A DNA stretch of 64,000 bases from Pyrinomonadaceae bacterium. Its GTDB lineage: Bacteria; Acidobacteriota; Blastocatellia; Pyrinomonadales; Pyrinomonadaceae. A program made the translations under genes and the position numbers. Under the pieces are notes generated by a model. That model made no database searches. It saw only the letters and a list, made by a program, of their open reading frames with translations, and was not told the DNA's origin. Below are positions 1 to 64,000 of the stretch, piece by piece (within the stretch, counting starts at the first letter, position 1; the number at the start of each line of letters is the position of its first letter). Where the stretch lies: contig JAJQRF010000004.1 of NCBI GenBank assembly GCA_021228405.1, positions 248,001 through 312,000 of the forward strand, given 5' to 3'.

Positions 1-55
1 ATCTGATTGCAAACATTGAGTAATCACTAATTGCAAAACAAAAGGGAGAAAAGAA

Positions 56-1288
56 ATGACAGCAATAGCAGAAGAAAAAAATTTAGCGGAGAAACGCGAT
101 AAGCGGGCAAGATCGATTGCCGCGATGGGATTGGTCAATCGTGAAGGCGATAAATTTCGTGTTTCAACGCCGAGTTTGCGCGGAAAACAGAACACTTACG
201 ATGTTTGGCGCGATGAAGCGGGTAAAATCCGCTGCAATTGTTTGGAGTTTGAAGAAGCTGCTGTCACGGATCCGGGATTTCGATGCGAACATATCTTAGC
301 GGTGAAATACGCTCTGGTCGCCAAGAATACCGAACCCGTCACGAAACAATCGGTCAACGTGAAAACCGAGATTGAAGTTGTTTCAAAGGACAAAAGCGCA
401 ACTGAGTCGTCCGAAACGTCCGCGGACGGCGAACAGAAGCCGATCGAGGTTTCAGCCGATGTTTCAACCGCAGGACAAGTTGAAACAGTTGAAGCGAAAC
501 CGAGATCACTTGCGAACACAAAAGGAGAAAATAAAATGTTACAGGAAAATTTAAAGGAAATGGAAGGTTTCGTGACGGCTGAAGAGGCTTCGTTTGAGAT
601 GAATGAATCGCTGAATAATGTTTTGACTTTTACTTCGACCTTGAAGGAATTGAGAAAAAACGTTGATCCGAATCTGGTCAAACAACGTGAAGGCTGGCGC
701 GACCGCAACGGAAATGCGCATTACGTCGATTATGTCGAATGGCACACGGTTGCCGATATTCTCGACCAGCACGCGCCGAACTGGTCGCACACGGTCAAGG
801 ATATTCGTCAGATCGGAGGAATCTTCACGGTTACGGTCGCGATCACCATCGACGGCGTGACGCGTGAAGGAATCGGAACGGGAATGGCTGACAGCGAACT
901 GGGCATCAAAAAAGCCGAACACGACGCGCTCAAACGGGCGGCGGTCAAATTCGGTATCGCCCGCGATCTTTACAAGAAAGAATCGGACGTGATCGAACGC
1001 GACGGTGCCGTGCCGACTTCGCCCAATGACGGCGGCAACGGCGGCAATGCAGGTTTTCCGACCAACCCGATCGCGCGTTCGCTTTCCGATCTCGTTACGG
1101 CGAAACAACTCGGGATGATTCGGGCGATCGCGCGTGAAATGAATGTCGATCCGGACGAAGAATGCAACACCGTAATGGAATGCAAAACGGACGAACTCTC
1201 GAAAAAAGCGGCTTCGGCACTGATCCAGCATTTGCAGGATTTGCAAAAGGAACAACAGACGGAAGTTCCGATGCGCCGTGCCGGGTAA
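56..1288 (+). CDS. SWIM zinc finger-Rad52 family fusion protein
   Basis: Likely DNA-repair or single-strand-annealing protein. Residues about 59-82 hold a SWIM-type zinc motif (CNC, then about 15 residues, then CEH). Residues about 200-310 resemble the Rad52/Rad22 annealing fold (REGWRDRNGNAHYVDYVEW, then a conserved helix with EHDALKRAAVKFGIARDLYK). A C-terminal helical segment (about 345-400) resembles the tail of phage-type Rad52 proteins. The two domains are joined by an acidic, low-complexity linker (about 95-160). The start has a strong purine-rich site, AAAGGGAGAAAAGAA, just before the ATG. A near copy of that site (AAAGGAGAAAATAAA) lies inside the gene before an in-frame ATG at 536, so a shorter Rad52-only product of about 250 residues is possible. 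Family assignment comes from motif recognition. The fusion and the second start are inferences. Confidence 0.8.
   Translation: MTAIAEEKNLAEKRDKRARSIAAMGLVNREGDKFRVSTPSLRGKQNTYDVWRDEAGKIRCNCLEFEEAAVTDPGFRCEHILAVKYALVAKNTEPVTKQSVNVKTEIEVVSKDKSATESSETSADGEQKPIEVSADVSTAGQVETVEAKPRSLANTKGENKMLQENLKEMEGFVTAEEASFEMNESLNNVLTFTSTLKELRKNVDPNLVKQREGWRDRNGNAHYVDYVEWHTVADILDQHAPNWSHTVKDIRQIGGIFTVTVAITIDGVTREGIGTGMADSELGIKKAEHDALKRAAVKFGIARDLYKKESDVIERDGAVPTSPNDGGNGGNAGFPTNPIARSLSDLVTAKQLGMIRAIAREMNVDPDEECNTVMECKTDELSKKAASALIQHLQDLQKEQQTEVPMRRAG
520..538 (+). promoter_or_regulatory. Internal ribosome binding site and in-frame ATG in the SWIM-Rad52 gene
   Basis: AAAGGAGAAAATAAA lies directly before an in-frame ATG at 536 (residue 161). 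It matches the purine-rich site before the annotated start almost base for base. It falls exactly at the junction between the zinc-finger/linker half and the Rad52 half. Few other genes in this window have so good a site, so its place inside a gene is notable. Confidence 0.55.
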
Positions 1289-1300
1289 TTTGACTTGAAA

Positions 1301-1529
1301 TTTGTATCGGCAGAAAAACGTTCGGTTGCAGATATTAGAAGAACGTTAAAAGACCTCATAATTTTGCCGATACAAACCCGGAAGTCCTCACCAATCGGTT
1401 GTTTTGAGTTGTGAAACCGTCCAGCTTTCTCCACGGAGCCAGCAATCTCACACACAACTCAAAACACTCTCACTTACAGACTTTTGAAACATTCGAGTGT
1501 TTTGAAGAGCAATAACTCCCAAAGTTATA
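1301..1529 (+). promoter_or_regulatory. Structured leader with competing hairpins upstream of the DUF1579-like gene
   Basis: The 247-bp gap holds a 12-bp inverted repeat (1301-1312 with 1365-1376) enclosing a second one (AACGTTC 1317-1323, GAACGTT 1341-1347). A 13-bp pair follows (1401-1413 with 1453-1465). Next is a 9-bp pair, AAAACACTC (1461-1469) with GAGTGTTTT (1495-1503), whose left arm overlaps the preceding stem by five bases. Last is a small AT-rich hairpin, ATAACT/AGTTAT, that runs into TTTTT right before the ATG at 1536. Overlapping arms plus a terminal U-run resemble an attenuator or riboswitch layout. The pairing is visible in the sequence; the function is inferred. Confidence 0.4.
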
Positions 1530-1535
1530 GTTTTT

Positions 1536-2003
1536 ATGCAAGTCCCTGAAAATTTAAGTAAATTCGTTGGAAGCTGGAAAGGTAATTACCGTCTTTATCT
1601 GAGTTGGCTGGAAGAATCGATCTTTAATTCCGAAACCAACGCTTTGGTCGATTTTACGGCTAAAGGACGTTTTTTGAAGATCGAATACGACTGGAGTCAC
1701 CAGGAAAAACCGCACGAAGGCTTGATCTTACTCGGTCAGGACAAAACTTCGGACAAGATCATCGCATTTTGGATCGATTCATTTCATTTGAGCGACAAAT
1801 ATATGGTTTCCGAAGGCGATCAAGACGAAAACGGCAATCCTTCGCTGAAAGGATTCTATGCGGTTCCGGGAAATCCCGATTGGGGATGGCGGACGATGTT
1901 CGATTTTCACGCGGAAGATTCCTTCAAAATCATAATGTATAACGTTTCGCCCGAAGGAGATGAAGAATTAGCGGTCGAAGCGGTTTATACAAAGATGGAT
2001 TAA
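1536..2003 (+). CDS. DUF1579-like protein, small beta-rich protein of unknown function
   Basis: A 155-residue soluble protein with no signal peptide. The opening (FVGSWKGNYRLYLSW) and the alternating beta-strand pattern rich in Trp, Gly and Asp recall DUF1579 or calycin-like proteins, where the N-terminal GxW lies at the barrel base. No catalytic residues are recognisable. The start at 1536 has no purine-rich site and lies directly after a TTTTT run, so initiation may be weak, regulated, or further downstream. The gene stands alone and ends at a strong terminator shared with the convergent M16 gene. The family assignment is tentative. Confidence 0.65.
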   Translation: MQVPENLSKFVGSWKGNYRLYLSWLEESIFNSETNALVDFTAKGRFLKIEYDWSHQEKPHEGLILLGQDKTSDKIIAFWIDSFHLSDKYMVSEGDQDENGNPSLKGFYAVPGNPDWGWRTMFDFHAEDSFKIIMYNVSPEGDEELAVEAVYTKMD

Positions 2004-2006
2004 AAT

Positions 2007-2036
2007 AAAAAAGGACGGTTGAAACCGTCCTTTTTT
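2007..2036. terminator. Bidirectional intrinsic terminator
   Basis: The stem GGACGGT / ACCGTCC has a TGAA loop and is flanked by A6 on the left and T6 on the right. It therefore works for the rightward gene ending at 2003 and the leftward gene ending at 2046. Confidence 0.9.
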
Positions 2037-2045
2037 ATGCTTCTT

Positions 2046-3749
2046 TTATGCCTGACGTTTCCCGGTAAATTCCAGGGGCACCGGAATGACGGGCGCGGAA
2101 AGCGTTCCGCTGATCGAATCGCCGTCAATGTTTCCGCTGATCGAGATTTCCAAAAGCTGTCCCTGCATTTCGGTCACGGCAACCGCCGAAACCTTTGTGC
2201 CGCGCACTTTTCCGCCGGAGATTTTCCCCTCGCCGAGCATCGATTCGAGTTTTCCGTTGACATCTTCATTGTCCTGTTCCAGTTTGAGCGAAACGGGAAT
2301 CTTCTGTCCCTGAAAATCGATCGTCAAATCCCAGTTTCCGCCCGCATTCGCATTCGCGGCAGTTTCATTTTGCATATATTTTTCAATTTCCCGAGGGTTT
2401 CCTTCGGTGTCGAATATCTCGATCTTTTCCGAATAATCCCTCACTTGTTCTAAAATCTCTTCCGCGTCGCCGACGATGATGATGGCGACCTTAGCGGGCT
2501 GAATATATTGATTAGCGACGCGTGAAATATCTTCGACGGTCACGGCATTGACATTAGCGTGGTAAGTTTGCAGATAATCTTCAGGGAGTCCGTGAAGTTT
2601 TTGCGCCACGATCAAGCCCGTCAGACCTTCCTGCGTTTCGGCGCGGATCGGGAAAACTCCCGTCAGGTAACTTTTCGCGTCCTGCAATTCTTCTTCCGAA
2701 ACTTTTTCATCACGAATCCGGTTCAATTCGTAGAAAAACTCTTTCAGGCTTGCGCCCGTTACATCGTTTCTGACTTCGGCGGTCGCTTCAAATTCGCCGG
2801 CAAGTTTTTTGGTATCGAAACGCGAATACGCACCGTAAGTGTAGCCTTTTTCTTCGCGGATATTCATAAAGATACGCGAAGACGCGCCCGCGCCGAGAAT
2901 CTGATTCATCAACAGAACCGGGAAATTATCGGGATGTGTGCGATTAATTCCGAGCGACGAGATGACAATGTTCGATTGTGCCGAGCCTTTTCTGTCAACG
3001 ATGGTCAGAGTTCGTTCGGTTCGTTCGGGCGGAGCCGGAAATTCCTTTGTTTCGACGGTTCCCTTTTCCCATTTGCCGAATTTGTCGTTGAGTTCCGCGA
3101 GCAGTTCATCACGTTCGACGTTTCCGACGGCGAAAAATATTGCGTCGTTGGGAATAAAGTTTTTCGCGTGGTAATCGATCAGCTTTTCCCGCGTCAGTTT
3201 CTCGATGTCGGCGGGTGTCGGCGAGATATTGGCGTAAGGATGTTCGCCGTAGAGAATGCGGGCGGTTTGTTCGTTTGCCAGAAAGCTGGATTGCGAACGT
3301 TGATATTTTAAGCTTTCGAGCATATTCCGCCGGTAAAGATCGAGTTCGTTTTCGGGAAAGGTCGGACGCAGGATCATTTCGGAGAGCAGACGCAGAACGT
3401 CCGAAGTATAGAGCGAAAGCGCGGAAGCGGCGATGATCGTGGAATCGTCCGACGAACTCGCGCTGATATTTGCGCCCAAACGTTCGATCTCTTCGGCAAG
3501 CTCCGCGCTCGAATAATTCTCCGTTCCTTCCGAAAGCATCGAAGTGACCGACGAATTAAGCCCGACCGCATCCTTCGGTTCGTTCGCGTCGCCCTTAAAG
3601 AACGCAAGGCGCAAACTTACGAGAGGAAACCGTTTGTCTTCGATAATAACGACCTTCAAACCGTTTTCGAGTTCGGTTTCAAAAGGTTTCGGGAGATTAA
3701 AAGGAATCGGCGCAAGCGGAGCCGGCGCGGTTTTTCTAAAATCGTTCAT
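2046..3749 (-). CDS. M16 peptidase homologue, non-catalytic subunit with C-terminal beta domain
   Basis: A 567-residue insulinase/pitrilysin-family (M16) protein with the usual two halves: an N-terminal M16 domain (about 20-215) and a second half (about 215-430). The zinc motif HxxEH is absent; the matching place reads SSVTSML. The protein should therefore be the inactive partner, like the alpha chain of mitochondrial processing peptidase. The glycine-rich loop region (GAGASSRIFMNIREEKGY) is intact. A tail of about 115 residues (from about 455) rich in Gly, Ser and beta-strands is extra compared with ordinary bacterial M16 subunits. No signal peptide is seen. The gene follows the catalytic M16 gene at 3838-5115 on the same strand with an 88-bp gap, which suggests a heterodimer made from one transcript. 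Confidence 0.88.
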   Translation of the reverse strand: MNDFRKTAPAPLAPIPFNLPKPFETELENGLKVVIIEDKRFPLVSLRLAFFKGDANEPKDAVGLNSSVTSMLSEGTENYSSAELAEEIERLGANISASSSDDSTIIAASALSLYTSDVLRLLSEMILRPTFPENELDLYRRNMLESLKYQRSQSSFLANEQTARILYGEHPYANISPTPADIEKLTREKLIDYHAKNFIPNDAIFFAVGNVERDELLAELNDKFGKWEKGTVETKEFPAPPERTERTLTIVDRKGSAQSNIVISSLGINRTHPDNFPVLLMNQILGAGASSRIFMNIREEKGYTYGAYSRFDTKKLAGEFEATAEVRNDVTGASLKEFFYELNRIRDEKVSEEELQDAKSYLTGVFPIRAETQEGLTGLIVAQKLHGLPEDYLQTYHANVNAVTVEDISRVANQYIQPAKVAIIIVGDAEEILEQVRDYSEKIEIFDTEGNPREIEKYMQNETAANANAGGNWDLTIDFQGQKIPVSLKLEQDNEDVNGKLESMLGEGKISGGKVRGTKVSAVAVTEMQGQLLEISISGNIDGDSISGTLSAPVIPVPLEFTGKRQA

Positions 3750-3760
3750 AATTTATTAAG

Positions 3761-3837
3761 GGATAACTGATAACTGATATTGGATAACGGATGACTGATA
3801 ACTGATGACCGTTTTCATTATCCGTTATCACTTAATC
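3761..3837. repeat. Heptameric repeat block (GATAACT type) between two M16 genes
   Basis: Eleven consecutive 7-bp words fill the gap up to the stop codon of the catalytic M16 gene: GGATAAC, TGATAAC, TGATATT, GGATAAC, GGATGAC, TGATAAC, TGATGAC, CGTTTTC, ATTATCC, GTTATCA, CTTAATC. The last words are the reverse complement of the first group, so the block can fold into a hairpin. It resembles the short tandemly repeated repetitive heptamers known from cyanobacteria. Confidence 0.8.
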
Positions 3838-5115
3838 TCATCCTTTGCCGACCGTGACGACATCGAGCAGGGCGCGGTTTTCGTTGTTCAGGTAATTGGC
3901 GACCGCTTGTTGAATATCTTCGGGCGTGATCGCGAGAAGCTCGTCCAATTCGGAATTTATCAATGTCGGATCGCCGTCGTAAAGGGCGTATTCGGCAATC
4001 GATTGGGCGCGTGCCATCGAAGATTGACGGACGCGCACGGTGTCGTTGAGCAAATTGTTGTGAAGTTTCTGCATTTCCGAAGGCTTCACGCCGTTGACGG
4101 CGACATCGTTGATCTCGTGCATAATAACTTCGCGGATTTTGCTCAAATCTTTTTCGGGTTTTGGGATCGCACCGATAAAAATGCTCGACGGTCCGCGCCG
4201 TTCGTCGGTAAAACCGAATAATTGCACGACCGATTCCTCGCCCTTCACCAGTTTTTGATAAAGCCGCGAGCTTTCGCCGTCATAGAGAATCTTCCCGATG
4301 AGATAAAGCGCGTAAAACTCTTTCGTCCGGCGCGGCGGAATCTTCCAGCCGATGATAAAAGCCGGGAGCGGCGCGAGTTTGTCCTCGTATTCCCGGTAAG
4401 TTTCCGCAACTTCGCCGGGTTCGCTGACATCGAGCGCGGGCGGAAGCGGCTGGCTCGGGATGTCGCCGAAATATTTTTCGATCAAATCCTTCGCGGTTTC
4501 CGCCTCGAACGCGCCCGAGATGACCAGCACGGCATTGTTCGGCGCGTAATAGATTCTAAAGAATTCCTGCACGTCTTCGACCGTCGCCGCGTCGAGATGA
4601 TCCATCGAACCGATCGTCGAATGCGCGTTCGTAAAGTTCTTGTAGATCATCTGATTGATGAGATCGAAAATGTTTCCGTAAGGCTGATTGTCATAACGCA
4701 GACGTTTTTCTTCCTTGACGGCATCGCGCTGATTGTCGAGGTTTTCCTGCGTCACCGCAAGGCTTCTCATTCTGTCCGATTCGAGCCATAACGCCAGCGG
4801 AAGCTGATTGGCGGGCAGAGTTTCGTAATAATTCGTGCGTTCCGACGAAGTCGTGCCGTTCATCGTGCCGCCCGCTTTCATAATAAACTGAAAATGCCCG
4901 GCTTTCGGCACATTTTCCGACCCCTGAAACATCATATGCTCGAACAGATGAGCAAAACCAGTGCGGTCTTCGCGTTCGTTGCGCGAACCGACATCGTAAT
5001 AAACCGCGACGGCAACCACGGGAACCGAATCGTCGTGGTTCAGCACCACCCGTAAACCGTTTTCCAACTTGTATTCCTCGATATGAAGCGGCGGAAGCTT
5101 AAAGTTTTCAGACAT
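3838..5115 (-). CDS. M16 zinc metallopeptidase, catalytic subunit
   Basis: A 425-residue M16 peptidase with a complete zinc site: HLFEH at residues 56-60, and a downstream glutamate (135 or 136, in DAVKEEKRLR) as the likely third ligand. The substrate-cleft motif GGTMNGTTSSERTNYYE follows at about 82-98. The second M16 half runs from about 190 to 425. No signal peptide is visible, so the protein probably acts in the cytoplasm unless secreted by another route. It is the first gene of a two-gene unit with the HxxEH-less homologue at 2046-3749, a catalytic/non-catalytic pairing typical of heterodimeric M16 enzymes. The native substrate cannot be read from the sequence. Confidence 0.92.
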   Translation of the reverse strand: MSENFKLPPLHIEEYKLENGLRVVLNHDDSVPVVAVAVYYDVGSRNEREDRTGFAHLFEHMMFQGSENVPKAGHFQFIMKAGGTMNGTTSSERTNYYETLPANQLPLALWLESDRMRSLAVTQENLDNQRDAVKEEKRLRYDNQPYGNIFDLINQMIYKNFTNAHSTIGSMDHLDAATVEDVQEFFRIYYAPNNAVLVISGAFEAETAKDLIEKYFGDIPSQPLPPALDVSEPGEVAETYREYEDKLAPLPAFIIGWKIPPRRTKEFYALYLIGKILYDGESSRLYQKLVKGEESVVQLFGFTDERRGPSSIFIGAIPKPEKDLSKIREVIMHEINDVAVNGVKPSEMQKLHNNLLNDTVRVRQSSMARAQSIAEYALYDGDPTLINSELDELLAITPEDIQQAVANYLNNENRALLDVVTVGKG

Positions 5116-5263
5116 ATATTTCGATAAATAACCTCAAAATTTATCAAACCATTTTGAGCAGGAAATTGCAAAAGACCGTTTATAACGAATCTCCTCCGAA
5201 AATTTTCAAAGCCGTTTCCGAACAGTTCTATTCCGCTTCAAGATCAAATAAGGTAATCAGCGC

Positions 5264-5302
5264 AAAAAATAAAGGTGATTCGTAAATCAATTAAGAATCA
5301 CC
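5264..5302 (-). terminator. Intrinsic terminator after the HNH-like gene
   Basis: Read on the minus strand, GGTGATTC and GAATCACC form an 8-bp stem with a 13-nt loop, followed by TTTATTTTTT. It lies 32 bp past the stop of the HNH-like gene. Confidence 0.75.
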
Positions 5303-5333
5303 GATTACATTTTAATCCTAAAAGTTAAAAGTA

Positions 5334-5972
5334 TTAATCGTCCGTGGTCACGGTCGAATGGGCACGATTCATCGATATGAGCAGTGCCATCCCGATCGAA
5401 CCTTCGCGGTCGAGATGATCGCCCTTGATGCGGTTGTGACCGTGGCAAGTTATTTCCAGATTGTTCAGATCATTATAGATCAACTGCCTGTGACGCTTGT
5501 CTTTCCAGTTCAGACGGACGATGTTTTCATACTCGTCTTCGAGCAAACCGACCCTGAATGCTCTTTGCCTGAGCTGGTTTATTTGAAACGAGTTCGGCGC
5601 GCCCCTTAACGTGATGATGACGCTCGGCGGATTGGACTCGCTCATCAATCCTGCAAAAGGATCGAGGTGATCGAGATTGCAATTGAATTTATGATGATAA
5701 ATATTCAGGCTTTTGGTCAGCACGCAATAGGGACAAAGAAAGGCTCTTTCCCACAAAGGCTGTCCGGTCAATGGATGAATCGTAATCATCTGGCGCAGAT
5801 TATGCGAAAACATCTTAAAATACCGTGTTCCGGCTGAATTGTAGATATATTGTTTGGTTTCGGGGAAAAAAGTCGGGGTCGCAGGTCCTCCGTGCATTGC
5901 CTCCAATTTAATAAAAGGGTCCACTCCGGGGGCTAATTTCAGTTCATTATCGAAATTACGGTTATATGTCAT
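5334..5972 (-). CDS. HNH-endonuclease-like orphan protein
   Basis: A 212-residue protein with an HNH-type pattern: C80-PY-C83, then D101-H102 followed by LDP, then N170-N171 and C176-H177-x-H179-N180 with K183. This order (CxxC, DH..P, N, CxxH/HN..K) fits a zinc-stabilised beta-beta-alpha-metal nuclease fold with a CxxH in place of the usual second CxxC. The N-terminal 75 residues match nothing I recognise. No immunity, methylase or phage gene lies next to it, and no secretion signal is seen. It could be a solitary DNase, a toxin effector or a degenerate mobile-element nuclease. The nuclease assignment is inferred from motif spacing only. Confidence 0.55.
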   Translation of the reverse strand: MTYNRNFDNELKLAPGVDPFIKLEAMHGGPATPTFFPETKQYIYNSAGTRYFKMFSHNLRQMITIHPLTGQPLWERAFLCPYCVLTKSLNIYHHKFNCNLDHLDPFAGLMSESNPPSVIITLRGAPNSFQINQLRQRAFRVGLLEDEYENIVRLNWKDKRHRQLIYNDLNNLEITCHGHNRIKGDHLDREGSIGMALLISMNRAHSTVTTDD

Positions 5973-6192
5973 ATTAATCTCCTGTCATGACAAGGGGCTT
6001 TCAAACCCGTGTCTCGAAATATGGTTAAACTAACGAATGGATTAGGATTAAATGATATTTACGAATCATTGGTAATAACTCGTAAAAGTTTTTTGAATGT
6101 TTATTCACCAAAAATATATTTCAATCGGACAGGATAAGTCAATATTTGCCGTGAGAAAATTAAAATTAAATTGAGCCCCGCCGACCGAACGA

Positions 6193-6537
6193 TCAAAACA
6201 GCGGCGGCGGCGGCGGTTCGTCGGACGGAACGTGTTTCGACGGCTTGTTCCGGGTAAAAAACCGCCAAATTAAATAGATCGGCAAGGTATAGACGAAAAT
6301 ATTGATGAGGTAAATAAGCAATAAAAATAAAAGGTTTGCTTCGTTACTCGTTTTCATTTGTTGTTGAAACTGTGGAAAAACAGTCTTGAGAAGCCATATC
6401 GAGATATAAAACGGCTTTTCCGTAAAGGAGAGCTTTGTTTCGTATTTAATGCGGATAAAATTAAAAACGAATATGATGACCGTAAAAAATACATTCAATG
6501 CGAAGGAAATCAACGCCGGTAATAAAAATTTCTTCAT
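6193..6537 (-). CDS. Small membrane protein of unknown function
   Basis: A 114-residue protein with two hydrophobic segments (about 5-27 and 68-90), an aromatic, basic intervening loop and a proline-rich tail ending in five consecutive prolines. It may be an integral inner-membrane protein with both ends in the cytoplasm. No family is recognisable. It stands alone between the HNH-like gene and a small soluble unknown gene, all on the minus strand but with gaps of over 200 bp, so it is probably not part of an operon. Confidence 0.6.
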   Translation of the reverse strand: MKKFLLPALISFALNVFFTVIIFVFNFIRIKYETKLSFTEKPFYISIWLLKTVFPQFQQQMKTSNEANLLFLLLIYLINIFVYTLPIYLIWRFFTRNKPSKHVPSDEPPPPPLF

Positions 6538-6742
6538 TTACTTTTTCTGAGTGATCGCCGCTTTTTACTCTATAAATAAAACTTTATAAATTCAACGCTC
6601 GCCCTGATCGCCTTTCGTTTTCAGCCCGTTTCGATAGACCTCTCCGTATTTTGCCGGTCAATGTCCCGTCAGGAAGTTTGCTCTTCCCGCACCTTTTCAA
6701 ACTCTTTCGGTGCCCTTGATCTTCGCCTGATAATTTGAAATT

Positions 6743-6766
6743 AAAAAAGGCGGGAAAGTTCCCGCC
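6743..6766 (-). terminator. Intrinsic terminator
   Basis: On the minus strand GGCGGGAA and TTCCCGCC form a short GC-rich stem followed by six T. It lies 10 bp past the stop of the gene at 6776-7144. Confidence 0.85.
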
Positions 6767-6775
6767 CGTTAAGTT

Positions 6776-7144
6776 TTAAGTCTGTTCGCCGTTCGGAGCC
6801 GCAGAACGCCGCCCGCCGCGCTTTCGTTCGGACTTTCGGATGTAACCGAAGCCCGAATATAAAGCACTGTCGGGACCGAATTCCCTGTCCCCTTCGACAT
6901 CCCTTGCGACATAATCGCAATCTTCCATAAATGACTTGTTCATATTGTCGCGTTGGATGGTTAATGCCTTTGTATGCGCCTTCGATGCTTCGATCTGATC
7001 TTCGACATCTTCGATGGCGGTCTTTTTTGCCCTGAAGTCTTCCAATGTCATTCCTGCCCAGCGGTTGGTCGGTGAATTTTCAGCCCAAGAATTAACAAAA
7101 CGCTCGCCTCTTTCACGAGCGGCTTTCGGTGTATATGTTCCCAT
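6776..7144 (-). CDS. Conserved-looking small soluble protein of unknown function
   Basis: A 122-residue, charged, mostly helical protein. The N-terminal part (KAARERGERFVNSWAENSP) and the C-terminal basic tail (GYIRKSERKRGGRR) frame a probable coiled-coil helix (about 40-70). No catalytic motif is visible. The start is supported by a GGAGG-like site: the minus strand reads GGAGGTTAAAAAGAT just before the ATG. It is followed by a strong terminator, so it is a single-gene unit. I do not recognise the family with certainty. Confidence 0.7.
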   Translation of the reverse strand: MGTYTPKAARERGERFVNSWAENSPTNRWAGMTLEDFRAKKTAIEDVEDQIEASKAHTKALTIQRDNMNKSFMEDCDYVARDVEGDREFGPDSALYSGFGYIRKSERKRGGRRSAAPNGEQT

Positions 7145-7882
7145 ATCTTTTTAACCTCCATTTAGTTTCGTGAATTTTAAGCCTCCCCCCGAAGCCGACG
7201 GTCACGGCGACCGCCTGTTCTGAAATTCATACTTCGGGAAACTGCTCTTTTTATAAATCCGTTTATTTTTCTTGTCAATACACTTTTAATTATAAAAATA
7301 ACCATTAAATAACAATGATTTTCTTTTGTTGATTTATAAGAATTTAGCTTTGCGGTTTTTTGAAAAAAATTATCCCTAAATATAAAAAAAATTCGCAAAC
7401 ATTAAAAACCGATAACGCAATCAAGGAGCGCGTAAGTTATCGAAATATATCTGAAAAGGTGCTGAAATAGAAAAAATCCGAAGAGTTTGTCAATAAATGT
7501 TTACATAACTGAAAATGACCCGTAAATACTTGAGAATTATCGTTTAATTAACTGTAAACATATGAAAATTGGATATTTAAGTAACTAAATAATTAAGGAA
7601 AACCTGTAACTATTGCTTTCAAAGTTGCAGGTTTTCCTTAATTATCTGTAAGTAGTTAAAGAAAACCTGCAAGTAATTAAAAGAAAGTTGCAAGTAATTA
7701 AGGAAAACCTCCAACTATTGCTTTCAAATCTTCAACTTTCTTTTAATTACTTGCAGATTTGAAAGCAATAGTTGGAGGTTTGAAGCGATTAGTTACAGGT
7801 TTAAAGAGTTAATTTGTCTGAAATTATTCATTCGACATTGATATTTAAATTTATTTATCGAGTCTGAAGTATTATTTATTTA
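7145..7882. other. 738-bp gene-free region containing a 21-bp repeat array
   Basis: This AT-rich gap lies between the start of the minus-strand gene ending at 7144 and the stop of the beta-helix gene at 7883. Its right half is the 21-bp array described separately. In the left half (7145-7586) I see only low-complexity AT-rich sequence and no convincing gene. It probably includes the promoter of the gene at 6776-7144. Confidence 0.7.
7587..7817. repeat. Array 1: eleven consecutive 21-bp units with palindromic junctions
   Basis: The sequence divides without gaps into eleven 21-bp units starting at 7587, 7608, 7629, 7650, 7671, 7692, 7713, 7734, 7755, 7776 and 7797. Unit junctions carry related palindromic cores such as CCTGC/AAGT, GTTGC/AAGT, GTTGC/AGGT, CTTGC/AGAT, GTTGG/AGGT and GTTAC/AGGT. 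Units appear in both orientations, giving perfect inverted repeats of 16, 22 and 26 bp inside the array. Stop codons interrupt several frames, so coding is not the explanation. Confidence 0.85.
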
Positions 7883-9391
7883 TTAATTCCCTTTAGTGAC
7901 ATTAAATTCCGTTTCGACTTTATTCCCGAAAGAGTTTTGTAATGGCGAATTTCCCGATCTTTCGGGTTCGATGACTGTCAGACCGTTTCTTAACCCGATT
8001 CGTTTGGGTTTTAATTCGAGAAAGTAAACATCATAAAAGCCGAGCCTTGAAAAACTGTAACTGCCGAACGGGTTTGTCACACGCGACTGCTTTTCGTTGG
8101 TTGCCGCATTTGTCAATGTCAGCAAAATGCCGCCCGAGCGATTTCCAGACTGGAAACCGCCGCCGATTGAAACCGACACTGAAAAGCCCGACGGACGAGT
8201 TTCGTAAGCACCGATGTCAACGGCGGTTTCACCGCGCCGATTTTGTCTTCTTTGGTCAATGCCGATTCTAAAAGGCGACGGGAAAAAAGCACAATTGCCG
8301 TCAACGACACAATTATTGCCGAGGTTGATGGCAGGACTCCCGTCCAATAAAGCAAGCGTATCGGTCTGTCCGCCATTATCGGCTAACGCGCCGAGCAAAG
8401 GGTCAATCGTGTTATTATTGCTGACCTGATCGTTGTTTATTCCGTTGACAAAACCCGAACTGTTGCGGGCATCGGTGATTAAATTGTTGCCGTAAGAACT
8501 GAATGTGCCTGACAAAGAACTGACGTTTGCCGGATTATCCATCCCGACAACCGTATTCAAAACATTAAAACTGCCCGTGCCGACGTTCACGAAACTACAT
8601 CCTGCGTTTTCGGCATTATTACGGCTGAAAGTGTTGTTAATTGACCATATTTGCCCGCCGTCATTATGGACTGCTCCGCCCGAAAAAGCCGTATTTCCCG
8701 TAAATGTGGAATTTATGATTTCAGCCCTGCCGTAAAAGCGGTCATTAAATAAACCGCCGCCCGTACCGTTAATGGTTTTGTTTGTAACGGCAGTATTTGA
8801 ATTGACCAAAGTTCTTATTATGCCTAAAAGACCGAAGTTAAAGATGCCCCCGCCGCGATTTGCCGAATTCTCCGAAATATCGAGTTCAACCAATCTCACA
8901 ACGTTATCAGGCTCAACTAAAATACCGCCGCCGTTTCCCGTATTTACTTTGCCGTTTCTGACCTTAAAACCCCGAATCGCAATAAAACTGCCCGAAGTTT
9001 CAGGAATCCGAAAGATTCTGAAATCAGCTGTGCCTGAAGCGGGACTGCGTTGGACGGTAAGATTACGCGCACCGGGACCGACAATGTAAACATTTGCCCC
9101 GATTACCAATTCGCCCAACGTCAAATTGATGACCGCAGGCAAAGCAAGAGCAAAATTTATCCCGTTTTGACGACTGTTGCCGCGATTAAGACCGTTTTCT
9201 TCAAGCGCGGCACGAAAAGTACACTTACCGTTTGCATCGGCGCAGACATTATCGCCGATATTAACGTCGTGTGTGTCGCCGTTGTCATTAACCGTAAATA
9301 AAATGCCGTTCTGCGCTTTGATCTGTAAAGGCGAAACAATCGAAATAAATACAATTAACAAAACGAAAGCGAAAACACGCGAGATATTCAT
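7883..9391 (-). CDS. Secreted CSLREA-type beta-helix protein with C-terminal Ig-like domain
   Basis: A 502-residue exported protein. A signal peptide spans about residues 1-26 (hydrophobic core LLIVFISIVSPL, then IKAQ). A CSLREA-like motif (CTFRAALEENG, about 56-66) opens a right-handed parallel beta-helix (about 70-390) with repeated GGGIF / GGAVHN / NSTFTGNTA turns. It ends in a choice-of-anchor-like DIGAYE motif. The last ~100 residues read as a carboxypeptidase-regulatory-like beta-sandwich (NPFGSYSFSRLGFYDVYF). Such proteins are surface-exposed and may bind or cleave polysaccharides, but no catalytic triad is evident. It stands alone, with array 1 just past its 3' end. Confidence 0.82.
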   Translation of the reverse strand: MNISRVFAFVLLIVFISIVSPLQIKAQNGILFTVNDNGDTHDVNIGDNVCADANGKCTFRAALEENGLNRGNSRQNGINFALALPAVINLTLGELVIGANVYIVGPGARNLTVQRSPASGTADFRIFRIPETSGSFIAIRGFKVRNGKVNTGNGGGILVEPDNVVRLVELDISENSANRGGGIFNFGLLGIIRTLVNSNTAVTNKTINGTGGGLFNDRFYGRAEIINSTFTGNTAFSGGAVHNDGGQIWSINNTFSRNNAENAGCSFVNVGTGSFNVLNTVVGMDNPANVSSLSGTFSSYGNNLITDARNSSGFVNGINNDQVSNNNTIDPLLGALADNGGQTDTLALLDGSPAINLGNNCVVDGNCAFFPSPFRIGIDQRRQNRRGETAVDIGAYETRPSGFSVSVSIGGGFQSGNRSGGILLTLTNAATNEKQSRVTNPFGSYSFSRLGFYDVYFLELKPKRIGLRNGLTVIEPERSGNSPLQNSFGNKVETEFNVTKGN

Positions 9392-9483
9392 ATTTTTTAA
9401 GGATGTTTGAAAGCAAATTTAGTTGCTCGTCAATAAATAATTTGAGAGTTATTTTATATATATTTTCGTTAAGTGCAAATAAT

Positions 9484-9524
9484 TTTTATAAGAAGGCTTT
9501 ACCGAATAGTAAAGCCTTCGGTTT
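9484..9524 (-). terminator. Intrinsic terminator after mtnA
   Basis: GAAGGCTTTAC (9492-9502) and GTAAAGCCTTC (9509-9519) form an 11-bp perfect stem with a six-base loop, 13 bp past the mtnA stop. The minus-strand tail is only moderately T-rich; the plus-strand side has TTTTATTT. Confidence 0.8.
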
Positions 9525-9531
9525 TATTTAA

Positions 9532-10578
9532 TTACTCTTCAAATTGTTTTCGCAAGCTTTCCGTATAAGGGGCGCGGGCAACGCCTTTTTCGGTGATGAT
9601 CGCGGTTACTAATTCGTTTGGCGTGACATCGAAGCCGTAGTTGCTGACACCGATGCCTTCGGGGGCGAGTTGAACGTCTTTGACGTGCGTTATTTCCCTT
9701 CGGTCGCGTTCTTCGATGGGAATGTCGTCGCCGGTCGGACAATTCAGATCGACGGTCGAAAGCGGCGCGGCGACATAGAACGGGATGTTGTGGCGATGCG
9801 CGAGAACGGCGACCATATATGTGCCGATCTTGTTGGCAACGTCGCCGTTTGCCGCGATTCTGTCCGAACCGACGACGACGGCTTGCACGCGTCCCTTCTT
9901 CATTACGTGTCCGCTCATATTATCCGTAATTAACGTGACCGGAATATCGTCCTGATTGAGTTCCCAGGCGGTTAAGCGCGCGCCTTGAAGATACGGGCGC
10001 GTTTCGTCGGCAATGACGGAAACCTTTTTGCCCTGATCGACCGCGCCGCGAATCACGCCGAGCGCAGTTCCCCAAACTCCGCCCGTCGCGAGTGCGCCCG
10101 CGTTGCAGTGCGTTAAGACGGTCGAATCGTTTTCGATAAGTTCGCCGCCGAATTTGGCAATTAAACGCTGTGATTCGATGTCTTCGTCGTGAATCGCTTT
10201 TGCATCTTCGATCAAAACTTGTTTGATTTCCGAGATATTTTTGCCTTCTTCCTTCGCTTTCGCAAAAGTTTTCTTCATACGGTCGATTGCCCAGAAAAGA
10301 TTAACGGCGGTCGGGCGCGTTTTGGCGAGAACTTCGCTCATATAATCGAGTTCGTCCTCGAAATCGACCATATTCGTGCCGACGAAGTTTTTCATCCCGA
10401 GCGCGATGCCGTAAGCGGCGGAAACTCCGATCGCGGGCGCGCCGCGCACGACCATATCTTTAATGCCGGCGGCAACGTCGTTATAGGTTTTTAGGGTCAG
10501 CCATTTCTCTTCGGTCGGAAGCAGACGCTGATCGAGCATCAACACGCCTTCGTCGCTCCATTTTACGGGTATAATCAT
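9532..10578 (-). CDS. mtnA: S-methyl-5-thioribose-1-phosphate isomerase
   Basis: Isomerises 5-methylthioribose-1-phosphate to methylthioribulose-1-phosphate in the methionine salvage pathway. At 348 residues it has the usual length for this eIF2B-like family. Hallmarks are VRGAPAIGVSAAYG near the N-terminus, THCNAGALATGGVWGTALG holding the catalytic cysteine, RPYLQGARLTAWEL, and GSDRIAANGDVANKIGTY holding the catalytic aspartate. The start at 10578 is supported by AAGGA eight bases upstream on the minus strand. No other salvage gene is adjacent, so mtnA is an orphan here. Some homologues of this fold act as ribose-1,5-bisphosphate isomerases, but the motifs favour MtnA. Confidence 0.95.
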   Translation of the reverse strand: MIIPVKWSDEGVLMLDQRLLPTEEKWLTLKTYNDVAAGIKDMVVRGAPAIGVSAAYGIALGMKNFVGTNMVDFEDELDYMSEVLAKTRPTAVNLFWAIDRMKKTFAKAKEEGKNISEIKQVLIEDAKAIHDEDIESQRLIAKFGGELIENDSTVLTHCNAGALATGGVWGTALGVIRGAVDQGKKVSVIADETRPYLQGARLTAWELNQDDIPVTLITDNMSGHVMKKGRVQAVVVGSDRIAANGDVANKIGTYMVAVLAHRHNIPFYVAAPLSTVDLNCPTGDDIPIEERDRREITHVKDVQLAPEGIGVSNYGFDVTPNELVTAIITEKGVARAPYTESLRKQFEE

Positions 10579-10656
10579 TTAATTTTTCCTTAAGATTTAT
10601 TTTTTATTTTGAAGTTATTCGATATTAATAAAAATTCCTCTAAATCCCCAACGGGA

Positions 10657-10842
10657 ACAAAGAATATAGCGTAGGGTGAAGCAGATGCGAAGCCCCTGCG
10701 ACTTTTGAACATCAAACATTCGTCGCTGAAAGTGACGAATATCCACGTTTGGGGTTCGTCACTTTCAGCGACGAAGACGAATATTTAATAAACGCAGGGT
10801 GACGCTCGCATTGCTCGCTTTACCCTACGCTATATTCTTTGT
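10657..10842. repeat. 186-bp nested palindromic element
   Basis: Perfect 21-bp outer arms (10657-10677 and 10822-10842, beginning ACAAAGAATATAG) are followed by partly matching flanks. CCTGCG (10695-10700) pairs with CGCAGG (10793-10798). Perfect 21-bp inner arms (10719-10739 and 10755-10775, beginning TTCGTCGCTGAAA) are each themselves self-complementary. No transposase is inside. It resembles a MITE or a large REP-like hairpin and occupies the gap between divergent mtnA and the DoxX-like gene. Confidence 0.8.
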
Positions 10843-11038
10843 CGCTTTCAGCGACTTTGTGAAACTTTCAAACAACTTTTTGCAATTATTCCGCGTTTGT
10901 TTACGCGCGGGCTTCAGCTTTTTACGAATTGGAAAGAAAATCTTACGGAAAATTCCCTTCCATCACAAGAAAGGTGAAACTTTTTTTTGTATTTTGCGCG
11001 TTAATAGTGACGGAAATCCAGTTGAAAGAGAGAAAATT

Positions 11039-11716
11039 ATGTCTTTGGAAAACACGCTCGACAATTTACACAGGACAGTGACGGCAAACCGTTTTCTGCA
11101 ATTATTTACCGCCTTCACGCGAATCTTGCTGGCAATCGGTTTTATTCCGCCGAGTTATAAAAAGATAATCGGTCAGCCGTTTACCGTTTTGCCCGATTCG
11201 CATCCGGTCGGGCATTACTTCAACGCGCTTTACCAGACGGGATTTTATTACGAGTTTATCGGTTGGGCGCAGATGACGGCGGCGATTCTGCTTTTATTTC
11301 CGCCCACTGCTCACTTAGGCGCACTGGCTTTTTTCCCGATCATTCTGAATATTGCCGTTTTGACGAGTTCGGTCGGTTTTGCCGGCACGAATTACATCAC
11401 CGCGCTGATGCTTTTGGCTTCAACTTATCTCGTCGCATGGGATTACGACCGCTTAAAACCGATCTTTTTCCCACAAAGAAAGAAAAATTCAGACCGATTT
11501 AAATATCAATTTTTAATTATTCCGATCTTTTTCGCGCTCGGCGGCGTGATGTTTTCGATTATGATTTCTTTGTTGAAAATAGGTAACTTACAGACGAACA
11601 TAGTTTATCTTGCGGCGATTCTCGGGGCGGTCGGGGCAGTATTCGGATTAGCGGTCGCGTTACATTTAAGATTTATGCGTGTCGGAGAGTTGGAAAAATT
11701 TCAAAAAACATTGTAA
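11039..11716 (+). CDS. DoxX-like integral membrane protein
   Basis: A 225-residue membrane protein with about five hydrophobic segments: LFTAFTRILLAIGFIPPSY, FIGWAQMTAAILLLFPPTAHL, FFPIILNIAVLTSSVGF, ITALMLLASTYLVAW and two C-terminal helices. The layout and the conserved-looking GFIPPSYKK and QMTAAILLL segments recall DoxX/DoxD-like proteins, whose role is often linked to quinone or thiol redox balance. The frame stays open 80 codons further upstream, but that part lies inside the palindromic element. The ATG at 11039, preceded by GAAAGAGAGAAAATT, is therefore chosen as the start. The function is uncertain. Confidence 0.65.
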   Translation: MSLENTLDNLHRTVTANRFLQLFTAFTRILLAIGFIPPSYKKIIGQPFTVLPDSHPVGHYFNALYQTGFYYEFIGWAQMTAAILLLFPPTAHLGALAFFPIILNIAVLTSSVGFAGTNYITALMLLASTYLVAWDYDRLKPIFFPQRKKNSDRFKYQFLIIPIFFALGGVMFSIMISLLKIGNLQTNIVYLAAILGAVGAVFGLAVALHLRFMRVGELEKFQKTL

Positions 11717-11718
11717 AA

Positions 11719-12063
11719 ATGTTTCGTATGCAAAATTCCCGCTCAAACGAATTCTGTATTATTGTCGAAGGTTATTACGATTCTGCCGAAGATGCCAAAC
11801 ACGCTTTGGTCGATCCGTTCGTAGAAGAATACGTGGAAGAAAACGGTCAATTCAGAATTCACAATTACGACGAAATCTCGGTCGCCAGCGGTGTTTCACT
11901 CGGCGACCTTTCTATTAAAATGATCGATGAAGGCGTTTTTGAAATCTCGACTAAAGATTCTCCGCAAGTCTTGATCCGCCGACGCGCCGAACAGCTCGCC
12001 GAAGCCCTGCGCCGTCACGCAATGTTCGACGAGGTGGACATCGAACCTTTGGAGAAAGAATGA
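11719..12063 (+). CDS. Small acidic protein of unknown function
   Basis: A 114-residue soluble protein with an alternating strand/helix pattern (CIIVEGYYDSAEDAKHALVDPF, then VLIRRRAEQLAEALRRHAMFDEVDIEPLEKE). It could form a small ferredoxin-like or ACT-like alpha/beta fold, but there is no diagnostic motif. It starts two bases after the DoxX-like stop codon. The second Met, three codons later, is an equally good start. Its stop overlaps the macro-domain gene by four bases (ATGA), so the three genes probably form one operon with translational coupling. Confidence 0.7.
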   Translation: MFRMQNSRSNEFCIIVEGYYDSAEDAKHALVDPFVEEYVEENGQFRIHNYDEISVASGVSLGDLSIKMIDEGVFEISTKDSPQVLIRRRAEQLAEALRRHAMFDEVDIEPLEKE

Positions 12064-12602
12064 CCGAAAAATATCTCAACGGAAAAGTCATCGTCACGGT
12101 CGGCGACATTACCGAACAAGAAGTTGATGCAATCGTGAACGCCGCAAATTCGACACTTTTGGGCGGTGGCGGCGTTGACGGCGCGATTCACTCGAAAGGC
12201 GGACGGCAAATCTACGACGAATGCAAACAAATCCGCGAAACCGCTTACCCGAAAGGCTTGCCGACGGGAAAAGCCGTTATCACTTCGGGCGGAAATCTGA
12301 AAGCGCGGCACGTTATTCACACGGTCGGTCCTGTTTACGGAATGAACGGCGGACGCGATGCCGAACTGCTTGCCGATTCTTATTACAATTCATTAAAAAT
12401 CGCCGTCGAAAACAGTCTGAAAACGATCTCGTTTCCCTCGATTTCGACGGGCGCGTTTCATTTTCCAAAACACGAAGCCGCCGTCACTGCTTCGCTGACG
12501 ATTAAAGATTTTCTCGAAAACGACGCTTCGTTAAGTGAAATCAGACTCGTTTTTTTCTCGCAAAGCGATGCCGAAAAGTTCAGCAAACATCAGAACTTTT
12601 AA
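12060..12602 (+). CDS. Macro domain protein, probable O-acetyl-ADP-ribose deacetylase
   Basis: A 180-residue single macro domain. The ADP-ribose-binding signature is clear: VDAIVNAANSTLLGGGGVDGAIH (residues about 22-44), then the second loop SFPSISTGAFHFP (about 123-135). VHTVGPVY-type spacing is present as IHTVGPVYG. It is of the MacroD/YmdB type that hydrolyses O-acetyl-ADP-ribose or removes mono-ADP-ribose from proteins in the cytoplasm. It overlaps the upstream small gene by four bases. The family call is firm; the exact substrate is not readable. Confidence 0.93.
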   Translation: MTEKYLNGKVIVTVGDITEQEVDAIVNAANSTLLGGGGVDGAIHSKGGRQIYDECKQIRETAYPKGLPTGKAVITSGGNLKARHVIHTVGPVYGMNGGRDAELLADSYYNSLKIAVENSLKTISFPSISTGAFHFPKHEAAVTASLTIKDFLENDASLSEIRLVFFSQSDAEKFSKHQNF

Positions 12603-12709
12603 GTTTATAAAGTAAGTTATAAAGCAGACGGATTTGCCTCATAAATCCTGATAGTTTATAGTTTTGTTACTTTCCTTTTAATTACAATAAGACAAAGTAA
12701 AAATTTATT

Positions 12710-14905
12710 ATGAAGGAATTTTCAAACGAATATAGAGAAGAGATGCGCCAAGCAGTTAGTTTACAGTCCGAACAAACTTATCGAAACAGTTTCAATATCA
12801 AAATTAATTTACCCGAAAATCTGCAATTACTGGATAAAATATCGTGGAATTTTTTCTGGTCTTGGCAACCCGACGGCGTGGAGCTTTTCCGCGAACTCGA
12901 TCCGGCTTTATGGGAAAAATGCGAGCAAAACCCGCGTCTTTTCCTGCGAAACATCAAGCAGTTAAGACTCTGGCAAAAGTCGACCGACAGCGAATATGTC
13001 GCCAAGATCGAAAAGTTTAACGCGAAGTTGGAGCAATACGCGGCGCAAAAACCGCAGGATTTCGGCAAGATTTCGACTGAAAATCCCGTCGCATATTTCT
13101 GCGCCGAATACGGCGTGCATAATTCCCTGCCCAATTATTCGGGCGGTTTGGGAATCTTGGCGGGCGATCATCTGAAATCGGCAAGCGATCTGAACATTCC
13201 GCTCGTGGCGGTCGGTTTGCTTTACCGTTACGGCTATTTTCGCCAAAAGATCGGGCACGACGGATGGCAGCAGGAAAAATATAACGACGTTTTTGAATCG
13301 GAGTTTGCTTTAACGCCCGTTTTGGACGAAACCGGCGAACGCATTCACACGACCGTGCATATTCGCGGACGTGAAGTTCTGGTGCAGGCTTGGAAGGCGC
13401 AGATCGGCAGAATTCCGCTTTATCTGCTCGACACGAACGTTCCGCAAAACATCGAAGTCGACCGATACATCACGGGACATCTTTACGGCGGCGACACGGA
13501 AACACGTATCGTGCAGGAAAAAGTTCTCGGCTTGGGCGGCGTTCGGCTGTTGCGAAAACTGAATATTCACCCTTCCGTCTTTCATTTGAACGAAGGACAT
13601 TCGGCGTTTCTGACGCTTCAACTGACCGCTGAATACCTCGAAAAAAATCCCGAAGCGACGTTTGAAGAAGCGTCGGCAAAGGTCCGCGAGCAATGCGTTT
13701 TCACGACGCACACGCCTGTTTCCGCCGGAAACGACGTATTTCCGCCCGACGTTCTGCGCGGATGTTTCGGAAATCGCCTGATCGGGGCTTTGAAAATTAC
13801 GGACGAAGAATTTCTCTCGCTCGGACGCACGAATCCCGACGACACGAAGGAATGGTTCGGGATGACACCGCTGGCGATCAGAATGTGCCGTTCGGCAAAC
13901 GGCGTGAGCGAAAAACACGGCGAAGTTTCGCGTGAATTGTGGCTTTCGATGTTTCCCGAAGGAACGGACGTTTCCGACGTGCCGATCACGCACATCACCA
14001 ACGGCGTTCACGCGCCGACGTGGATCGCGCCCGTTTTTCAGGAGCTTTACGAAAAGCACATCGGCGCAGACTGGAACGAATTAATCAAAGACGAAAAAGC
14101 TTGGACGGAAGCGATCGATCAGATTCCCGACGAAGAAATCTGGAAAACGCATCTGACGCTCAAGCATCTGCTCGTCGCGTTTATTCGTCAGCGCACGTTG
14201 GCAAAGGAAACGGGTTCGCAGGATACGATCAACGAACACGAAGACACGCGCCGGCTTTTCGATGCAAACGTTCTGACGATCGGTTTTGCGCGCCGGGTCG
14301 CGGCTTATAAACGCTGGAATCTTCTGCTTTCCGATCTCGAAAGGCTTCTGAAACTGGTTGACGACGCGGAACGTCCCGTGCAATTCGTTTTTGCCGGAAA
14401 AGCGCATCCGCAGGATCGTGTCGGAAAGCATATCTTACAGCAATTGATGAGCATCAATCACGATTCAAACTGGCAGAAACGGGCGGTTTTCATCGAAGAT
14501 TACGATCAGGAAGTAGCGCGTTTTCTCGTGCAGGGCGTTGACGTTTGGATGAACGTTCCGCGCCGTCCGATGGAAGCCTCGGGCACGAGCGGACAGAAAG
14601 CGGCGATGAACGGCGGTTTGAATTTCTCGATTCTCGACGGCTGGTGGATCGAAGGCTATAACGAGATCAACGGTTTCGCGATCGGCGATCTGAGCGAAGA
14701 AGACGACGAAACGATGGACCGTAAAGACGGCGAAGCACTTTACGAAGTTCTCGAAACGCAGGTGATTCCGGCTTATTATGAAACAGACGAAAACGGTTTG
14801 CGGAAAGAATGGATTCGCCGGATGAAAAACTCTTTGGCGACCCTAACGCCGCAATTTTCGAGCGACCGGATGGTGAAGGACTATTTCGAGAAAATTTATT
14901 GTTAA
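12710..14905 (+). CDS. glgP: Alpha-glucan phosphorylase (GT35, short DUF3417-containing form)
   Basis: Releases glucose-1-phosphate from alpha-1,4-glucans by phosphorolysis with a PLP cofactor. At 731 residues it has an N-terminal DUF3417-like segment (WNFFWSWQPDGVELFRELDP, about 42-61) typical of the shorter bacterial/archaeal phosphorylases. Visible motifs are CAEYGVHNSLPNYSGGLGIL, HLNEGHSAFL, TTHTPVSAGNDVF and RRPMEASGTSGQKAAMNGG, the last holding the lysine expected to bind PLP. No other glycogen gene adjoins it. A 107-bp gap separates it from the macro-domain gene, so it probably has its own promoter, and a hairpin with a T-run follows it. Confidence 0.93.
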   Translation: MKEFSNEYREEMRQAVSLQSEQTYRNSFNIKINLPENLQLLDKISWNFFWSWQPDGVELFRELDPALWEKCEQNPRLFLRNIKQLRLWQKSTDSEYVAKIEKFNAKLEQYAAQKPQDFGKISTENPVAYFCAEYGVHNSLPNYSGGLGILAGDHLKSASDLNIPLVAVGLLYRYGYFRQKIGHDGWQQEKYNDVFESEFALTPVLDETGERIHTTVHIRGREVLVQAWKAQIGRIPLYLLDTNVPQNIEVDRYITGHLYGGDTETRIVQEKVLGLGGVRLLRKLNIHPSVFHLNEGHSAFLTLQLTAEYLEKNPEATFEEASAKVREQCVFTTHTPVSAGNDVFPPDVLRGCFGNRLIGALKITDEEFLSLGRTNPDDTKEWFGMTPLAIRMCRSANGVSEKHGEVSRELWLSMFPEGTDVSDVPITHITNGVHAPTWIAPVFQELYEKHIGADWNELIKDEKAWTEAIDQIPDEEIWKTHLTLKHLLVAFIRQRTLAKETGSQDTINEHEDTRRLFDANVLTIGFARRVAAYKRWNLLLSDLERLLKLVDDAERPVQFVFAGKAHPQDRVGKHILQQLMSINHDSNWQKRAVFIEDYDQEVARFLVQGVDVWMNVPRRPMEASGTSGQKAAMNGGLNFSILDGWWIEGYNEINGFAIGDLSEEDDETMDRKDGEALYEVLETQVIPAYYETDENGLRKEWIRRMKNSLATLTPQFSSDRMVKDYFEKIYC

Positions 14906-14924
14906 TGTTTTTCAAAATATGGAT

Positions 14925-14963
14925 AATGGAAATTCGGAATTTCATTTCGGATTTCCATTTTTT
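14925..14963 (+). terminator. Intrinsic terminator after glgP
   Basis: AATGGAAATTCGGA pairs imperfectly with TTTCGGATTTCCATT and is followed by TTTTTATTT, 20 bp past the glgP stop. The stem includes a G-T wobble. Confidence 0.75.
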
Positions 14964-15040
14964 ATTTGCCTTTTCGGGTAATTGCTGAAAAAACTGATTG
15001 GTTACGGCTTTTTTACAGTATTTATGCTGATTACAATCGG

Positions 15041-15220
15041 CAAATATAACGTTACATTTGATGAAAACAGCGGGAATTTGGCAAATGTAACGTTACATTT
15101 GCCAAATTCCGCGGGAATTTGACGAATGTAACGCAGCAATTGATAAATGTAACGTTACATTCGCTGACTGTAAGCATACATTTGCCGATTGTAAGCATAC
15201 ATTTGAGGAATGTAATAACT
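15041..15220. repeat. Array 2: nine palindromic sites spaced 20.5-21 bp
   Basis: Palindromic centres fall at about 15050.5, 15071, 15091.5, 15112, 15132.5, 15153.5, 15174.5, 15195.5 and 15216.5. The fullest cores read AATGTAACGTTACATT; others are the related AAATTCCGCGGGAATTT and TGTAAGCATACA. Centre-to-centre spacing is 20.5 bp in the first half and 21 bp in the second. The words differ entirely from arrays 1 and 3, but the period and unit number agree. Confidence 0.85.
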
Positions 15221-15282
15221 GTTTTCCGTGAAAAAATTGCAGTAAATATCGAATTCTTGTCCAATAATTACGGAGCAAATCT

Positions 15283-15996
15283 ATGAACAATAACGAATTT
15301 AGAAAAGGCGTGATTCAGCCTGTCGAATGTTTCAAGGAAGGTTGGGAGATAATCAAAAACGATTATTGGCTGTTTTTTGCGATCAGTCTGGTCGGAATGC
15401 TCATCGGCGGCGTTTCGATGTATATTCTGGTCGGTGCGATGATGTGCGGGATTTATTATTGTTTTCTGCAAAAGATCGACGGCGAACCCGCTTCGCTTGA
15501 CGGGCTTTGGACGGGTTTCAGTTATATTATGCCGTCGCTGATCGTGACGGTTTTTATCGTTGTGCCGGTCTTTGTAATGCTCGGAATTATTTATACGCCG
15601 ATAATTATGGCGGCAGTGATGGGAAGCAAATTGAGCCCGGACGAACTGACACAGCTTCTTGTCGGCGCGTTTGCGGTCGATTTTGTCTTTATTTTGTTTA
15701 TGACCTGTTTCCACACGCTTTTGATCTTTTCGTTTCACCTCATCGTTGACCGCAAACTCGGCGGAATTCAGGCGATGTTGACAAGCGCAAAGGCGGTTTG
15801 GAACAATCTAAGCGGGATCGCCGGAATGATCGGGGTCGGAATTCTGCTTTCGATTCCGGCGATGCTGACCTGCGGAATCGGCGTTTACTTTCTGTTGCCG
15901 ATAATGCTTGCGGGTTACACGGTCGCGTATCGAAAAATGTTTCCGAAAATCGGGATGAATTATAATCCGCCGCCGCCGAACGCTTATCAGGGGTAG
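15283..15996 (+). CDS. Integral membrane protein of unknown function
   Basis: A 237-residue protein with about six hydrophobic segments (YWLFFAISLVGMLIGGVSMYI, IVTVFIVVPVFVMLGIIYTPI, FAVDFVFILFMTCFHTLLIF, GMIGVGILLSIPAMLTCGI and others). It ends in a proline-rich cytoplasmic tail (NPPPPNAYQG). The N-terminal EGWEIIKNDYW segment is typical of bacterial DUF975 or glycerophosphodiesterase-associated membrane domains, but assignment is uncertain. It lies 11 bp upstream of ytxJ on the same strand and may share its transcript. No active-site motif is visible. Confidence 0.7.
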   Translation: MNNNEFRKGVIQPVECFKEGWEIIKNDYWLFFAISLVGMLIGGVSMYILVGAMMCGIYYCFLQKIDGEPASLDGLWTGFSYIMPSLIVTVFIVVPVFVMLGIIYTPIIMAAVMGSKLSPDELTQLLVGAFAVDFVFILFMTCFHTLLIFSFHLIVDRKLGGIQAMLTSAKAVWNNLSGIAGMIGVGILLSIPAMLTCGIGVYFLLPIMLAGYTVAYRKMFPKIGMNYNPPPPNAYQG

Positions 15997-16006
15997 TTAT
16001 TATTTT

Positions 16007-16333
16007 ATGAATGCAAATTTTATCAAGGTCGAATCATCGGACGTTTTAGAGGAACTTTTCAGCAAATCGAACGAAAAACCGGTAGTTTTATTCAAACACA
16101 GTGTTACTTGTCCGATCAGTTTTGACGTTTACAACGAAGTTTCAAACGTCGGGAAGGACATTTATCTGGTCGTCGTGCAATCGGCGCGGGCGATCTCCAA
16201 TCTGATCGCCGAAAAAACGAACATCCGCCACGAATCGCCGCAAGCGATCATCCTAAAGAACGGCGCGCCCGTCTATCACGCTTCGCACTACGATATTTCG
16301 TCGGACGACATCGAAAATTTTTCAAAAGACTAA
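16007..16333 (+). CDS. ytxJ: Monothiol bacilliredoxin YtxJ-like protein
   Basis: A 108-residue thioredoxin-fold protein with the signature VVLFKHSVTCPIS. Cys35 is the only cysteine, as in the monothiol bacilliredoxins that remove bacillithiol from proteins in the cytoplasm. The Pro loop (SPQAIILKNG) and the C-terminal HASHYDIS segment match the family. It sits between a membrane protein (11-bp gap) and a DUF971 gene (3-bp gap), so the three are probably cotranscribed. Its presence suggests the organism uses bacillithiol or a related low-molecular-weight thiol. Bacillithiol synthesis genes are not in the window. Confidence 0.9.
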   Translation: MNANFIKVESSDVLEELFSKSNEKPVVLFKHSVTCPISFDVYNEVSNVGKDIYLVVVQSARAISNLIAEKTNIRHESPQAIILKNGAPVYHASHYDISSDDIENFSKD

Positions 16334-16336
16334 ATT

Positions 16337-16627
16337 ATGATCGAACCTTTACAGATTCAGGAAGAAAATGACCGCGAAATTTCGATCGTCTGGTCGGACG
16401 ATGCCGAAACGAAATACGACGCGGCACAGCTTCGCCGCGCTTGTCCGTGTGCGAGTTGCGTCAACGAATGGACGGGCGAAAAGATTTTGAAGGATGAAAA
16501 TATCTCCGACGAAACGAGCTTTTCAAACGTTTCGCTGGTCGGCAGATACGCGCTGAATTTCCAATTTTCGGACGGTCACGAAACGGGAATTTATACTTTT
16601 CCATATTTGAGAAAACTCGCCGAATAA
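16337..16627 (+). CDS. DUF971 (gamma-butyrobetaine hydroxylase N-terminal-like) protein
   Basis: A 96-residue protein of the DUF971 family. The cysteine cluster C36-P-C38-xx-C41 within LRRACPCASCVNEWTGEK is the hallmark and probably binds zinc or an iron-sulfur cluster. VGRYALNFQFSDGHETGIYTFPYLRKL is the conserved C-terminal half. Family members occur beside iron-sulfur carrier genes in other bacteria. Here it is three bases downstream of ytxJ, which points to a shared thiol or metal-cofactor role. The precise function is unknown. Confidence 0.9.
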   Translation: MIEPLQIQEENDREISIVWSDDAETKYDAAQLRRACPCASCVNEWTGEKILKDENISDETSFSNVSLVGRYALNFQFSDGHETGIYTFPYLRKLAE

Positions 16628-16648
16628 AATTAAATTACGCTTAACTAG

Positions 16649-16699
16649 AAAAACCGTTAGAATTATCCGTGTCTATGTTGGTATAATTCTGAGGGTTTT
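16649..16699 (+). terminator. Intrinsic terminator after ytxJ-DUF971
   Basis: AAAACC, bulge, AGAATTAT pairs with ATAATTCT, bulge, GGTTTTTT. The T-run ends only a few bases before the ATG of the next gene (16705). That gene must therefore be transcribed through it or from a promoter inside it: GTATAAT occurs within the right arm. Confidence 0.75.
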
Positions 16700-16704
16700 T
16701 TATT

Positions 16705-16977
16705 ATGCAGGAAAGAGATATTTTCGACGAACGCCAGGAACTGAAACGCGCAAGTTTTTCTTGCCCGTTTTGCCGTGAACGAAACGATTACGATGTGCGC
16801 TGGATGAAACGCATCAAGAAAAAGAATTTCCCGCGCCATCTGAACCAGCAAGACCGCGCCAGATTCGACAAATCGCGCGATTATATGGTGAGAATGGACG
16901 ACGTTTTGATGTGCAAAAATATGCGTTGCCGGAAACGTTTCGAGATTCCGTCGTCGCAATCGGTCGTTTTTATTTAA
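16705..16977 (+). CDS. Small zinc-ribbon-like protein
   Basis: A 90-residue basic protein with two cysteine pairs, CPFC at residues 20-23 and CKNMRC at about 69-74. These could form one zinc ribbon that brackets a basic helix (MKRIKKKNFPRHLNQQDRARF). It is probably a nucleic-acid or protein-binding accessory factor, though no named family is recognised. It starts directly after the terminator of the previous unit, with no clear purine-rich site. The two CxnC pairs are visible; zinc binding is inferred. Confidence 0.65.
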   Translation: MQERDIFDERQELKRASFSCPFCRERNDYDVRWMKRIKKKNFPRHLNQQDRARFDKSRDYMVRMDDVLMCKNMRCRKRFEIPSSQSVVFI

Positions 16978-16990
16978 TTTTTTCAAACAT

Positions 16991-17018
16991 TTGGAAAGCA
17001 GGTTCGATATGCTATTCT
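16991..17018 (+). promoter_or_regulatory. Probable sigma70-type promoter
   Basis: TTGGAA (16991-16996), 16-bp spacer, TATTCT (17013-17018), followed by a strong AAGGGGG site (17036-17042) and the ATG at 17048. Confidence 0.45.
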
Positions 17019-17047
17019 GAATTTATAAATTTAGCAAGGGGGATTTT

Positions 17048-17458
17048 ATGAATAATCAAGAGGACAAAGATATGATTTCGGGCAAGGATTTAGAATTTTA
17101 TGAAAATGAAGAATTACCTGATGAAGAAATCAAAGAGTTAATGGACGAAGAGATCGCACACGCGCCGCACGCGCCGAGCGAATTGCGCGAACGTTTGCGC
17201 GAAAATCACGCTTCATCGCCCGCCGATTCGGGCGGCGACATCGATGCGGACTGGGAAGATGTCAACAACACGGGTTCGGAAGCGGTTTTCGGTCACAACC
17301 CGACACCCGATCAATCCGACGTTGAAGAAAACGCCCACGCAATGGGCATCGATTACGAAGATAACGAACCGCTCGACATTCTGGAAAAGCTCGAAAAACG
17401 CGACCGCGACCGTTTTGAATTAAACGAAAATTCAAAATCGGGCGGCGATATGATCTAA
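17048..17458 (+). CDS. Acidic DUF6335-like protein
   Basis: A 136-residue, strongly acidic protein without cysteines or hydrophobic segments. The block GGDIDADWEDVNNTGSEAV, then PTPDQSDVEENAHAMGI and a tail rich in EKRDRDRFELN, matches my memory of DUF6335 proteins, which are common in cyanobacteria. It is probably a soluble, partly disordered protein; the function is unknown. It has one of the best ribosome binding sites in the window (AAGGGGG) and its own promoter and perfect terminator, which suggests high expression. Confidence 0.7.
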   Translation: MNNQEDKDMISGKDLEFYENEELPDEEIKELMDEEIAHAPHAPSELRERLRENHASSPADSGGDIDADWEDVNNTGSEAVFGHNPTPDQSDVEENAHAMGIDYEDNEPLDILEKLEKRDRDRFELNENSKSGGDMI

Positions 17459-17474
17459 AAATTTATTAAATTCA

Positions 17475-17514
17475 ACAAAAAAGGCGAGTCTTAAATTTAA
17501 GACTCGCCTTTTGA
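17475..17514. terminator. Perfect bidirectional terminator
   Basis: The 30-bp stretch 17481-17510 is a perfect palindrome (AAGGCGAGTCTTAAA and its complement), with A-rich sequence on the left and TTTG/TTTTTG on the right. It separates the convergent DUF6335-like and tonB-like genes. Confidence 0.9.
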
Positions 17515-17530
17515 TTTTTGAAGATTAATT

Positions 17531-18922
17531 TTAATAAATCGTAAAACTATACTGAACGCTCTTCGTCACGGTTTTCGCCACGCCGTCAACCATTTGCGGT
17601 TCAAATCTGATTCCGCGCGCCGCCGCGATCGCTTGCTCGGTCAAACCGTAAGGCAATCCGCTGACAGGCGAAATACTGCCGATTTGTCCCGAAGCGAGAA
17701 ACGTAACTTTTAACGTCACGGTTCCCTGCACGTTGTTCTGCCGAGCCGCATCCGTGTAGCTGGCGCGGGGTTTCGAGATGATTCTCATTGCCGTTGTCAC
17801 TGCCGGAGGTTTCGGTTTCGACGGCGGCGGTGGTGGCGGTGCGCCGCCGCTTCCCGGTCCTGTGCCGTCGCCGTTGCCTGTGCCGTCGCCGTTACCGCTT
17901 CCCGAACCGATTCCGTTTCCTTCACCCGTTCCGCGTCCGTTACCCATTCCGCGTCCGTCGCCGCCGCCCATTCCGCCGCCTCTGCCGGTCCCGTCGGAAT
18001 TAACGCCGATGCCGTTCGGCAAACCGTAAGGCTCATTTGTGATCGAGCGTTTGATATTTCCCTGAGTCGAAGCCTGAATCTTCAGTTCAGGATTTGTCAC
18101 CTGTGTGATCGTTTTGGAAGGCGCGATCAGCGGTTTTTCTTCCTGATTTGCCAATCTTCCTTTTTGAACCGGCTCCTGCTCTTCCTTGCCGCCGCCACCG
18201 CCGCCGCCGCCGTCATTATTATCCTTCTTCGGCGGAGGTTCGGTTTCAATCGGAATCGGTTCGATCTCGGGAACGAACGCGATCAGATCGCCCTGTTCGA
18301 TCGCACCGACACCGAGTTGTTTATTAAAGATCGAGAAGACCAAACCGCCGAGCAAAAGTCCGCAGAAAATAACTAACGTTCCAAATAAAAGAGCGTTTCG
18401 TTTTCCACCGTCCTTATCTTCGATAACGGTCACATAAAAACCGTCACTGCGCGGCGTGTTTCTGCTAATTCCCGATTGTTTGTTTTCAAAATAATCAGTT
18501 TTATTGTAAATTCCCGCTGAACTTGCGGCTCCTGCGGCAAAGCTTTTCGTTTCTTCTTCCTTAACTTCTTCGATTTCTTCCGCGACAGTTTCTTCAAACT
18601 GCGGTTCGGAAGCTGAAATTTCTTCGGTAAATGCTGTTTGCTGAACGGGTTCTTCAACTATCGGTGAAGTTACGACCGGAGCAATAACGGGAGCCGGCGG
18701 CTCGACCGCTTCGTTTTTTACCGTTTCAAATTTTTCAGTTTTTGCTTCCTGCGCCGGAGCTTTCGGTTCTTCAGAAACTTTACTTGTTTGCGGAATATAC
18801 GTTTCGCCGATCTGCGGAATCATTTCAAACGCCTGCAACTGCTTACCGCAATTCGGGCAAAATCCGAATTTCTCTGCAAAACCTTCTTCACAAGAATTAC
18901 AATATTTAACTATTTTTCCCAT
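17531..18922 (-). CDS. Zinc-ribbon TonB-family protein
   Basis: A 463-residue energy-transducer-like protein with an unusual N-terminus. A zinc ribbon (C8, C11, C22, C25) is followed by an acidic, Pro/Glu-rich cytoplasmic region (about 35-165). A single membrane helix (about 177-200, ALLFGTLVIFCGLLLGGLVF) leads to a periplasmic linker with long glycine tracts (about 235-370). The C-terminal TonB domain (about 375-463, KPRASYTDAARQNNVQGTVTLKV, then IRFEPQMVDG) would contact outer-membrane partners. Classical TonB has only a short cytoplasmic segment, so the zinc ribbon and ~170-residue cytoplasmic domain suggest a signalling role. No exbB/exbD is adjacent. Confidence 0.88.
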   Translation of the reverse strand: MGKIVKYCNSCEEGFAEKFGFCPNCGKQLQAFEMIPQIGETYIPQTSKVSEEPKAPAQEAKTEKFETVKNEAVEPPAPVIAPVVTSPIVEEPVQQTAFTEEISASEPQFEETVAEEIEEVKEEETKSFAAGAASSAGIYNKTDYFENKQSGISRNTPRSDGFYVTVIEDKDGGKRNALLFGTLVIFCGLLLGGLVFSIFNKQLGVGAIEQGDLIAFVPEIEPIPIETEPPPKKDNNDGGGGGGGGKEEQEPVQKGRLANQEEKPLIAPSKTITQVTNPELKIQASTQGNIKRSITNEPYGLPNGIGVNSDGTGRGGGMGGGDGRGMGNGRGTGEGNGIGSGSGNGDGTGNGDGTGPGSGGAPPPPPPSKPKPPAVTTAMRIISKPRASYTDAARQNNVQGTVTLKVTFLASGQIGSISPVSGLPYGLTEQAIAAARGIRFEPQMVDGVAKTVTKSVQYSFTIY

Positions 18923-19007
18923 TCTCCAAGCCTCTCAAACTTTCTGTTTTGAATTAAAACCTTCAGAAATGCTTCTGTATTATACCGCGTTTTTGATGGA
19001 TGTTCAG

Positions 19008-19044
19008 CATTACCGGGATAAAACGCTTCACATTATCGGGATAA
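19008..19044. repeat. Pair of 14-bp direct repeats upstream of the M16-menG unit
   Basis: CATTACCGGGATAA (19008-19021) and CATTATCGGGATAA (19031-19044) are direct repeats offset by 23 bp in the 282-bp gap between two divergent genes. This could be a regulator site; the binding protein is unknown. Confidence 0.4.
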
Positions 19045-19204
19045 TACAAAATCATAGATGCTTTAATCGTTTGACGCGATGCCTAAGGACAACTAAAATT
19101 TTCTTTTGCATCACGTCGAAAATTCCTTTTTGTTTTCGCTTTACAACAAATTTTCCGAAATCGGCAACTAAAAAGGAGAATCAAATTTTTTCGATAAAAA
19201 TACA

Positions 19205-20494
19205 ATGAATAAACCATTTTTTTTTAATAAGATTTTTTCAGTTTCCGCGTTTCTACTGATCTTATCAATTTCAAATTTCGCCCAAACGGTAACATCCGCC
19301 CCGCCTGTTCAGGAAAAGCTTTTGAACGGACTGAAGGTTTTGTCGTGGCGCACACCGCAAGCCGATAAAGTTTCGGTCAGAATACGGATTCACAGCGGCG
19401 CGTCGTTCGATCCGCAGGGTAAGGAAGGATTAATGGCGGTGCTCGCCGAAAATATTTTTCCCAATCAGGCGGCGCGTGATTTCTTTGCCGAAGATTTGGG
19501 CGGAAGCTTTGAAATAATTAAAAATCACGACTTTATTCAGATCAACACGACCGGAAATTCGGAAGAATTCTTAACGATCCTGCAGACGCTTTCCAACGCT
19601 TTTACAAATTTTTCCGTCGATAAGGAAACGACTGCCAAATTGAAAACATTACAAATCGAAAAAGTAAAGGAATTGGAAAAAAATCCGGCTTACATCGCCG
19701 ATCAAATTGCCGCGAAAAGATTGCTCGGAACATTTCCATATGGCAGAGCGACCGAAGGCACGCAGGAATCGATTCAAAAAATAGATTTTGCCGATCTTAT
19801 TTATGCGAAGGAACGTTTTCTGACCGCCGATAACGCGACAATCGCAATCAGCGGCGACGTAAAATCCGATTTCGCTTTTCGCGCCGTGAAAAGATATTTC
19901 GGCGGTTGGCAGAAATCCGAAAACCGCATTCCTTCATCATTTCGCCAACCCGACGAACCAGATACGAAGCACTTTGAATCGACTATTAACGGAAGCGAAG
20001 AAATGACTGAAGTTCGTTATGCTCTGCGCGGTCTGGCAAGAAACGACGCTGATTTTGCGGCTTCGGAAGTTTTGACGAAGATTTTGCAAAACCGTCTGCA
20101 AAAGCAACAGGCGGGTAACGCTTTTGTCCGCCACGAAGAACATATTCTGCCGGGGTTGCTGATCCTGGGCTACAGCACGAAATCCGCGCCGACGACGGAT
20201 TCGGGAAATGGTGATAAAACCAAAAGCGTTGCCGCGCTTTTGCTTACGCAGAATATTACAAACGAGGAATTTACAAAAGCGAAAACGGATTTTCTGAGCG
20301 ATCACAAAACAAAAAACCAAGCCGATCTGTGGTTTGACGTTGAAACGTTCAAATTAACTTCCGTTACCGACGAATCGAAGGCTTTTGAAGCGGTGACTCA
20401 AGCGGATGTGCAAAGAGTTGCCGAAAAGTTATCAAAAAATCCGGTCGTGATGATTTCCGTGACCGAAAAAACTACCGAAACTAAAACCAATTGA
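19205..20494 (+). CDS. Secreted M16 peptidase homologue lacking the zinc motif
   Basis: A 429-residue protein with a signal peptide (about 1-27, AFLLILSISNFAQ) and a full M16 fold. The beginning (LLNGLKVLSWRTPQADKVSVRIRI) matches M16 N-termini. The HxxEH position reads AVLAEN, so no zinc site remains, and YGRATEGTQESIQ marks the following helix region. It is probably a periplasmic non-catalytic partner. The start is preceded by A-rich sequence without a clear ribosome binding site. Its stop codon overlaps the menG start (TGATG), so the two are translationally coupled. A functional link between an M16-like protein and quinone synthesis is not obvious. Confidence 0.85.
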   Translation: MNKPFFFNKIFSVSAFLLILSISNFAQTVTSAPPVQEKLLNGLKVLSWRTPQADKVSVRIRIHSGASFDPQGKEGLMAVLAENIFPNQAARDFFAEDLGGSFEIIKNHDFIQINTTGNSEEFLTILQTLSNAFTNFSVDKETTAKLKTLQIEKVKELEKNPAYIADQIAAKRLLGTFPYGRATEGTQESIQKIDFADLIYAKERFLTADNATIAISGDVKSDFAFRAVKRYFGGWQKSENRIPSSFRQPDEPDTKHFESTINGSEEMTEVRYALRGLARNDADFAASEVLTKILQNRLQKQQAGNAFVRHEEHILPGLLILGYSTKSAPTTDSGNGDKTKSVAALLLTQNITNEEFTKAKTDFLSDHKTKNQADLWFDVETFKLTSVTDESKAFEAVTQADVQRVAEKLSKNPVVMISVTEKTTETKTN

Positions 20495-21219
20495 TGCCAA
20501 ACGAAAGAACCGCAAACGAAATTGCACACGCTAAAGCCGTCCGCGAAATGTTTTCAGGCATTGCGGGAAAATACGATTTTCTGAACCATTTTTTGTCGGT
20601 CAATGTCGATAAACGCTGGCGCAGATTGGTCAGAAAAAAGCTCGAAACGATTCTGGCAAATAAATCTGCCGTCGTTCTGGATGTTGCCTGCGGAACGGGC
20701 GACCTCGCGGTCGAGCTTCAAACGAACGCCGAAGCCAAAATTATCGGAACGGATTTTTGCCGTCCTATGCTCTCGATCGCTTTCGATAAAAACGCGAAAA
20801 ACAATACTGAAATTCCGTATGTCGAAGCCGACGGAATGAACCTTTCTTTTGCCGATAACAGTTTCGACGCTTTAACGATCGCGTTCGGGCTTCGTAATTT
20901 TTCAAACTGGCAGGACGGATTAAAGGAATTTCACCGAATCTTGAAAAAAGACGGAAAGCTTGTCGTGCTCGAATTTTCAACGCCGATCGTGCCGGGTTTC
21001 AAGCAGATTTTCAATCTTTACTTTACGCAGGTTTTGCCACGCATCGGCGGTGCGGTCAGCGGTTCGCGCGGCGCGTATGAATATCTGCCCGATTCGGTTT
21101 CGCGTTTTCCCGACCAGAAAGGCTTGGCGAAAATGTTTGAAGAAACGGGTTTTATCGATGTCGAATTTCAAAACTTGACCGGCGGAATCGCCGCAATTCA
21201 TTCGGGAATAAAATCTTAA
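20494..21219 (+). CDS. menG: Demethylmenaquinone / ubiquinone C-methyltransferase
   Basis: SAM-dependent methyltransferase for the last ring-methylation step of menaquinone synthesis. About 241 residues. Family motifs include MFSGIAGKYDFLNHFLSVNVDKRWR, the SAM-binding VLDVACGTGDLAVEL, and FGLRNFSNWQDGLKEFHRILK followed by LVVLEFSTP. The ATG at 20494 shares its first base with the upstream TGA; a TTG three bases earlier would give one more residue. It could be named ubiE by homology, but menaquinone is the likelier quinone if the organism is an acidobacterium. Confidence 0.94.
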   Translation: MPNERTANEIAHAKAVREMFSGIAGKYDFLNHFLSVNVDKRWRRLVRKKLETILANKSAVVLDVACGTGDLAVELQTNAEAKIIGTDFCRPMLSIAFDKNAKNNTEIPYVEADGMNLSFADNSFDALTIAFGLRNFSNWQDGLKEFHRILKKDGKLVVLEFSTPIVPGFKQIFNLYFTQVLPRIGGAVSGSRGAYEYLPDSVSRFPDQKGLAKMFEETGFIDVEFQNLTGGIAAIHSGIKS

Positions 21220-21223
21220 AGAT

Positions 21224-21252
21224 TTGTCAGCAGAAATTTTTCGTTATAAAAT
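21224..21252 (+). promoter_or_regulatory. Probable sigma70-type promoter for the permease genes
   Basis: TTGTCA (21224-21229), 17-bp spacer, TAAAAT (21247-21252), 22 bp upstream of the ATG at 21275. Confidence 0.5.
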
Positions 21253-21274
21253 TTCCCTGCTTTCAACCGACTAA

Positions 21275-22255
21275 ATGAAATATACAATTCTCAATTTTCT
21301 GCGTCAGCTTTTGCTGACTTTGCTGGTCGTGTTCACGGTCGTATCCTTGGTGACGCTTTTGATCGAATTTGTCCCCGGCGATCCCGCGACGACGATCTTG
21401 GGCGAAACGGCAACGCAGGAACAACTCGACAGTTTTCGCGCCAAACACGGCTTGGATCGTCCGGCTTTTTTCTTTACCGTAAACTCCGAAAAAGGTTTTC
21501 AATGGAACGGTGTCGATAACCGCTACGCCGATTATTGGCTCGGACTTCTGCAAGGCGATCTCGGAAAATCATTCAGGACAGACAGACCCGTTCTCGATAT
21601 GATTCTCGAACGCTATCCTTCGACCATCGAGCTGGCACTCGTTTCGATGCTGATCGCGATTTCAATCGCCGTTCCGCTCGGCGTTTTGGCAGGAAAAAAC
21701 AAAAATTCGCTGATCGATAACTTTTCCTCGTTCATTGCATTGCTCGGAATTTCGCTTCCTACCTTCGTGATCGGACCTTTTTTAGTTTACCTTTTCGCCG
21801 TCAAATATCAGATTTTCGCGCCCACCTACAGCGGAAACCCTGAAGATATTCTTCTGCCCGCCGTAACCCTTGGCGCGGCACTTTCGGCGATTTTAACGAG
21901 AATGGTGCGTTCGTCCGTGATCGAAGAACTCGGCGAAGATTACGTCAGAACCGCCCGCGCCAAAGGTTTGAGCGAAAGCAAGGTCGTTTACAAACACGTT
22001 TTGAAAAACGGCTTGATTCCGGTCGTGACGATTCTCGGCTTACAGCTTGGGGTTCTGCTCGCGGGTGCGATCATTACCGAAAAGATTTTCAGTTGGCAGG
22101 GTTTGGGTTTGCTTCTGCTCGACGACGGCATCGGAAAACGAGATTATCGGCTCGTGCAAGGCTGTGTTCTGGTAATTTCGGTCACATATATTCTGGCAAA
22201 TTCTTTAACTGACTTAGTTTATCGTTGGCTCGATCCGCGAATCAGACTTTCTTAG
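21275..22255 (+). CDS. Dipeptide/oligopeptide ABC transporter permease, DppB type
   Basis: A 326-residue inner-membrane permease with the typical N-terminal helix followed by VPGDPATTILGETATQEQLDSFRAKHGLDRP, the hallmark of the DppB/OppB subfamily. A set of five or six further helices follows, and the ATPase-contact EAA loop reads EDYVRTARAKGLSESKVVYKHVLKNG. About 25 residues are inserted after the first periplasmic stretch (FFFTVNSEKGFQWNGVDNRYAD). It pairs with the DppC-type gene starting 45 bp downstream. No binding protein or ATPase adjoins; a DppF-like ATPase lies 34 kb away at 56556-57557. Confidence 0.93.
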   Translation: MKYTILNFLRQLLLTLLVVFTVVSLVTLLIEFVPGDPATTILGETATQEQLDSFRAKHGLDRPAFFFTVNSEKGFQWNGVDNRYADYWLGLLQGDLGKSFRTDRPVLDMILERYPSTIELALVSMLIAISIAVPLGVLAGKNKNSLIDNFSSFIALLGISLPTFVIGPFLVYLFAVKYQIFAPTYSGNPEDILLPAVTLGAALSAILTRMVRSSVIEELGEDYVRTARAKGLSESKVVYKHVLKNGLIPVVTILGLQLGVLLAGAIITEKIFSWQGLGLLLLDDGIGKRDYRLVQGCVLVISVTYILANSLTDLVYRWLDPRIRLS

Positions 22256-22299
22256 ATTTTCAATTTTCGATAATCGAAACTTGAAAATCGCAAATATTA

Positions 22300-23115
22300 A
22301 TGAATCGTTTAACTTACATCGGCATTGCAATCGCAATTCTATTTATTCTGGCGGCGATTTTTGCGCCATTGATCGCCACGCACGACGTGACGGTGCAAAA
22401 TCTTCTGGCGCGATATGCAATGCCCTCAGGCGAACATTGGTTCGGAACCGATTCGCTCGGACGCGATGTTTTCTCGCGTGTCATCTACGGTGCGCGAATC
22501 TCGCTCCAAGTCGGTATCACGGTCGTGACGGTTTCCACCGTCGTCGGCACTGTCATCGGCGCAATTGCAGGATTTTACGGCGGTTGGGTCGATAAATTTC
22601 TTTCGGGCTATCTCTTTAACGTAGTTCTCGCTTTTCCGGGATTGCTTCTGGCAATTGCGATGGTCGCATTCTTAGGCGCGGGACTCGGAAAACTGATTTT
22701 CGCGCTTTGCGTCATCGGGTGGGTCGGTTATGCACGGGTCATCCGCGGACAGGTTTTGAAGGTGCGGGAATACGATTTCGTGCAAGCTGCGAGAGCTTTG
22801 GGCGCGAGCAATATGCGGATTCTTTTCACGCATATTTTGCCGAACGCGATTCAGCCCTTAATCGTCCAGGCATCGCTCGGAATGGCGGGCGCGGTGCTTT
22901 CGGAAGCATCGCTTTCATTTCTTGGTTTAGGGATTCCGCCGCCCGCGCCGAGTTGGGGAACGATGATCGAAGAAGCGCGCGGTCTGGACATACTTTATAA
23001 CGCACCGCACGTTCTGTTTTTCCCCGGCATCGCCATTGCGCTGACGGTTCTGGCTTTCAACTTTATCGGCGACGGATTACGCGAATATCTCGACCCCAAA
23101 CAGCGTAAAAGGTAA
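22300..23115 (+). CDS. Dipeptide/oligopeptide ABC transporter permease, DppC type
   Basis: A 271-residue permease. It has the DppC signature EHWFGTDSLGRDVFSRVIYGARISL in the first periplasmic segment and the EAA loop REYDFVQAARALGASNMRILFTHILPN. The C-terminal motif LGLGIPPPAPSWGTMIEEAR is followed by DGLREYLDPKQRKR. It forms a heterodimer with the DppB-type protein upstream. A 19-bp perfect hairpin with a T-run follows it and probably ends the transcript. The substrate (peptide, nickel or glycoside) cannot be told without the binding protein. Confidence 0.93.
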   Translation: MNRLTYIGIAIAILFILAAIFAPLIATHDVTVQNLLARYAMPSGEHWFGTDSLGRDVFSRVIYGARISLQVGITVVTVSTVVGTVIGAIAGFYGGWVDKFLSGYLFNVVLAFPGLLLAIAMVAFLGAGLGKLIFALCVIGWVGYARVIRGQVLKVREYDFVQAARALGASNMRILFTHILPNAIQPLIVQASLGMAGAVLSEASLSFLGLGIPPPAPSWGTMIEEARGLDILYNAPHVLFFPGIAIALTVLAFNFIGDGLREYLDPKQRKR

Positions 23116-23123
23116 GATTTCCT

Positions 23124-23201
23124 GCCCGCGAAAGCCACGAAAGAAACGAAAAATAATTGTCTTTTTATTTCGTGGTTTTCGTGGCTTTCGCGGGCAATTT
23201 T
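23124..23201. repeat. 9-bp-period hairpin (CGAAAGCCA type), likely terminator
   Basis: Perfect 19-bp inverted arms (23124-23142 and 23177-23195) are made of 9-bp words: CCCGCGAAA, GCCACGAAA, GAAACGAAA on the left and TTTCGTGGT, TTTCGTGGC, TTTCGCGGG on the right. A T-run follows. It lies 9 bp past the dppC-type stop. Confidence 0.8.
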
Positions 23202-23214
23202 TTGTAGGTTTGGA

Positions 23215-23895
23215 ATGAAGGATTACAAAATTTTCTCTCTCGGCGAAAATGCTTTAACAATCGAATTCGGCAACGAAATCTCCGGAAAACTGAATCGGTT
23301 GGTGATTTCGCTCAATAAATATTTGACTGAAAATCCGTTTCAAGGTTTGAATGAAATCGTTCCCGCTTACGCTTCGCTGACGGTTTATTTCGACATTTTA
23401 GCCGTCAGAAAAAATCAGCCGAATTTTCCGACAGCCTTTGAAGCCGTCAAAAATATTATTTCGGACGCGCTTAAATCTCTCAAACCAAATAAAAAAGAAC
23501 TTTCAAAAACAATCAGGATTCCCGTTATTTTCGATGACGAATCATCGCCCGATTTGAAATTTGTCGCCGAAATCAATAAACTTTCGACCGAAGAAATTAT
23601 TGAAATTTTTCTCTCGCAAACCTACCGCGTTTATATGCTCGGATTTTTGCCCGGCTTTGCTTATCTGGGCGAAATCGACGAAAGAATCGCCGCGCCGCGA
23701 AAGGAAACGCCGCGCCAGCTTGTAAGGGCGGGAAGCGTCGGCATCGCAGGCAGGCAAACGGGCATTTATCCCTTCGATTCGCCCGGCGGCTGGCAATTGA
23801 TCGGGCGCACCGAAGTAAAACTTTTCGAGCCTGAAAACGAAATCCCGACGCTTTTTCAAACAGGCGATTCGGTCAAATTCTACCGCACAAAATAA
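23215..23895 (+). CDS. pxpB: 5-oxoprolinase subunit PxpB (KipI family)
   Basis: A 226-residue KipI/allophanate-hydrolase-subunit-1 family protein, part of the ATP-dependent 5-oxoproline-cleaving complex that recycles pyroglutamate. The signature is YRVYMLGFLPGFAYLG, then PRKETPRQLVRAGSVGIAG and GIYPFDSPGGWQLIG. Length and motif order are normal. Its stop codon overlaps the pxpC start (TAATG), so the two are coupled. Some homologues (KipI) inhibit sensor kinases, but the tight pairing with pxpC favours the oxoprolinase role. The PxpA subunit is missing from this locus. Confidence 0.93.
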   Translation: MKDYKIFSLGENALTIEFGNEISGKLNRLVISLNKYLTENPFQGLNEIVPAYASLTVYFDILAVRKNQPNFPTAFEAVKNIISDALKSLKPNKKELSKTIRIPVIFDDESSPDLKFVAEINKLSTEEIIEIFLSQTYRVYMLGFLPGFAYLGEIDERIAAPRKETPRQLVRAGSVGIAGRQTGIYPFDSPGGWQLIGRTEVKLFEPENEIPTLFQTGDSVKFYRTK

Positions 23896-24854
23896 TGAGT
23901 TTATTAATCAACAAAACAGGAATTTTGACGACCATCCAGGATTTAGGGCGCAAAGGTTTTGCGCGTTTCGGGATAAATCCAAACGGCGCGATGGATCAAA
24001 CCGCTGTCCGCTTGATTAATGTTCTGCTTGCCAACGATGAAAACGAAGCCGTTTTGGAAATGCACTATCCCGCGCCTGAAATCGTTTTTGAAGAAGCGGC
24101 GATTTTCGCGCTCGGCGGTGCCGATCTGGGCGCAGAAATTGACGGGAAACCGCTCGAAAACTGGCGCATACATTTTGCCGAAAAAGGAAGTGTCTTAAAA
24201 TTTACCGCACGAAACTTCGGCAATCGCGTTTATCTATCGGTCAAAAACGGCTTCAAAATCGAAAAAATTCTGGCAAGCGCAAGCACGAATCTGACTGCAA
24301 ATTTCGGCGGAATCGAAGGCAGAACTTTGCGAAAAGGCGACCGTATTTTATTCAGTAACAACGCGCAAACACGCCCGAAAAATATCAATTTCAGAATTTC
24401 GCACAGCTTGCTTCCCTTCTACAGCCGTTTTCCGACCGCGCGCGTGACAGCCGGCGCGGAATTTGAAAATCTGAAGGCTGAAAGTAAGGAAAGTTTTTTG
24501 AATCAGGTTTTCAGAATTACGAGAAAATCGAATCGAATGGGTTATCGGCTGGACGGTGCACCGCTGACGCTGAAAGAAAATATCGAACTGCTTTCATCAG
24601 CCGTAAATTTCGGCACGATTCAGCTTTTGCCTGACGGGAAAATGATCCTGCTGATGGCAGATCATCAGACCTCGGGCGGTTATCCGCGCCTTGCAAATGT
24701 GATAAAGCCCGATCTTCCGCTTGCCGCACAGCTCGGCGCAAACGACAAGATCGGCTTTCATCTTGTTTCTTTAAGGGAAGCCGAACAGCTCTATTTACAG
24801 TTTGAAAAAGAATTTACCTTGCTGAAGATCGCGGCAAAATTTCAGAACGGATAA
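23895..24854 (+). CDS. pxpC: 5-oxoprolinase subunit PxpC (KipA family)
   Basis: A 319-residue allophanate-hydrolase-subunit-2/KipA family protein, the partner of PxpB. Clear motifs are TTIQDLGRKGFARFGINPNGAMD at the N-terminus, LGGADLGAEIDG, and late in the protein RMGYRLDG and MADHQTSGGYPRLANV. It starts one base inside the pxpB stop. Its 3' end overlaps the convergent ribD 3' end by 13 bp, so there is no room for a terminator between them. Neither pxpA nor a pyroglutamate transporter lies alongside. Confidence 0.93.
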   Translation: MSLLINKTGILTTIQDLGRKGFARFGINPNGAMDQTAVRLINVLLANDENEAVLEMHYPAPEIVFEEAAIFALGGADLGAEIDGKPLENWRIHFAEKGSVLKFTARNFGNRVYLSVKNGFKIEKILASASTNLTANFGGIEGRTLRKGDRILFSNNAQTRPKNINFRISHSLLPFYSRFPTARVTAGAEFENLKAESKESFLNQVFRITRKSNRMGYRLDGAPLTLKENIELLSSAVNFGTIQLLPDGKMILLMADHQTSGGYPRLANVIKPDLPLAAQLGANDKIGFHLVSLREAEQLYLQFEKEFTLLKIAAKFQNG

Positions 24855-25942
24855 CCCGTAAATTCAAAATCGGTTCCGTGTTTGATGATTTCCAGATGTT
24901 TTAGTTTCAACGCGTTGTCCAACGAAATCGCTCCGTTTCCGCCGATTGCAAGCGGCGCAGAATGTCCGCCGATCACGATCGGCGCGACGATAAACGTTAA
25001 TTTATCGACCAGTTTCGCATCGCAGAACGCACCCGCAACCTCGGTTCCGCCTTCGACCAAAACGCTTTGCAGATCGCGTTTTCCGAGTTCTTCCAAAACC
25101 GCTTTCAAGTCCCGCGCATTTGCATTTGCCACGTCAACCCCGTTTTCCCTCAAAGTCTGAATTTTCGCTTCATCGTTTGAGTTCGAGATTACTAAAGTCG
25201 GCGTTTCCTGCGCAGTTTTGACCAAATTGGATTCGAGCGGAATCCGCAAACGATTGTCTAAAATCACGCGCACCAATTTTCGCCGACGCGGTTTTCCGCT
25301 TCTGTCCGTGAGCGACGGATTATCGACAAAAGCCGTGTTTCCGCCGACCAGAATCGCATCGTGTTCGTAGCGCAAAGCCTGAACTTTTTCCGCCGATTCC
25401 TTACCCGAAAGCGTCGTCGAAACCGAATCCTTCAGCGAAATTCTGCCGTCCAGACTCATCGCCAATTTCAAATGCACGAAAGGTCTTTGCTTGTTATGCC
25501 AAACGCAGAATTTTTCGTTCAAACGGGCGGCTTCTTCGCGCAAAACTCCTGTCACGACTTCAATTCCGCGTTCGCGCAAAATCTGAAAACCCTGTCCCGA
25601 AACGAGCGGATTCGGGTCTTCGATCGGGCAAACGACGCGTTTGATTCCCGCATTTATGAGCGCATCGGTGCAGGGTTTCGTGCGTCCGTGATACGAATGC
25701 GGTTCGAGCGAAACGTAAGCCGTGCCGCCTTTTGCACGTTCGCCCGCTTGTTCCAGAGCCAAAACTTCGGCGTGCGTGACGTTTTCGTAAATATAAGTTC
25801 CTTCGCCGACAATTTCACCGTTTTCAGCAACGATCACACACCCGACCAACGGCGACGGCGAAACCTGTCCGACTCCCAGAGCCGCCAATTCCAACGCCCG
25901 CCGCGTCCGTTCTATATCAAATTCAGAATATTTTTCGTTCAA
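24842..25942 (-). CDS. ribD: Bifunctional riboflavin biosynthesis deaminase/reductase
   Basis: Catalyses the deamination and reduction steps that convert the GTP-derived pyrimidine to the ribitylamino intermediate of riboflavin. At 366 residues it has an N-terminal deaminase (about 1-145) and a C-terminal reductase (about 147-366, with VHLKLAMSLDGRISL and VLVEGGTEVAGAF). The deaminase zinc site has HAE (HAEVLALEQ), but the usual EPCSHxGRTPPC segment reads EPHSYHGRTKPC. The first zinc cysteine is therefore replaced by histidine (codon CAT), while the second cysteine is kept. Its 3' end overlaps pxpC. No other rib gene is adjacent. Confidence 0.93.
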   Translation of the reverse strand: MNEKYSEFDIERTRRALELAALGVGQVSPSPLVGCVIVAENGEIVGEGTYIYENVTHAEVLALEQAGERAKGGTAYVSLEPHSYHGRTKPCTDALINAGIKRVVCPIEDPNPLVSGQGFQILRERGIEVVTGVLREEAARLNEKFCVWHNKQRPFVHLKLAMSLDGRISLKDSVSTTLSGKESAEKVQALRYEHDAILVGGNTAFVDNPSLTDRSGKPRRRKLVRVILDNRLRIPLESNLVKTAQETPTLVISNSNDEAKIQTLRENGVDVANANARDLKAVLEELGKRDLQSVLVEGGTEVAGAFCDAKLVDKLTFIVAPIVIGGHSAPLAIGGNGAISLDNALKLKHLEIIKHGTDFEFTGYPF

Positions 25943-25967
25943 AATTATACTCGCAAAGAAAGCCTGA

Positions 25968-26043
25968 AACCGCAGATTTTCGCAGATACACGCAGATTTA
26001 TTTAATTAGATTTTATCTGCGTTCATCCATAAAATCTGCGGTT
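25968..26043. repeat. 10-bp-period hairpin (CGCAGAT type)
   Basis: Perfect 13-bp arms AACCGCAGATTTT (25968-25980) and AAAATCTGCGGTT (26031-26043) enclose further CGCAGAT copies every 10 bp on the left and their complements on the right. It fills the gap between two minus-strand genes and may act as a terminator for the upstream GH125 gene. Confidence 0.75.
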
Positions 26044-26051
26044 ACATTTTT

Positions 26052-27473
26052 CTAAAATTCATTATTCAAAAGCATTTTTCTTTCGTTATAAATCTTCAAA
26101 ATCAATTCGCCAAAGATCGTATTCGCCCACGCAAACCAACTGCGCGTAAAGTCTTTCGGGTCGTCGGGATTAAACGATTCGTGCATAAATCCCGTGTCGG
26201 CATGCGTTCGTTTGAGCATCGAAAGACATTGTTTGATCTCGTTTTCATCAACGGAAGTCATCGCCCGCATAATGATTCCGAGATGCCAGACGTTCGTTTT
26301 GCCCGTGTGCGGACTGCCGACCGCGCTCGCGCATTTTCCGCGTTTGAAATAAGGATTATTGTCGCTTAAAACGAATCTGCGCGTGTTTTGATAAATCTTG
26401 TCATCGTGTTTGACGAATCCCAGATACGGCAAAGACAACAGATTCGGGGCGTTTGCATCGTCCATAAACAGGCGATTGCCGAAACCGTCAACTTCGTAAG
26501 CGAAAACCTTCCCGAAATTTTCGTGTTCGATCACCGCGTATTTATAGATCGCCGCTTCGACTTCCGCCGCCAAATCTTCGCATTCCTTCGCAAAATCGTT
26601 GATTTTCAGTGCGACGCGGAAAATTTCCGCCAAATGCTTCAATGAAACGACCGCAAAAGCGTTTGAAGGAATCAGAAACGGAAACCACGTCGAATCGTCC
26701 GACGGGCGAAACGCCGAACGAATCAAACCGACAGGCTTGACAGGATTTCCCGTTCCGTCAAAAGGCGGTGCGTCTATCATCACGGTCGTTTTGCGAATAA
26801 ATGTATACGGACTTTTGCCGTCTTTAAGCTGTTCGACCTTGAAAGTTTTTACCGCAAGGCGCATCGCGTTTTGCCATTCATCGTCAAACGCGCTCGAATC
26901 GTTCGTTGCTTTCCAGTATTGATAAGAAAGCCGCATCGCGTAGCAGAGCGAATCGACTTCCCATTTGCGCTCAAGAATTCCCGGCTTATTTTTCGGCAGA
27001 TCATCCCAGCCCTTTTCGTTCAAATCCTTCAAAAAAGCATTCGCATACGGTTCGAGCAAGATCGAATAAGCCTGCCGGTGAATCAAACCTTTGATGAGAT
27101 TCTGCAAATCCTTATCGTCCTTCACGAGCGAAAGATAAGGCGTAACCTGCGCCGTCGAATCCCTCAGCCAAAGCGCGTGAATGTCGCCCGTGATGACAAA
27201 AGAATCGATTTTCCTATCACGTTCGCCGATCTCGACCGTCGTATCGAGCGTGTTCGGATAACAATTTTCAAACATCCACGCAAGTTCCTTATCCTTGATC
27301 GCCGATTTCACTTCCGCGATCTTCGCTTCGACCGCTTTTGAAACAAATTTCCGCTGTTTCAAAGGCGGACGATGGCTTACAAATTCCGAACTTTGAGCAA
27401 AACCAAACTTATCCGCCAACAAAACCGAAGCGGCGGCAACAGCCGAATTTGTCAGAAAATCGCGTCTTTTCAT
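26052..27473 (-). CDS. Glycoside hydrolase family 125, probable exo-alpha-1,6-mannosidase
   Basis: A 473-residue exported enzyme. The N-terminus MKRRDFLTNSAVAAASVLLA has the twin-arginine pattern, so the protein should be exported folded through Tat. The mature part matches GH125, an (alpha/alpha)6-barrel family: FENCYPNTLDTTVE, then ITGDIHALWLRDSTAQV (with the general-acid region), RPSDDSTWFPFLIPSNAFA and DDANAPNLLSLPYLG. Characterised members are alpha-1,6-mannosidases, so it probably trims mannose oligosaccharides in the periplasm. No other glycan genes are adjacent. Confidence 0.9.
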   Translation of the reverse strand: MKRRDFLTNSAVAAASVLLADKFGFAQSSEFVSHRPPLKQRKFVSKAVEAKIAEVKSAIKDKELAWMFENCYPNTLDTTVEIGERDRKIDSFVITGDIHALWLRDSTAQVTPYLSLVKDDKDLQNLIKGLIHRQAYSILLEPYANAFLKDLNEKGWDDLPKNKPGILERKWEVDSLCYAMRLSYQYWKATNDSSAFDDEWQNAMRLAVKTFKVEQLKDGKSPYTFIRKTTVMIDAPPFDGTGNPVKPVGLIRSAFRPSDDSTWFPFLIPSNAFAVVSLKHLAEIFRVALKINDFAKECEDLAAEVEAAIYKYAVIEHENFGKVFAYEVDGFGNRLFMDDANAPNLLSLPYLGFVKHDDKIYQNTRRFVLSDNNPYFKRGKCASAVGSPHTGKTNVWHLGIIMRAMTSVDENEIKQCLSMLKRTHADTGFMHESFNPDDPKDFTRSWFAWANTIFGELILKIYNERKMLLNNEF

Positions 27474-27480
27474 ACGTTAA

Positions 27481-27921
27481 TTAGTCTTGCCATACAAAAT
27501 CATCAATTTCTATCTTATTGACCTTTAACAAACTTTCAAATTCGGATTTGAAATCGAATTTGCGATGATGTTCTTCCTGTTTGCGGATGTAATCTCTTAT
27601 GATTTCAACCTGCGATTCACTCACCGTAAATGCACCGTAACGTCTTTGCCACGCAAACTTTTCATTTGTATTTTCATTCACCCATTTTGAGGAATTCGCT
27701 TTTAGATCGCGCAAAAAATCTGAAAATTTAACAGTCGGCGGAATTTTTACGAATAAATGCACATGATCTGCGATGCCCTTAATCTCAAAAGCAATCCCGC
27801 CAAGCCCGCGCACCGTTCCGCCGAGATATTCATACAAACGAGGCTTTATCTCATCCGTTATCAACGGCAACCGACCTTTCGTGCCGAAAACAATATGATA
27901 AAGTAGGTTCGTATAAGACAT
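27481..27921 (-). CDS. REP-associated / IS200-like tyrosine transposase (HUH Y1)
   Basis: A 146-residue TnpA-REP-type enzyme that cleaves and joins single-stranded DNA. The HUH motif reads GIADHVHLFVKIPP. The catalytic tyrosine is probably the one in EIIRDYIRKQEEHH near residue 118. The N-terminus YTNLLYHIVFGTKGR and W-(Q)-RRYGAFTVSES match IS200-like proteins. Length is full and the frame is open, so it may be active. There are no obvious IS ends or target duplications, but four REP-like hairpins lie 120-330 bp upstream of its start, the arrangement expected for a RAYT and its REP sequences. Confidence 0.9.
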   Translation of the reverse strand: MSYTNLLYHIVFGTKGRLPLITDEIKPRLYEYLGGTVRGLGGIAFEIKGIADHVHLFVKIPPTVKFSDFLRDLKANSSKWVNENTNEKFAWQRRYGAFTVSESQVEIIRDYIRKQEEHHRKFDFKSEFESLLKVNKIEIDDFVWQD

Positions 27922-28044
27922 ATTTTCAAATTACATTATTCGATAAAATCATTTATAGAAAGCATTTACAGTCTGCATTTCAAATAAAAGTCAGTCAAAA
28001 AATTGCATTAAGCACACATTATTGAATTTATCTAAAACCAGTTT

Positions 28045-28246
28045 AAGTCCGCTTGCGGACAAAAGATTTAAGCTACAGGCGTAAGCCTGTAGTCAAAAAA
28101 CACAAACAGATTTGAGCTTGCTTGCAAGCGACAGAAAAAAAACTGCAAATTTACTGCTGCCGCCTGCAAACAGGCTCAATTCTCTGATTATCATATTTCT
28201 ACACGCTCACGCGTGTAGCTTCAATCTTATGTCCGCAAGCGGACTT
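28045..28246. repeat. BIME-like quartet of REP hairpins beside the RAYT gene
   Basis: The outer pair (28045-28092 and 28199-28246) forms 48-bp inverted arms with about five mismatches. Each arm carries a GTCCGC-NN-GCGGAC hairpin and a second hairpin: CTACAGGC/GCCTGTAG on the left, CTACACGC/GCGTGTAG on the right. The differences between the two second hairpins are compensatory, so pairing is kept. An inner, weaker inverted pair (GAGCTTGC..GCAAGC near 28114-28129 and GCCTG..CAGGC near 28162-28175) also shows a compensated change. The gene-free gap 27922-28271 (350 bp) is otherwise AT-rich. Confidence 0.85.
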
Positions 28247-28271
28247 TTTAATCTTGTGAAAAGATTTTATT

Positions 28272-29504
28272 TTACTCTTTCTCTAAACCCAAAACAGAGT
28301 TTTTTTCTTCTTTTCCAAACGTATTTTTAACGGCGGTTTTTACAACTTTAATTACATTCGCTTTAATTCCGGTTAATTCATAAAGCCACTTGCTATAGCC
28401 TGCTTCTAAACCATCATAAATTTTTTCAAGTTCTTCCTTATTTTCAACCGAATCCATTATTATTGATTTACTCGAAATCTTTTCAATGATTTTTTGCTGT
28501 TGTTCGTTGATGAATTGTAATTGCGAAATGGTTAAATTTTTCTCGTGAAGCATATCCGACTGCGCGGCTATAAGTTTTTCACTAAATTGCAATTCTCTCA
28601 CCGCCATTCTTTGCGAATGTTGAAGATTTTCAATTTGCTGTTGCAAACGCATTGATTTAAAACTGTCATCAAAAATAATCGGACTTCCAGGTAATTTCAA
28701 ATATATGGCAAGTGCTTCACGAATTTTGTCTAGTGCTTGATTTTCATCGGTTGGCGTAACTGAAAAAAGAACTTTTCCTGCTTCTTCTCTTAAATCTGAA
28801 GTTGCATTAATTCCTAAATCTTTTAGAAAACTTACAAAATAAATTAGATATTGTTGGCAAGGAACCTTCAATTTTTCTTGAAAGTTAAAGTAACTTGAAA
28901 TTGAAGTGTTATCGACTTTGCTTTCAAGACTGGCTACAGTTTGTGAATAAATTTTATTACAATAATGAAAAAAATCATTTAATGTGTTACCAATTGTTTC
29001 ATTCCGAAAAATTATTTCCATCTTGAATTCAATTGTTACATGATCTAGTTCCTTCCAACTTTTTATTTCTATTTCTTCTCTTTTATTGGCTGCACTTTTA
29101 TTAAGCAATTCTGATTCAAACTCTTCATAACTATATATGTTTTTCCAACTTAATAATTTTGGTTCATAATATAAATTTAAATACCATATTTCATCTTTCC
29201 ACTCTTTTTCGATTAGTAATCTTGTTTCTAAATCACTTTCTGAACTCAATGTAAGGCTAAGTTCTCTCAACCCAGAAAAATCTTCCCATCGATAGTCAAA
29301 TATTCTTTTTACAATTTCACTGTTCGTTGAATGAAGTTCGTAAGTGTTTTTTCCTGACTTACTTCTACTCCCTCTAACGATTGTTTCTGGAACCAATTCA
29401 TTTTCAATGTAAAGTTGGTAATCCTCCCTACAAAAATTATCTATTTTATATTCGCTACCAGATATTAACTTATACTCAATCATTGATTTATTTGTAAATT
29501 TCAA
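28272..29504 (-). CDS. AT-rich protein of unknown function with C-terminal coiled coil
   Basis: A 410-residue soluble protein. The N-terminal half is rich in beta-type sequence, the middle (about 200-280) looks helical (QYLIYFVSFLKDLGINATSDL then KIREALAIYLKLPGS), and residues about 285-350 form a probable coiled coil (QQIENLQHSQ, QLQFINEQQQKIIEKI). No signal peptide, membrane segment or catalytic motif is seen. Its base composition is clearly more AT-rich than its neighbours and its codon use favours A/T endings, which suggests transfer. It lies between a RAYT/REP cluster and a partial ftsY duplicate next to a broken toxin gene, as part of an accessory island. I do not recognise the family. 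Confidence 0.75.
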   Translation of the reverse strand: MKFTNKSMIEYKLISGSEYKIDNFCREDYQLYIENELVPETIVRGSRSKSGKNTYELHSTNSEIVKRIFDYRWEDFSGLRELSLTLSSESDLETRLLIEKEWKDEIWYLNLYYEPKLLSWKNIYSYEEFESELLNKSAANKREEIEIKSWKELDHVTIEFKMEIIFRNETIGNTLNDFFHYCNKIYSQTVASLESKVDNTSISSYFNFQEKLKVPCQQYLIYFVSFLKDLGINATSDLREEAGKVLFSVTPTDENQALDKIREALAIYLKLPGSPIIFDDSFKSMRLQQQIENLQHSQRMAVRELQFSEKLIAAQSDMLHEKNLTISQLQFINEQQQKIIEKISSKSIIMDSVENKEELEKIYDGLEAGYSKWLYELTGIKANVIKVVKTAVKNTFGKEEKNSVLGLEKE

Positions 29505-29559
29505 TTAAACATCCCGTTCACATAATTTTCCGCGTCGAAATCCATAAAATCTCTGACTT
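29504..29559. repeat. Partial duplicate of the ftsY 3' end (left copy)
   Basis: This 56-bp segment matches 30209-30265 with about six differences, including one missing base. The right copy is the last ~18 codons of ftsY plus its stop. The left copy has lost the reading frame. The two copies bracket the antitoxin/PIN module as direct repeats. Confidence 0.85.
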
Positions 29560-29959
29560 TATTTAGTCCAATTCAATATCTGCAATCCCGTGATTCGGTT
29601 GAAATGACTTTCGTTGTTTGTCACAACGGGTAAATTATTTTCTAAAGCGGTATATCGGCATCCATAATCAGCAAACCTCGTTTGTGTAGATCGGCGTAAA
29701 TATCAGCGGCACGAATTATAATTTGGTCATTTAATTCAATAACTTCGTTTTGTCCGCAAAACAAATTGAAGTATTTTAATTGTGCTGTTGCTTTTCTGAC
29801 TTTCATTCCGCGCAACAATTCAAAGCGCGTGATAGCCGAAAAAGTAAAAATCTGATGCTGTTGCAAATAATTTTGCGCTTGCGTAACGACTTTTGGATAT
29901 TTTTTGAAATAATAAGAAAGTGTATCCGAATCAAGTAGAGTCTTGGCAGTAAAACTCAT
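29559..29959 (-). pseudogene. Frameshifted PIN-domain toxin (VapC-like)
   Basis: The N-terminal part (29642-29959, 105 residues) is a PIN-domain ribonuclease: LLDSDTLSYYF with the first acidic residues, FSAITRFELLRG with the second, and a third acidic site in LIMDADIPL, where the frame stops. The missing end is found in another frame just downstream (29559-29634): TALENNLPVVTNNESHFNRI, ending at a stop at 29559. Intact relatives read DADI-LIAA-TALENN, so roughly a dozen bases have been lost at the junction. The gene is therefore a recent pseudogene. It overlaps the antitoxin by four bases. Confidence 0.82.
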
Positions 29960-30198
29960 AATTTCCTATCTCCGAAAAAGTTTGAGCGGTCGAGCGCAAT
30001 GCGTTCGATTTCACTAATATCTTCTTCAGAAAGTCCTTCATAAACCTTTCCTGCAAGCTCCAACATTTCATCAGGCGAAAGCCTTTTCTCTTTGATCGTG
30101 ATTTCAACCGTTTCGCCTTCTTCGAGTTCTTCCGTAATCGGCGTAATCGGCTTAAACATTCCGTTTTGATAAATTGCTTCGATTGTTTGCATTTTCAA
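29956..30198 (-). CDS. AF2212-like antitoxin of a PIN toxin module
   Basis: An 80-residue protein whose N-terminus, TIEAIYQNGMFKPITPI, then EGETVEITIKEK, is the small beta-barrel DNA-binding or toxin-binding head of the AF2212 antitoxin family. The C-terminal helix (DEMLELAGKVYEGLSEEDI) should bind and block the PIN toxin. It has a clear AAAAGGAG site before its ATG. It overlaps the toxin gene by ATGA in the usual antitoxin-first order. Because the toxin frame is broken, the antitoxin may now be a leftover, or may still act against a toxin elsewhere. Confidence 0.85.
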   Translation of the reverse strand: MKMQTIEAIYQNGMFKPITPITEELEEGETVEITIKEKRLSPDEMLELAGKVYEGLSEEDISEIERIALDRSNFFGDRKL

Positions 30199-30206
30199 AT
30201 CTCCTT

Positions 30207-31244
30207 TTAATTAAACAACCCGTTCACATAATTTTCCACGTCGAAGACCATTAAATCTCTGACTTGTTCGCCGATGCCGACGTAGCGGATAGGCAGATTT
30301 AATTCTTTGGCGATGGCGACGGCGATGCCGCCTTTTGCCGTTCCATCGAGTTTGGTTAGAACGATTCCGGTTACGTCGGCGGTTTTCATAAATTGGCGCG
30401 CTTGTTCCAGACCGTTTTGTCCGGTGACGGCATCGATCACTAAAAGAGTTTCGTGCGGTGCGTTTTCGACTTCTTTGGCGGCGACGCGTTTCATTTTTTC
30501 GAGTTCCGCCATCAGATGTCCTTTGTTGTGCAAGCGTCCTGCCGTGTCAACGATCAAAACGTCGGCGTTTCGCGCTTTCGCGGCTTTCAGCGAATCGAAC
30601 AAAACCGCCGCCGGATCGGTTCCCTGTTTTTGCTGGATGATCTGCACTCCGGCGCGTTCCGCCCAGATTTCGAGTTGGTCGGAAGCGGCGGCGCGGAAAG
30701 TGTCGGCGGCGCAGATCAAAACACCGTTGCCTTCGTCCTTGATACGTTGCGCGAGTTTGCCGATCGTCGTTGTTTTGCCGACTCCGTTCACGCCGACGAC
30801 CATTAAAACATACGGTTTGATGTCGAGATCGTATTTCGTTTCGTCCGCCACGCCGCGTTCTTTTGAATGATGAAGGATTTTCAGAAGTTCTTCCTTCATA
30901 ATGCGTTTGAGCGCGTCAAGGTCGTTAATTTCCTGACGCGAAACGCCTTTGCGGATGGCTTCGAGAATCTGCATCGTCGTTGCTACGCCGATGTCGGTCG
31001 AGATGAGCATTTCCTCTAACTCAGCTAAAAACGCTTCGTCGATCTTTTTGCGGTTTTCAAAAACCGTGTCGAGTTTTGTATTGATCGAATCGCGTGTTTT
31101 TTCGATCGCTTTGTAAAAACGCACGCCGATTTCCTTTTCGACGGCTTCTTCCTGCGCTTTGAGTTCTTCGATCGATTTATCGAGTCCTAAAATTGAGGTC
31201 GAAAATTTGTCTTCGTCTTTCTTTCTTTTCCAAAAAAATGCCAT
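30207..31244 (-). CDS. ftsY: Signal recognition particle receptor FtsY
   Basis: The 345-residue membrane-targeting GTPase that docks SRP-ribosome complexes. The N-terminal NG-domain helical bundle (about 30-130) is preceded by a short basic start rather than a long acidic A domain. GTPase motifs are [10 protein letters not shown] (G1), DTFRAAA (G2), VDTAGRLH (G3) and TKLDG (G4), and the end reads [23 protein letters not shown], as in the family. Only eight bases separate the stop from the antitoxin start region. A damaged copy of its last 57 bp lies at 29504-29559, so DNA was gained at this gene end without loss of ftsY. Confidence 0.96.
30209..30265. repeat. ftsY 3'-end segment, intact copy of a direct repeat
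   Basis: The last codons and stop of ftsY. The same stretch recurs in degraded form at 29504-29559, so the antitoxin/PIN module lies between two copies. Confidence 0.85.
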
Positions 31245-31249
31245 AAATT

Positions 31250-31286
31250 GATTTTAGATTTTGGATTTTGGATTTTGGATTGGATT
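31250..31286. repeat. Heptameric repeat (GATTTTG type) upstream of ftsY
   Basis: Five 7-bp words follow directly: GATTTTA, GATTTTG three times, GATTGGA. The block begins six bases upstream of the ftsY start codon on the minus strand, so it lies in the ftsY leader. Confidence 0.85.
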
Positions 31287-31353
31287 CCTCGATTCAAAAT
31301 AAATCTTTACTGCCTTTTATAAAATTTCAATCTAAACTATAAAACTCTGATTA

Positions 31354-31393
31354 TAAAAAAGAATCGCACGCTTAACAAACGTGCGATTTTTCT
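31354..31393. terminator. Bidirectional intrinsic terminator
   Basis: AATCGCACG (31362-31370) and CGTGCGATT (31380-31388) form a 9-bp stem with A6 on the left and T-rich sequence on the right. It ends the gene at 31419-33050. Confidence 0.85.
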
Positions 31394-31418
31394 TAGTTGA
31401 AAGCTGAAATTTTCGGCT

Positions 31419-33050
31419 TTAATTTCTTGTCAGTTTGAATTTGTCGGCGTTTTTGAAAATGGCGTAACCCAGAATACACGAGAAAACGCAGGAAATATAA
31501 AACGTCACGAAACCCGAAATAAATTGTGCGGGAATGTTGCCCATTTTAGGAAGATCGAGCGGCGATAATATCAAGCCGATGATAAGACCGAAAATACCTG
31601 AAAATGTCAGTAAAATAAAACCCATTAGCAGAATTTTGACGTAATCCAAACCGAAAGTTTTGATCGTGTCCAAACCGACGAGCGGATTGATGGTTGCAGT
31701 GAAAGTCTGCGTGTAGCCCGCGACCGCACACGCCGCCGGAAAATAGAATAATCCCCAGAGAAACGCGAGTCCGGCAAGCAAAACGAGCGGTAAGGCTTTC
31801 GCCAACATTCCCATTACAAAGGATTTTTGCTCCGCTTCGACGGTTTCGGGAGCTTTTCCGAACGTCGATTCGACCTGCGCTTTGCGGTGTTGATTTATCA
31901 TTTCCTGCGCTTGGCGAACATCGTCTTCGGTGTCGGCATAATTTTGCGGATTGTTCGGATCGAAAGATTGATTTCGCTCGTTCATACCGTTCGCAAACTC
32001 CTTGAAATTATCGACTTGTTTGACCGTATTCACATCGTTTTGAGCGAACGGCTGAATCGTTGACATTCCGTTCGGATTCGCTTGTTGGGAAATGCTCGAA
32101 ATCGTCCACCAAACGCCGCCCGCGACGATTACGATAAATAAGCCGAACGAAACCAGATATGCGCCGATGCTCAGGAAAAAAGGGTGAACAACATCGTCCC
32201 AAAGCGAAAAATCATCGAACGACGGCATAAAATTGACTTCGAGTTTTCCCTGCGAAAAATTGTCGATGGTATTTTTCAAAACGCCGAACGTCATCATATT
32301 GGCGAGCATAAAACAAAACAACGCCGCGCCGAACATAAAAATTCCGCCGAAACCTGCCGCCGCTTGTCCGACCGTAAAAAAGCTGAACATCAACGCGCCC
32401 AAAAACAAGCTCGTCCTGAATTTGAAAGGATGCACGATGGCTCTGCCGAAATCGCCGAAACCGAAGCTTTCATTTGCATAATCCGGCAAAACGGCTTGAT
32501 GCGCCGCTTGAATATCCTTGGCGGATTTGCACATCGCGCCGCACATCGGGCAGATTTTGACGTTTCCGCCGTAGGATTTTACGCACAGACGGCAAAACGA
32601 ATTTCCGCAGGTTTCGCAGAGATAAGTTGCCGGATCGTTGTCGTGAAGACAGCAATTCGGCGCAAGTTGCGGTTCGGCGGGCGGAAGCTCGACCGTGTGA
32701 TTCACTCTTTCGAGCGATTTCGTAAAATTGTTAAATTCCGTGAATTGTCCGGAATACCCGTTCGGCAGATTTTGAAAATTCTGAGTATTGACGGCAAACG
32801 GATGATTTTCCGTCGCGCTCGATGTCGCCGTCACGGTCGGCGGCGGCAAACCGTTTTCCTTTGCATTAAAAAAAGGAATCAGCGCGGGAACTTTGCGCGC
32901 TTCGATCCAGCGAAGCTGACCGCGTCTGACCAAATCCTGCGGGAGCAGTGATCCCTGATCTATCCATTGCGTCAGTTCGTCAAAGTTCGATTCGTAAATC
33001 TGCCCGCCGACATCGACCTGCCAACTTTCCTGAAAATTATGCTCGTTCAT
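31419..33050 (-). CDS. Membrane protein with GYF_2-like and B-box-like zinc domains
   Basis: A 543-residue protein in three parts. Residues about 10-60 (WQVDVGGQIYESNFDELTQWI, then GSLLPQDLVRRG) look like a GYF_2/DUF4339 domain that usually binds proline-rich peptides. Residues 133-174 hold a B-box-like zinc module (CCLHDND, CETCGNSFCRLC, CPMCGAMC). The rest is a Yip1/DUF4013-like membrane region with about six helices, interrupted by a charged loop (about 330-410, QSFDPNNPQNYADTEDDV). The cytoplasmic N-terminus would therefore carry two protein-binding modules on a membrane anchor. The function is unknown; it lies alone between terminated units. Confidence 0.75.
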   Translation of the reverse strand: MNEHNFQESWQVDVGGQIYESNFDELTQWIDQGSLLPQDLVRRGQLRWIEARKVPALIPFFNAKENGLPPPTVTATSSATENHPFAVNTQNFQNLPNGYSGQFTEFNNFTKSLERVNHTVELPPAEPQLAPNCCLHDNDPATYLCETCGNSFCRLCVKSYGGNVKICPMCGAMCKSAKDIQAAHQAVLPDYANESFGFGDFGRAIVHPFKFRTSLFLGALMFSFFTVGQAAAGFGGIFMFGAALFCFMLANMMTFGVLKNTIDNFSQGKLEVNFMPSFDDFSLWDDVVHPFFLSIGAYLVSFGLFIVIVAGGVWWTISSISQQANPNGMSTIQPFAQNDVNTVKQVDNFKEFANGMNERNQSFDPNNPQNYADTEDDVRQAQEMINQHRKAQVESTFGKAPETVEAEQKSFVMGMLAKALPLVLLAGLAFLWGLFYFPAACAVAGYTQTFTATINPLVGLDTIKTFGLDYVKILLMGFILLTFSGIFGLIIGLILSPLDLPKMGNIPAQFISGFVTFYISCVFSCILGYAIFKNADKFKLTRN

Positions 33051-33077
33051 ACGGAAATTTCGTTTCTTTTAATGAAA

Positions 33078-34889
33078 CTATGCAATTTTCTTAACAACCG
33101 TGATTCCTTTGTCATTCACGTTTTTCGGCGTGTTCGATTTCAGTTTCACAACGCCGATGCCGATCTGTCCGTCCATACAGGCATCGATCAATGCCTGCAC
33201 GACTTTGTCATCGTAGCGCGATCCGACAAAACTCTTGATGCGTTCGAGCGAATCGGCAAGCGTCATTCCTTTTGAATACGGGCGATCGATCGTCATCGCG
33301 TCGAAAGTATCCGCAACCGAAACGATTTTCGCCTGAAGCGGAATGTCCTTGTCGGTCAAGCCCTGCGGATAACCTTGCCCGTTGACCATTTCGTGGTGCA
33401 TATACATTCCCGGTAAAAAGTCCTGCATCGCCGGAATATTTTTCATAATTTTGAAGCCTTGTTGCGGGTGAGTTTTCATAATTTCAAACTCTTCATTCGT
33501 GAGTGCGGCAGGTTTTTTGAGAATCGAATCGTCGATCGCGATCTTGCCGACATCGTGTAAAAGCGCGCTGATTCTGAGTTTTTCGAGTTCTTCTTCGTCC
33601 ATTCCGAGCCGCATTCCGATCGCGACCGAAACACGCGAAACTCTCTCCGAATGTCCGCGTGTGTAACGGTCTTTGCCGTCGATCGCGGCGGCGAGAGCTT
33701 TGACCGTTCCGACGAAAAGTTCGCGGTTTTCTTCGGCGGCTTTGGCAAGCTGGCGAATGTGCTCCTCGACATTGTCGGTCATAATGTTGAAGGCTTTGCC
33801 GAGCATTCCGATCTCGGTAATGTTCTTTGTTTCAACCCGGTGCGAGAAATCGCCGGCGGCGATCTTTTGCGCGGCGGACGACAATTTCAAAAGCGGAAGC
33901 GTTAATTGGCGTGAAAGCGCAAGCCCGACGAGCAAAGCAAAGCCTGCAAACGCAAGGCTGATAACCCACGTCTGCTGTTTCATTTCGCCGACCGATGCGA
34001 GAGCTTTGCTTTCATCCTGCATCGTGATTACGCCGAAATTCATATTTTTGCCGAAACTGACCGTCGAATACGCGCCGATCATTTCGTGCTTTTTCCCGTC
34101 GTATTCAGCCGAAAACGGAACCAGAGCCGACTGGATTTGACTGTTTGCTTCGAGCCATTCCTGCACGATTCGCAAGCTCGTGAGCGATTTCTGATTTGAA
34201 ACGAGATTCGTGTCGGGATGAAAAACCGCGCGACCTTTATCGTCAACCGCAAAAACTATCGGCAAGCCTGATTTCCAGAGCTCGTCTTCGCTCGTCGGGT
34301 TTACGCCGACGATGCTCCGCGAAATTTCCTTTAATGAAACGACCGCCGTCACGATCGCCGAATTTTGATTGTTCAAAGTTACCGGTGAAGTGATACTGAT
34401 GACGAGATCGTTGCCCGATTTCAATTTCTGCGGCGATCCGAAAAGGATTTTCTGATTTCCCAACTTTGCCGCCGCGTCTTGCGCGATTAGTTCGATCTCT
34501 TCTTTTTTAATGGCTTCCGCACGAAAGACCGAAAGCGATTCGGCTTCGATGGGCTTCATATAAAGCGCGATCAGGTTAGGATTTTCCTTCAAGGTCGTTC
34601 CTAAAAGCTGTTCCGTCTGCGGCGAAGTGAGAATCGCAAAATCGTTGGAAAGTTCGAGAGCCTTGACAAAACTCCCGACCAGATCGCCGTAATGCTGACC
34701 GAACATTTCGAGCTGACGCGCTTTTTCCTGAACGAGCTGTGTTTGATAACGGTTTTCGACCGCCCGCAATTCTTTCGCGCTTCGTTCGGATAAAAACCAG
34801 CCCGTCAAAACAAGCGGCACCAAACCGACCAGTAAAAGCGTCCCGATCACGAAAAATATTAAACTGATTTTCTTTTGTTTCTGAGGCAT
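33078..34889 (-). CDS. Membrane-bound HD-GYP domain phosphodiesterase with HAMP domain
   Basis: A 603-residue c-di-GMP phosphodiesterase-type signalling protein. An N-terminal helix (about 12-30) and a second at about 305-325 enclose a periplasmic sensor of about 270 residues, probably Cache-like. A HAMP domain follows (about 325-375, LPLLKLSSAAQKIAAGDFSHRV). The HD-GYP output domain (about 400-580) has HSERVSRVSVAIG, LLHDVGKIAID (HD near residue 446), HHEMVNGQGYPQGL (the GYP loop) and SVADTFDAMT. All metal-binding residues appear present, so it should hydrolyse c-di-GMP in response to a periplasmic signal. It stands alone; the effector is unknown. Confidence 0.93.
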   Translation of the reverse strand: MPQKQKKISLIFFVIGTLLLVGLVPLVLTGWFLSERSAKELRAVENRYQTQLVQEKARQLEMFGQHYGDLVGSFVKALELSNDFAILTSPQTEQLLGTTLKENPNLIALYMKPIEAESLSVFRAEAIKKEEIELIAQDAAAKLGNQKILFGSPQKLKSGNDLVISITSPVTLNNQNSAIVTAVVSLKEISRSIVGVNPTSEDELWKSGLPIVFAVDDKGRAVFHPDTNLVSNQKSLTSLRIVQEWLEANSQIQSALVPFSAEYDGKKHEMIGAYSTVSFGKNMNFGVITMQDESKALASVGEMKQQTWVISLAFAGFALLVGLALSRQLTLPLLKLSSAAQKIAAGDFSHRVETKNITEIGMLGKAFNIMTDNVEEHIRQLAKAAEENRELFVGTVKALAAAIDGKDRYTRGHSERVSRVSVAIGMRLGMDEEELEKLRISALLHDVGKIAIDDSILKKPAALTNEEFEIMKTHPQQGFKIMKNIPAMQDFLPGMYMHHEMVNGQGYPQGLTDKDIPLQAKIVSVADTFDAMTIDRPYSKGMTLADSLERIKSFVGSRYDDKVVQALIDACMDGQIGIGVVKLKSNTPKNVNDKGITVVKKIA

Positions 34890-35043
34890 TTTTTGAATCT
34901 AGGAAGACGAAGAACTTCGTCATATAGATTTTAGAATAATTCAAGGTAGACGGTCAACATATTTTAACTTGCATCTTTTTTGTTTTGCAAAATAAGTTGG
35001 CAACAAATTCCGACTTTTCATCGTCTTTATGGATTCACTTTTG

Positions 35044-35073
35044 TTACTATTATTTTTCAGACTCGTTTATAAT
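35044..35073 (+). promoter_or_regulatory. Promoter placing transcription start almost at the kinase ATG
   Basis: TTACTA (35044-35049), 18-bp spacer, TATAAT (35068-35073). The ATG is at 35082, only eight bases after the -10 box, and no ribosome binding site is present, so the mRNA may be leaderless. Confidence 0.5.
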
Positions 35074-35081
35074 AATCGCAA

Positions 35082-38000
35082 ATGTCCCCCGAACTTTGGC
35101 AAAAGATCGAATCAATATTTCAAAACGCACTCGACCTTCCGGCTGGAAAGCGTGCGATATTTGTCGCTGAACAGTGCGGCACCGATCTCGTTTTGAAAAA
35201 AGAGGTCGAAAAACTGCTTGCCGATTACGATTCCGCCGAAAGTTTCATCGAATCGCCCGTCTGGACGGACAGCCATTTTTTAAATTCGTCCGCCAAAAAA
35301 GTAATTTCAAAATCGCTCGACGAAGAATCTCAGGAATTAAAGGAAGAGTTCTTTATCGGCAAAAAGATCGGTTCGTATCGGATCGTCGAAGAGATCGGGC
35401 GCGGCGGAATGGGCGCGGTTTTTCTGGCGGAACGCGCCGACGGCGAGTTTTCGCAGAAAGTTGCGATCAAACTCATCAAACGCGGGATGGATTCGGATTT
35501 CATTGTCCGCCGTTTTCGCCACGAACGCCAGATTTTAGCGTCATTCGAGCATCCGTTCATTGCGCGTTTGCTGGACGGCGGCACGACTGCCGAAGGTTTG
35601 CCGTATTTCGTGATGGAATATATCACGGGCGAAACGCTCTACAATTTTGCCGACAATAAACGCCTGAACGTGACCGACCGGCTCAAACTTTTTCAAAAGA
35701 TTTGTTCGGCGGTCGCTTATGCGCACGAACGCCAGATCATTCACCGCGACATCAAACCGAGCAATATTCTCGTCACCCAGCACAACGCGCCGAAACTGCT
35801 CGATTTCGGGATCGCCAAAGTTCTCGACCCCAATCTGATCCACGAATCCGTCAATCCGACCGCTTCGATGATGCGTTTGATGACACCTGATTATGCTTCG
35901 CCCGAACAGGTTCGCGGCGTTGAAGTCACGCCTTCGAGCGATATTTACAGCCTGGGAATCTTGCTTTACGAGCTTCTGACGGGTCATCGTCCGTATAATT
36001 TCAGAGGTCGCGCCCTGCACGAAGTTTCACAGGTCATCTGTGAAGTCGCACCCGAGCTTCCGAGCAAAATCATCGACAGAAACGAAAATCTTCTGCCCCA
36101 ATATTCAAATTCGGGCGATGTTTTCGCGGTTTTGCGCGGAACGACGAAAGCAAATCTGAAAACCGAACTCGCCGAAAATATCGACAATATCGTGATGAAA
36201 GCCCTGGCGAAAAGTGTTTTGGAAAGATATTCTTCGGTTCAGGAATTTTCCGAGGACATTTCCAGACATCTGCGCGGACAGGAAATTCAGGCTCAACCGT
36301 TTACGCCGAAAAACGAAATCCCGAAAAGCAATCTGTCGGTGACAAGTGCCAAATCTCTCGCGGTTTTGCCGTTCAAATTTCTTAATCTGATAAACACGGA
36401 AGATACGGGCGATAAATTTCTCGGTGTCGGTCTGGCTGACGCTTTAATCACGCGTTTGAGCAAAGTCCGCAGTTTCGTCGTTCGTCCTACCAGTTCGATT
36501 CTCCCGTTTCGCGAAGAAATTACCGATCCGATCATCGCCGGAAAGGATTTGAACGTCGATTTTCTGCTTGACGGAAACATCAAGAAAGCGGGAAACCGTT
36601 TGCGCATCACGGTTCAGTTGTTGAATGTTGCTGAAAATTCAACGATCTGGGCGACTTCCATCGACGAAACGATCACGGACGTTTTTGCGCTCGAAGATAC
36701 GATCGCCAACAAAGTCATTGAAGTTTTACTGCCGCAATTGACCGGAAACGAACGCGAAGAACTCGCCAATCGCGGAACCGATTCGCCCGAAGCCTTTGAG
36801 CATTATCTGCGCGGACGCTATTATTTCAACACTTTTACCGAGGAAGGTTTGGCGAAAGCATTCGTCAGTTTTCACAGCGCGATTGCCGCCGACCCGAATT
36901 ACGCACAGGCTTACACCGGACTCGGCGATTATTACAACTGGCTCGGGATCATCGGCGTTTTGCCGCCGCAGGAATGTTTTCAGCCCGCCATCGAAGCCGC
37001 GACCAAAGCCGTCGAACTCAACAATTCGCTTTCGGAAGCGCACGCGACTCTCGGATTTTCGCTCCACGCCGGAAATTATGATTGGGGCAAAGCCGAACAC
37101 CATCTTTCGCGCGCGTTGGAACTCAATCCGAACAACGCGACGGCGTATGTCTGGTATTCGATAGTTTTATATACACAGGGACGCTTTGCCGAAGGTCTGG
37201 AATTTGCGCGCCGCAGTATCGACCTCGACCCGCTCACGCCGTTTAACCATCATAATTTAGGTTGGGGTTTGTATTTTGCACGCCGTTTCGAGGAGGCGAT
37301 CAGGCAATATAAAAATGTCATTAAGGATTTTCCGACCTATATTTTCGGACATTACGGTTTGAGCAAAATCTACCGTATTGTCGGCAAAACCGACGAAGCG
37401 GTCGTCGAAGCGATTGAAACCAAGAAAATTTTCAACGACGGCATTTTCTCGCTTTCGGCGGAGATCGAAAGTCTGGCGGCGAACGGTCAGGAAGCGGAAG
37501 CCGCCGAAAATCTCGAAAAACTTCTCGAAACGGCGCAAACCCGTTTCGTTTCGCCATACAATCTGGCACTGATCTATTGCTATTTCAAGGATAAAGAGAA
37601 GGTTCTGGACAAGCTCGAAGACGCACTGAAGATCAAAGAGGCGTGGCTGAATTGGGTTGGTGTCGAACCCGCCTTCGATTTCGTCCGCGACGAAGAACGT
37701 TTTCAAAAAATCCTCGAAAATATCGGTTACGACATTTTCTTTAATAATTTTTCGGCAAGCCGCAGTAATATGAAAGCGGTTTCGCCCGAAACGGTCGGCA
37801 TTGAAAAGGGACAGCACACGCAAAGTTTGAAAACCGACCCGCAGGAATCGACCACGCTTTCGCTGGCTGAAAAAACTCAAAAAAAGGAAGTCAAAAAGTC
37901 TTCCGCATCGAGAAAATTCTTATTTGCCGCCGCCGCCATTTTTGTTTTTGCCGCATTTATCGGCGTTCTGGCTTATACCAAAATTCTCACGTTTGAATTC

Positions 38001-39434
38001 AGAAGCGGCAATCGAATGATTCCATCGCAGATTTCGACCAATTATCAAACGCCCGTGATCGCCGTTTTGCCGTTCAAAAGCGAAAACATCGAACAGCAAA
38101 ATCTCGGCATCGGTCTGGCGGACGATCTGACCCGAAAGCTCGGCATCATCAAACGGCTCACGGTCATCGCGTCGAGTTCGGGACGCATCGCGGCAAATGA
38201 CGAGATCGGAAAGATCGCCGATTCGATCAAAGCCAATTTCATCGTGCGCGGAAATTTCACGAAAAACGGAAACAATTCCGAGCTTTCCGCCGAAATGGTC
38301 GATACCAGGTCAGGAGAAATTATCTGGTCGGAAAAATTCGCGACCAGCGACGGAAATTTGTTCGCGCTTCAATCGAAAGTTGCCGAAAAAATCTGGCAAT
38401 CGCTCGGAATCGAACCGCTTCCCGTCGAACGCGAACAGGTTTTCAAAAATTACACGAAAAATTCTCTGGCTTACGAGCTTTACCTGGTCGGAAGATTTCA
38501 GACGACGACGCGTTCTTCGGTCGATCTGCAAAAAGCGATCGCGGCTTTTTCGCAAGCCGTTTCGGAAGACGAAGGTTTTGCTCCGGCTTATGCCGGACTT
38601 GCCGACGCGTATGTTTTGCTCAATTTATATTCGATCAATCCGCCGCCCGACGTTTACAAAAAAGCCGAGCAAGCCGCGCTCAAGGCTCTGGCGATCGACG
38701 ATAATCTGGCGGAAGCGCACACTTCGCTCGGCTACATCAAATTTTTCAACAACCGCGACCAAGCCGGCGCGGAACTCGAATTTCGCCGCGCCATTCAGAT
38801 CAATCCGTCATATGCACAAGGTCATCATTGGTTCGCGCTTGCGCTGATGGCGTTAAATCGTCCGCTCGACGCACTCAGCGAAGCGCAGACCGCCGAAAAA
38901 CTCAACCCGCTTGCACCGATCACCCGAACCGCCGTTTGTATGGCTTATTACTACGGCAGACAATATAACGAAGCGATCAAAGAATGCGATGCGGCTTTGA
39001 CTCTCAACGAAAGTTTCGTTCCCGCACACAAAACCAAACGCTGGATTTATACGGCGATGGGAGATAAAGATAACTCGCTTGCCGCCTATCGCAAGGAATA
39101 CAGCTACGCCGGAGGAAACAACGAACCCGGCTGGATTCCCGTCCGCATCCAGTCCGAATCTCTGTTTGGAAAACGTGAAGAGCTTTTTGCCGAACTCGAA
39201 AAAGCCGTTTTGATCGATCAGGTAAAAAACAATCCGCAGGCTTACGCCGAAGAGATCGCGCTTGCCTACAATCTGATCGGCGAAAAGGAAAAAGCCCTGT
39301 CGTGGCTCGAAAAAGCCGAAGCCGCGCATAATCACAAATTCAATTTCATCAAATCCGAACCGCGCTTTGCCAATCTGCAAAACGAACCGCGCTTTCAGGC
39401 TTTAATCAAAAAACTTCAGACAAAGATCGAATAA
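35082..39434 (+). CDS. Large Ser/Thr protein kinase with two TolB-like/TPR sensor modules
   Basis: A 1450-residue Hanks-type kinase. The N-terminus (SPELWQKIESIFQNALDLP) is typical of acidobacterial kinases partnered with ECF sigma factors. The kinase domain (about 97-400) is complete: GRGGMGAVF, VAIKLIKRG, HRDIKPSNIL near 221, and DFGIAK. Next come a TolB-like N-terminal domain (about 424-560, SLAVLPFKFL) and TPR repeats (about 580-900). A membrane helix (about 943-967) leads to a second TolB-like domain (from about 990, VIAVLPFKS) and a second TPR series (about 1150-1440). The usual architecture is kinase-TM-TolB-TPR. Here one sensor module lies before the membrane helix and one after, which suggests a fusion of two such genes in which the second lost its kinase. 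Confidence 0.92.
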   Translation: MSPELWQKIESIFQNALDLPAGKRAIFVAEQCGTDLVLKKEVEKLLADYDSAESFIESPVWTDSHFLNSSAKKVISKSLDEESQELKEEFFIGKKIGSYRIVEEIGRGGMGAVFLAERADGEFSQKVAIKLIKRGMDSDFIVRRFRHERQILASFEHPFIARLLDGGTTAEGLPYFVMEYITGETLYNFADNKRLNVTDRLKLFQKICSAVAYAHERQIIHRDIKPSNILVTQHNAPKLLDFGIAKVLDPNLIHESVNPTASMMRLMTPDYASPEQVRGVEVTPSSDIYSLGILLYELLTGHRPYNFRGRALHEVSQVICEVAPELPSKIIDRNENLLPQYSNSGDVFAVLRGTTKANLKTELAENIDNIVMKALAKSVLERYSSVQEFSEDISRHLRGQEIQAQPFTPKNEIPKSNLSVTSAKSLAVLPFKFLNLINTEDTGDKFLGVGLADALITRLSKVRSFVVRPTSSILPFREEITDPIIAGKDLNVDFLLDGNIKKAGNRLRITVQLLNVAENSTIWATSIDETITDVFALEDTIANKVIEVLLPQLTGNEREELANRGTDSPEAFEHYLRGRYYFNTFTEEGLAKAFVSFHSAIAADPNYAQAYTGLGDYYNWLGIIGVLPPQECFQPAIEAATKAVELNNSLSEAHATLGFSLHAGNYDWGKAEHHLSRALELNPNNATAYVWYSIVLYTQGRFAEGLEFARRSIDLDPLTPFNHHNLGWGLYFARRFEEAIRQYKNVIKDFPTYIFGHYGLSKIYRIVGKTDEAVVEAIETKKIFNDGIFSLSAEIESLAANGQEAEAAENLEKLLETAQTRFVSPYNLALIYCYFKDKEKVLDKLEDALKIKEAWLNWVGVEPAFDFVRDEERFQKILENIGYDIFFNNFSASRSNMKAVSPETVGIEKGQHTQSLKTDPQESTTLSLAEKTQKKEVKKSSASRKFLFAAAAIFVFAAFIGVLAYTKILTFEFRSGNRMIPSQISTNYQTPVIAVLPFKSENIEQQNLGIGLADDLTRKLGIIKRLTVIASSSGRIAANDEIGKIADSIKANFIVRGNFTKNGNNSELSAEMVDTRSGEIIWSEKFATSDGNLFALQSKVAEKIWQSLGIEPLPVEREQVFKNYTKNSLAYELYLVGRFQTTTRSSVDLQKAIAAFSQAVSEDEGFAPAYAGLADAYVLLNLYSINPPPDVYKKAEQAALKALAIDDNLAEAHTSLGYIKFFNNRDQAGAELEFRRAIQINPSYAQGHHWFALALMALNRPLDALSEAQTAEKLNPLAPITRTAVCMAYYYGRQYNEAIKECDAALTLNESFVPAHKTKRWIYTAMGDKDNSLAAYRKEYSYAGGNNEPGWIPVRIQSESLFGKREELFAELEKAVLIDQVKNNPQAYAEEIALAYNLIGEKEKALSWLEKAEAAHNHKFNFIKSEPRFANLQNEPRFQALIKKLQTKIE

Positions 39435-39473
39435 AAAAGCGGAGCGCAATCATTCAACTTGCGCTCTTTTTTA
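39432..39473. terminator. Bidirectional intrinsic terminator
   Basis: GAGCGCAA (39442-39449) and TTGCGCTC (39459-39466) form a GC-rich 8-bp stem, flanked by AAAAAAG on the left and TTTTTTA on the right, between the convergent kinase and lipase-like genes. Confidence 0.9.
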
Positions 39474-41789
39474 TTATCTAACGGCATTTGCCCAGGTTCC
39501 AAGAACGGCTTCGAGTTCAAAGGTCGAAGTGTTTTCCAATTTCAGTTTCCAATTCGCTTTCGCCGTCGGTTTGTTGTAAAAGATCGAACGAAACCAGAGG
39601 TTCGCCTCGCACGAATCCGTGAGATTTTTCCCGACGATCTCGCCTTTTTCGTTGTAAAGCGTCGCCGAAATTTTTGGGTCAGCCATAAACGTCATCCCGA
39701 AATTCTGCGCCGCTTCAACGGGAATTTCGAGCTCGACCGACTGTTTCGGCGAAAGCTTGACGGCTTTTGCGAAATCCGGTTTGAAGGAATCCGCATTGTT
39801 TACAGTTTGGCGGTTTTGCAGATCGGTTTGCGGCTGAAACCCCGCATTCACAAACATCAAGCCGTCATTCGGTTGCATTGCGCGACCCGTCGTTTTCGGC
39901 AGTTCGGGCATTTCGGGGTTGTGATTTCCTTTCGGACCGATCGCCAGATGCGGTTTCACAAATCCCGAAAAATCCTTCGTTCCCGTCAATTCCGTGTGCA
40001 AACTGTCCGTCAATCCCTTATCCTTTACCGTCCAGTGCGCCGAAGGAACCGTTACCACACCGTCGCCCGCGCCCGCATATTTACAGATCGTCGGAACGGG
40101 ATTTCCTGCCAGAGCCGAAAATTTCACGCCTTTGCGCTGTGTGTGGACGCGGTTAAAGCCTTCGACATAATCCTGCCGTAATTGGCGGACGGCTTCGACT
40201 TCCTTGCCGACGAGCGCGAAAGTATTGTCCATCACGTCCGCACAGGGCGACCCCATATTCGGCGTGCCGAGCATCACGAGATGCGCGACTTTCGGGCGAC
40301 CGTCTTCGGTGTCGGTTTTCATCAATTGGTCGATATACCAGCGCGAGATCAATCCGCCGAGCGAATGCGCGACGATGTCAACGTGCCACGCGTTGCGGTC
40401 TTCCTGCGCATATTTGACGTATGTTTCAAGCTGATGCGCATTGTCGCCGATCGACGCGGTTTGCTCGGTCGACATAAAGGCTTTGCCCGTGTTCATAATG
40501 CCGTGTTCGGGCTTTTCGCCGACCGGAAACGCCTTCCAGTCGTATGAATGCGAAGTCGTCAGAATATTTTGCCAACTGCTCCAAGCCTTTTCCCAGTTGC
40601 TCCAAAGTCCGTGCACCAGCACGACGGGTTTCGGCGCGACCTTCAGATTTTTGGTCATTTCATCGATCTTTTTGTTATTTTCTTCGAGTTCGGCTTTGAT
40701 GCGCTGAACGAGGCGCGGGCGACCGTCATCGAACCACGCGTAACCCGACGAATCCCAGACCATTTCGACCGTTTCCTCGCTGTTCGGTTCGACGCGCACC
40801 GACAAAACATCATCGTTGAGCGGCGCGTCGGGCTTTGCGCCGTCCCATTTATCGCCTTTGTAGGTTTCCTTCAAACGCAGATCGGCATATTTCGTTTCGC
40901 CCGAAAGATTGAGAATTTTCGCCTTTATCCTGACGAAATTGCCGTCGATCGTGCCTCTCTGTTCGGTGATTTCCTGCCAATCGTTCCAGTTCGGAAACTT
41001 CATATCTTCAAATTTCAGATCGGCAATACGCAGCGGCGCACCGCATTTTTGCAAGCTCCACGTGATCGTTTCGACCACGCCGCCGGGAAAATTCTGCGAA
41101 AAACTTCCCGAAAGACGGTTCGGATCGCCCGGATCGATGCGGTTCGTTCCGTTGCTCGTCATCGAATGACCGTCAACCGTCGTAAAAGTATCAGGGAGTT
41201 TCAGATTTTTGCCTTCTTTGCGGGTGCATTGACCGCTGAAAGTTGCGGTTTCCTCGCCCGAAATCTTGCCCTGAATCGGCGGGACACCGACGCTTACTGA
41301 ATAAGTTCCGTCGCCGTTTACGCCGACGCTGACATTTGCTTCGGCATTTGTGGCGTTTGCCGTCGTTTCACTTTTCGACACAAAATCGCCCGTCATAACC
41401 TGAAATGTCTTTCCGCGATCACACGAATTTTCTTCCTGCGCGTTTGTTTTCTCGATGCTCGTCATCTTGTGTTCGATACGCGCCTTGCCGATATTTGAAC
41501 CGTTTCTTTCGGGAGATTCGAGAACCGCGACCGACGCTTGATAGTTGTAGCGCATTTCCCATTCGCGTTTGTCCTTCCCGCGATTGCTCACACGTTCGAT
41601 GGTTTTGCTGTCGGTCATCGTTTGCGTGCGCGTGTAAGTGACACTGCCCGTCCACGCGCCCGAACATTTCGCCGCACCGCCCGCCGACGCACGGCGCGTT
41701 TGCGCCGAAATCTGAAATACGCCCGTTAAAATGCTCAAGATAACTGCAAATGTGTAAACTTTATTCGATAAACTACGATGTTTTAGCAT
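39474..41789 (-). CDS. Secreted alpha/beta-hydrolase (lipase/esterase-like) with N-terminal beta region
   Basis: A 771-residue exported protein with a signal peptide (about 1-30, ending SAQTRR). A large beta-rich, low-complexity N-terminal region (about 35-380) precedes an alpha/beta-hydrolase domain: PKPVVLVHGLWSNWEKAW (about 382-400) gives the oxyanion-hole region and DIVAHSLGGLISRWYI (serine near 472) the nucleophile elbow. A Gly-rich stretch with GAGDGVVTVPSAHW contributes the acid, and a late histidine (LHTELTG) is a candidate catalytic base. A C-terminal beta-sandwich of about 150 residues follows. It may act as a lipase, esterase or PGAP1-like acyl hydrolase on the cell surface. The substrate is unknown. 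Confidence 0.82.
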   Translation of the reverse strand: MLKHRSLSNKVYTFAVILSILTGVFQISAQTRRASAGGAAKCSGAWTGSVTYTRTQTMTDSKTIERVSNRGKDKREWEMRYNYQASVAVLESPERNGSNIGKARIEHKMTSIEKTNAQEENSCDRGKTFQVMTGDFVSKSETTANATNAEANVSVGVNGDGTYSVSVGVPPIQGKISGEETATFSGQCTRKEGKNLKLPDTFTTVDGHSMTSNGTNRIDPGDPNRLSGSFSQNFPGGVVETITWSLQKCGAPLRIADLKFEDMKFPNWNDWQEITEQRGTIDGNFVRIKAKILNLSGETKYADLRLKETYKGDKWDGAKPDAPLNDDVLSVRVEPNSEETVEMVWDSSGYAWFDDGRPRLVQRIKAELEENNKKIDEMTKNLKVAPKPVVLVHGLWSNWEKAWSSWQNILTTSHSYDWKAFPVGEKPEHGIMNTGKAFMSTEQTASIGDNAHQLETYVKYAQEDRNAWHVDIVAHSLGGLISRWYIDQLMKTDTEDGRPKVAHLVMLGTPNMGSPCADVMDNTFALVGKEVEAVRQLRQDYVEGFNRVHTQRKGVKFSALAGNPVPTICKYAGAGDGVVTVPSAHWTVKDKGLTDSLHTELTGTKDFSGFVKPHLAIGPKGNHNPEMPELPKTTGRAMQPNDGLMFVNAGFQPQTDLQNRQTVNNADSFKPDFAKAVKLSPKQSVELEIPVEAAQNFGMTFMADPKISATLYNEKGEIVGKNLTDSCEANLWFRSIFYNKPTAKANWKLKLENTSTFELEAVLGTWANAVR

Positions 41790-41873
41790 CTCTTTTCTCC
41801 GCTCTTTGGTTGAAAAAAATCAATTCTTCAAACTCTAACGCGCAAATTTGAATAGAAACGTTTCAATTTAAAG

Positions 41874-41908
41874 TAAAAAAAGACGAAAAATATTCGCCTT
41901 TTTCAGAT
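41874..41908 (-). terminator. Intrinsic terminator
   Basis: On the minus strand AAGGCGAA and TTCGTCTT pair (one G-T wobble) around a short loop, followed by seven T, 18 bp past the stop of the gene at 41926. Confidence 0.7.
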
Positions 41909-41925
41909 TTATGAACTTGAGTTTT

Positions 41926-43362
41926 TTATTTTTTCGCCGCGCTGACAATCGCTTCCGCCGCTTGTTCGACGACGGGAGAGATGATGTCTTCGCCTGCCGA
42001 TTTCGCTTTCGCTTTGAATTGTTTCGTCAAAACGCTTGCGCCGCCTGTTAGTTTCATCGAAATGTCGAGCGTGATTTCATCCTTCGCTTTGACGTTTGCC
42101 GAAGCCTCTCCCGCTGTCACGATAGATTGGGTTGCGACTTGTCCCGCGACGTTACCGACCGTGCTTCCCGTGTGACCGATGCCCGCTCTGCCGACACCTT
42201 GCGCGATTGCCTGTCCGAACATTCCGCCGAAACCGCCGCCGCCTTTTTTGTGCGAAACGGTCGCCGTCAGCACGAAATCACAATCCTTTTGTTTCGCTTC
42301 GTTGTCCAGGAGAGTTTGCAGTTTCGCGTCGAGAACGACGATCTCGACCTTCGTTCCCTTCAGATATTCGCCGAGAGTATTCTGCACCGCCGCCGCCAAA
42401 TCCGCGGAAGTAATGCCTTCGCCGACCGCGCCCGTTTTGACCGAAACACCGATCCTGACAACGCCCGCCTGTTTCGGCGCGACTGCATTTGAAGCATTTG
42501 AATTCGTGCTTGAAGGAATTTTCATTCCCGAACTCGTAGTCGAAGACTTTCCGCTGTTGGGCAAGCTCATCGAAGATGTCGAAGCGTCTTGGGAACCGTA
42601 ATTCTGCATCGCATACATCTGCGAAGCGTCCGAAACTTCACGATACCCTTGCGGAACGTCGAAAAGTTCGGCGTTCAGCGTCGCTTTTGAAAGCTCGACG
42701 ACTTCGTTTACGATCGACATCGATTCTTTGCCGTTTTCGTCGAACATCGTCATCTTTTCATAAATCGGATAACCACGTTTCGCCGTGCCGTTCTGCTTCA
42801 TCGAATATTTATCCTGACAGCCGCCTTTGACGTTCGGCGGATTGTAGGCGCGGTATTGATTCGCGTCGCAATCCAGCACGAATTCCGCATCGATATACCA
42901 ACCGTCGGTCTGCATTTTCGTATTCGTTTTCGCACAGGCATCGGGCGAAGAAACGGTTTCCATCGTGATAATCAAATGTTTCGCCTGAAACCCGAACATC
43001 TGTTTGCGTTCGCCAGTGTCTTTGACCGTCACCGTCGTCGTGACCGTTCCGCCGGCACGAACGACGTTATCTTTTTTCACGTTCGCCGGTGCATTTGCGG
43101 GTGTCGTGCCGTCGTCAAACGGATTGACCATATATGTTTTCGTGGTCGGGTTAAGCTGGATTCCGCGCCGCAGATCGCATTGCGTGACGTTGACCATCAT
43201 CCCGTTCATCGTTTCCGTGCGTTGACGTTTGCCTTTGATGTAAGTCGTATTTTCGTAAGATTGACCGCTCATCGTCTGCTTCGATTTGATTTTCACATCC
43301 GCGAAAGCCGTCGTTGATAAACCGATCATTAAAATTGCCAAAAGTAAAAAAATTTTCTTCAT
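41926..43362 (-). CDS. Secreted protein with CsgG-like C-terminal half
   Basis: A 478-residue protein with a signal peptide (about 1-21, LLLAILMIGLSTTAFA). The N-terminal half (about 25-250) is a beta-rich region starting KIKSKQTMSGQSYENTTYIKG, reminiscent of DUF4412-type domains. A Ser/Asn linker (about 255-300) follows. The last ~170 residues recall CsgG/penicillin-binding-activator-type folds: IGVSVKTGAVGEGI, VEIVVLDAKLQTLLDNEAK, CDFVLTATVSHKKGGGG, then a Gly-rich loop. No lipoprotein cysteine is seen. It may be a periplasmic or surface protein; the function is not readable. It is a single-gene unit with its own terminator. Confidence 0.7.
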   Translation of the reverse strand: MKKIFLLLAILMIGLSTTAFADVKIKSKQTMSGQSYENTTYIKGKRQRTETMNGMMVNVTQCDLRRGIQLNPTTKTYMVNPFDDGTTPANAPANVKKDNVVRAGGTVTTTVTVKDTGERKQMFGFQAKHLIITMETVSSPDACAKTNTKMQTDGWYIDAEFVLDCDANQYRAYNPPNVKGGCQDKYSMKQNGTAKRGYPIYEKMTMFDENGKESMSIVNEVVELSKATLNAELFDVPQGYREVSDASQMYAMQNYGSQDASTSSMSLPNSGKSSTTSSGMKIPSSTNSNASNAVAPKQAGVVRIGVSVKTGAVGEGITSADLAAAVQNTLGEYLKGTKVEIVVLDAKLQTLLDNEAKQKDCDFVLTATVSHKKGGGGFGGMFGQAIAQGVGRAGIGHTGSTVGNVAGQVATQSIVTAGEASANVKAKDEITLDISMKLTGGASVLTKQFKAKAKSAGEDIISPVVEQAAEAIVSAAKK

Positions 43363-43453
43363 AACACGCTCCTTTTAGTAAATGCTCCGGCTGAAATTAT
43401 TGCCTCTGCAATCTAACGCGCAAAAATTTCAAGATTCGTGTCATTTTTTTTAA

Positions 43454-43547
43454 TCTGAATGCGGATTGAGCAAGTTAGGCGGATTAACGCTGATTTTTTT
43501 ATTGGAATCCGCGTAAATCTGCCGAATCCGCCGAATCCGCGTTCGGA
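43454..43547. repeat. 9-bp-period hairpin (GCGGATTNN type) upstream of the ECF sigma gene
   Basis: Left words GCGGATTGA, GCAAGTTAG, GCGGATTAA, CGCTGATTT and right words GGAATCCGC, GTAAATCTG, CCGAATCCG, CCGAATCCG form an imperfect hairpin with arms of about 43 bp. It ends just before the promoter of the ECF sigma gene. Confidence 0.8.
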
Positions 43548-43550
43548 AAG

Positions 43551-43580
43551 TTGGTTTACAATTGAATTTTCAAATATAAT
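43551..43580 (+). promoter_or_regulatory. Promoter placing transcription start almost at the ECF sigma ATG
   Basis: TTGGTT (43551-43556), 18-bp spacer, TATAAT (43575-43580). The ATG at 43590 lies nine bases after the -10 box and no ribosome binding site is present, so the mRNA is probably leaderless, as for the kinase at 35082. Confidence 0.55.
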
Positions 43581-43589
43581 CTCGAAAGT

Positions 43590-44159
43590 ATGAGTCAAAA
43601 CACGTCACCCGAAATCACGCGAATGCTGATCGAATTGACTAACGGAAACACCGAAGTCGTCAACGCGCTTTTGCCAGTTATTTACGATGAATTGCGAAAT
43701 CTGGCGGGAAATTATCTGCGCCGCGAACGCGTCAGCCACACGCTGCAACCGACCGCGCTCGTTCACGAAGCATATCTCAAACTGATCGACCAAAAGCAGG
43801 TCAAATGGCAGAACCGCGCCCATTTTTTCGGCATCGCGGCAAACATTATGCGGAGAATTCTGGTTGACCACGCCCGCAAACATACCGCCGAAAAGCGCGG
43901 CGGCGCGGCGGAAGTTTTGCCCATCGAAGAAGAAATCTTAGTCGTTTCAAACGAAAAATCGGCGGAGCTCATCGCACTCGACGAAGCCTTGGAAAATCTC
44001 GAAAAAATGGATCCGCAAAAAGCAAAAATTGTCGAACTCAGATATTTCGGCGGTCTTTCGATCGAAGAAACGGCGGAAGTTTTGGACACGAGCGTCGCCA
44101 CCGTCAACCGCCAATGGCGTATGGCAAAGGCTTGGCTTTACGGGCAAATTGCGAATTAA
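43590..44159 (+). CDS. ECF-type sigma factor of the kinase-associated class
   Basis: A 189-residue sigma-70-family protein. Region 2 is LLPVIYDELRNLAGNYLRRER then LQPTALVHEAYLKLI, and AHFFGIAANIMRRILVDHAR is the family-specific helix seen in ECF factors that accompany Ser/Thr kinases in acidobacteria and planctomycetes. Region 4 carries a helix-turn-helix (SIEETAEVLDTSVATVNRQWRMAKAWL). Length and motifs are normal. No anti-sigma factor is adjacent. The large kinase 4 kb upstream and the kinase/phosphatase operon immediately convergent are plausible controllers by phosphorylation, but that is inference. Confidence 0.93.
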   Translation: MSQNTSPEITRMLIELTNGNTEVVNALLPVIYDELRNLAGNYLRRERVSHTLQPTALVHEAYLKLIDQKQVKWQNRAHFFGIAANIMRRILVDHARKHTAEKRGGAAEVLPIEEEILVVSNEKSAELIALDEALENLEKMDPQKAKIVELRYFGGLSIEETAEVLDTSVATVNRQWRMAKAWLYGQIAN

Positions 44160-44160
44160 A

Positions 44161-44244
44161 GTCCGGAGTCCAGAGTCTATAGCCAATTTAAAAATCTAAA
44201 GTGCATAGTCAATTTTCTTTCAGACTCTGGACTTTAGACTTTGG
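44161..44244. repeat. Heptameric repeat block (GTCCAGA type) between convergent genes
   Basis: Twelve 7-bp words fill the gap almost exactly: GTCCGGA, GTCCAGA, GTCTATA, GCCAATT, TAAAAAT, CTAAAGT, GCATAGT, CAATTTT, CTTTCAG, ACTCTGG, ACTTTAG, ACTTTGG. The ends are complementary, so the block forms a hairpin that could terminate both convergent genes. Confidence 0.8.
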
Positions 44245-44246
44245 AC

Positions 44247-45902
44247 TTATACCCTTTTCACAAGAACCAACGTTATATCATCATTTGCGGGCGCGGTTTG
44301 CGTAAACGATGATAGCGCGGATTCGACCTTGTCGCGGATTCCGGCGGCTGACGCGCCTAAATTCCGGCTGAAAACGTCGATCAGTCTGTCCATTCCGAAT
44401 TCTTCCTCGCGGATATTATTCGCCTCGGAAACGCCGTCGGAATAGATCATTATCGATTCGCCCGCGTTCAGTTTAATTTCAGAAACGTCGTAACCCGCCA
44501 TCGGCAAAAGTCCGAGCGGCAAACCGCCCGAAGTCAGTTGTTCGACGGTTCCATCGGCGCGCCCGACCAGCGGCGGATTATGTCCGGCATTAATGTATGA
44601 AAGATTTCCCGTCTGCGGATCGAGAATCGCAACGAACATCGTCACGAAACGATTTGCGGGCGTGTTTTCGGCTAAATATAAATTAACCGATTTGACCATC
44701 TCGCCGAGCGGTCGGTTTGCCGCGACCTGCGCGTGTATCGCGGCGTGAACGCTCGACATCAGAAGCGCGGCGGCGGTTCCCTTACCCGAAACGTCGCCGA
44801 GCGCGATCAGCATTCTGCCGTCCTGAAGCCTGATAAAATCGTAATAATCGCCGCCGATCTCGTAACAGGAAAACGAAATTCCCTGAAACTCGTAACCTTC
44901 GATCTTGGGCGGCGCACTCGGTTGAAAACGCTGTTGGATTTCGGTCGCAAGCTCCAATTCGCGTTCCATTCGTTCGCGTTCCATCCGTTCTTCGAGCAGT
45001 TTCGCATTCTCGACACGAATCGCCGCGACCGAGGCGAGCGTCGTCAAAATGTTCAGATGTTCCTCGGTAAACGTCGCTTCGTAAGTCGGCGAATCGGCGT
45101 AAACGATGCCGAAAACGTCGCGCTCGTCAACGCTCAAAGGAACGGCTAAAACCGAACGGATGCCGAGCAAAGCCATCGTTTGCGAAGCATATCGCGGGTC
45201 GTGCTGTGCATCGGAAGTGAGAACGGACTTGCCGTTTTTCATCACTTCGTCCATCACGGTGCGGCTGATGCGGACTTCTTCGAGTTTTTCCTCTTTGCCG
45301 CGCACCCGCGCCACCATAATTTTCATTCCGCCTTCGGCTGATTCGTCGCGGAGCATTATCACGGCGCGTTCGGCGGGAACGGCTTCAAAAACGAGCGACG
45401 CAACCTGATTGAGCGTGTCGTCCAAACCGCTCGAAGAAAGCAAAGCGATGCCGACCTTACTAATCAAGCCGAGAAGATCGGTGCGCGATGAATATTGCGA
45501 TTCGAGAATCTCCGAAGTCGGGTTTTTACGGCTCGAAAAAGCAATCGTCATCGCCGGATTCAAAGCTTCCGTGTTGTCGGCGATCAAAGTCGCGTTTTTC
45601 GTTTGCGTCAAACGCGGATCGTCGAAAAGAATCGTCGTTTCACCGATCTGAACTTCGCCGCCTGGCATCAGCGGAATCGGCATCGTGACCAGATTTCCGT
45701 TATAGCGCGTCCCGTTTGCCGAACCTAAATCCTGCAGCCAGTAAGCATCGCCTTCCTTGCGGATTTCCGCGTGCAGACGCGAAGCGAACGCGTCGGGAAT
45801 ACAAACATCACTGCGAGCCGAACGCCCGATCGTCGTGCGAAGCCGCGACAGATTTACCCTGTCGATCTCGCGTCCCGAATTTTTAATAATCAATTGGGGC
45901 AT
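44247..45902 (-). CDS. FHA-GAF-SpoIIE-type PP2C phosphatase
   Basis: A 551-residue cytoplasmic signalling protein. The N-terminal FHA domain (about 15-95, TIGRSARSDVCIPDAFASRLHAEI, then DLGSANGTRYNG) should bind phosphothreonine. A GAF sensor domain follows (about 140-300). A short coiled coil (about 300-325, MERERMERELELATEIQQRF) leads to a SpoIIE-like PP2C phosphatase (about 330-551, EIGGDYYDFI, MLIALGDVSGKGTAAALLMS, YINAGHNPPL, MIYSDGVSEANN, NDDITLVLVKR) with all metal-binding aspartates. It is the last gene of a four-gene minus-strand operon that also encodes a Ser/Thr kinase and two FHA proteins. It is the obvious candidate to reverse or relay the kinase signal. Confidence 0.93.
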   Translation of the reverse strand: MPQLIIKNSGREIDRVNLSRLRTTIGRSARSDVCIPDAFASRLHAEIRKEGDAYWLQDLGSANGTRYNGNLVTMPIPLMPGGEVQIGETTILFDDPRLTQTKNATLIADNTEALNPAMTIAFSSRKNPTSEILESQYSSRTDLLGLISKVGIALLSSSGLDDTLNQVASLVFEAVPAERAVIMLRDESAEGGMKIMVARVRGKEEKLEEVRISRTVMDEVMKNGKSVLTSDAQHDPRYASQTMALLGIRSVLAVPLSVDERDVFGIVYADSPTYEATFTEEHLNILTTLASVAAIRVENAKLLEERMERERMERELELATEIQQRFQPSAPPKIEGYEFQGISFSCYEIGGDYYDFIRLQDGRMLIALGDVSGKGTAAALLMSSVHAAIHAQVAANRPLGEMVKSVNLYLAENTPANRFVTMFVAILDPQTGNLSYINAGHNPPLVGRADGTVEQLTSGGLPLGLLPMAGYDVSEIKLNAGESIMIYSDGVSEANNIREEEFGMDRLIDVFSRNLGASAAGIRDKVESALSSFTQTAPANDDITLVLVKRV

Positions 45903-45922
45903 AAATTTTCAGAAAAAATTAT

Positions 45923-46435
45923 TTACTTAAGAACGCGTTTGCGTCCGTAAACTACCACCGTGCCGCCGATTAAATCGTGGAGAGCGCGACCGTTTTTTGT
46001 AAATGCAGATAATAAAAAACCCAATCCGAGCGTTAAGAGCGTAAGAGGATAACCGATCAAATGGCGCATCGTGATCGAAGCAAAACTCGCTTCGCGTCCG
46101 TCTGCCTTGACGATCTGCAAGCCCGTCAGCATCTTGCCGATACTGCGACCGCTGAAGATCGGGAAGATCAAAAAATTCGTCAGTCCGATCAAAACCGCGA
46201 TCAGCCAACCCGAATTATTCAATTCGCTGTTCAAAAGTTTCGCGCCGTCATTGCCCATAAAACGCGCAAACAAAATGCTCATTACGGGAACGGCGACGAA
46301 GATTATGTAATCGATAATTAATGCTCCGCAACGCAAAACGAACGGAGCTTTTAATCTTTCGGGTGAAAAATTCACTATTTTTTCTTCGGTTTGCAAACTA
46401 TTTGCCGGAACCGATCTTTCTACACGAGCACTCAT
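45923..46435 (-). CDS. RDD-family membrane protein
   Basis: A 170-residue protein with an RDD-type domain of three or four membrane helices (about 35-160). Hallmarks are APFVLRCGALIIDYIIFVAVP at the first helix, then FPIFSGRSIGKMLTGLQIVKADG and the final AFTKNGRALHDLIGGTVVV. The family's exact role (ion transport or membrane scaffold) is mostly unknown. The gene is 7 bp downstream of the kinase gene and 20 bp upstream of the phosphatase gene, so it is the membrane component of this operon. The 35-residue cytoplasmic N-terminus is Ser/Thr-containing and could be a phosphorylation target; that is speculation. Confidence 0.9.
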   Translation of the reverse strand: MSARVERSVPANSLQTEEKIVNFSPERLKAPFVLRCGALIIDYIIFVAVPVMSILFARFMGNDGAKLLNSELNNSGWLIAVLIGLTNFLIFPIFSGRSIGKMLTGLQIVKADGREASFASITMRHLIGYPLTLLTLGLGFLLSAFTKNGRALHDLIGGTVVVYGRKRVLK

Positions 46436-46442
46436 ATAAAAT

Positions 46443-49022
46443 CTAATTAATCACAAAATGCAAGGTCGTATCGCCGACGCGAATCTTGTCGCCGTTCGCC
46501 AGAACGTGCGGCTGATGCGGCAAAAGTCTGGTCATATCGCTGACCGCCGGAATGATGATCGTTCCGTTCGACGAACCGAGGTCTTCGAGATAAAAATTGT
46601 TTCCGTCGCGGCGGATTCTCGCGTGACGGCGCGAAATTTTCGTCTGCGGATCGTATTTCGACAGATCGACTTCGGGAAAAATATTCGACATCGGATCGCG
46701 TCTGCCGACCAGACTATCGTCCTTTTCAATGTTAAAGATCGGCGCGTCGAGTTCGTTCGTGCCGATTACCATCAGTCTGGCGGCAACGGGCGCGTGTGAA
46801 TAAATTTCCGAATGAACGCCTTTTTGCGAAAGCGGCTGTTTTGAACCGCAAAACGCACAAAACATATCGGTCGCCATTATTTTCTGACCGCAGAAACCGC
46901 AGAAAACAGGCTGATCCTGTAAACTGACGGCAACGGGCGTTGCCGTCACGCCGTAAGTCACTCTGCCCGTTTTCAGATTTGAGAGATGTTCTTCCAAAAT
47001 CTGTTTCAGTTCCGCCGCAGAAGCAAATCTGGACGTTGCATTGTATTCGACCGCACGCATCAGAATACGCTCCATCTGGTCGGAAAGTTGAGAATTTATC
47101 TGACGCGGACGCGGATTTTTCTGAAAATCGAAGATTAAAAGCGGGTTGCTCTGCGGGTCGGCTCCCGTCAGAAGATGAAACATCGTCGAACCCAGGCTGT
47201 AAATATCCGAACGAGGTTCGACGTTTCCGCTGAAAAGTTCGGGCGGCGCGTAACCCATCGTTCCGACCGCCGTGACACCTTTTTCTTCTTTATTGACCGA
47301 ACGCGCAATGCCGAAATCGATCAGCATAATACGTCCCGAATTTCCGTCGATCATCACGTTTGACGGTTTCAGGTCGCGGTAAACGATAGTGTTCGGCTGA
47401 TTATGCAGATAATGCAGAACGTCGGTTACTTGAATCGCCCATTCGGTGACGGTTTGTTCTTCGAGTTTTCCTTCGGGAGCAGAACGAAGTTTGCCGGAAA
47501 GATCGCCGCCCGAAATGTATTTCATCACGAGATAAAAACGGCTTTCTTTATCATCGTAGAAATAATCGTAGATCGTCGGGATCGAAGGATGATCGAGCGT
47601 CGAAAGAATCATCGACTCGCGCTTGAAATCGGCAATCGCTTTTTCCTGCTGAGTTTCTTCGATATAACTCTGCACCATTTCTTTGACGGCACGCAGAACG
47701 CCGCCGAGATTGTTGTCGCTCGCCAGATAAACCGCGCCCATTCCGCCGCCGCCGATCTTACGGATTATTTCATAGCGTCCGTTCAAAACCGTTCCTTCAT
47801 CGAGCGGTTTTAACTTGGCGGCTTTCTTTCCGTCCGTATCGCTTCCGCCGATGTTCGGTGTCGTGTATGAACGGTTTTCCTTTGATTCATTAAGATTTTC
47901 GGAAACGGGCGTTTGCGTTTCGGGAGCTTGCGCGATTGATTCGACGAACGACGAAGCAACGGGAATCTCGACTTTTTCCTCACTCTTCGCAGGTTCGGTT
48001 TCCATTATTCTGACCGAATCGAAAACCGATTGCGAGTGATGAAAATCCGGCTTTTCCAATTCTTCCGAAGGCATTTCTATTTCGGGAACCGACGAATTTA
48101 CAGGCTCGCTTTTATCGATCTCAAGTTCAAACGGTTCGATTTCTTTTACTTCTTCGGAAAATGAACTTTCAGGCACTTCAGTTTGAAGCGGCTCTTCGGC
48201 TTTTTCCTCCGATAAATTAAAAGCCGCCGACATATCGGGAATCGTTTCGCTGAAAGGGTCTTTTTCTTCCTTAAACGGAAATTCGTTCTTTACTTCTTCG
48301 GCGGAGGATTCGTGATTCGGAACTTCCAATTCCGTTTTGCTGATCCTGATCTCTTCCGACGCGGGCACTTCAAGCGGTTGCAGGCTTTCTTCTACTACTG
48401 CGGATTCTTTATTGAGCGTTTCACCGGATTCTTCCGCTACCGGATAATCCTGCGAAATGTCCGATTCGTTTTTCTCCGCCGCAGGAATAAACGGACTGCC
48501 GAAATTGGGCGCGGATTCTTCGATCAATGCCGGAGTCGGAATCTCATCAAAAGAAACTTCGCCTGATCCCGTCGATTTTTCGGGATTTTCATCAAAAGCC
48601 GTTTTGTTCAAATCTTCCTGCAACTGCTGATCGGCAATCGGCGGCGAGATCGGCTCTTCGGATTTATTCTCTTCGCTGTGGACAGGTAATTTCAAATCTG
48701 CCGAAACGCCGCTCAGATCGAGATCGTCTTCGGTTTCGGACAAGGAAAAATCGTCATTAACATCAGCGACGAGTTCCGCCGCCGGAGCAGTTTGTGCGGG
48801 AATTTCCGGCAGTGAAAAATCACTGTTGAGAGCAAGGTCGTCCTCAGTAATTGCGGTCGGCGAAACTTCGGGGGAATCTTCACTTTCCGATTTTTTTGCG
48901 GTCGGCGGAAGAGAATTCGACTCTTCTTCAACCGCCGGAGCGGGATTCAGAAAGATACCGCAAAAGGGGCAAAAAACATCATTTGGAGCGACTTCCGAGC
49001 CGCATTCGTGACAATAAGCCAT
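46443..49022 (-). CDS. Ser/Thr protein kinase with zinc ribbons and C-terminal FHA domain
   Basis: An 859-residue soluble kinase. It starts with a double-cysteine zinc ribbon (CHECGSEVAPNDVFCPFCG, residues 4-22). A long acidic, Glu/Ser/Pro-rich disordered region follows (about 28-400). The Hanks kinase domain (about 413-675) has IGGGGMGAVYLAS, a lysine in LRAVKEMVQ, YRDLKPSNVMI near 545 and LIDFGIARS. A second zinc ribbon (about 705-735, FCGFCGQK, MFCAFCG) precedes an FHA domain (about 765-859, VGRRDPMSNIFPEVDLS, then KISRRHARI and LGSSNGT). No membrane helix is present, unlike PknB-type kinases. The FHA domain probably binds the kinase's own or its partners' phosphothreonines. The operon order is FHA protein, kinase, RDD, phosphatase. 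Confidence 0.94.
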   Translation of the reverse strand: MAYCHECGSEVAPNDVFCPFCGIFLNPAPAVEEESNSLPPTAKKSESEDSPEVSPTAITEDDLALNSDFSLPEIPAQTAPAAELVADVNDDFSLSETEDDLDLSGVSADLKLPVHSEENKSEEPISPPIADQQLQEDLNKTAFDENPEKSTGSGEVSFDEIPTPALIEESAPNFGSPFIPAAEKNESDISQDYPVAEESGETLNKESAVVEESLQPLEVPASEEIRISKTELEVPNHESSAEEVKNEFPFKEEKDPFSETIPDMSAAFNLSEEKAEEPLQTEVPESSFSEEVKEIEPFELEIDKSEPVNSSVPEIEMPSEELEKPDFHHSQSVFDSVRIMETEPAKSEEKVEIPVASSFVESIAQAPETQTPVSENLNESKENRSYTTPNIGGSDTDGKKAAKLKPLDEGTVLNGRYEIIRKIGGGGMGAVYLASDNNLGGVLRAVKEMVQSYIEETQQEKAIADFKRESMILSTLDHPSIPTIYDYFYDDKESRFYLVMKYISGGDLSGKLRSAPEGKLEEQTVTEWAIQVTDVLHYLHNQPNTIVYRDLKPSNVMIDGNSGRIMLIDFGIARSVNKEEKGVTAVGTMGYAPPELFSGNVEPRSDIYSLGSTMFHLLTGADPQSNPLLIFDFQKNPRPRQINSQLSDQMERILMRAVEYNATSRFASAAELKQILEEHLSNLKTGRVTYGVTATPVAVSLQDQPVFCGFCGQKIMATDMFCAFCGSKQPLSQKGVHSEIYSHAPVAARLMVIGTNELDAPIFNIEKDDSLVGRRDPMSNIFPEVDLSKYDPQTKISRRHARIRRDGNNFYLEDLGSSNGTIIIPAVSDMTRLLPHQPHVLANGDKIRVGDTTLHFVIN

Positions 49023-49047
49023 TTTATTTATATGAATTTCAGATAAT

Positions 49048-49626
49048 TTAGCGGTTTATAAAAAACCGCAAAAAAGTTTTGCCGACAATAATTTCATCGC
49101 CGTTTTGCAACATTTGCGCCGTTCCGGGAATTAATCTCCGACCGCGATTGACAAAGGTTCCGTTCGTCGAACCGAGGTCTTCGATAGAATATTTTCCTTC
49201 GTGAAACAGAATTCGCGCGTGACGGCGCGAAACTTTCGCTTCGGGGTCGTAGGCATCGAGATCGATGTCGGGAAAAATCCCGTTGTCCGCATCCCAACGC
49301 CCGATATTCGATTCCGCCTGCGTTAAATTAAATTCAGTCCCGACCGCTTCGCCGCGTTCGATCTTCACGGTCGCGTGAATTTCCTTTTTCGGTCTTATCT
49401 CGTCACTCGCCGAATCGTCGATCGCTTTGATCTCTTCGACAAACGGCGGAATTCCGACGGAAGTTACGTTTCCTCCGCGAAATATTGGCGTTTCGGGAAA
49501 TTGCGGTTGAAAATTCGATAGCTCGGCTCTGAAGTCGTTGTTATTTTGTATTAATTTTGAACCGCATTCATCGCAGTATTGTGAACCATCCAGATTTTCC
49601 GTTCCGCAAGTTTGGCATCTAATCAT
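49048..49626 (-). CDS. Zinc ribbon-FHA protein, first gene of the kinase operon
   Basis: A 192-residue protein with an N-terminal zinc ribbon (CQTCGTENLDGSQYCDECG, residues 4-22), a linker, and a C-terminal FHA domain (about 95-192, SNIGRWDADNGIFPDIDLDAYD, VSRRHARILF, DLGSTNGTFVNRG). It has the same zinc ribbon-FHA plan as the ends of the kinase 25 bp downstream and looks like the kinase with the catalytic domain removed. It probably acts as a phosphothreonine-reading adaptor or a substrate of that kinase. The operon promoter should lie in 49627-49952. Confidence 0.92.
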   Translation of the reverse strand: MIRCQTCGTENLDGSQYCDECGSKLIQNNNDFRAELSNFQPQFPETPIFRGGNVTSVGIPPFVEEIKAIDDSASDEIRPKKEIHATVKIERGEAVGTEFNLTQAESNIGRWDADNGIFPDIDLDAYDPEAKVSRRHARILFHEGKYSIEDLGSTNGTFVNRGRRLIPGTAQMLQNGDEIIVGKTFLRFFINR

Positions 49627-49952
49627 CTTTATTTACCTTGCGACATAATCAGATATGAACTTTAATATGGCAAGTGTATTTTAACCTTTAATTTTCTGTT
49701 CGTAAAACCTAAATTGCAGGTAAAGAATCGTTTCCAATGATTTATTTCGACGTTTTCTTTAATTAGTTTTACCGCTTCGATTTTTTTGAGAATCGGGTAA
49801 AATAGATTTTTACCCGTATTCGCAGTTCACTTTTTTGAAACTCTTTCAAAATAAAAAACGTAGTTTTGATTTGACGCGCCTAAAAATTTGATTTGCGTTA
49901 AGTTTCATTAATAAATTTTACTGCACACATAAAAAAGAGGAAATAGAAAAAT
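49627..49952. other. 326-bp divergent intergenic region with one hairpin
   Basis: This region separates the minus-strand FHA/kinase operon from the plus-strand export operon and must hold both promoters. I see a perfect 9-bp hairpin, CGGGTAAAA (49794-49802) and TTTTACCCG (49808-49816), with partly complementary flanks. It could be a regulator site or terminator-like element. TTGACG near 49870 could be a -35 box, but no good -10 box follows at the right spacing. Nothing else is recognisable. Confidence 0.5.
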
Positions 49953-51533
49953 ATGGCTATGAGCCGTAAGGGCAAAATTGTTATTGGGGTCAGCATGGTC
50001 TTAGTTTTACTGCTGGTTATTATCGGCAGTATTTTTGCGACGCGAAAGGATGTGCCGGAAGTCACGGCAATTAAAGTCGAAACTAAGCCCGAACTTCGTT
50101 CGACCGTCACCGCTTCGGGCGAAGTTCGTCCGATTCAGTTTATGAATCTGACCAGTGAAGTTCAGGGCAGAATCGAAGAAATTTACGTTAAGGAAGGTCA
50201 GATGGTGCAAAAAGGCGAACCGCTCGTCAGGCTCGACCCGAATCAGCTCCAATCGAGCACCGACGCACAGATCGCTTCTCTGCAAGCCGCCCAAAACGAA
50301 ACGCAGGTTTCACGTTCGCAGGTCACCGCCGCACAAAATCAATTATCTCAGGCAGTTCAGGGTTTGAACGCGTCACAGGCTTCGGTCGATACCGCGCTTC
50401 AACAGGTTGCGACGGCGCGTCAGCAAGTCGTCGCCGCGCAAACCGAAATCGACCGCGCACAGGTCGATCTGAATGCGGCGAACCGTGAATTGAAACGGAA
50501 TGAAGAACTTCTCGAAAAAGGCGTAATTTCCCGCCAAGTTTACGATCAATCGAAAGACCTCGTTGCCACGTCGCAAGTCGCTTTGCGAAATGCGCAAGCC
50601 CGTTTGAAATCGCAACAACTTTCGGTAAACGAAGCCGAAGCAAGAGTTAAGGAATCGCGCGCGCGCGCCAATCAGCAGGAAGTCGCCGTCAGGGATGCGC
50701 GCCGCGGAGTCGAAACGGCAACCTTCAGCGCAGATGCTTCCGTCAAACGCGCCGATCAGCAAGCGGCTCTTTTACGCGGCTCGCGCAATCAGCGCGACAA
50801 AACTCTGCAAGTCGCGCCGATCAACGGCGTGATCGCGGAAATTCCTTCAAAAGTCGGAACTTTCGCCGTTGCCGGACTTTCGACGACCGCGCTTTTGACC
50901 ATCGCCGATATGTCAACCGTCAACGTCGAAGTCAAGATCGACGAAACGGAGATCGATAAAGTTGAAGTCGGTCAACCTGCAAAAATTAAAGTCGATGCTT
51001 TCGGAGAAAAGGAAATTATCGGCGAAGTTCGTCAGAAAACTCCTTTAGCAGTCGGTAAATCGCAAACTTCGGGCGGACTTTCGACCAACATCAACGTGCA
51101 GGAAGCAAAAGAGTTTCGCGTCGTCATCGAACTCAAGGATTTGCCGAAGGAAATTCAGGACGGTTTGCGTCCCGGAATGAGCGCAACTGCCGTTATCACA
51201 ACCAAAACCGCCGAAAAGGTGATCGCGGTTCCGCTCCAATCAGTGATCGAAAAGAAACCCGACGCGGCTCCGTCGCCGACGATTCAAGGCGATGCCCCGG
51301 CTCCGGCTGATAAACCGAAAACCGTCAAAGGCGTTTACGTTCTGGACGGAAATAAAGCGAAATTTATCGAAGTCACGACCGGAATCACGGGCGAATCCGA
51401 TATTCAGATCACGGGCGGACTTTCCGAAGGACAGGAAGTCATCACGGGTCCGAGCAGGATTTTGAATACGCTGAAAGACGACACGGTGGTGAAAAAACAG
51501 ACCAAGAAGGAAGGCGAAACTGCCGCAAAGTAA
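49953..51533 (+). CDS. HlyD/MacA-type membrane fusion protein
   Basis: A 526-residue periplasmic adaptor of a MacAB-like exporter. An N-terminal anchor helix (about 9-29, KIVIGVSMVLVLLLVIIGSIF) is followed by the first half of the lipoyl domain (SEVQGRIEEIYVKEGQMVQKGEPLVRLD). A long Ala/Gln-rich alpha-helical hairpin comes next (about 85-255). The second lipoyl half and beta-barrel follow (INGVIAEIPSKVGTFAVAGLSTTALLTIAD), then a membrane-proximal domain ending in a Lys-rich tail. The hairpin is longer than in many MacA proteins, which would suit contact with an outer-membrane channel. It is the first gene of a five-gene operon; no TolC-like gene is present here. Confidence 0.93.
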   Translation: MAMSRKGKIVIGVSMVLVLLLVIIGSIFATRKDVPEVTAIKVETKPELRSTVTASGEVRPIQFMNLTSEVQGRIEEIYVKEGQMVQKGEPLVRLDPNQLQSSTDAQIASLQAAQNETQVSRSQVTAAQNQLSQAVQGLNASQASVDTALQQVATARQQVVAAQTEIDRAQVDLNAANRELKRNEELLEKGVISRQVYDQSKDLVATSQVALRNAQARLKSQQLSVNEAEARVKESRARANQQEVAVRDARRGVETATFSADASVKRADQQAALLRGSRNQRDKTLQVAPINGVIAEIPSKVGTFAVAGLSTTALLTIADMSTVNVEVKIDETEIDKVEVGQPAKIKVDAFGEKEIIGEVRQKTPLAVGKSQTSGGLSTNINVQEAKEFRVVIELKDLPKEIQDGLRPGMSATAVITTKTAEKVIAVPLQSVIEKKPDAAPSPTIQGDAPAPADKPKTVKGVYVLDGNKAKFIEVTTGITGESDIQITGGLSEGQEVITGPSRILNTLKDDTVVKKQTKKEGETAAK

Positions 51534-51562
51534 TAATTTGACCGGAGAATTACACAGTTAAA

Positions 51563-52318
51563 ATGTATAGATTTATGGAAAATGAAAACGAAAATCTTCC
51601 AGTCAACGGAAACGATTCTGCGTCCGCTTCACCCAATGCGCTGATCTCGATGAACAACATCTGGAAAACTTACCAGATGGGAAACGAAGAGCTACACGCT
51701 CTGCGCGGCGTTTCGTTTGAAGTAAAAAAAGGCGAATATCTGGCGATCATCGGTCCTTCGGGTTCGGGAAAATCGACCTTGATGAATCTGATCGGTTGCC
51801 TCGATTCGCCTTCAAAAGGTCAATATTGGATTAACGGTAATCAAGTCGCGGATATGACGGATGACGAGCTTGCGCGAATCCGAAACAAGGAAATCGGCTT
51901 CGTTTTCCAAACATTTAATCTGTTAGCCCGCGCCACCGCGCTTCACAATGTCGAATTGCCTTTGATCTATGCGGGAATGAAATCGACCGAGCGCGACGAA
52001 AAGGCGCGTGCCGCACTTGCTTCGGTCGAATTGGGCGACCGCGTGATGCACAAACCGAACGAGCTTTCGGGCGGTCAGCGGCAACGCGTCGCAATTGCGC
52101 GCGCTTTGGTCAATCATCCTTCGATCCTGCTTGCCGACGAACCGACCGGCGCGCTCGACACGAAAACGAGTTACGAAATTATGGCTCTTTTTGAAAAACT
52201 GCACGAAGAAGGAAACACGATCATTCTCGTCACACACGAACCCGACATCGCCGAACGTGCGCACCGCGTTATCACGATTCGCGACGGCGTGATCGAAAAA
52301 GACGAGCGTATCAAATGA
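51563..52318 (+). CDS. MacB-type ABC transporter ATP-binding protein
   Basis: A 251-residue ATPase with Walker [15 protein letters not shown]-loop [21 protein letters not shown], signature [15 protein letters not shown], Walker [13 protein letters not shown] and switch histidine VTHEPD, all of the MacB/LolD subfamily. A poorly conserved N-terminus of about 30 residues precedes the domain; a second ATG at 51575 is an equally possible start. It overlaps the next gene by four bases (ATGA). It powers the two separate FtsX-type permeases encoded downstream. Confidence 0.94.
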
Positions 52319-53019
52319 TCGAAAATCTACCCGGTTTTATTTCGACGACATTTATTCTGACGGTTTTCCTGACCGTCGGAATTTTTCTTTTTGCCGTCAG
52401 GCAAAATGTGTTTGAAACTTTTCCCGCCAAACTTTTCAGCTTTTTACTTGCCTTTTGGCTGATCTTACAGGCAATGCTCGGCATCGGCGGATTTTTTCTG
52501 AAAACCGACGGGATGCCGCCGCGCCTGATTTTATTCGGCGTTTTGCCGGCGTTAGTTTTGATAATTTCCTATCTGCTTTTTGCGCGGAAAAGTTTCGTCG
52601 AAAGACTTCCGTTGCGGATTTTGACGTTTATTCACATTATCCGGATTCCTGTCGAGATCGTGCTTTTATGGCTCTTTCAGCAAAAACTGATTCCGCAAAT
52701 AATGACCTTTGAGGGCAGAAATTTCGACATTCTCGCAGGAATTTCCGCACCGTTCATCGCTTGGCTCGCGTTCAGAAAAGGAAAAGTGAATCGAACGCTT
52801 TTGATCGTCTGGAACTTTCTCGCGCTCGGGTTGCTTTTCAATATCGTGATTACCGCCGTTTTGTCGTTTCCCTTTGAATTTCAACAGTTCGGCTTCGAGC
52901 AGCCGAACCGCGCCGTTTTATATTTTCCGTTCAACTGGCTTCCGACCGTCGTTGTCCCGCTCGTGCTTTTCGCGCATCTCATCTCGCTCTGGAAGCTTTT
53001 CAAAAACTCTCTCAAATAA
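52315..53019 (+). CDS. Membrane protein of unknown function inside the export operon
   Basis: A 234-residue protein with about seven hydrophobic segments, including [57 protein letters not shown] and [19 protein letters not shown]. There is no FtsX, MacB or channel motif. It overlaps the ATPase gene by four bases and precedes the first permease gene by 57 bp. A TATAAT at 53040-53045 in that gap suggests an extra promoter for the permeases. It may be an accessory subunit; the family is not recognised. Confidence 0.7.
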
Positions 53020-53076
53020 ACCTTTTACGGATTTTCGCGTATAATAAAAAGCAGTAAAGCCGCTAATTTTTTCACG

Positions 53077-54312
53077 ATGGAAATTGTCGAAACATTAAAA
53101 CTTGCGCTCGATGCGATCTGGTCGCACAAACTCCGTTCATTTTTGACGCTTCTCGGAATGATCTTCGCCGTTTCTGCTTTTATGCTCGTGCTCTCGGTTT
53201 TGCAGGGTTTCAGTTCGTATGTTGATGAAAAACTTGCCGGGATCGGTTCCAATTCTTTTACGATTCGCCGTTTTAATTTCGACGATTTCAAAGACACCGA
53301 CTCGATCGCCGCCGCGCAGAGGCGCAACAAGGAACTGACCTTCGACGAACTGCAATTCATCAAGGAACGCGCCCAGTTGATCGATAAGATCGGCGCAAAA
53401 GCCTTGCCGAATACGCGGGAGATCAAGCGCGGCGGCGAAAGCATCCGCGACGTTCAGATCGACGGCGCGGAACCCGTTATTGCCGAGATCGAAAAGCTCG
53501 ACATCGCGCAGGGTCGTTATTTTACGGCGACCGAAAACAACAACGCGATGCGCGTCTGTTATGTCGGAATGGACATCGCCAACAAACTTTTTCCGCAAGG
53601 CGATGCGCTCGGCGGCGAAATTACCGTTCAGGGAATTCCTTATCGAATCGTCGGAATTCAGACGGCGAAAGGAACGGTCTTCGGTCGTCCGCAGGATAAT
53701 TTCGTGCAATTTCCGATCAAAACTTACGGCGCGAACTTCGGCGGTCTGCGCGGCAGTCGCGGAATTTATTTTGAAGCCTCGGCAAAATCCGACAAACTTT
53801 TCAATGATGCGGTCGAGGAAGCGCGGTCGCTGATGCGGATCAAACGCAAACTGGCTTTCGGCGAAAAGGATAATTTCGGAATTTTAACGCCCGATGCGAT
53901 TTCAAATTTGATCGGGAGCATTACGAAACCGATCGGCTACGGTATTCTTTCGATTCCGACCATTGCATTGCTCGTCGGCGCAATCGTGATTATGAATATT
54001 ATGCTCGTCGCCGTCACGGAAAGAACGAAGGAGATCGGGATTCGGAAGAGTTTGGGCGCACGGCAAAGCGACATTCTGAAGCAATTTCTCTTTGAATCAG
54101 CCACGCTTTCCCTGATCGGCGGAGTGATCGGCTTAATTATCGCGGAACTTCTCGGGGTTATCGTGACGGCGGTATTTTTTCAAACGAAAATTCCGATCTG
54201 GGCGATCTTTCTGGCAATCGGCATTTCCGGCGGAGTCGGGATTTTGGCGGGACTTTTTCCGGCTTGGAAAGCGGCGCGGCTCGACCCGATCGAAGCATTA
54301 CGGCACGAATAA
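53077..54312 (+). CDS. MacB-type ABC transporter permease (first copy)
   Basis: A 411-residue FtsX-like permease with the MacB layout. The first helix follows LKLALDAIWSHKLRSFLTLLGMIFA, then a periplasmic MacB_PCD domain (about 45-260) and three C-terminal helices. Hallmarks of the last part are VGAIVIMNIMLVAVTERTKEIGIRKSLGARQSDI and PAWKAARLDPIEALRHE. The ATPase is a separate protein. It pairs with the second permease two bases downstream, so a heterodimer is likely. Confidence 0.93.
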   Translation: MEIVETLKLALDAIWSHKLRSFLTLLGMIFAVSAFMLVLSVLQGFSSYVDEKLAGIGSNSFTIRRFNFDDFKDTDSIAAAQRRNKELTFDELQFIKERAQLIDKIGAKALPNTREIKRGGESIRDVQIDGAEPVIAEIEKLDIAQGRYFTATENNNAMRVCYVGMDIANKLFPQGDALGGEITVQGIPYRIVGIQTAKGTVFGRPQDNFVQFPIKTYGANFGGLRGSRGIYFEASAKSDKLFNDAVEEARSLMRIKRKLAFGEKDNFGILTPDAISNLIGSITKPIGYGILSIPTIALLVGAIVIMNIMLVAVTERTKEIGIRKSLGARQSDILKQFLFESATLSLIGGVIGLIIAELLGVIVTAVFFQTKIPIWAIFLAIGISGGVGILAGLFPAWKAARLDPIEALRHE

Positions 54313-54314
54313 TT

Positions 54315-55577
54315 ATGAAAATTGTCAGCACTCCATTTTATGAAAACCTGAAAATGGCGTTGGATACTTTGCGCGGTAATAAGCTCCGCTCTTTTCTGAC
54401 GATCATCGGAGTCGTTATCGGCGTGATTACCGTGATGCTGATTTCTTCGATCATCAGCGGCATCAACGTCGCGGTTTCCAAACAGGTCGAATCTTTCGGG
54501 ACGCGTTCGATATTTTTATACAAAATGGACATCGGTATTCGGACGAGTATGCCGACACGCGAAGAAAGAATGCGCAAACCCTTAACGATGGAAGATGCCG
54601 AAGCCATCGGAAAGCTTTCTTCAATCGAAGTTGCCGTTCCGTTTCTCGATATTTCCAACAATTTTTTCGGTCAAAAGATCAACGTTACCGGGAAGAACGG
54701 GAAAACCTCGACCTCCGTTCAAATGAAGGGCACATTACCGCAAATCGAAAAAACCACTTCCGAAATACTTGTCGAAGGTCGCTGGTTTTCGCAGTCCGAG
54801 AGCGACGATAAAGCCAATGTTTGCTTGATCGGCAACTCGGTCAAGGAAAGCTATTTTCCCTTTGACAACGCGATCGGAGAAACGCTCGAGATCGGCGGAA
54901 CACCGTTCCGAATTATCGGCGTGCTCGAAAAACGCGAACAGCTTTTCGGCGGCGGCGGCGGCAATAACGATCAGTCGAATGCGATCTATATGCCGATGGG
55001 CGCGGCGATGAAATTAAAACCGAACGCGGACGATCTTTTCATTCTGGCGGTTGCCAACGACGGTCAGCTTGAAAAGGCAAAGGACGACGTGCAAGACCTT
55101 CTGCGTGTCCGGCGCAATGTTAAATACGGCGAAAAGAATAATTTTGCGATGGAAACCGCCGCCAGTATCATCGAACAATTCGACGCGATCTTTCGAGGTA
55201 TTTTTGCCGCTATGATCGTTATTTCTTCAATCGGCTTGATGATCGGCGGAATCGGCGTGATGAATATTATGCTTGTTTCCGTGACGGAAAGAACGCGCGA
55301 GATCGGGATTCGTAAAGCCATCGGCGCGAAACAAAGCGATATTCTTTTGCAGTTTCTCATCGAAGCCGCCACGCTGACGGGTTTCGGCGGAATCATCGGT
55401 TTGCTGATCGGCTGGCTTTTGACGCTTTTGGTCAAATTCGTAATGCCTTCTTACGTTCCGCTCTGGGCACCGATCTTAGGTTTCGTCGCCAGTGTCGGGA
55501 TTGGAATTATCTTCGGATTGTTTCCTGCGTGGAAAGCCGCACGGCTCGACCCGATCGAATCCTTGAGATACGAATAA
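54315..55577 (+). CDS. MacB-type ABC transporter permease (second copy)
   Basis: A 420-residue paralogue of the preceding gene with the same topology: MALDTLRGNKLRSFLTIIGVVIG at the first helix, a periplasmic domain (about 45-275) containing a Gly-rich loop (EQLFGGGGGNNDQ), and SIGLMIGGIGVMNIMLVSVTERTREIGIRKAIGAK near the third-last helix. The ATG at 54315, two bases past the stop of the first copy, is preferred over an in-frame start at 54264 that would overlap the first gene. Two unequal permeases with one ATPase suggest an asymmetric exporter. A perfect terminator follows. Confidence 0.93.
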   Translation: MKIVSTPFYENLKMALDTLRGNKLRSFLTIIGVVIGVITVMLISSIISGINVAVSKQVESFGTRSIFLYKMDIGIRTSMPTREERMRKPLTMEDAEAIGKLSSIEVAVPFLDISNNFFGQKINVTGKNGKTSTSVQMKGTLPQIEKTTSEILVEGRWFSQSESDDKANVCLIGNSVKESYFPFDNAIGETLEIGGTPFRIIGVLEKREQLFGGGGGNNDQSNAIYMPMGAAMKLKPNADDLFILAVANDGQLEKAKDDVQDLLRVRRNVKYGEKNNFAMETAASIIEQFDAIFRGIFAAMIVISSIGLMIGGIGVMNIMLVSVTERTREIGIRKAIGAKQSDILLQFLIEAATLTGFGGIIGLLIGWLLTLLVKFVMPSYVPLWAPILGFVASVGIGIIFGLFPAWKAARLDPIESLRYE

Positions 55578-55621
55578 ATTAAAAGTGTTTGATTGTTGTG
55601 ATTTAGAATGACAAACCAATT

Positions 55622-55672
55622 ACTAAATAAAAAGCCGGAATAACTTTTACAGATATTCCGGCTTTTATTTAG
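55622..55672. terminator. Bidirectional intrinsic terminator
   Basis: AAAGCCGGAATA and TATTCCGGCTTT form a 12-bp stem around an 11-nt loop, with outer A/T-rich arms (TAAATA/TATTTA) that also pair. It serves the export operon and the convergent Yip1-like gene. Confidence 0.9.
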
Positions 55673-55688
55673 TAATGTAAAACTTAGC

Positions 55689-56477
55689 TTATGCGAAAAG
55701 TGCCGCCAGCACGACTTTCATTGTTACGCCGATCAATCCGAGAATCAAAACGACCGCCCAAGCCTTGCCTGATGAAATCTTCGCAACTTTTTGCAAACCG
55801 ATTGCCGCTAAAACCCAACCCCAGATTGCGAAAAGATCGAAGGCACTCATTGCCGCCGCCAATGCGGGCATTGCTTTTGCATTCATAAACATCGAAGGAT
55901 TTGCCTGCACCAATCCATTCTGGATGGTTGTCAGGTCAATATCATCGACCGGCTTGAGCAATAAAACGATCAGATTTGCGATCACAAAGAGCAGAGTCGG
56001 AGGTAAACTGGAATAAATATAAACTGATAATCCCTGTAAAAATCCCGCTGAACCGCCCATTGCATTTGCGCCGACCCAATAAAGCAGTCCGCCGATCAGG
56101 AAGACGATCAGGAAGACGATCGGAGTTGCGACATAGCTGATTACTTTGGCAACAGTTCCGGTTTGCTGTTCGATGACCTTCGCTCTCTGTTCCGAATCCA
56201 ATTGCTGAATTCTTTCGTTCGATTCAAGCCGTGCTTTGACAATGTTCTCAAAACCGAGTTTTTGCATCGGAGCTAAAGTGAAAATAGTAATAGCCAAAAT
56301 GACGATCAATCCGGCAACTAAAAATCTCGGTTTTCTGCGTAAATCCTCAAAGGTTGCGCCCGGGTCGAAAAAGATATTCATCAATGTCGCCGGCACGGAC
56401 ATTCGCGGTTCCTCTTTTTTGATAAGTTCGGGCGGCAACGGAGCCTGCCACTCGTCGTTATTCGGTTCTTCGGTCAT
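55689..56477 (-). CDS. Yip1-family integral membrane protein
   Basis: A 262-residue protein with a cytoplasmic N-terminus of about 45 residues (acidic, Pro-rich) and five membrane helices. The segment MNIFFDPGATFEDLRRKPRFLVAG is the usual entry into bacterial YIP1 domains, and SAFDLFAIWGWVLAAIGLQKVAKIS is the conserved fourth helix. The function of bacterial Yip1 proteins is not established. It stands alone between a shared terminator and the dppF-like gene, which reads in the same direction after a 78-bp gap. Confidence 0.85.
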   Translation of the reverse strand: MTEEPNNDEWQAPLPPELIKKEEPRMSVPATLMNIFFDPGATFEDLRRKPRFLVAGLIVILAITIFTLAPMQKLGFENIVKARLESNERIQQLDSEQRAKVIEQQTGTVAKVISYVATPIVFLIVFLIGGLLYWVGANAMGGSAGFLQGLSVYIYSSLPPTLLFVIANLIVLLLKPVDDIDLTTIQNGLVQANPSMFMNAKAMPALAAAMSAFDLFAIWGWVLAAIGLQKVAKISSGKAWAVVLILGLIGVTMKVVLAALFA

Positions 56478-56555
56478 ATTTTTCTCCTGTTTTCTAAAAA
56501 AATTGAACTGAAATTCACAAACGAATACGCCGAAATCGCGCTCTGCGTTTCAAAT

Positions 56556-57557
56556 TTATTCGGCAAGCGGCGCGCTTTCGTAACCTTGGACGCGGATACA
56601 AGCCGCCAAATGACCTTTCGTTATCTCACGAAGTTCGGGAACTTTTTCGGCACATTCGGGAATGGCGATCGGGCAACGCGTGCGGAAACGGCAACCCGAC
56701 GGCGGATTTATCGGTGTCGGAACATCGCCTTTAAGCACGATTCTTGCGCGTTTTTGCTTCGGATCGGGAATCGGAATCGCCGAAAGCAAGGCTTTTGTGT
56801 AGGGATGAAGCGGAAGCTCATAAAGTTCTCTTGCCGCCGCAATTTCGACGATCTTGCCGAGATACATCACGGCAACGCGGTTTGAAATATGTTCGACGAC
56901 CGCCAGACCGTGCGAGATGAAAAGATAGGTCAGCCCGAATTCGGCTTGTAAATCCTGCAAAAGGTTGACGACCTGCGCTTGAACGGAAACATCGAGCGCG
57001 GAAACGGGTTCGTCGGCGATAATCAGTTTCGGATTGAGCGCAAGCGCACGCGCAATGCCTAATCTCTGCCGTTGTCCGCCCGAAAATTCGTGCGGATAAC
57101 GAAACATATAATCGGGATCGAGTCCGACCTTTTTCAACAGATCGGCAACACGTTCCTTTTGTTCGGTTTTATTGCCGATGCCGTGAATTTTCAGCGGTTC
57201 GGAAACGATCGAAAGAATACTCAAACGCGGATTCAGGCTGGCATACGGGTCCTGAAAAATGATCTGCATTTCGCGCCGGAGCTTCTGCATTTCCCTGTTC
57301 GGCAAACCGATGATCTCCTGACCTTCAAACGAAACGGAACCGCTCGTCGGTTCGTGCAGACGCAGTAAACAACGTCCGACCGTCGATTTTCCGCAACCCG
57401 ATTCGCCGACCAGTCCGAGCGTTTCGCCCGCGAAAATGTCGAACGAAACGTCATCGACCGCCCGCACCACATCGTCGCTGTTTTCGACGGGAAAATATTT
57501 GACCAGATTTTTGACCCGAACCAGTTCTTTCTTTTGAGTTTTGATAGCAGACATCAT
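56556..57557 (-). CDS. Dipeptide/oligopeptide ABC transporter ATPase, DppF type
   Basis: A 333-residue ATPase with Walker [12 protein letters not shown], signature [15 protein letters not shown], Walker [17 protein letters not shown], and the C-terminal oligopeptide-transporter domain with its cysteine cluster ([19 protein letters not shown]), which in this family can bind an iron-sulfur cluster. There is no DppD partner, permease or binding protein alongside. The nearest cognate permeases are at 21275-23115. Its start codon directly follows the stop (TAG) of the upstream Sel1-like gene, so the two are coupled. Confidence 0.93.
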
Positions 57558-58241
57558 CTAATAAATATCTTTCGATTTATTTATGGCTTCAATAATTTGC
57601 TTTGCCGACTGACAGGCAGGATCGCCTTCATCACTGATCTGACAGGGTTTAGCCAAAATCTTCAACGCTTTTTCCATATCTTTTTCAACTCCGAATCCGC
57701 CTGCCAAAGACATTCCGAACATCGTGCATCCCCAAGCGTCATCTCTGGCGCAAGTTTTTTCAAATGTTTTAGTGGCGCATTCGACCGCCTTTTCGTCATT
57801 TTTTTTGTCGTTGAAAATTCTCGCCGCCCGGTTCGTACAGCCGGATGATACGCCAAGACTACAGGCGCGTGAGAACAGGAATTCAGCCTCATATTGATCC
57901 AAGCCCTTTTTTATCTGAACCAAAAGTGCCAAAGAGTAACAGGCGTTGCCGTCATTATTTTTGCACTTATCCAAACAAACCCGCGCATTTTTCTGACAGC
58001 CTTCGTGTAAATAACCTACGTCGCTTTCAGTCTTCGACATAATTTCCCAGGGGCAATCTTCTTTTGTCGAGAGCCATTTCGGTTTGGCTTGTAAAACCCG
58101 GTAAACTTCTTCAAAAATCGATTCCGAATCCTGCGGTTTTACCGTTTTTTGCTGTGAGTAAATCTGGCTGGTAAAGAAAATCGACAGCCCGAGAAAAATT
58201 AGTAGTTTTTTGCTTAAAACCGTTCGTAATTTATTTTTCAT
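57558..58241 (-). CDS. Secreted Sel1-like repeat protein, Cys-rich
   Basis: A 227-residue exported protein with a signal peptide (about 1-29, LLIFLGLSIFFTSQIYS). Sel1/TPR-like helical repeats follow (about 80-215). They carry paired cysteines (ACYSLALLVQ, SRACSLGVSSGCTNRAARIF, WGCTMFGMSLAGGFGVEKD) in the spacing of Cys-rich Sel1 proteins of the HcpA type, where each repeat is locked by a disulfide. It should act as a periplasmic protein-binding scaffold or beta-lactamase-like HcpA relative. Its stop abuts the dppF-type start codon, an unusual coupling of a secreted protein with an ATPase. Confidence 0.8.
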   Translation of the reverse strand: MKNKLRTVLSKKLLIFLGLSIFFTSQIYSQQKTVKPQDSESIFEEVYRVLQAKPKWLSTKEDCPWEIMSKTESDVGYLHEGCQKNARVCLDKCKNNDGNACYSLALLVQIKKGLDQYEAEFLFSRACSLGVSSGCTNRAARIFNDKKNDEKAVECATKTFEKTCARDDAWGCTMFGMSLAGGFGVEKDMEKALKILAKPCQISDEGDPACQSAKQIIEAINKSKDIY

Positions 58242-58487
58242 TTATTTCTTTACTTATCGAAAAATTCTGCAAATGAAGAGTCTTGCAATTCTGCCTTTCA
58301 AGTTCTCGCGCTTCACCTGCAAACGTGAGTTTACCAACAAATCCGGGGTTTCCAAAATTTGCCGGTTTGCCGCCGCTTTCGCCGGTGCAAATTTCTGAAA
58401 TTCACCTTACATTTTGATAACATTTTCCAAGTTTATGTTACTCTTATATTGCTTTTCTCAAATTCATAACAAATTAAATTTCAAAAT

Positions 58488-59990
58488 ATGATCGCATCGA
58501 TATTTCTGTCTTTTCTAATGCTTTTTCAAACGGCATCGGCACAGCCTCGTCCGAGCGAAACGCCGAAACCTGCGGAAACCGTCCAAACAAAGGACGAACC
58601 GCCTGTCGTGCAAAAACATTCGATCTCCGTCAAAGGAAAAACTCTGAATTACACGACGACGACGGGTTTTATGCCGATTCGCAACGAACGGACGGGCGAA
58701 ACCGAAGCGCGGATTTTTTATATGGCTTACACGCTCGACAATCCGCCCGCGAAACGTCCGCTGATGTTTTCGTTCAACGGCGGACCGGGTTCGGCGAGCG
58801 TTTGGCTGCATCTCGGCGCGCTCGGACCGAAACGGACGAAAATGCTCGACGACGGGATGATGCCCGCGCCGCCGTATGAATTGGTTGACAACGAAGAAAC
58901 GTGGCTGACGGAAACCGATCTCGTTTTCATCGATCCGGTCGGAACGGGTTATTCCCGCGCCACGAAACCCGAATTTGCGACCAAATTCTGGGGCGTGAAC
59001 GGCGACATCGAATCGGTCGGCGAATTTATCAGGATGTATCTCGGACGCAACGAACGCTGGAGTTCGCCGCTTTATCTGGTCGGCGAAAGCTACGGCACGA
59101 CCCGCGCTTCGGGGCTTTCCAATCATCTTTTCGAGCGCGGCATCGGGCTGAATGGCATTCTTTTGGTTTCGACCGTGATGAATTTTCAGACGATTCGCTT
59201 TGCCGACAACAACGATCTGCCGCTCGCGCTGATCTTTCCGTCCTATACTTCGACGGCTTGGTATCACAAAAAGCTCGCGCCCGAACTGCAACGCAAACCT
59301 TTGACGGAAGTTTTGCGCGAATCGGAAAATTTTGCGGCAAACGAATATCTTCCCGCGATGCTCAAAATAGACCGTTTGTCGGCGCAGGAAAAACAAGCCT
59401 TGTCCGATAAATTCAGTTTGTATTCGGGTTTGAGCAAAACGTTCGTTGAAAATCAGAATTTCCGCGTCGAGCTCGGCGAATTTATGGCGGAACTTCTGCG
59501 CGGGCAACGCCGTTCGGTCGGACGATTGGACAGCCGTTTTCTCGGCATCGACCGCGACGCGGGCGCGGATTCGACCAACAATGACCCGTCGATGTCGGCG
59601 ATTCGTCCGCCATACACGGCGACTTTTAACGATTATGTGCGCCGCGAACTCGGCTATAAATCCGATTCCGAATATTACATTCTCGGCGGCGGCATCAACG
59701 CGCCTTGGAATTGGAACACGAACAACGGATATGCCGATACGTCGATTTCATTAAAGGATGCGATGGCGAAAAATCAGTATATGAAAATTTTCGTCGCGTC
59801 GGGTTATTACGATATGGCAACGCCGTATTTTGCGACCGAATACACGATCTCCGCGATGAATCTCGACCCGGCATTACGCAAAAATATTTCGGTTCACTAT
59901 TACGAAGCCGGACATATGATGTATATCGAGGTCAATTCGCTCAGAAAACTGAAAGCGGATTTCGTCAAATTTATGCAGACTTCAAAATAG
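58488..59990 (+). CDS. Secreted serine carboxypeptidase-like protein (family S10)
   Basis: A 500-residue exported protein with a signal peptide (1-18) and a Pro-rich linker. The peptidase domain carries FSFNGGPGSASVWLHLG (oxyanion region), FIDPVGTGYSRA, and LVGESYGTTRA with the nucleophile Ser201. The Asp is probably 442 (SGYYDMATPYF) and the His 476 (EAGHMMYIE). The triad and its order match S10 carboxypeptidases. Such enzymes remove C-terminal residues from peptides at acidic pH. It stands alone with a hairpin element after it. Fold and triad are clear; specificity is unknown. Confidence 0.93.
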   Translation: MIASIFLSFLMLFQTASAQPRPSETPKPAETVQTKDEPPVVQKHSISVKGKTLNYTTTTGFMPIRNERTGETEARIFYMAYTLDNPPAKRPLMFSFNGGPGSASVWLHLGALGPKRTKMLDDGMMPAPPYELVDNEETWLTETDLVFIDPVGTGYSRATKPEFATKFWGVNGDIESVGEFIRMYLGRNERWSSPLYLVGESYGTTRASGLSNHLFERGIGLNGILLVSTVMNFQTIRFADNNDLPLALIFPSYTSTAWYHKKLAPELQRKPLTEVLRESENFAANEYLPAMLKIDRLSAQEKQALSDKFSLYSGLSKTFVENQNFRVELGEFMAELLRGQRRSVGRLDSRFLGIDRDAGADSTNNDPSMSAIRPPYTATFNDYVRRELGYKSDSEYYILGGGINAPWNWNTNNGYADTSISLKDAMAKNQYMKIFVASGYYDMATPYFATEYTISAMNLDPALRKNISVHYYEAGHMMYIEVNSLRKLKADFVKFMQTSK

Positions 59991-59997
59991 TTTTTTG

Positions 59998-60085
59998 GAA
60001 CGCGGATCAGGCAGATCGGGCGGATTTTATCAGATTTTTATTTTAATTATCTGTGAAATTCGCTTCATCCGCCCGATTCGCGTTC
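59998..60085. repeat. 9-bp-period hairpin (GGCGGATTN type)
   Basis: Left words AACGCGGAT, CAGGCAGAT, CGGGCGGAT and right words GAAATTCGC, TTCATCCGC, CCGATTCGC form an imperfect hairpin beginning GAACGCG and ending CGCGTTC, directly after the S10 peptidase stop. It is related in sequence to the element at 43454-43547. Confidence 0.8.
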
Positions 60086-60136
60086 TGATCTGAATTTTCA
60101 AACGACAACCAAAATTAAATTTATTCGAGGACATAA

Positions 60137-60589
60137 ATGAAGAAAATATTCCCCTTTTTTACACTTTTGCTTTTCGCATTTGCGATTAATACATTCGCGC
60201 AAAAAGCTCCGGCTGATTACAAAATTACAAACATCAAAGTCGTTCCGTTCGAGCAAATGACGGGCGAATTTGAAGCTGAGATAACCGACACCGATGAACG
60301 CAGTTTCTTTAACGATCTCGGCAAAGGTTTGTTCGTGACCGTTGAAATTACAGGCAAATCAGGCGATTATGCCGGAACGCGCAATCTCGACGTAACCGTT
60401 TTGGAAGGCAAAAAGGTCAAACTGAAAAAATCGCTGATGTCGGGCATTTTGAACGAAAACGGCAAGTATTATTTCGGTTTCTACGTCGAACCCGCGCTCT
60501 GCGATACGGTCACGATCACCGCCAAAATCACGGGTCAAAAAACGCCCGGAACGAAATCACGAAAAATTCAATTCGTGTGCGGCGAATAA
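60137..60589 (+). CDS. Small secreted protein of unknown function
   Basis: A 150-residue protein with a signal peptide (about 1-21, FTLLLFAFAINTFA) and a mature part of about 128 residues predicted as an all-beta sandwich (alternating strands such as KITNIKVVPFEQMTGEFEAEI and KYYFGFYVEPALCDTVTI). It has two cysteines near the C-terminus (LCDT, QFVCGE) that could form a disulfide. No domain family is recognised. A single-gene unit followed by a strong terminator. Confidence 0.7.
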   Translation: MKKIFPFFTLLLFAFAINTFAQKAPADYKITNIKVVPFEQMTGEFEAEITDTDERSFFNDLGKGLFVTVEITGKSGDYAGTRNLDVTVLEGKKVKLKKSLMSGILNENGKYYFGFYVEPALCDTVTITAKITGQKTPGTKSRKIQFVCGE

Positions 60590-60608
60590 AAATTACTTTC
60601 GGAAATAA

Positions 60609-60645
60609 TAAAAAGGCTTGCAGAATTTAATTGCAAGCCTTTTCT
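60609..60645. terminator. Intrinsic terminator
   Basis: AAAAGGCTTGCA (60611-60622) and TGCAAGCCTTTT (60632-60643) form a 12-bp perfect stem, 20 bp past the stop at 60589. Confidence 0.9.
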
Positions 60646-60650
60646 CTGAG

Positions 60651-60684
60651 GTTCAGAGTTCAAGATAAATCTTGAACTCTGAAC
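60651..60684. repeat. Perfect 16-bp stem hairpin built of heptamers
   Basis: GTTCAGAGTTCAAGAT and its exact complement are separated by AA. Its words (GTTCAGA, GTTCAAG) have a 7-bp period, like the other heptamer blocks. Confidence 0.85.
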
Positions 60685-60753
60685 GCGTCTTTCATTCACA
60701 AAACCAAACAATCATCGACGCTTTATACCGACTGACAAATTGTCGCATTTTTT

Positions 60754-60942
60754 GCAGAAAAGTTTTCTGCACTTGCAGAATTTATTTCTGCGATCGCAAA
60801 AAAGTTTTCTGCGACAGACGGAAATATTTCTGCACTCGCAAAAAAGTTTTCTGCAACTGACAAAAACATTTCTGCACTCGCAGAAAACATTTCTGCGGCT
60901 GCAAAAAACATTTCTGCGGCTGCAAAAAACATTTCTGCGAGC
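60754..60942. repeat. Array 3: nine exact 21-bp units with TTTCTGC-N4-GCAGAAA cores
   Basis: Units begin at 60754, 60775, 60796, 60817, 60838, 60859, 60880, 60901 and 60922, each exactly 21 bp with no insertion or deletion. The pattern is GCARAAAA, two variable bases, TTTCTGC and four variable bases (ACTT, GATC, GACA, ACTC, AACT, ACTC, GGCT, GGCT, GAGC). Each unit is a near-palindrome. The last units are almost identical (GCAAAAAACATTTCTGCGGC), while the first ones are diverged. Confidence 0.9.
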
Positions 60943-60986
60943 CGTTTTACTTAAAATTTATCGAGGGAAATTAGGTTAGATTGAAT

Positions 60987-61025
60987 AAAAACTCCCCTCC
61001 TTAAAAAAGGAGGGGAGTTTTTTTA
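60987..61025. terminator. Strong bidirectional intrinsic terminator
   Basis: AAAAACTCCCCTCC and GGAGGGGAGTTTTT form a long GC-rich stem with A- and T-runs at both ends. It ends the mog operon on the minus strand. Confidence 0.92.
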
Positions 61026-61080
61026 GTTTCATTTAATATTGTGTGAGTGCTTATGTCTTTGGTTAGCGAATTTGTCTTTA

Positions 61081-61569
61081 TTAATGCGTTGTTTTCCCTT
61101 CCAAAAGATTAACAGCGTGATTCAGAACGGGTTTGAGAACCTCGAAACATTCCGTCACGCCTTTCGGCGAACCGGGCAGATTTATGATTAAAGTATTATT
61201 CCGAATGCCGCAAACACCGCGTGAAAGTATCGCTTTCGGATTGATTTTTGCCGTTTCGTAACGCATCGCTTCGGCTAATCCGTTGGCTTCCTTTTCGATC
61301 ACGGCGCGGGTCGCTTCGGGCGTATTGTCGCGCTTTGCAAAACCCGTTCCGCCCGTCGTGACAATTAAATTTACGTCTTCGCGTTCGGTCAGAGTGTAAA
61401 GCGTGTTGCGCAAATCTTCAAAATCGTCCGAAACGATAATTTTTTCCTGAACCTCCGCGCCGTAAGTAATCAACAAACCGCGCAAAGTTTCGCCCGAAAC
61501 GTCGGTTTTTTCATCACGCGAATCGCTCACGGTGACGACGATCGCTTTAATCTTGGAATTTTCAGACAT
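61081..61569 (-). CDS. mog: Molybdopterin adenylyltransferase-type protein (MogA/MoaB family)
   Basis: A 162-residue protein of the MogA/MoaB family, which adenylylates molybdopterin in molybdenum-cofactor synthesis. Motifs are VTVSDSRDEKTDVSGETL at the start, LIVTTGGTGFAKRD (the substrate loop with TGGTG) and IINLPGSPKGVTECFEVL. Length is normal for the stand-alone form. It overlaps the upstream CoA-binding gene by eight bases. No other moa or moe gene is in the window, so MogA versus MoaB cannot be decided. Confidence 0.9.
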   Translation of the reverse strand: MSENSKIKAIVVTVSDSRDEKTDVSGETLRGLLITYGAEVQEKIIVSDDFEDLRNTLYTLTEREDVNLIVTTGGTGFAKRDNTPEATRAVIEKEANGLAEAMRYETAKINPKAILSRGVCGIRNNTLIINLPGSPKGVTECFEVLKPVLNHAVNLLEGKTTH

Positions 61570-61963
61570 ATTTGATGTAATCTTTCAGCCAACATCTGTC
61601 CATCACGACGAGCAAGCCGGCTTTTTCGGCGCGTTCGGCGGCGGCTTCGTCGATCACGCCTTCCTGCAGCCAGACGGCTTTCGCACCGATCTCGATGGCT
61701 TCGTCAACCACGCTTCCCGCTTCTTCCGAACGGCGGAAAATATCGACGAGATCGACTTTTTCCCCGATCGAAGAAAGCGTTTGATAAGATTTAATTCCGA
61801 AAACTTCCGATTCGTTCGGGTTTACGGGAATGACTTTATAGCCTTTTTTCTGCATAAAAGACGCGACACCGTTTGACGGGCGCATCGGGTTCGATGAAAG
61901 TCCGACGACGGCAATCGTTTTGCATTCGTCCAAAATTTGTTTGATTTCTTCCTGCTTGTTCAT
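61562..61963 (-). CDS. CoA-binding (YccU-like) protein
   Basis: A 133-residue single Rossmann-fold protein of the CoA-binding family. It has IAVVGLSSNPMRPSNGVASFM at the N-terminus, GYKVIPVNPNESEVFG, and DLVDIFRRSEEAGSVVDEAIE, ending DRCWLKDY. These small proteins resemble the CoA-binding domain of succinyl-CoA synthetase and bind CoA without known catalysis. It overlaps both neighbours (eight bases with mog, four with the membrane gene upstream), which shows tight translational coupling in this operon. Confidence 0.92.
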   Translation of the reverse strand: MNKQEEIKQILDECKTIAVVGLSSNPMRPSNGVASFMQKKGYKVIPVNPNESEVFGIKSYQTLSSIGEKVDLVDIFRRSEEAGSVVDEAIEIGAKAVWLQEGVIDEAAAERAEKAGLLVVMDRCWLKDYIKYV

Positions 61964-62370
61964 AATTCTCCCTTCAAATCCTTCTTAAAAAAAGGAAACG
62001 CATCAAATAAATACAAGGCAAACGGCAACAGCCAGATAAAATCGTTGGTCAGATTCATAATCAAAGCCGAAAACGTCCATTTGCCAAGATAAATGTAATA
62101 AAAAATTCCGATCGGACCTAAAACTTTTCCGACGAAACCGACTAATGCAAGTATAAAGCCGCGTTCGGGTTTCCGTGCAATTTCCAGATAAACTATACCG
62201 TAAAGCCCGACGACCATTCCGACGCAAACGAAAATTTCGGGATAATTCGGCAGTTCCATCTGCGCGAACCGAAAAAGCCAGTTCGGATCGATGCTCACCC
62301 ACAACCCCCAGCAAATATTATAAATTCCCGCCAGAATAAACGTAGCGCGATGAATATTTTTTCTCTTCAT
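61960..62370 (-). CDS. Small four-helix membrane protein of unknown function
   Basis: A 136-residue integral membrane protein with four hydrophobic segments (ATFILAGIYNICWGLWVSI, IFVCVGMVVGLYGIVYLEI, ILALVGFVGKVLGPIGIFYYI, DFIWLLPFALYLFDAFPF). No transporter motif is seen. It overlaps the CoA-binding gene by four bases and starts three bases after the EamA gene stop, so it belongs to one operon: EamA transporter, this gene, CoA-binding, mog. Confidence 0.75.
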   Translation of the reverse strand: MKRKNIHRATFILAGIYNICWGLWVSIDPNWLFRFAQMELPNYPEIFVCVGMVVGLYGIVYLEIARKPERGFILALVGFVGKVLGPIGIFYYIYLGKWTFSALIMNLTNDFIWLLPFALYLFDAFPFFKKDLKGEL

Positions 62371-62373
62371 TTT

Positions 62374-63261
62374 TTATGCGACCGACGCTTCGATCTTTTC
62401 GATCTCGCGCTGTCGGCGGCTGTAAATCACGCTCGAAACCACGCCTGCAACAACCAATAACATTCCGAGCAAAGACTCGAAGGATTGCGGTTCGCCGAAC
62501 ACGAACCAACCGAAACCCAAACCGTAAAGCAACCCCGAATAATTGATGATCGCCACGCTCGCCGCTTTTTCTTTTTGCAGTGCATTCGTCAAAAATATCT
62601 GCCCGACCTGCGAAGCCACGCCGATCAAAAAAAGATAAACCCAATCCAAACCGACAGGCGTTTTCCAGTTAAAGATCGTAAACAAAAATCCCGCGACCAT
62701 CCCGACCAGTTGAAAATGAAAAACGACCGTCAGAGGATGTTCGCGTTCCCGCAAACTGCGGACGAGATTATACGCCATTCCCGAACCGAACGCCGACAAA
62801 ATGCCGAGAAAAAGATAATAAAGCGAAATGCGCGTGTCGAATTGTTCGATAAAAACAACGCCCGCAAACGCGATCGCGTAGAAAAACCATTGCAGAAGCT
62901 TGACCTTTTCCTTGAGCAGAAATATCGCGATGATCGTCGTAAAGATCGGCGAAAGATACTGGATCGTCTGCGCCGAAGCGAGCGGAATATTCTGCACCGT
63001 CAGAAAGAAAAAATAAAGCGCGGACGTGCCGAAAAGTCCGCGCAAGAGTAACATTGTGCGGTTCGAGCCTTTCCAATCGGCGTTCGCTTTCCGCAAACCG
63101 TAATAACAGAACATCACGCCGAACAGACAGCGAAAAAAGACTATCTCCATTGTCGGCAGATGCGAAACCTGTTTGACGAAAACATTTGCCAAAGAAAAAG
63201 CGAGCGTCGAAAAAAACATCGAACGCACGCCTTCCGTGAAAATTTGATCGTTATTGCTCAA
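62374..63261 (-). CDS. EamA-family drug/metabolite transporter
   Basis: A 295-residue inner-membrane protein with ten hydrophobic helices arranged as two EamA repeats (about 13-145 and 158-285). Typical points are the early VFFRCLFGVMFCYYGLRK, the LLRGLFGTSALYFFFLTVQNIPLA segment, and in the second repeat ALQKEKAASVAIINYSGLLYGLGFGWFVFGE. It probably exports a small metabolite; the substrate is unknown. It is the first gene of a four-gene operon ending with mog. The gap of 10 bp from the FeoB-partner gene places it directly after the iron-uptake genes on the same strand. Confidence 0.92.
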   Translation of the reverse strand: MSNNDQIFTEGVRSMFFSTLAFSLANVFVKQVSHLPTMEIVFFRCLFGVMFCYYGLRKANADWKGSNRTMLLLRGLFGTSALYFFFLTVQNIPLASAQTIQYLSPIFTTIIAIFLLKEKVKLLQWFFYAIAFAGVVFIEQFDTRISLYYLFLGILSAFGSGMAYNLVRSLREREHPLTVVFHFQLVGMVAGFLFTIFNWKTPVGLDWVYLFLIGVASQVGQIFLTNALQKEKAASVAIINYSGLLYGLGFGWFVFGEPQSFESLLGMLLVVAGVVSSVIYSRRQREIEKIEASVA

Positions 63262-63271
63262 ATTTCAATTA

Positions 63272-63418
63272 TTAATTTTTTGTTTTCGCTTCGCAACCGC
63301 ACTCGTTCCCGCAAGCCTTTTTCGGCGAAAATGACTTCACTCTTTTCAAAAGCATCGACCCGACATAAAGCAACGCCGCCAGAATAATGATCGCCGCGAT
63401 GATCGTTTGTGTTTCCAT
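63272..63418 (-). CDS. FeoB-associated Cys-rich membrane protein
   Basis: A 48-residue protein, too short for most gene callers. It starts METQTIIAAIIILAALLYVG, a single membrane helix (about 5-24), followed by a basic stretch and a cysteine cluster ACGNECGC near the end. This is the plan of the FeoB-associated Cys-rich proteins encoded next to feoB in many bacteria, thought to assist ferrous iron uptake. It lies 114 bp downstream of the feoB stop, with a heptamer block in between, and could bind iron at the cytoplasmic face through its three cysteines. Confidence 0.8.
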   Translation of the reverse strand: METQTIIAAIIILAALLYVGSMLLKRVKSFSPKKACGNECGCEAKTKN

Positions 63419-63423
63419 AACTA

Positions 63424-63528
63424 AAAATTTAAGATTCAAAATTCAAGATTTAAGATTAACTTCAGATTGAGCGGTAAATTCAAGTTAAAGTTGTTTTATC
63501 CTGAATCTTAAATCTTAAATTCTTGAGT
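63424..63528. repeat. Heptameric repeat block (AAGATTC type) between feoB and its partner gene
   Basis: Fifteen 7-bp words can be laid out. The clearest are AAGATTC, AAAATTC, AAGATTT, AAGATTA on the left and CTGAATC, TTAAATC, TTAAATT on the right. A perfect 13-bp stem, AAGATTTAAGATT with AATCTTAAATCTT, joins the ends. It fills the gap between the feoB stop (63533) and the start of the small gene (63418). Confidence 0.78.
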
Positions 63529-63532
63529 CCCA

Positions 63533-64000
63533 TCATCCGAATCCCAAAAACTTCCCGCCCTGATAGGTCAGAAAAGCCGCGATATATGCCAAAATTGTCA
63601 TATAACCGACCATAAACAGCGTCCAAGCCCACGAATTCGTTTCGCGCCTGACGACCGCGACCGTTGACATACACTGCATTGCCAACACAAAGAAAACCAT
63701 CAGCGTCAGCGCAGTCAAAGGTGTCCAAACGGGCGTTCCGTCTTCCTTTTTCGCATCTTTGATCGCGGAGATCAGCGTTTCCGATTCTTCGTTTTCGTCT
63801 TTTCCGACGTTGTAAATAATGCTCAATGTCGAAACCAGAACTTCACGCGCCGCAAAACTCGCGATCAATGCCACACCGATCTTCCAATCGAAACCGAGCG
63901 GCTGAATCACGGGTTCGATTACGTGCCCGATCCTTCCCGCATAACTGTTTTTGATCTGTTCGCTTTGCCGAAAATCCTCGTTCGCTTTTTGAATTTCTTC
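63533..64000 (-). CDS. feoB: Ferrous iron transport protein B, C-terminal part (runs off the window)
   Basis: The last 155 residues of FeoB, the inner-membrane Fe(II) transporter. The frame is open from the window edge (starting EEIQKANEDFRQSEQIKNSY) to the stop at 63533. The diagnostic segment is VIEPVIQPLGFDWKIGVALIASFAAREVLVSTLSIIYNVG. A periplasmic loop is followed by TPLTALTLMVFFVLAMQCMSTVAVVRRET, holding the conserved cysteine of the second gating region, and a last helix. The GTPase domain lies outside the window. The small Cys-rich partner gene follows on the same strand. Confidence 0.95.
   Translation of the reverse strand, partial: EEIQKANEDFRQSEQIKNSYAGRIGHVIEPVIQPLGFDWKIGVALIASFAAREVLVSTLSIIYNVGKDENEESETLISAIKDAKKEDGTPVWTPLTALTLMVFFVLAMQCMSTVAVVRRETNSWAWTLFMVGYMTILAYIAAFLTYQGGKFLGFG

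Follow-up and report, generated by a model that had tools for sequence, protein, structure and literature searches.

REP/BIME elements are intergenic palindromic repeats associated with Y1 transposases, and heptanucleotide STRR repeats are short tandem noncoding repeats. The arrays described here resemble the former in being intergenic palindromes and the latter in being short, tandem and noncoding, and heptad arrays also occur in the bacterial family studied here; we know of no fixed 21-bp lattice in REP/BIME elements. Tandem repeats of constant size (20–21 nt) are reportedly the subject of an earlier paper by Subirana and Messeguer (J Bacteriol, 2020).

In a further article by the same authors (PMC8161180), as far as its accessible text goes, bacterial tandem repeats of constant size (20–21 or 52 nt) and variable sequence are described; the 20–21-nt repeats are generally noncoding, occur in many bacterial groups and have an unexplained function, for which a polymerising nucleoid protein or a small RNA is proposed and the length of two helical turns is remarked upon. 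In the 52-nt class of that article, short sequences and their reverse occur within one repeat. The parS sites of pSM19035, which are partition sites bound by ribbon-helix-helix proteins, are likewise made up of short repeats, direct or inverted, that adjoin one another, and their contiguity is needed; according to the accessible part of that report (PMC9499535), however, they consist of 7-bp units of one defined sequence at six plasmid sites, whereas the arrays considered here have 21-bp units of unrelated sequences and are found chromosome-wide.

We analysed a 64,000-nucleotide stretch of a Pyrinomonadaceae genome (G000), hereafter the window, which contains three arrays of 21-bp units, and we focus on the third, array 3. 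Like the repeats of PMC8161180, the present arrays have units of 20–21 bp, are mostly noncoding, form several families per genome, keep their size and are species-specific. They differ in one respect: the accessible text states, although not as a definition of the class, that most arrays of a species have a short sequence in common, whereas no such sequence was found in 30 arrays here. The present arrays thus fit the published class except for the common short sequence and are a dense fresh instance, with sharper signatures, of a class that is itself known; statistics on dyads, clustered conservation and lattice-keeping reversals set them apart from the description accessible in that article. 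The view of the initial annotation that no named element class fits is therefore not supported. A literature search on such arrays in Acidobacteria or Blastocatellia, or on 21-bp palindromic arrays, found no paper on the class among the matches listed.

The array 3 locus and its second copy

When its units are read in register, array 3 occupies positions 60752–60940, two bases away from the span at which it was originally placed (60754–60942), and it consists of nine contiguous 21-bp units without a length slip, as had been described. Each unit is laid out as 7+3+7+4 bp. The TTTCTGC half-site is present in 9/9 units, but GCARAAA is exact in only 6/9 (the deviating units start at 60773, 60815 and 60857), so that calling the palindromes 'perfect' was an overstatement. 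Identity at lag 21 reaches 0.786 over 84 bp, compared to a maximum of 0.536 across lags 10–60 in 30 simulated 64-kb windows; the array is real and well above chance expectation. Tandem Repeats Finder reports periods of 21 and 42, with 2–5% indels in its own consensus alignments. The nine units exceed a threshold of at least four tandem units of 20–21 nt and, being contiguous, lack the unique spacers between repeats that mark a CRISPR array. The features of the window are collected in Table 1.

Table 1. Arrays of the window and features of the array 3 locus (window coordinates)
Feature	Position	Strand	Description
Window array 1	7581..7832	.	12 units of 21 bp, 62% identical to their consensus; of the same class; stop codons in each of the six frames
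Window array 2	15030..15219	.	Same class; palindromic GTAACGTTAC core; 15115–15219 strictly 21 bp; 41-bp step near start
150-aa protein gene	60137..60589	+	Flanking gene; no Pfam match
Terminator-like hairpin after 150-aa gene	60611..60643	+	Holds TTGCAGAATTTA, also present in array unit 2; by eye
Leader, 52 bp	60700..60751	.	Common to second genomic copy (G000:C4); holds GACAAATTGTC palindrome; BLAST alignment of both copies starts at 60700
Open frame, 69 aa, across array 3	60723..60932	-	Judged not coding
Array 3	60752..60940	.	Nine contiguous 21-bp units, GCARAAA-3-TTTCTGC-4
Tail (GCCGTTTTACTT)	60941..60952	.	Short, partly common to second copy; read by eye
Terminator-like hairpin with T/A runs	60987..61022	.	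Between array 3 and MogA-like gene; hairpin scan
MoCF_biosynth gene (MogA/MoaB-like)	61081..61569	-	Flanking gene; Pfam

The flanking genes are indeed convergent. Of the two terminators between which the array had been placed, the one on the MogA side was recovered by the hairpin scan, while the other was recognised by eye and is absent from the scan output, its loop of 9 bases lying outside the allowed 3–8. Within this second hairpin, positions 60618–60629 (TTGCAGAATTTA) are identical to the start of array unit 2 (60773) over 12 bases.

A search of the genome with array 3 and its leader returned only two copies. The second, copy B, lies at 188070 on contig C4, is 78% identical over 243 aligned bases and has 11 units, one of them of 20 bp. 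Copy B (L002:1914-2228) adjoins a PemK/MazF-like toxin gene, and the next small gene is a possible antitoxin. A leader and array common to two loci could mean that both moved together as a dispersed non-autonomous element, for instance by a Y1 (REP-type) transposase; several array families recur, and the genome has nine matches to Y1 transposases. We nevertheless consider such movement improbable, as there are only two copies of array plus leader, and neither a terminal repeat nor a target duplication is visible by eye. Moreover, across 16 genomes, in which arrays are known from samples, the presence of arrays does not track Y1 transposases as it would for REP/BIME elements (there are 0 matches in G106, which has an array, and 21 in G049, where 40 kb showed no array), and we rejected a Y1 transposase as the mover of the arrays.

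Since 21 is divisible by 3, we also considered that the array encodes a heptad peptide. The minus strand of array 3 has an open frame of 69 aa with a counterpart of similar sequence (62 aa) in copy B, and the plus strands of both copies, as well as an open frame in a Verrucomicrobia metagenome-assembled genome (MAG), give similar SATAK-like heptapeptides, although the search pattern that found the MAG forces much of this likeness. However, the 26 differences between the two copies (8 unit pairs, matched by order) fall 7/10/9 by codon position, the 20-bp unit of copy B shifts the frame, and Pfam gives no match for the 69-aa frame. Window array 1 has 3–7 stops in every frame, in agreement with the initial annotation, which had noted its closure by stops and had not favoured a peptide. 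We therefore class array 3 and window array 1 as noncoding and regard a coding repeat as highly improbable.

Period-21 arrays across the genome

A repeat scan of 852 kb of G000 yielded 35 arrays with a period of 21 bp, 5 of 20 bp, 2 of 19 bp and none of 22 or 23 bp, so that array 3 is one of many. A scan of 452 kb of the same genome yielded 18 period-21 arrays and none of period 22, compared to zero period-21 arrays in its order-2 Markov control. Removal of 6 coding-like or heptad-type arrays from the 35 left 29, which corresponds to a density of 34–41 per Mb (29 to 35 arrays per 852 kb); extrapolation from these stretches, which were not randomly chosen, gives a genome total near 200. In the statistics on spacing, clustering, dyads, pairing and spectra, 11 of the 51 arrays of our catalogue (six from G000, five from the relative G029) were left out as coding-like or heptad-type by judgement, and long open frames are present also in some of the retained arrays (37, 41, 43, 47 and 50). 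Window arrays 1 and 2 fall within the 21-bp set together with array 3, in line with the proposal that the three are of one kind. Fourteen period-14 (heptad-type) rows were seen alongside the 21-bp arrays in the 852 kb sampled, and on contig C19 the gaps from array to array range from 2 to 59 kb.

One genome holds several families of equal length and different sequence among its 35 period-21 arrays (29 after the removals), and a few array families recur in the catalogue. In 30 arrays, a set from which three family duplicates had already been left out, no 5–7-mer was common to more arrays than in the best of 60 column shuffles (for k=5, both reach 5), which makes it unlikely that one sequence-specific protein serves all arrays. 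A partition centre, which had been suggested for array 3, is unlikely because arrays of unrelated sequence recur ∼35–40 times per Mb.

Arrays are enriched in convergent gaps, which make up 9/30 of the gaps with an array but 19/202 of the array-free gaps (P = 0.004, with genes called by a simple codon score); by the share of intergenic bases, the enrichment has P = 0.009.

Length, symmetry and phase of the units

To the initial annotation, common base changes at a fixed length suggested that the period itself is conserved, and this is borne out by the 29 arrays of G000. Their units are ∼76% identical to consensus (∼24% divergence), but of their 236 parsed spacings 232 measure exactly 21 bp and the other 4 measure 20 bp, a slip rate of 1.7%. 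Simulated arrays with 24% divergence, passed through the same detection and parser, slip at 4.6% of spacings with 1 indel per 50 substitutions and at 10.6% with 1 per 20. The parser split arrays at weak units, so that a few slips, such as the 41-bp step of window array 2, go uncounted, a bias that the simulation has as well. Mean identity in 37 of 39 arrays of period 20–21 (two heptad arrays were left out) is 0.56, 0.54 and 0.51 at lags 21, 42 and 63, and 0.25–0.26 at lags 7, 10, 11 and 14. An origin from heptads of the STRR type was rejected on the lack of a lag-7 or lag-14 signal in these 37.

Across 40 arrays, conserved columns are clustered inside the unit (Stouffer z 9.7). Dyad symmetry, as originally claimed for array 3, is real: 17/40 arrays exceed column shuffles at P < 0.05 (Stouffer z 9.9), and clustered conservation is found too in 20 arrays without significant dyads. 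The spectral power of conservation lies in 21-bp and 10.5-bp components, of which the latter is only ∼2.4 s.d. over a smoothness-matched null (0.215 versus 0.161). Three or more reversed motif copies are present in 18 arrays; the copies keep a single phase in 11 of these and occupy two or three neighbouring phases in 7, which include array 3 (7/8 reversed copies in one phase). A single phase is automatic if units are palindromic; it carries information where forward units alternate with reversed ones, which is the case in arrays 8 (8/8), 14 (6/6) and 25 (4/4), in which reversed copies in a single phase have forward units between or around them.

Two further arrays were inspected by eye. In L151:3171-3460 (contig C18), units seem flipped in place, with CGAG versus CTCG arms, like a repeated inversion of the inner 13 bp. 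In L026:16493-16726 (contig C19), unit dyads surround an ATAT core, and the half-sites form a small set of variants that occur in either half, as if exchanged at the centre.

Palindromic units might instead act as RNA, if the array were transcribed to a long hairpin that works as an RNA sponge, a protein sponge or a 3′-end element. Compared with shuffles, array 3 folds much better on either strand (z −7.3 and −9.9), and 52-nt satellites of B. coagulans are transcribed, according to the accessible text of PMC8625621. Strong folding is, however, expected of any palindromic array, and loops need not hold length. In 18 palindromic arrays, pairing, which we tested within units only, is not in excess (Stouffer −1.6; single arrays z −3.5 to 2.7, the highest being array 47 of G029), and a bias of G-U versus A-C mismatches is insignificant in 17/18 and present in 1/18. 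For 60590–61090, Rfam gave 53 matches with E up to 1, none of them at gathering score, which speaks against a known RNA family for array 3. We thus regard a noncoding RNA as unlikely.

Distribution among relatives and origin of the arrays

We sampled 25 of 118 relatives (119 genomes in all, in which the genus of array 3 is represented by its own genome alone) and found clear 21-bp arrays in two: G029, of a different genus, with 12 period-21 rows in 340 kb, 7 of them kept, and G106, with two in 40 kb, one clear and noncoding-looking, the other coding-like. No period-21 row was found in G067 (100 kb), G020 (68 kb), G033 and G010 (60 kb each), in 40 kb each of G112, G001, G105, G092, G093, G101, G049, G056 and G019, or in G031 (39 kb), G009 (22 kb) and G030 (7 kb); arrays could go unnoticed in samples of 40 kb or less. 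Single rows at periods 42 and 63 occur in G105 and heptad-type rows in G003, G118, G100 and G066, G011 has one heptad-type and one weak row (0.60), and G007 has two coding-like rows. In G043, a 23-bp array (L133:1-160, G043:C51) suggests a different fixed period in another genus. In G029, two unlike 21-bp arrays lie head to tail (L163:3132-3681, G029:C114), the second matching the family of L118:7768 on the opposite strand.

The sequence of array 3 has no array match in the 118 other genomes and is thus species-specific within the family; a match of the leader in G067 was dismissed as a 22-bp chance match inside a gene, at the gene start. A pattern scan of wider genome contigs gave 8 stretches, with a period-21 array only in the Verrucomicrobia MAG (L033), whose sequence is partly like array 3 and was in part fixed by the search pattern. 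The 150-aa gene is matched in 16 other genomes and stands convergent beside a MogA-like gene in 11 of them, and in all 11 this gap, of 7 to 2142 bp, contains no 21-bp array. The top lag-21 identity over 63 bp in the relatives' gaps is 0.48, compared to 0.83 for array 3, by a measure for which three gaps were too short and which took in 1500 bases of the G032 gap; two loci that together span the latter show no period-21 row. Array 3 therefore seems, from these gaps, to be younger than the gene pair that flanks it. The initial annotation had named absence from close relatives as a refutation of its interpretation, and at this gap the array is absent from 11/11, a comparison across genera only.

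Such absences bear on the main rival to the reading that we prefer, according to which the arrays would be functionless products of mutation: slippage and hairpin template switching would repeatedly duplicate a unit, invert it and homogenise the copies, and the replication or repair machinery would set the unit length. The same gap without an array in 11/11 relatives, the patchy presence among genera, the lack of a sequence common to arrays beyond the null, the reversed copies inside arrays and the different unit numbers of array 3 and copy B (9 versus 11) all speak for a by-product, and convergent gaps would merely tolerate insertions. By-product formation alone, however, leaves unexplained the rarity of 1-bp indels at 24% divergence and the clustered conservation in the 20 arrays without significant dyads. 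We consider this origin possible, if doubtful.

Our best reading, which we hold tentatively, is that array 3 is a phased protein-binding scaffold. Array 3 is one of ∼35–40 mostly intergenic arrays per Mb whose units, unlike in sequence, are locked to 21 bp, or two helical turns. On one DNA face, each slot would hold a dimeric DNA-binding protein in contact with its bound neighbours; an indel would rotate the next site off that face, so that length would be kept while bases drift, and a site might be reversed inside its slot. We infer protein binding, the dimeric state and an outcome in local nucleoid structuring or insulation of convergent genes, which would not be promoter regulation. The cooperative dimeric protein or phased element put forward initially thus still gives the best reading, although no protein has been identified, and archaeal-type histones were found in 0/16 genomes. 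In favour of the scaffold are the fixed period, the clustered conservation, the dyads of many arrays, the largely lattice-keeping reversed copies, the lack of a coding signal in array 3 and the preference for convergent gaps. Counting against the scaffold, besides the missing protein, are the lack of a common k-mer, the modest 10.5-bp component, the multi-phase reversals of 7/18 arrays and the array-free gaps of all 11 relatives.

The class to which these arrays belong has been described but not explained, and G000 offers it at high density together with a measurable length constraint, clustered conservation and reversals that mostly keep the lattice. These signatures are testable and can tell the scaffold reading apart from the by-product reading, and array DNA compared with a column-shuffled or 5-bp-shifted array is a probe for finding the putative protein. 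Bacterial chromosomes of this type might carry some two hundred arrays that are unrelated in sequence but keep to the same 21-bp lattice, in whose fixed slots the sites are free to flip; such arrays might represent either a chromosome-wide scaffold that is read by DNA shape and helical phase and not by sequence, or the product of an array-making enzyme that measures length.
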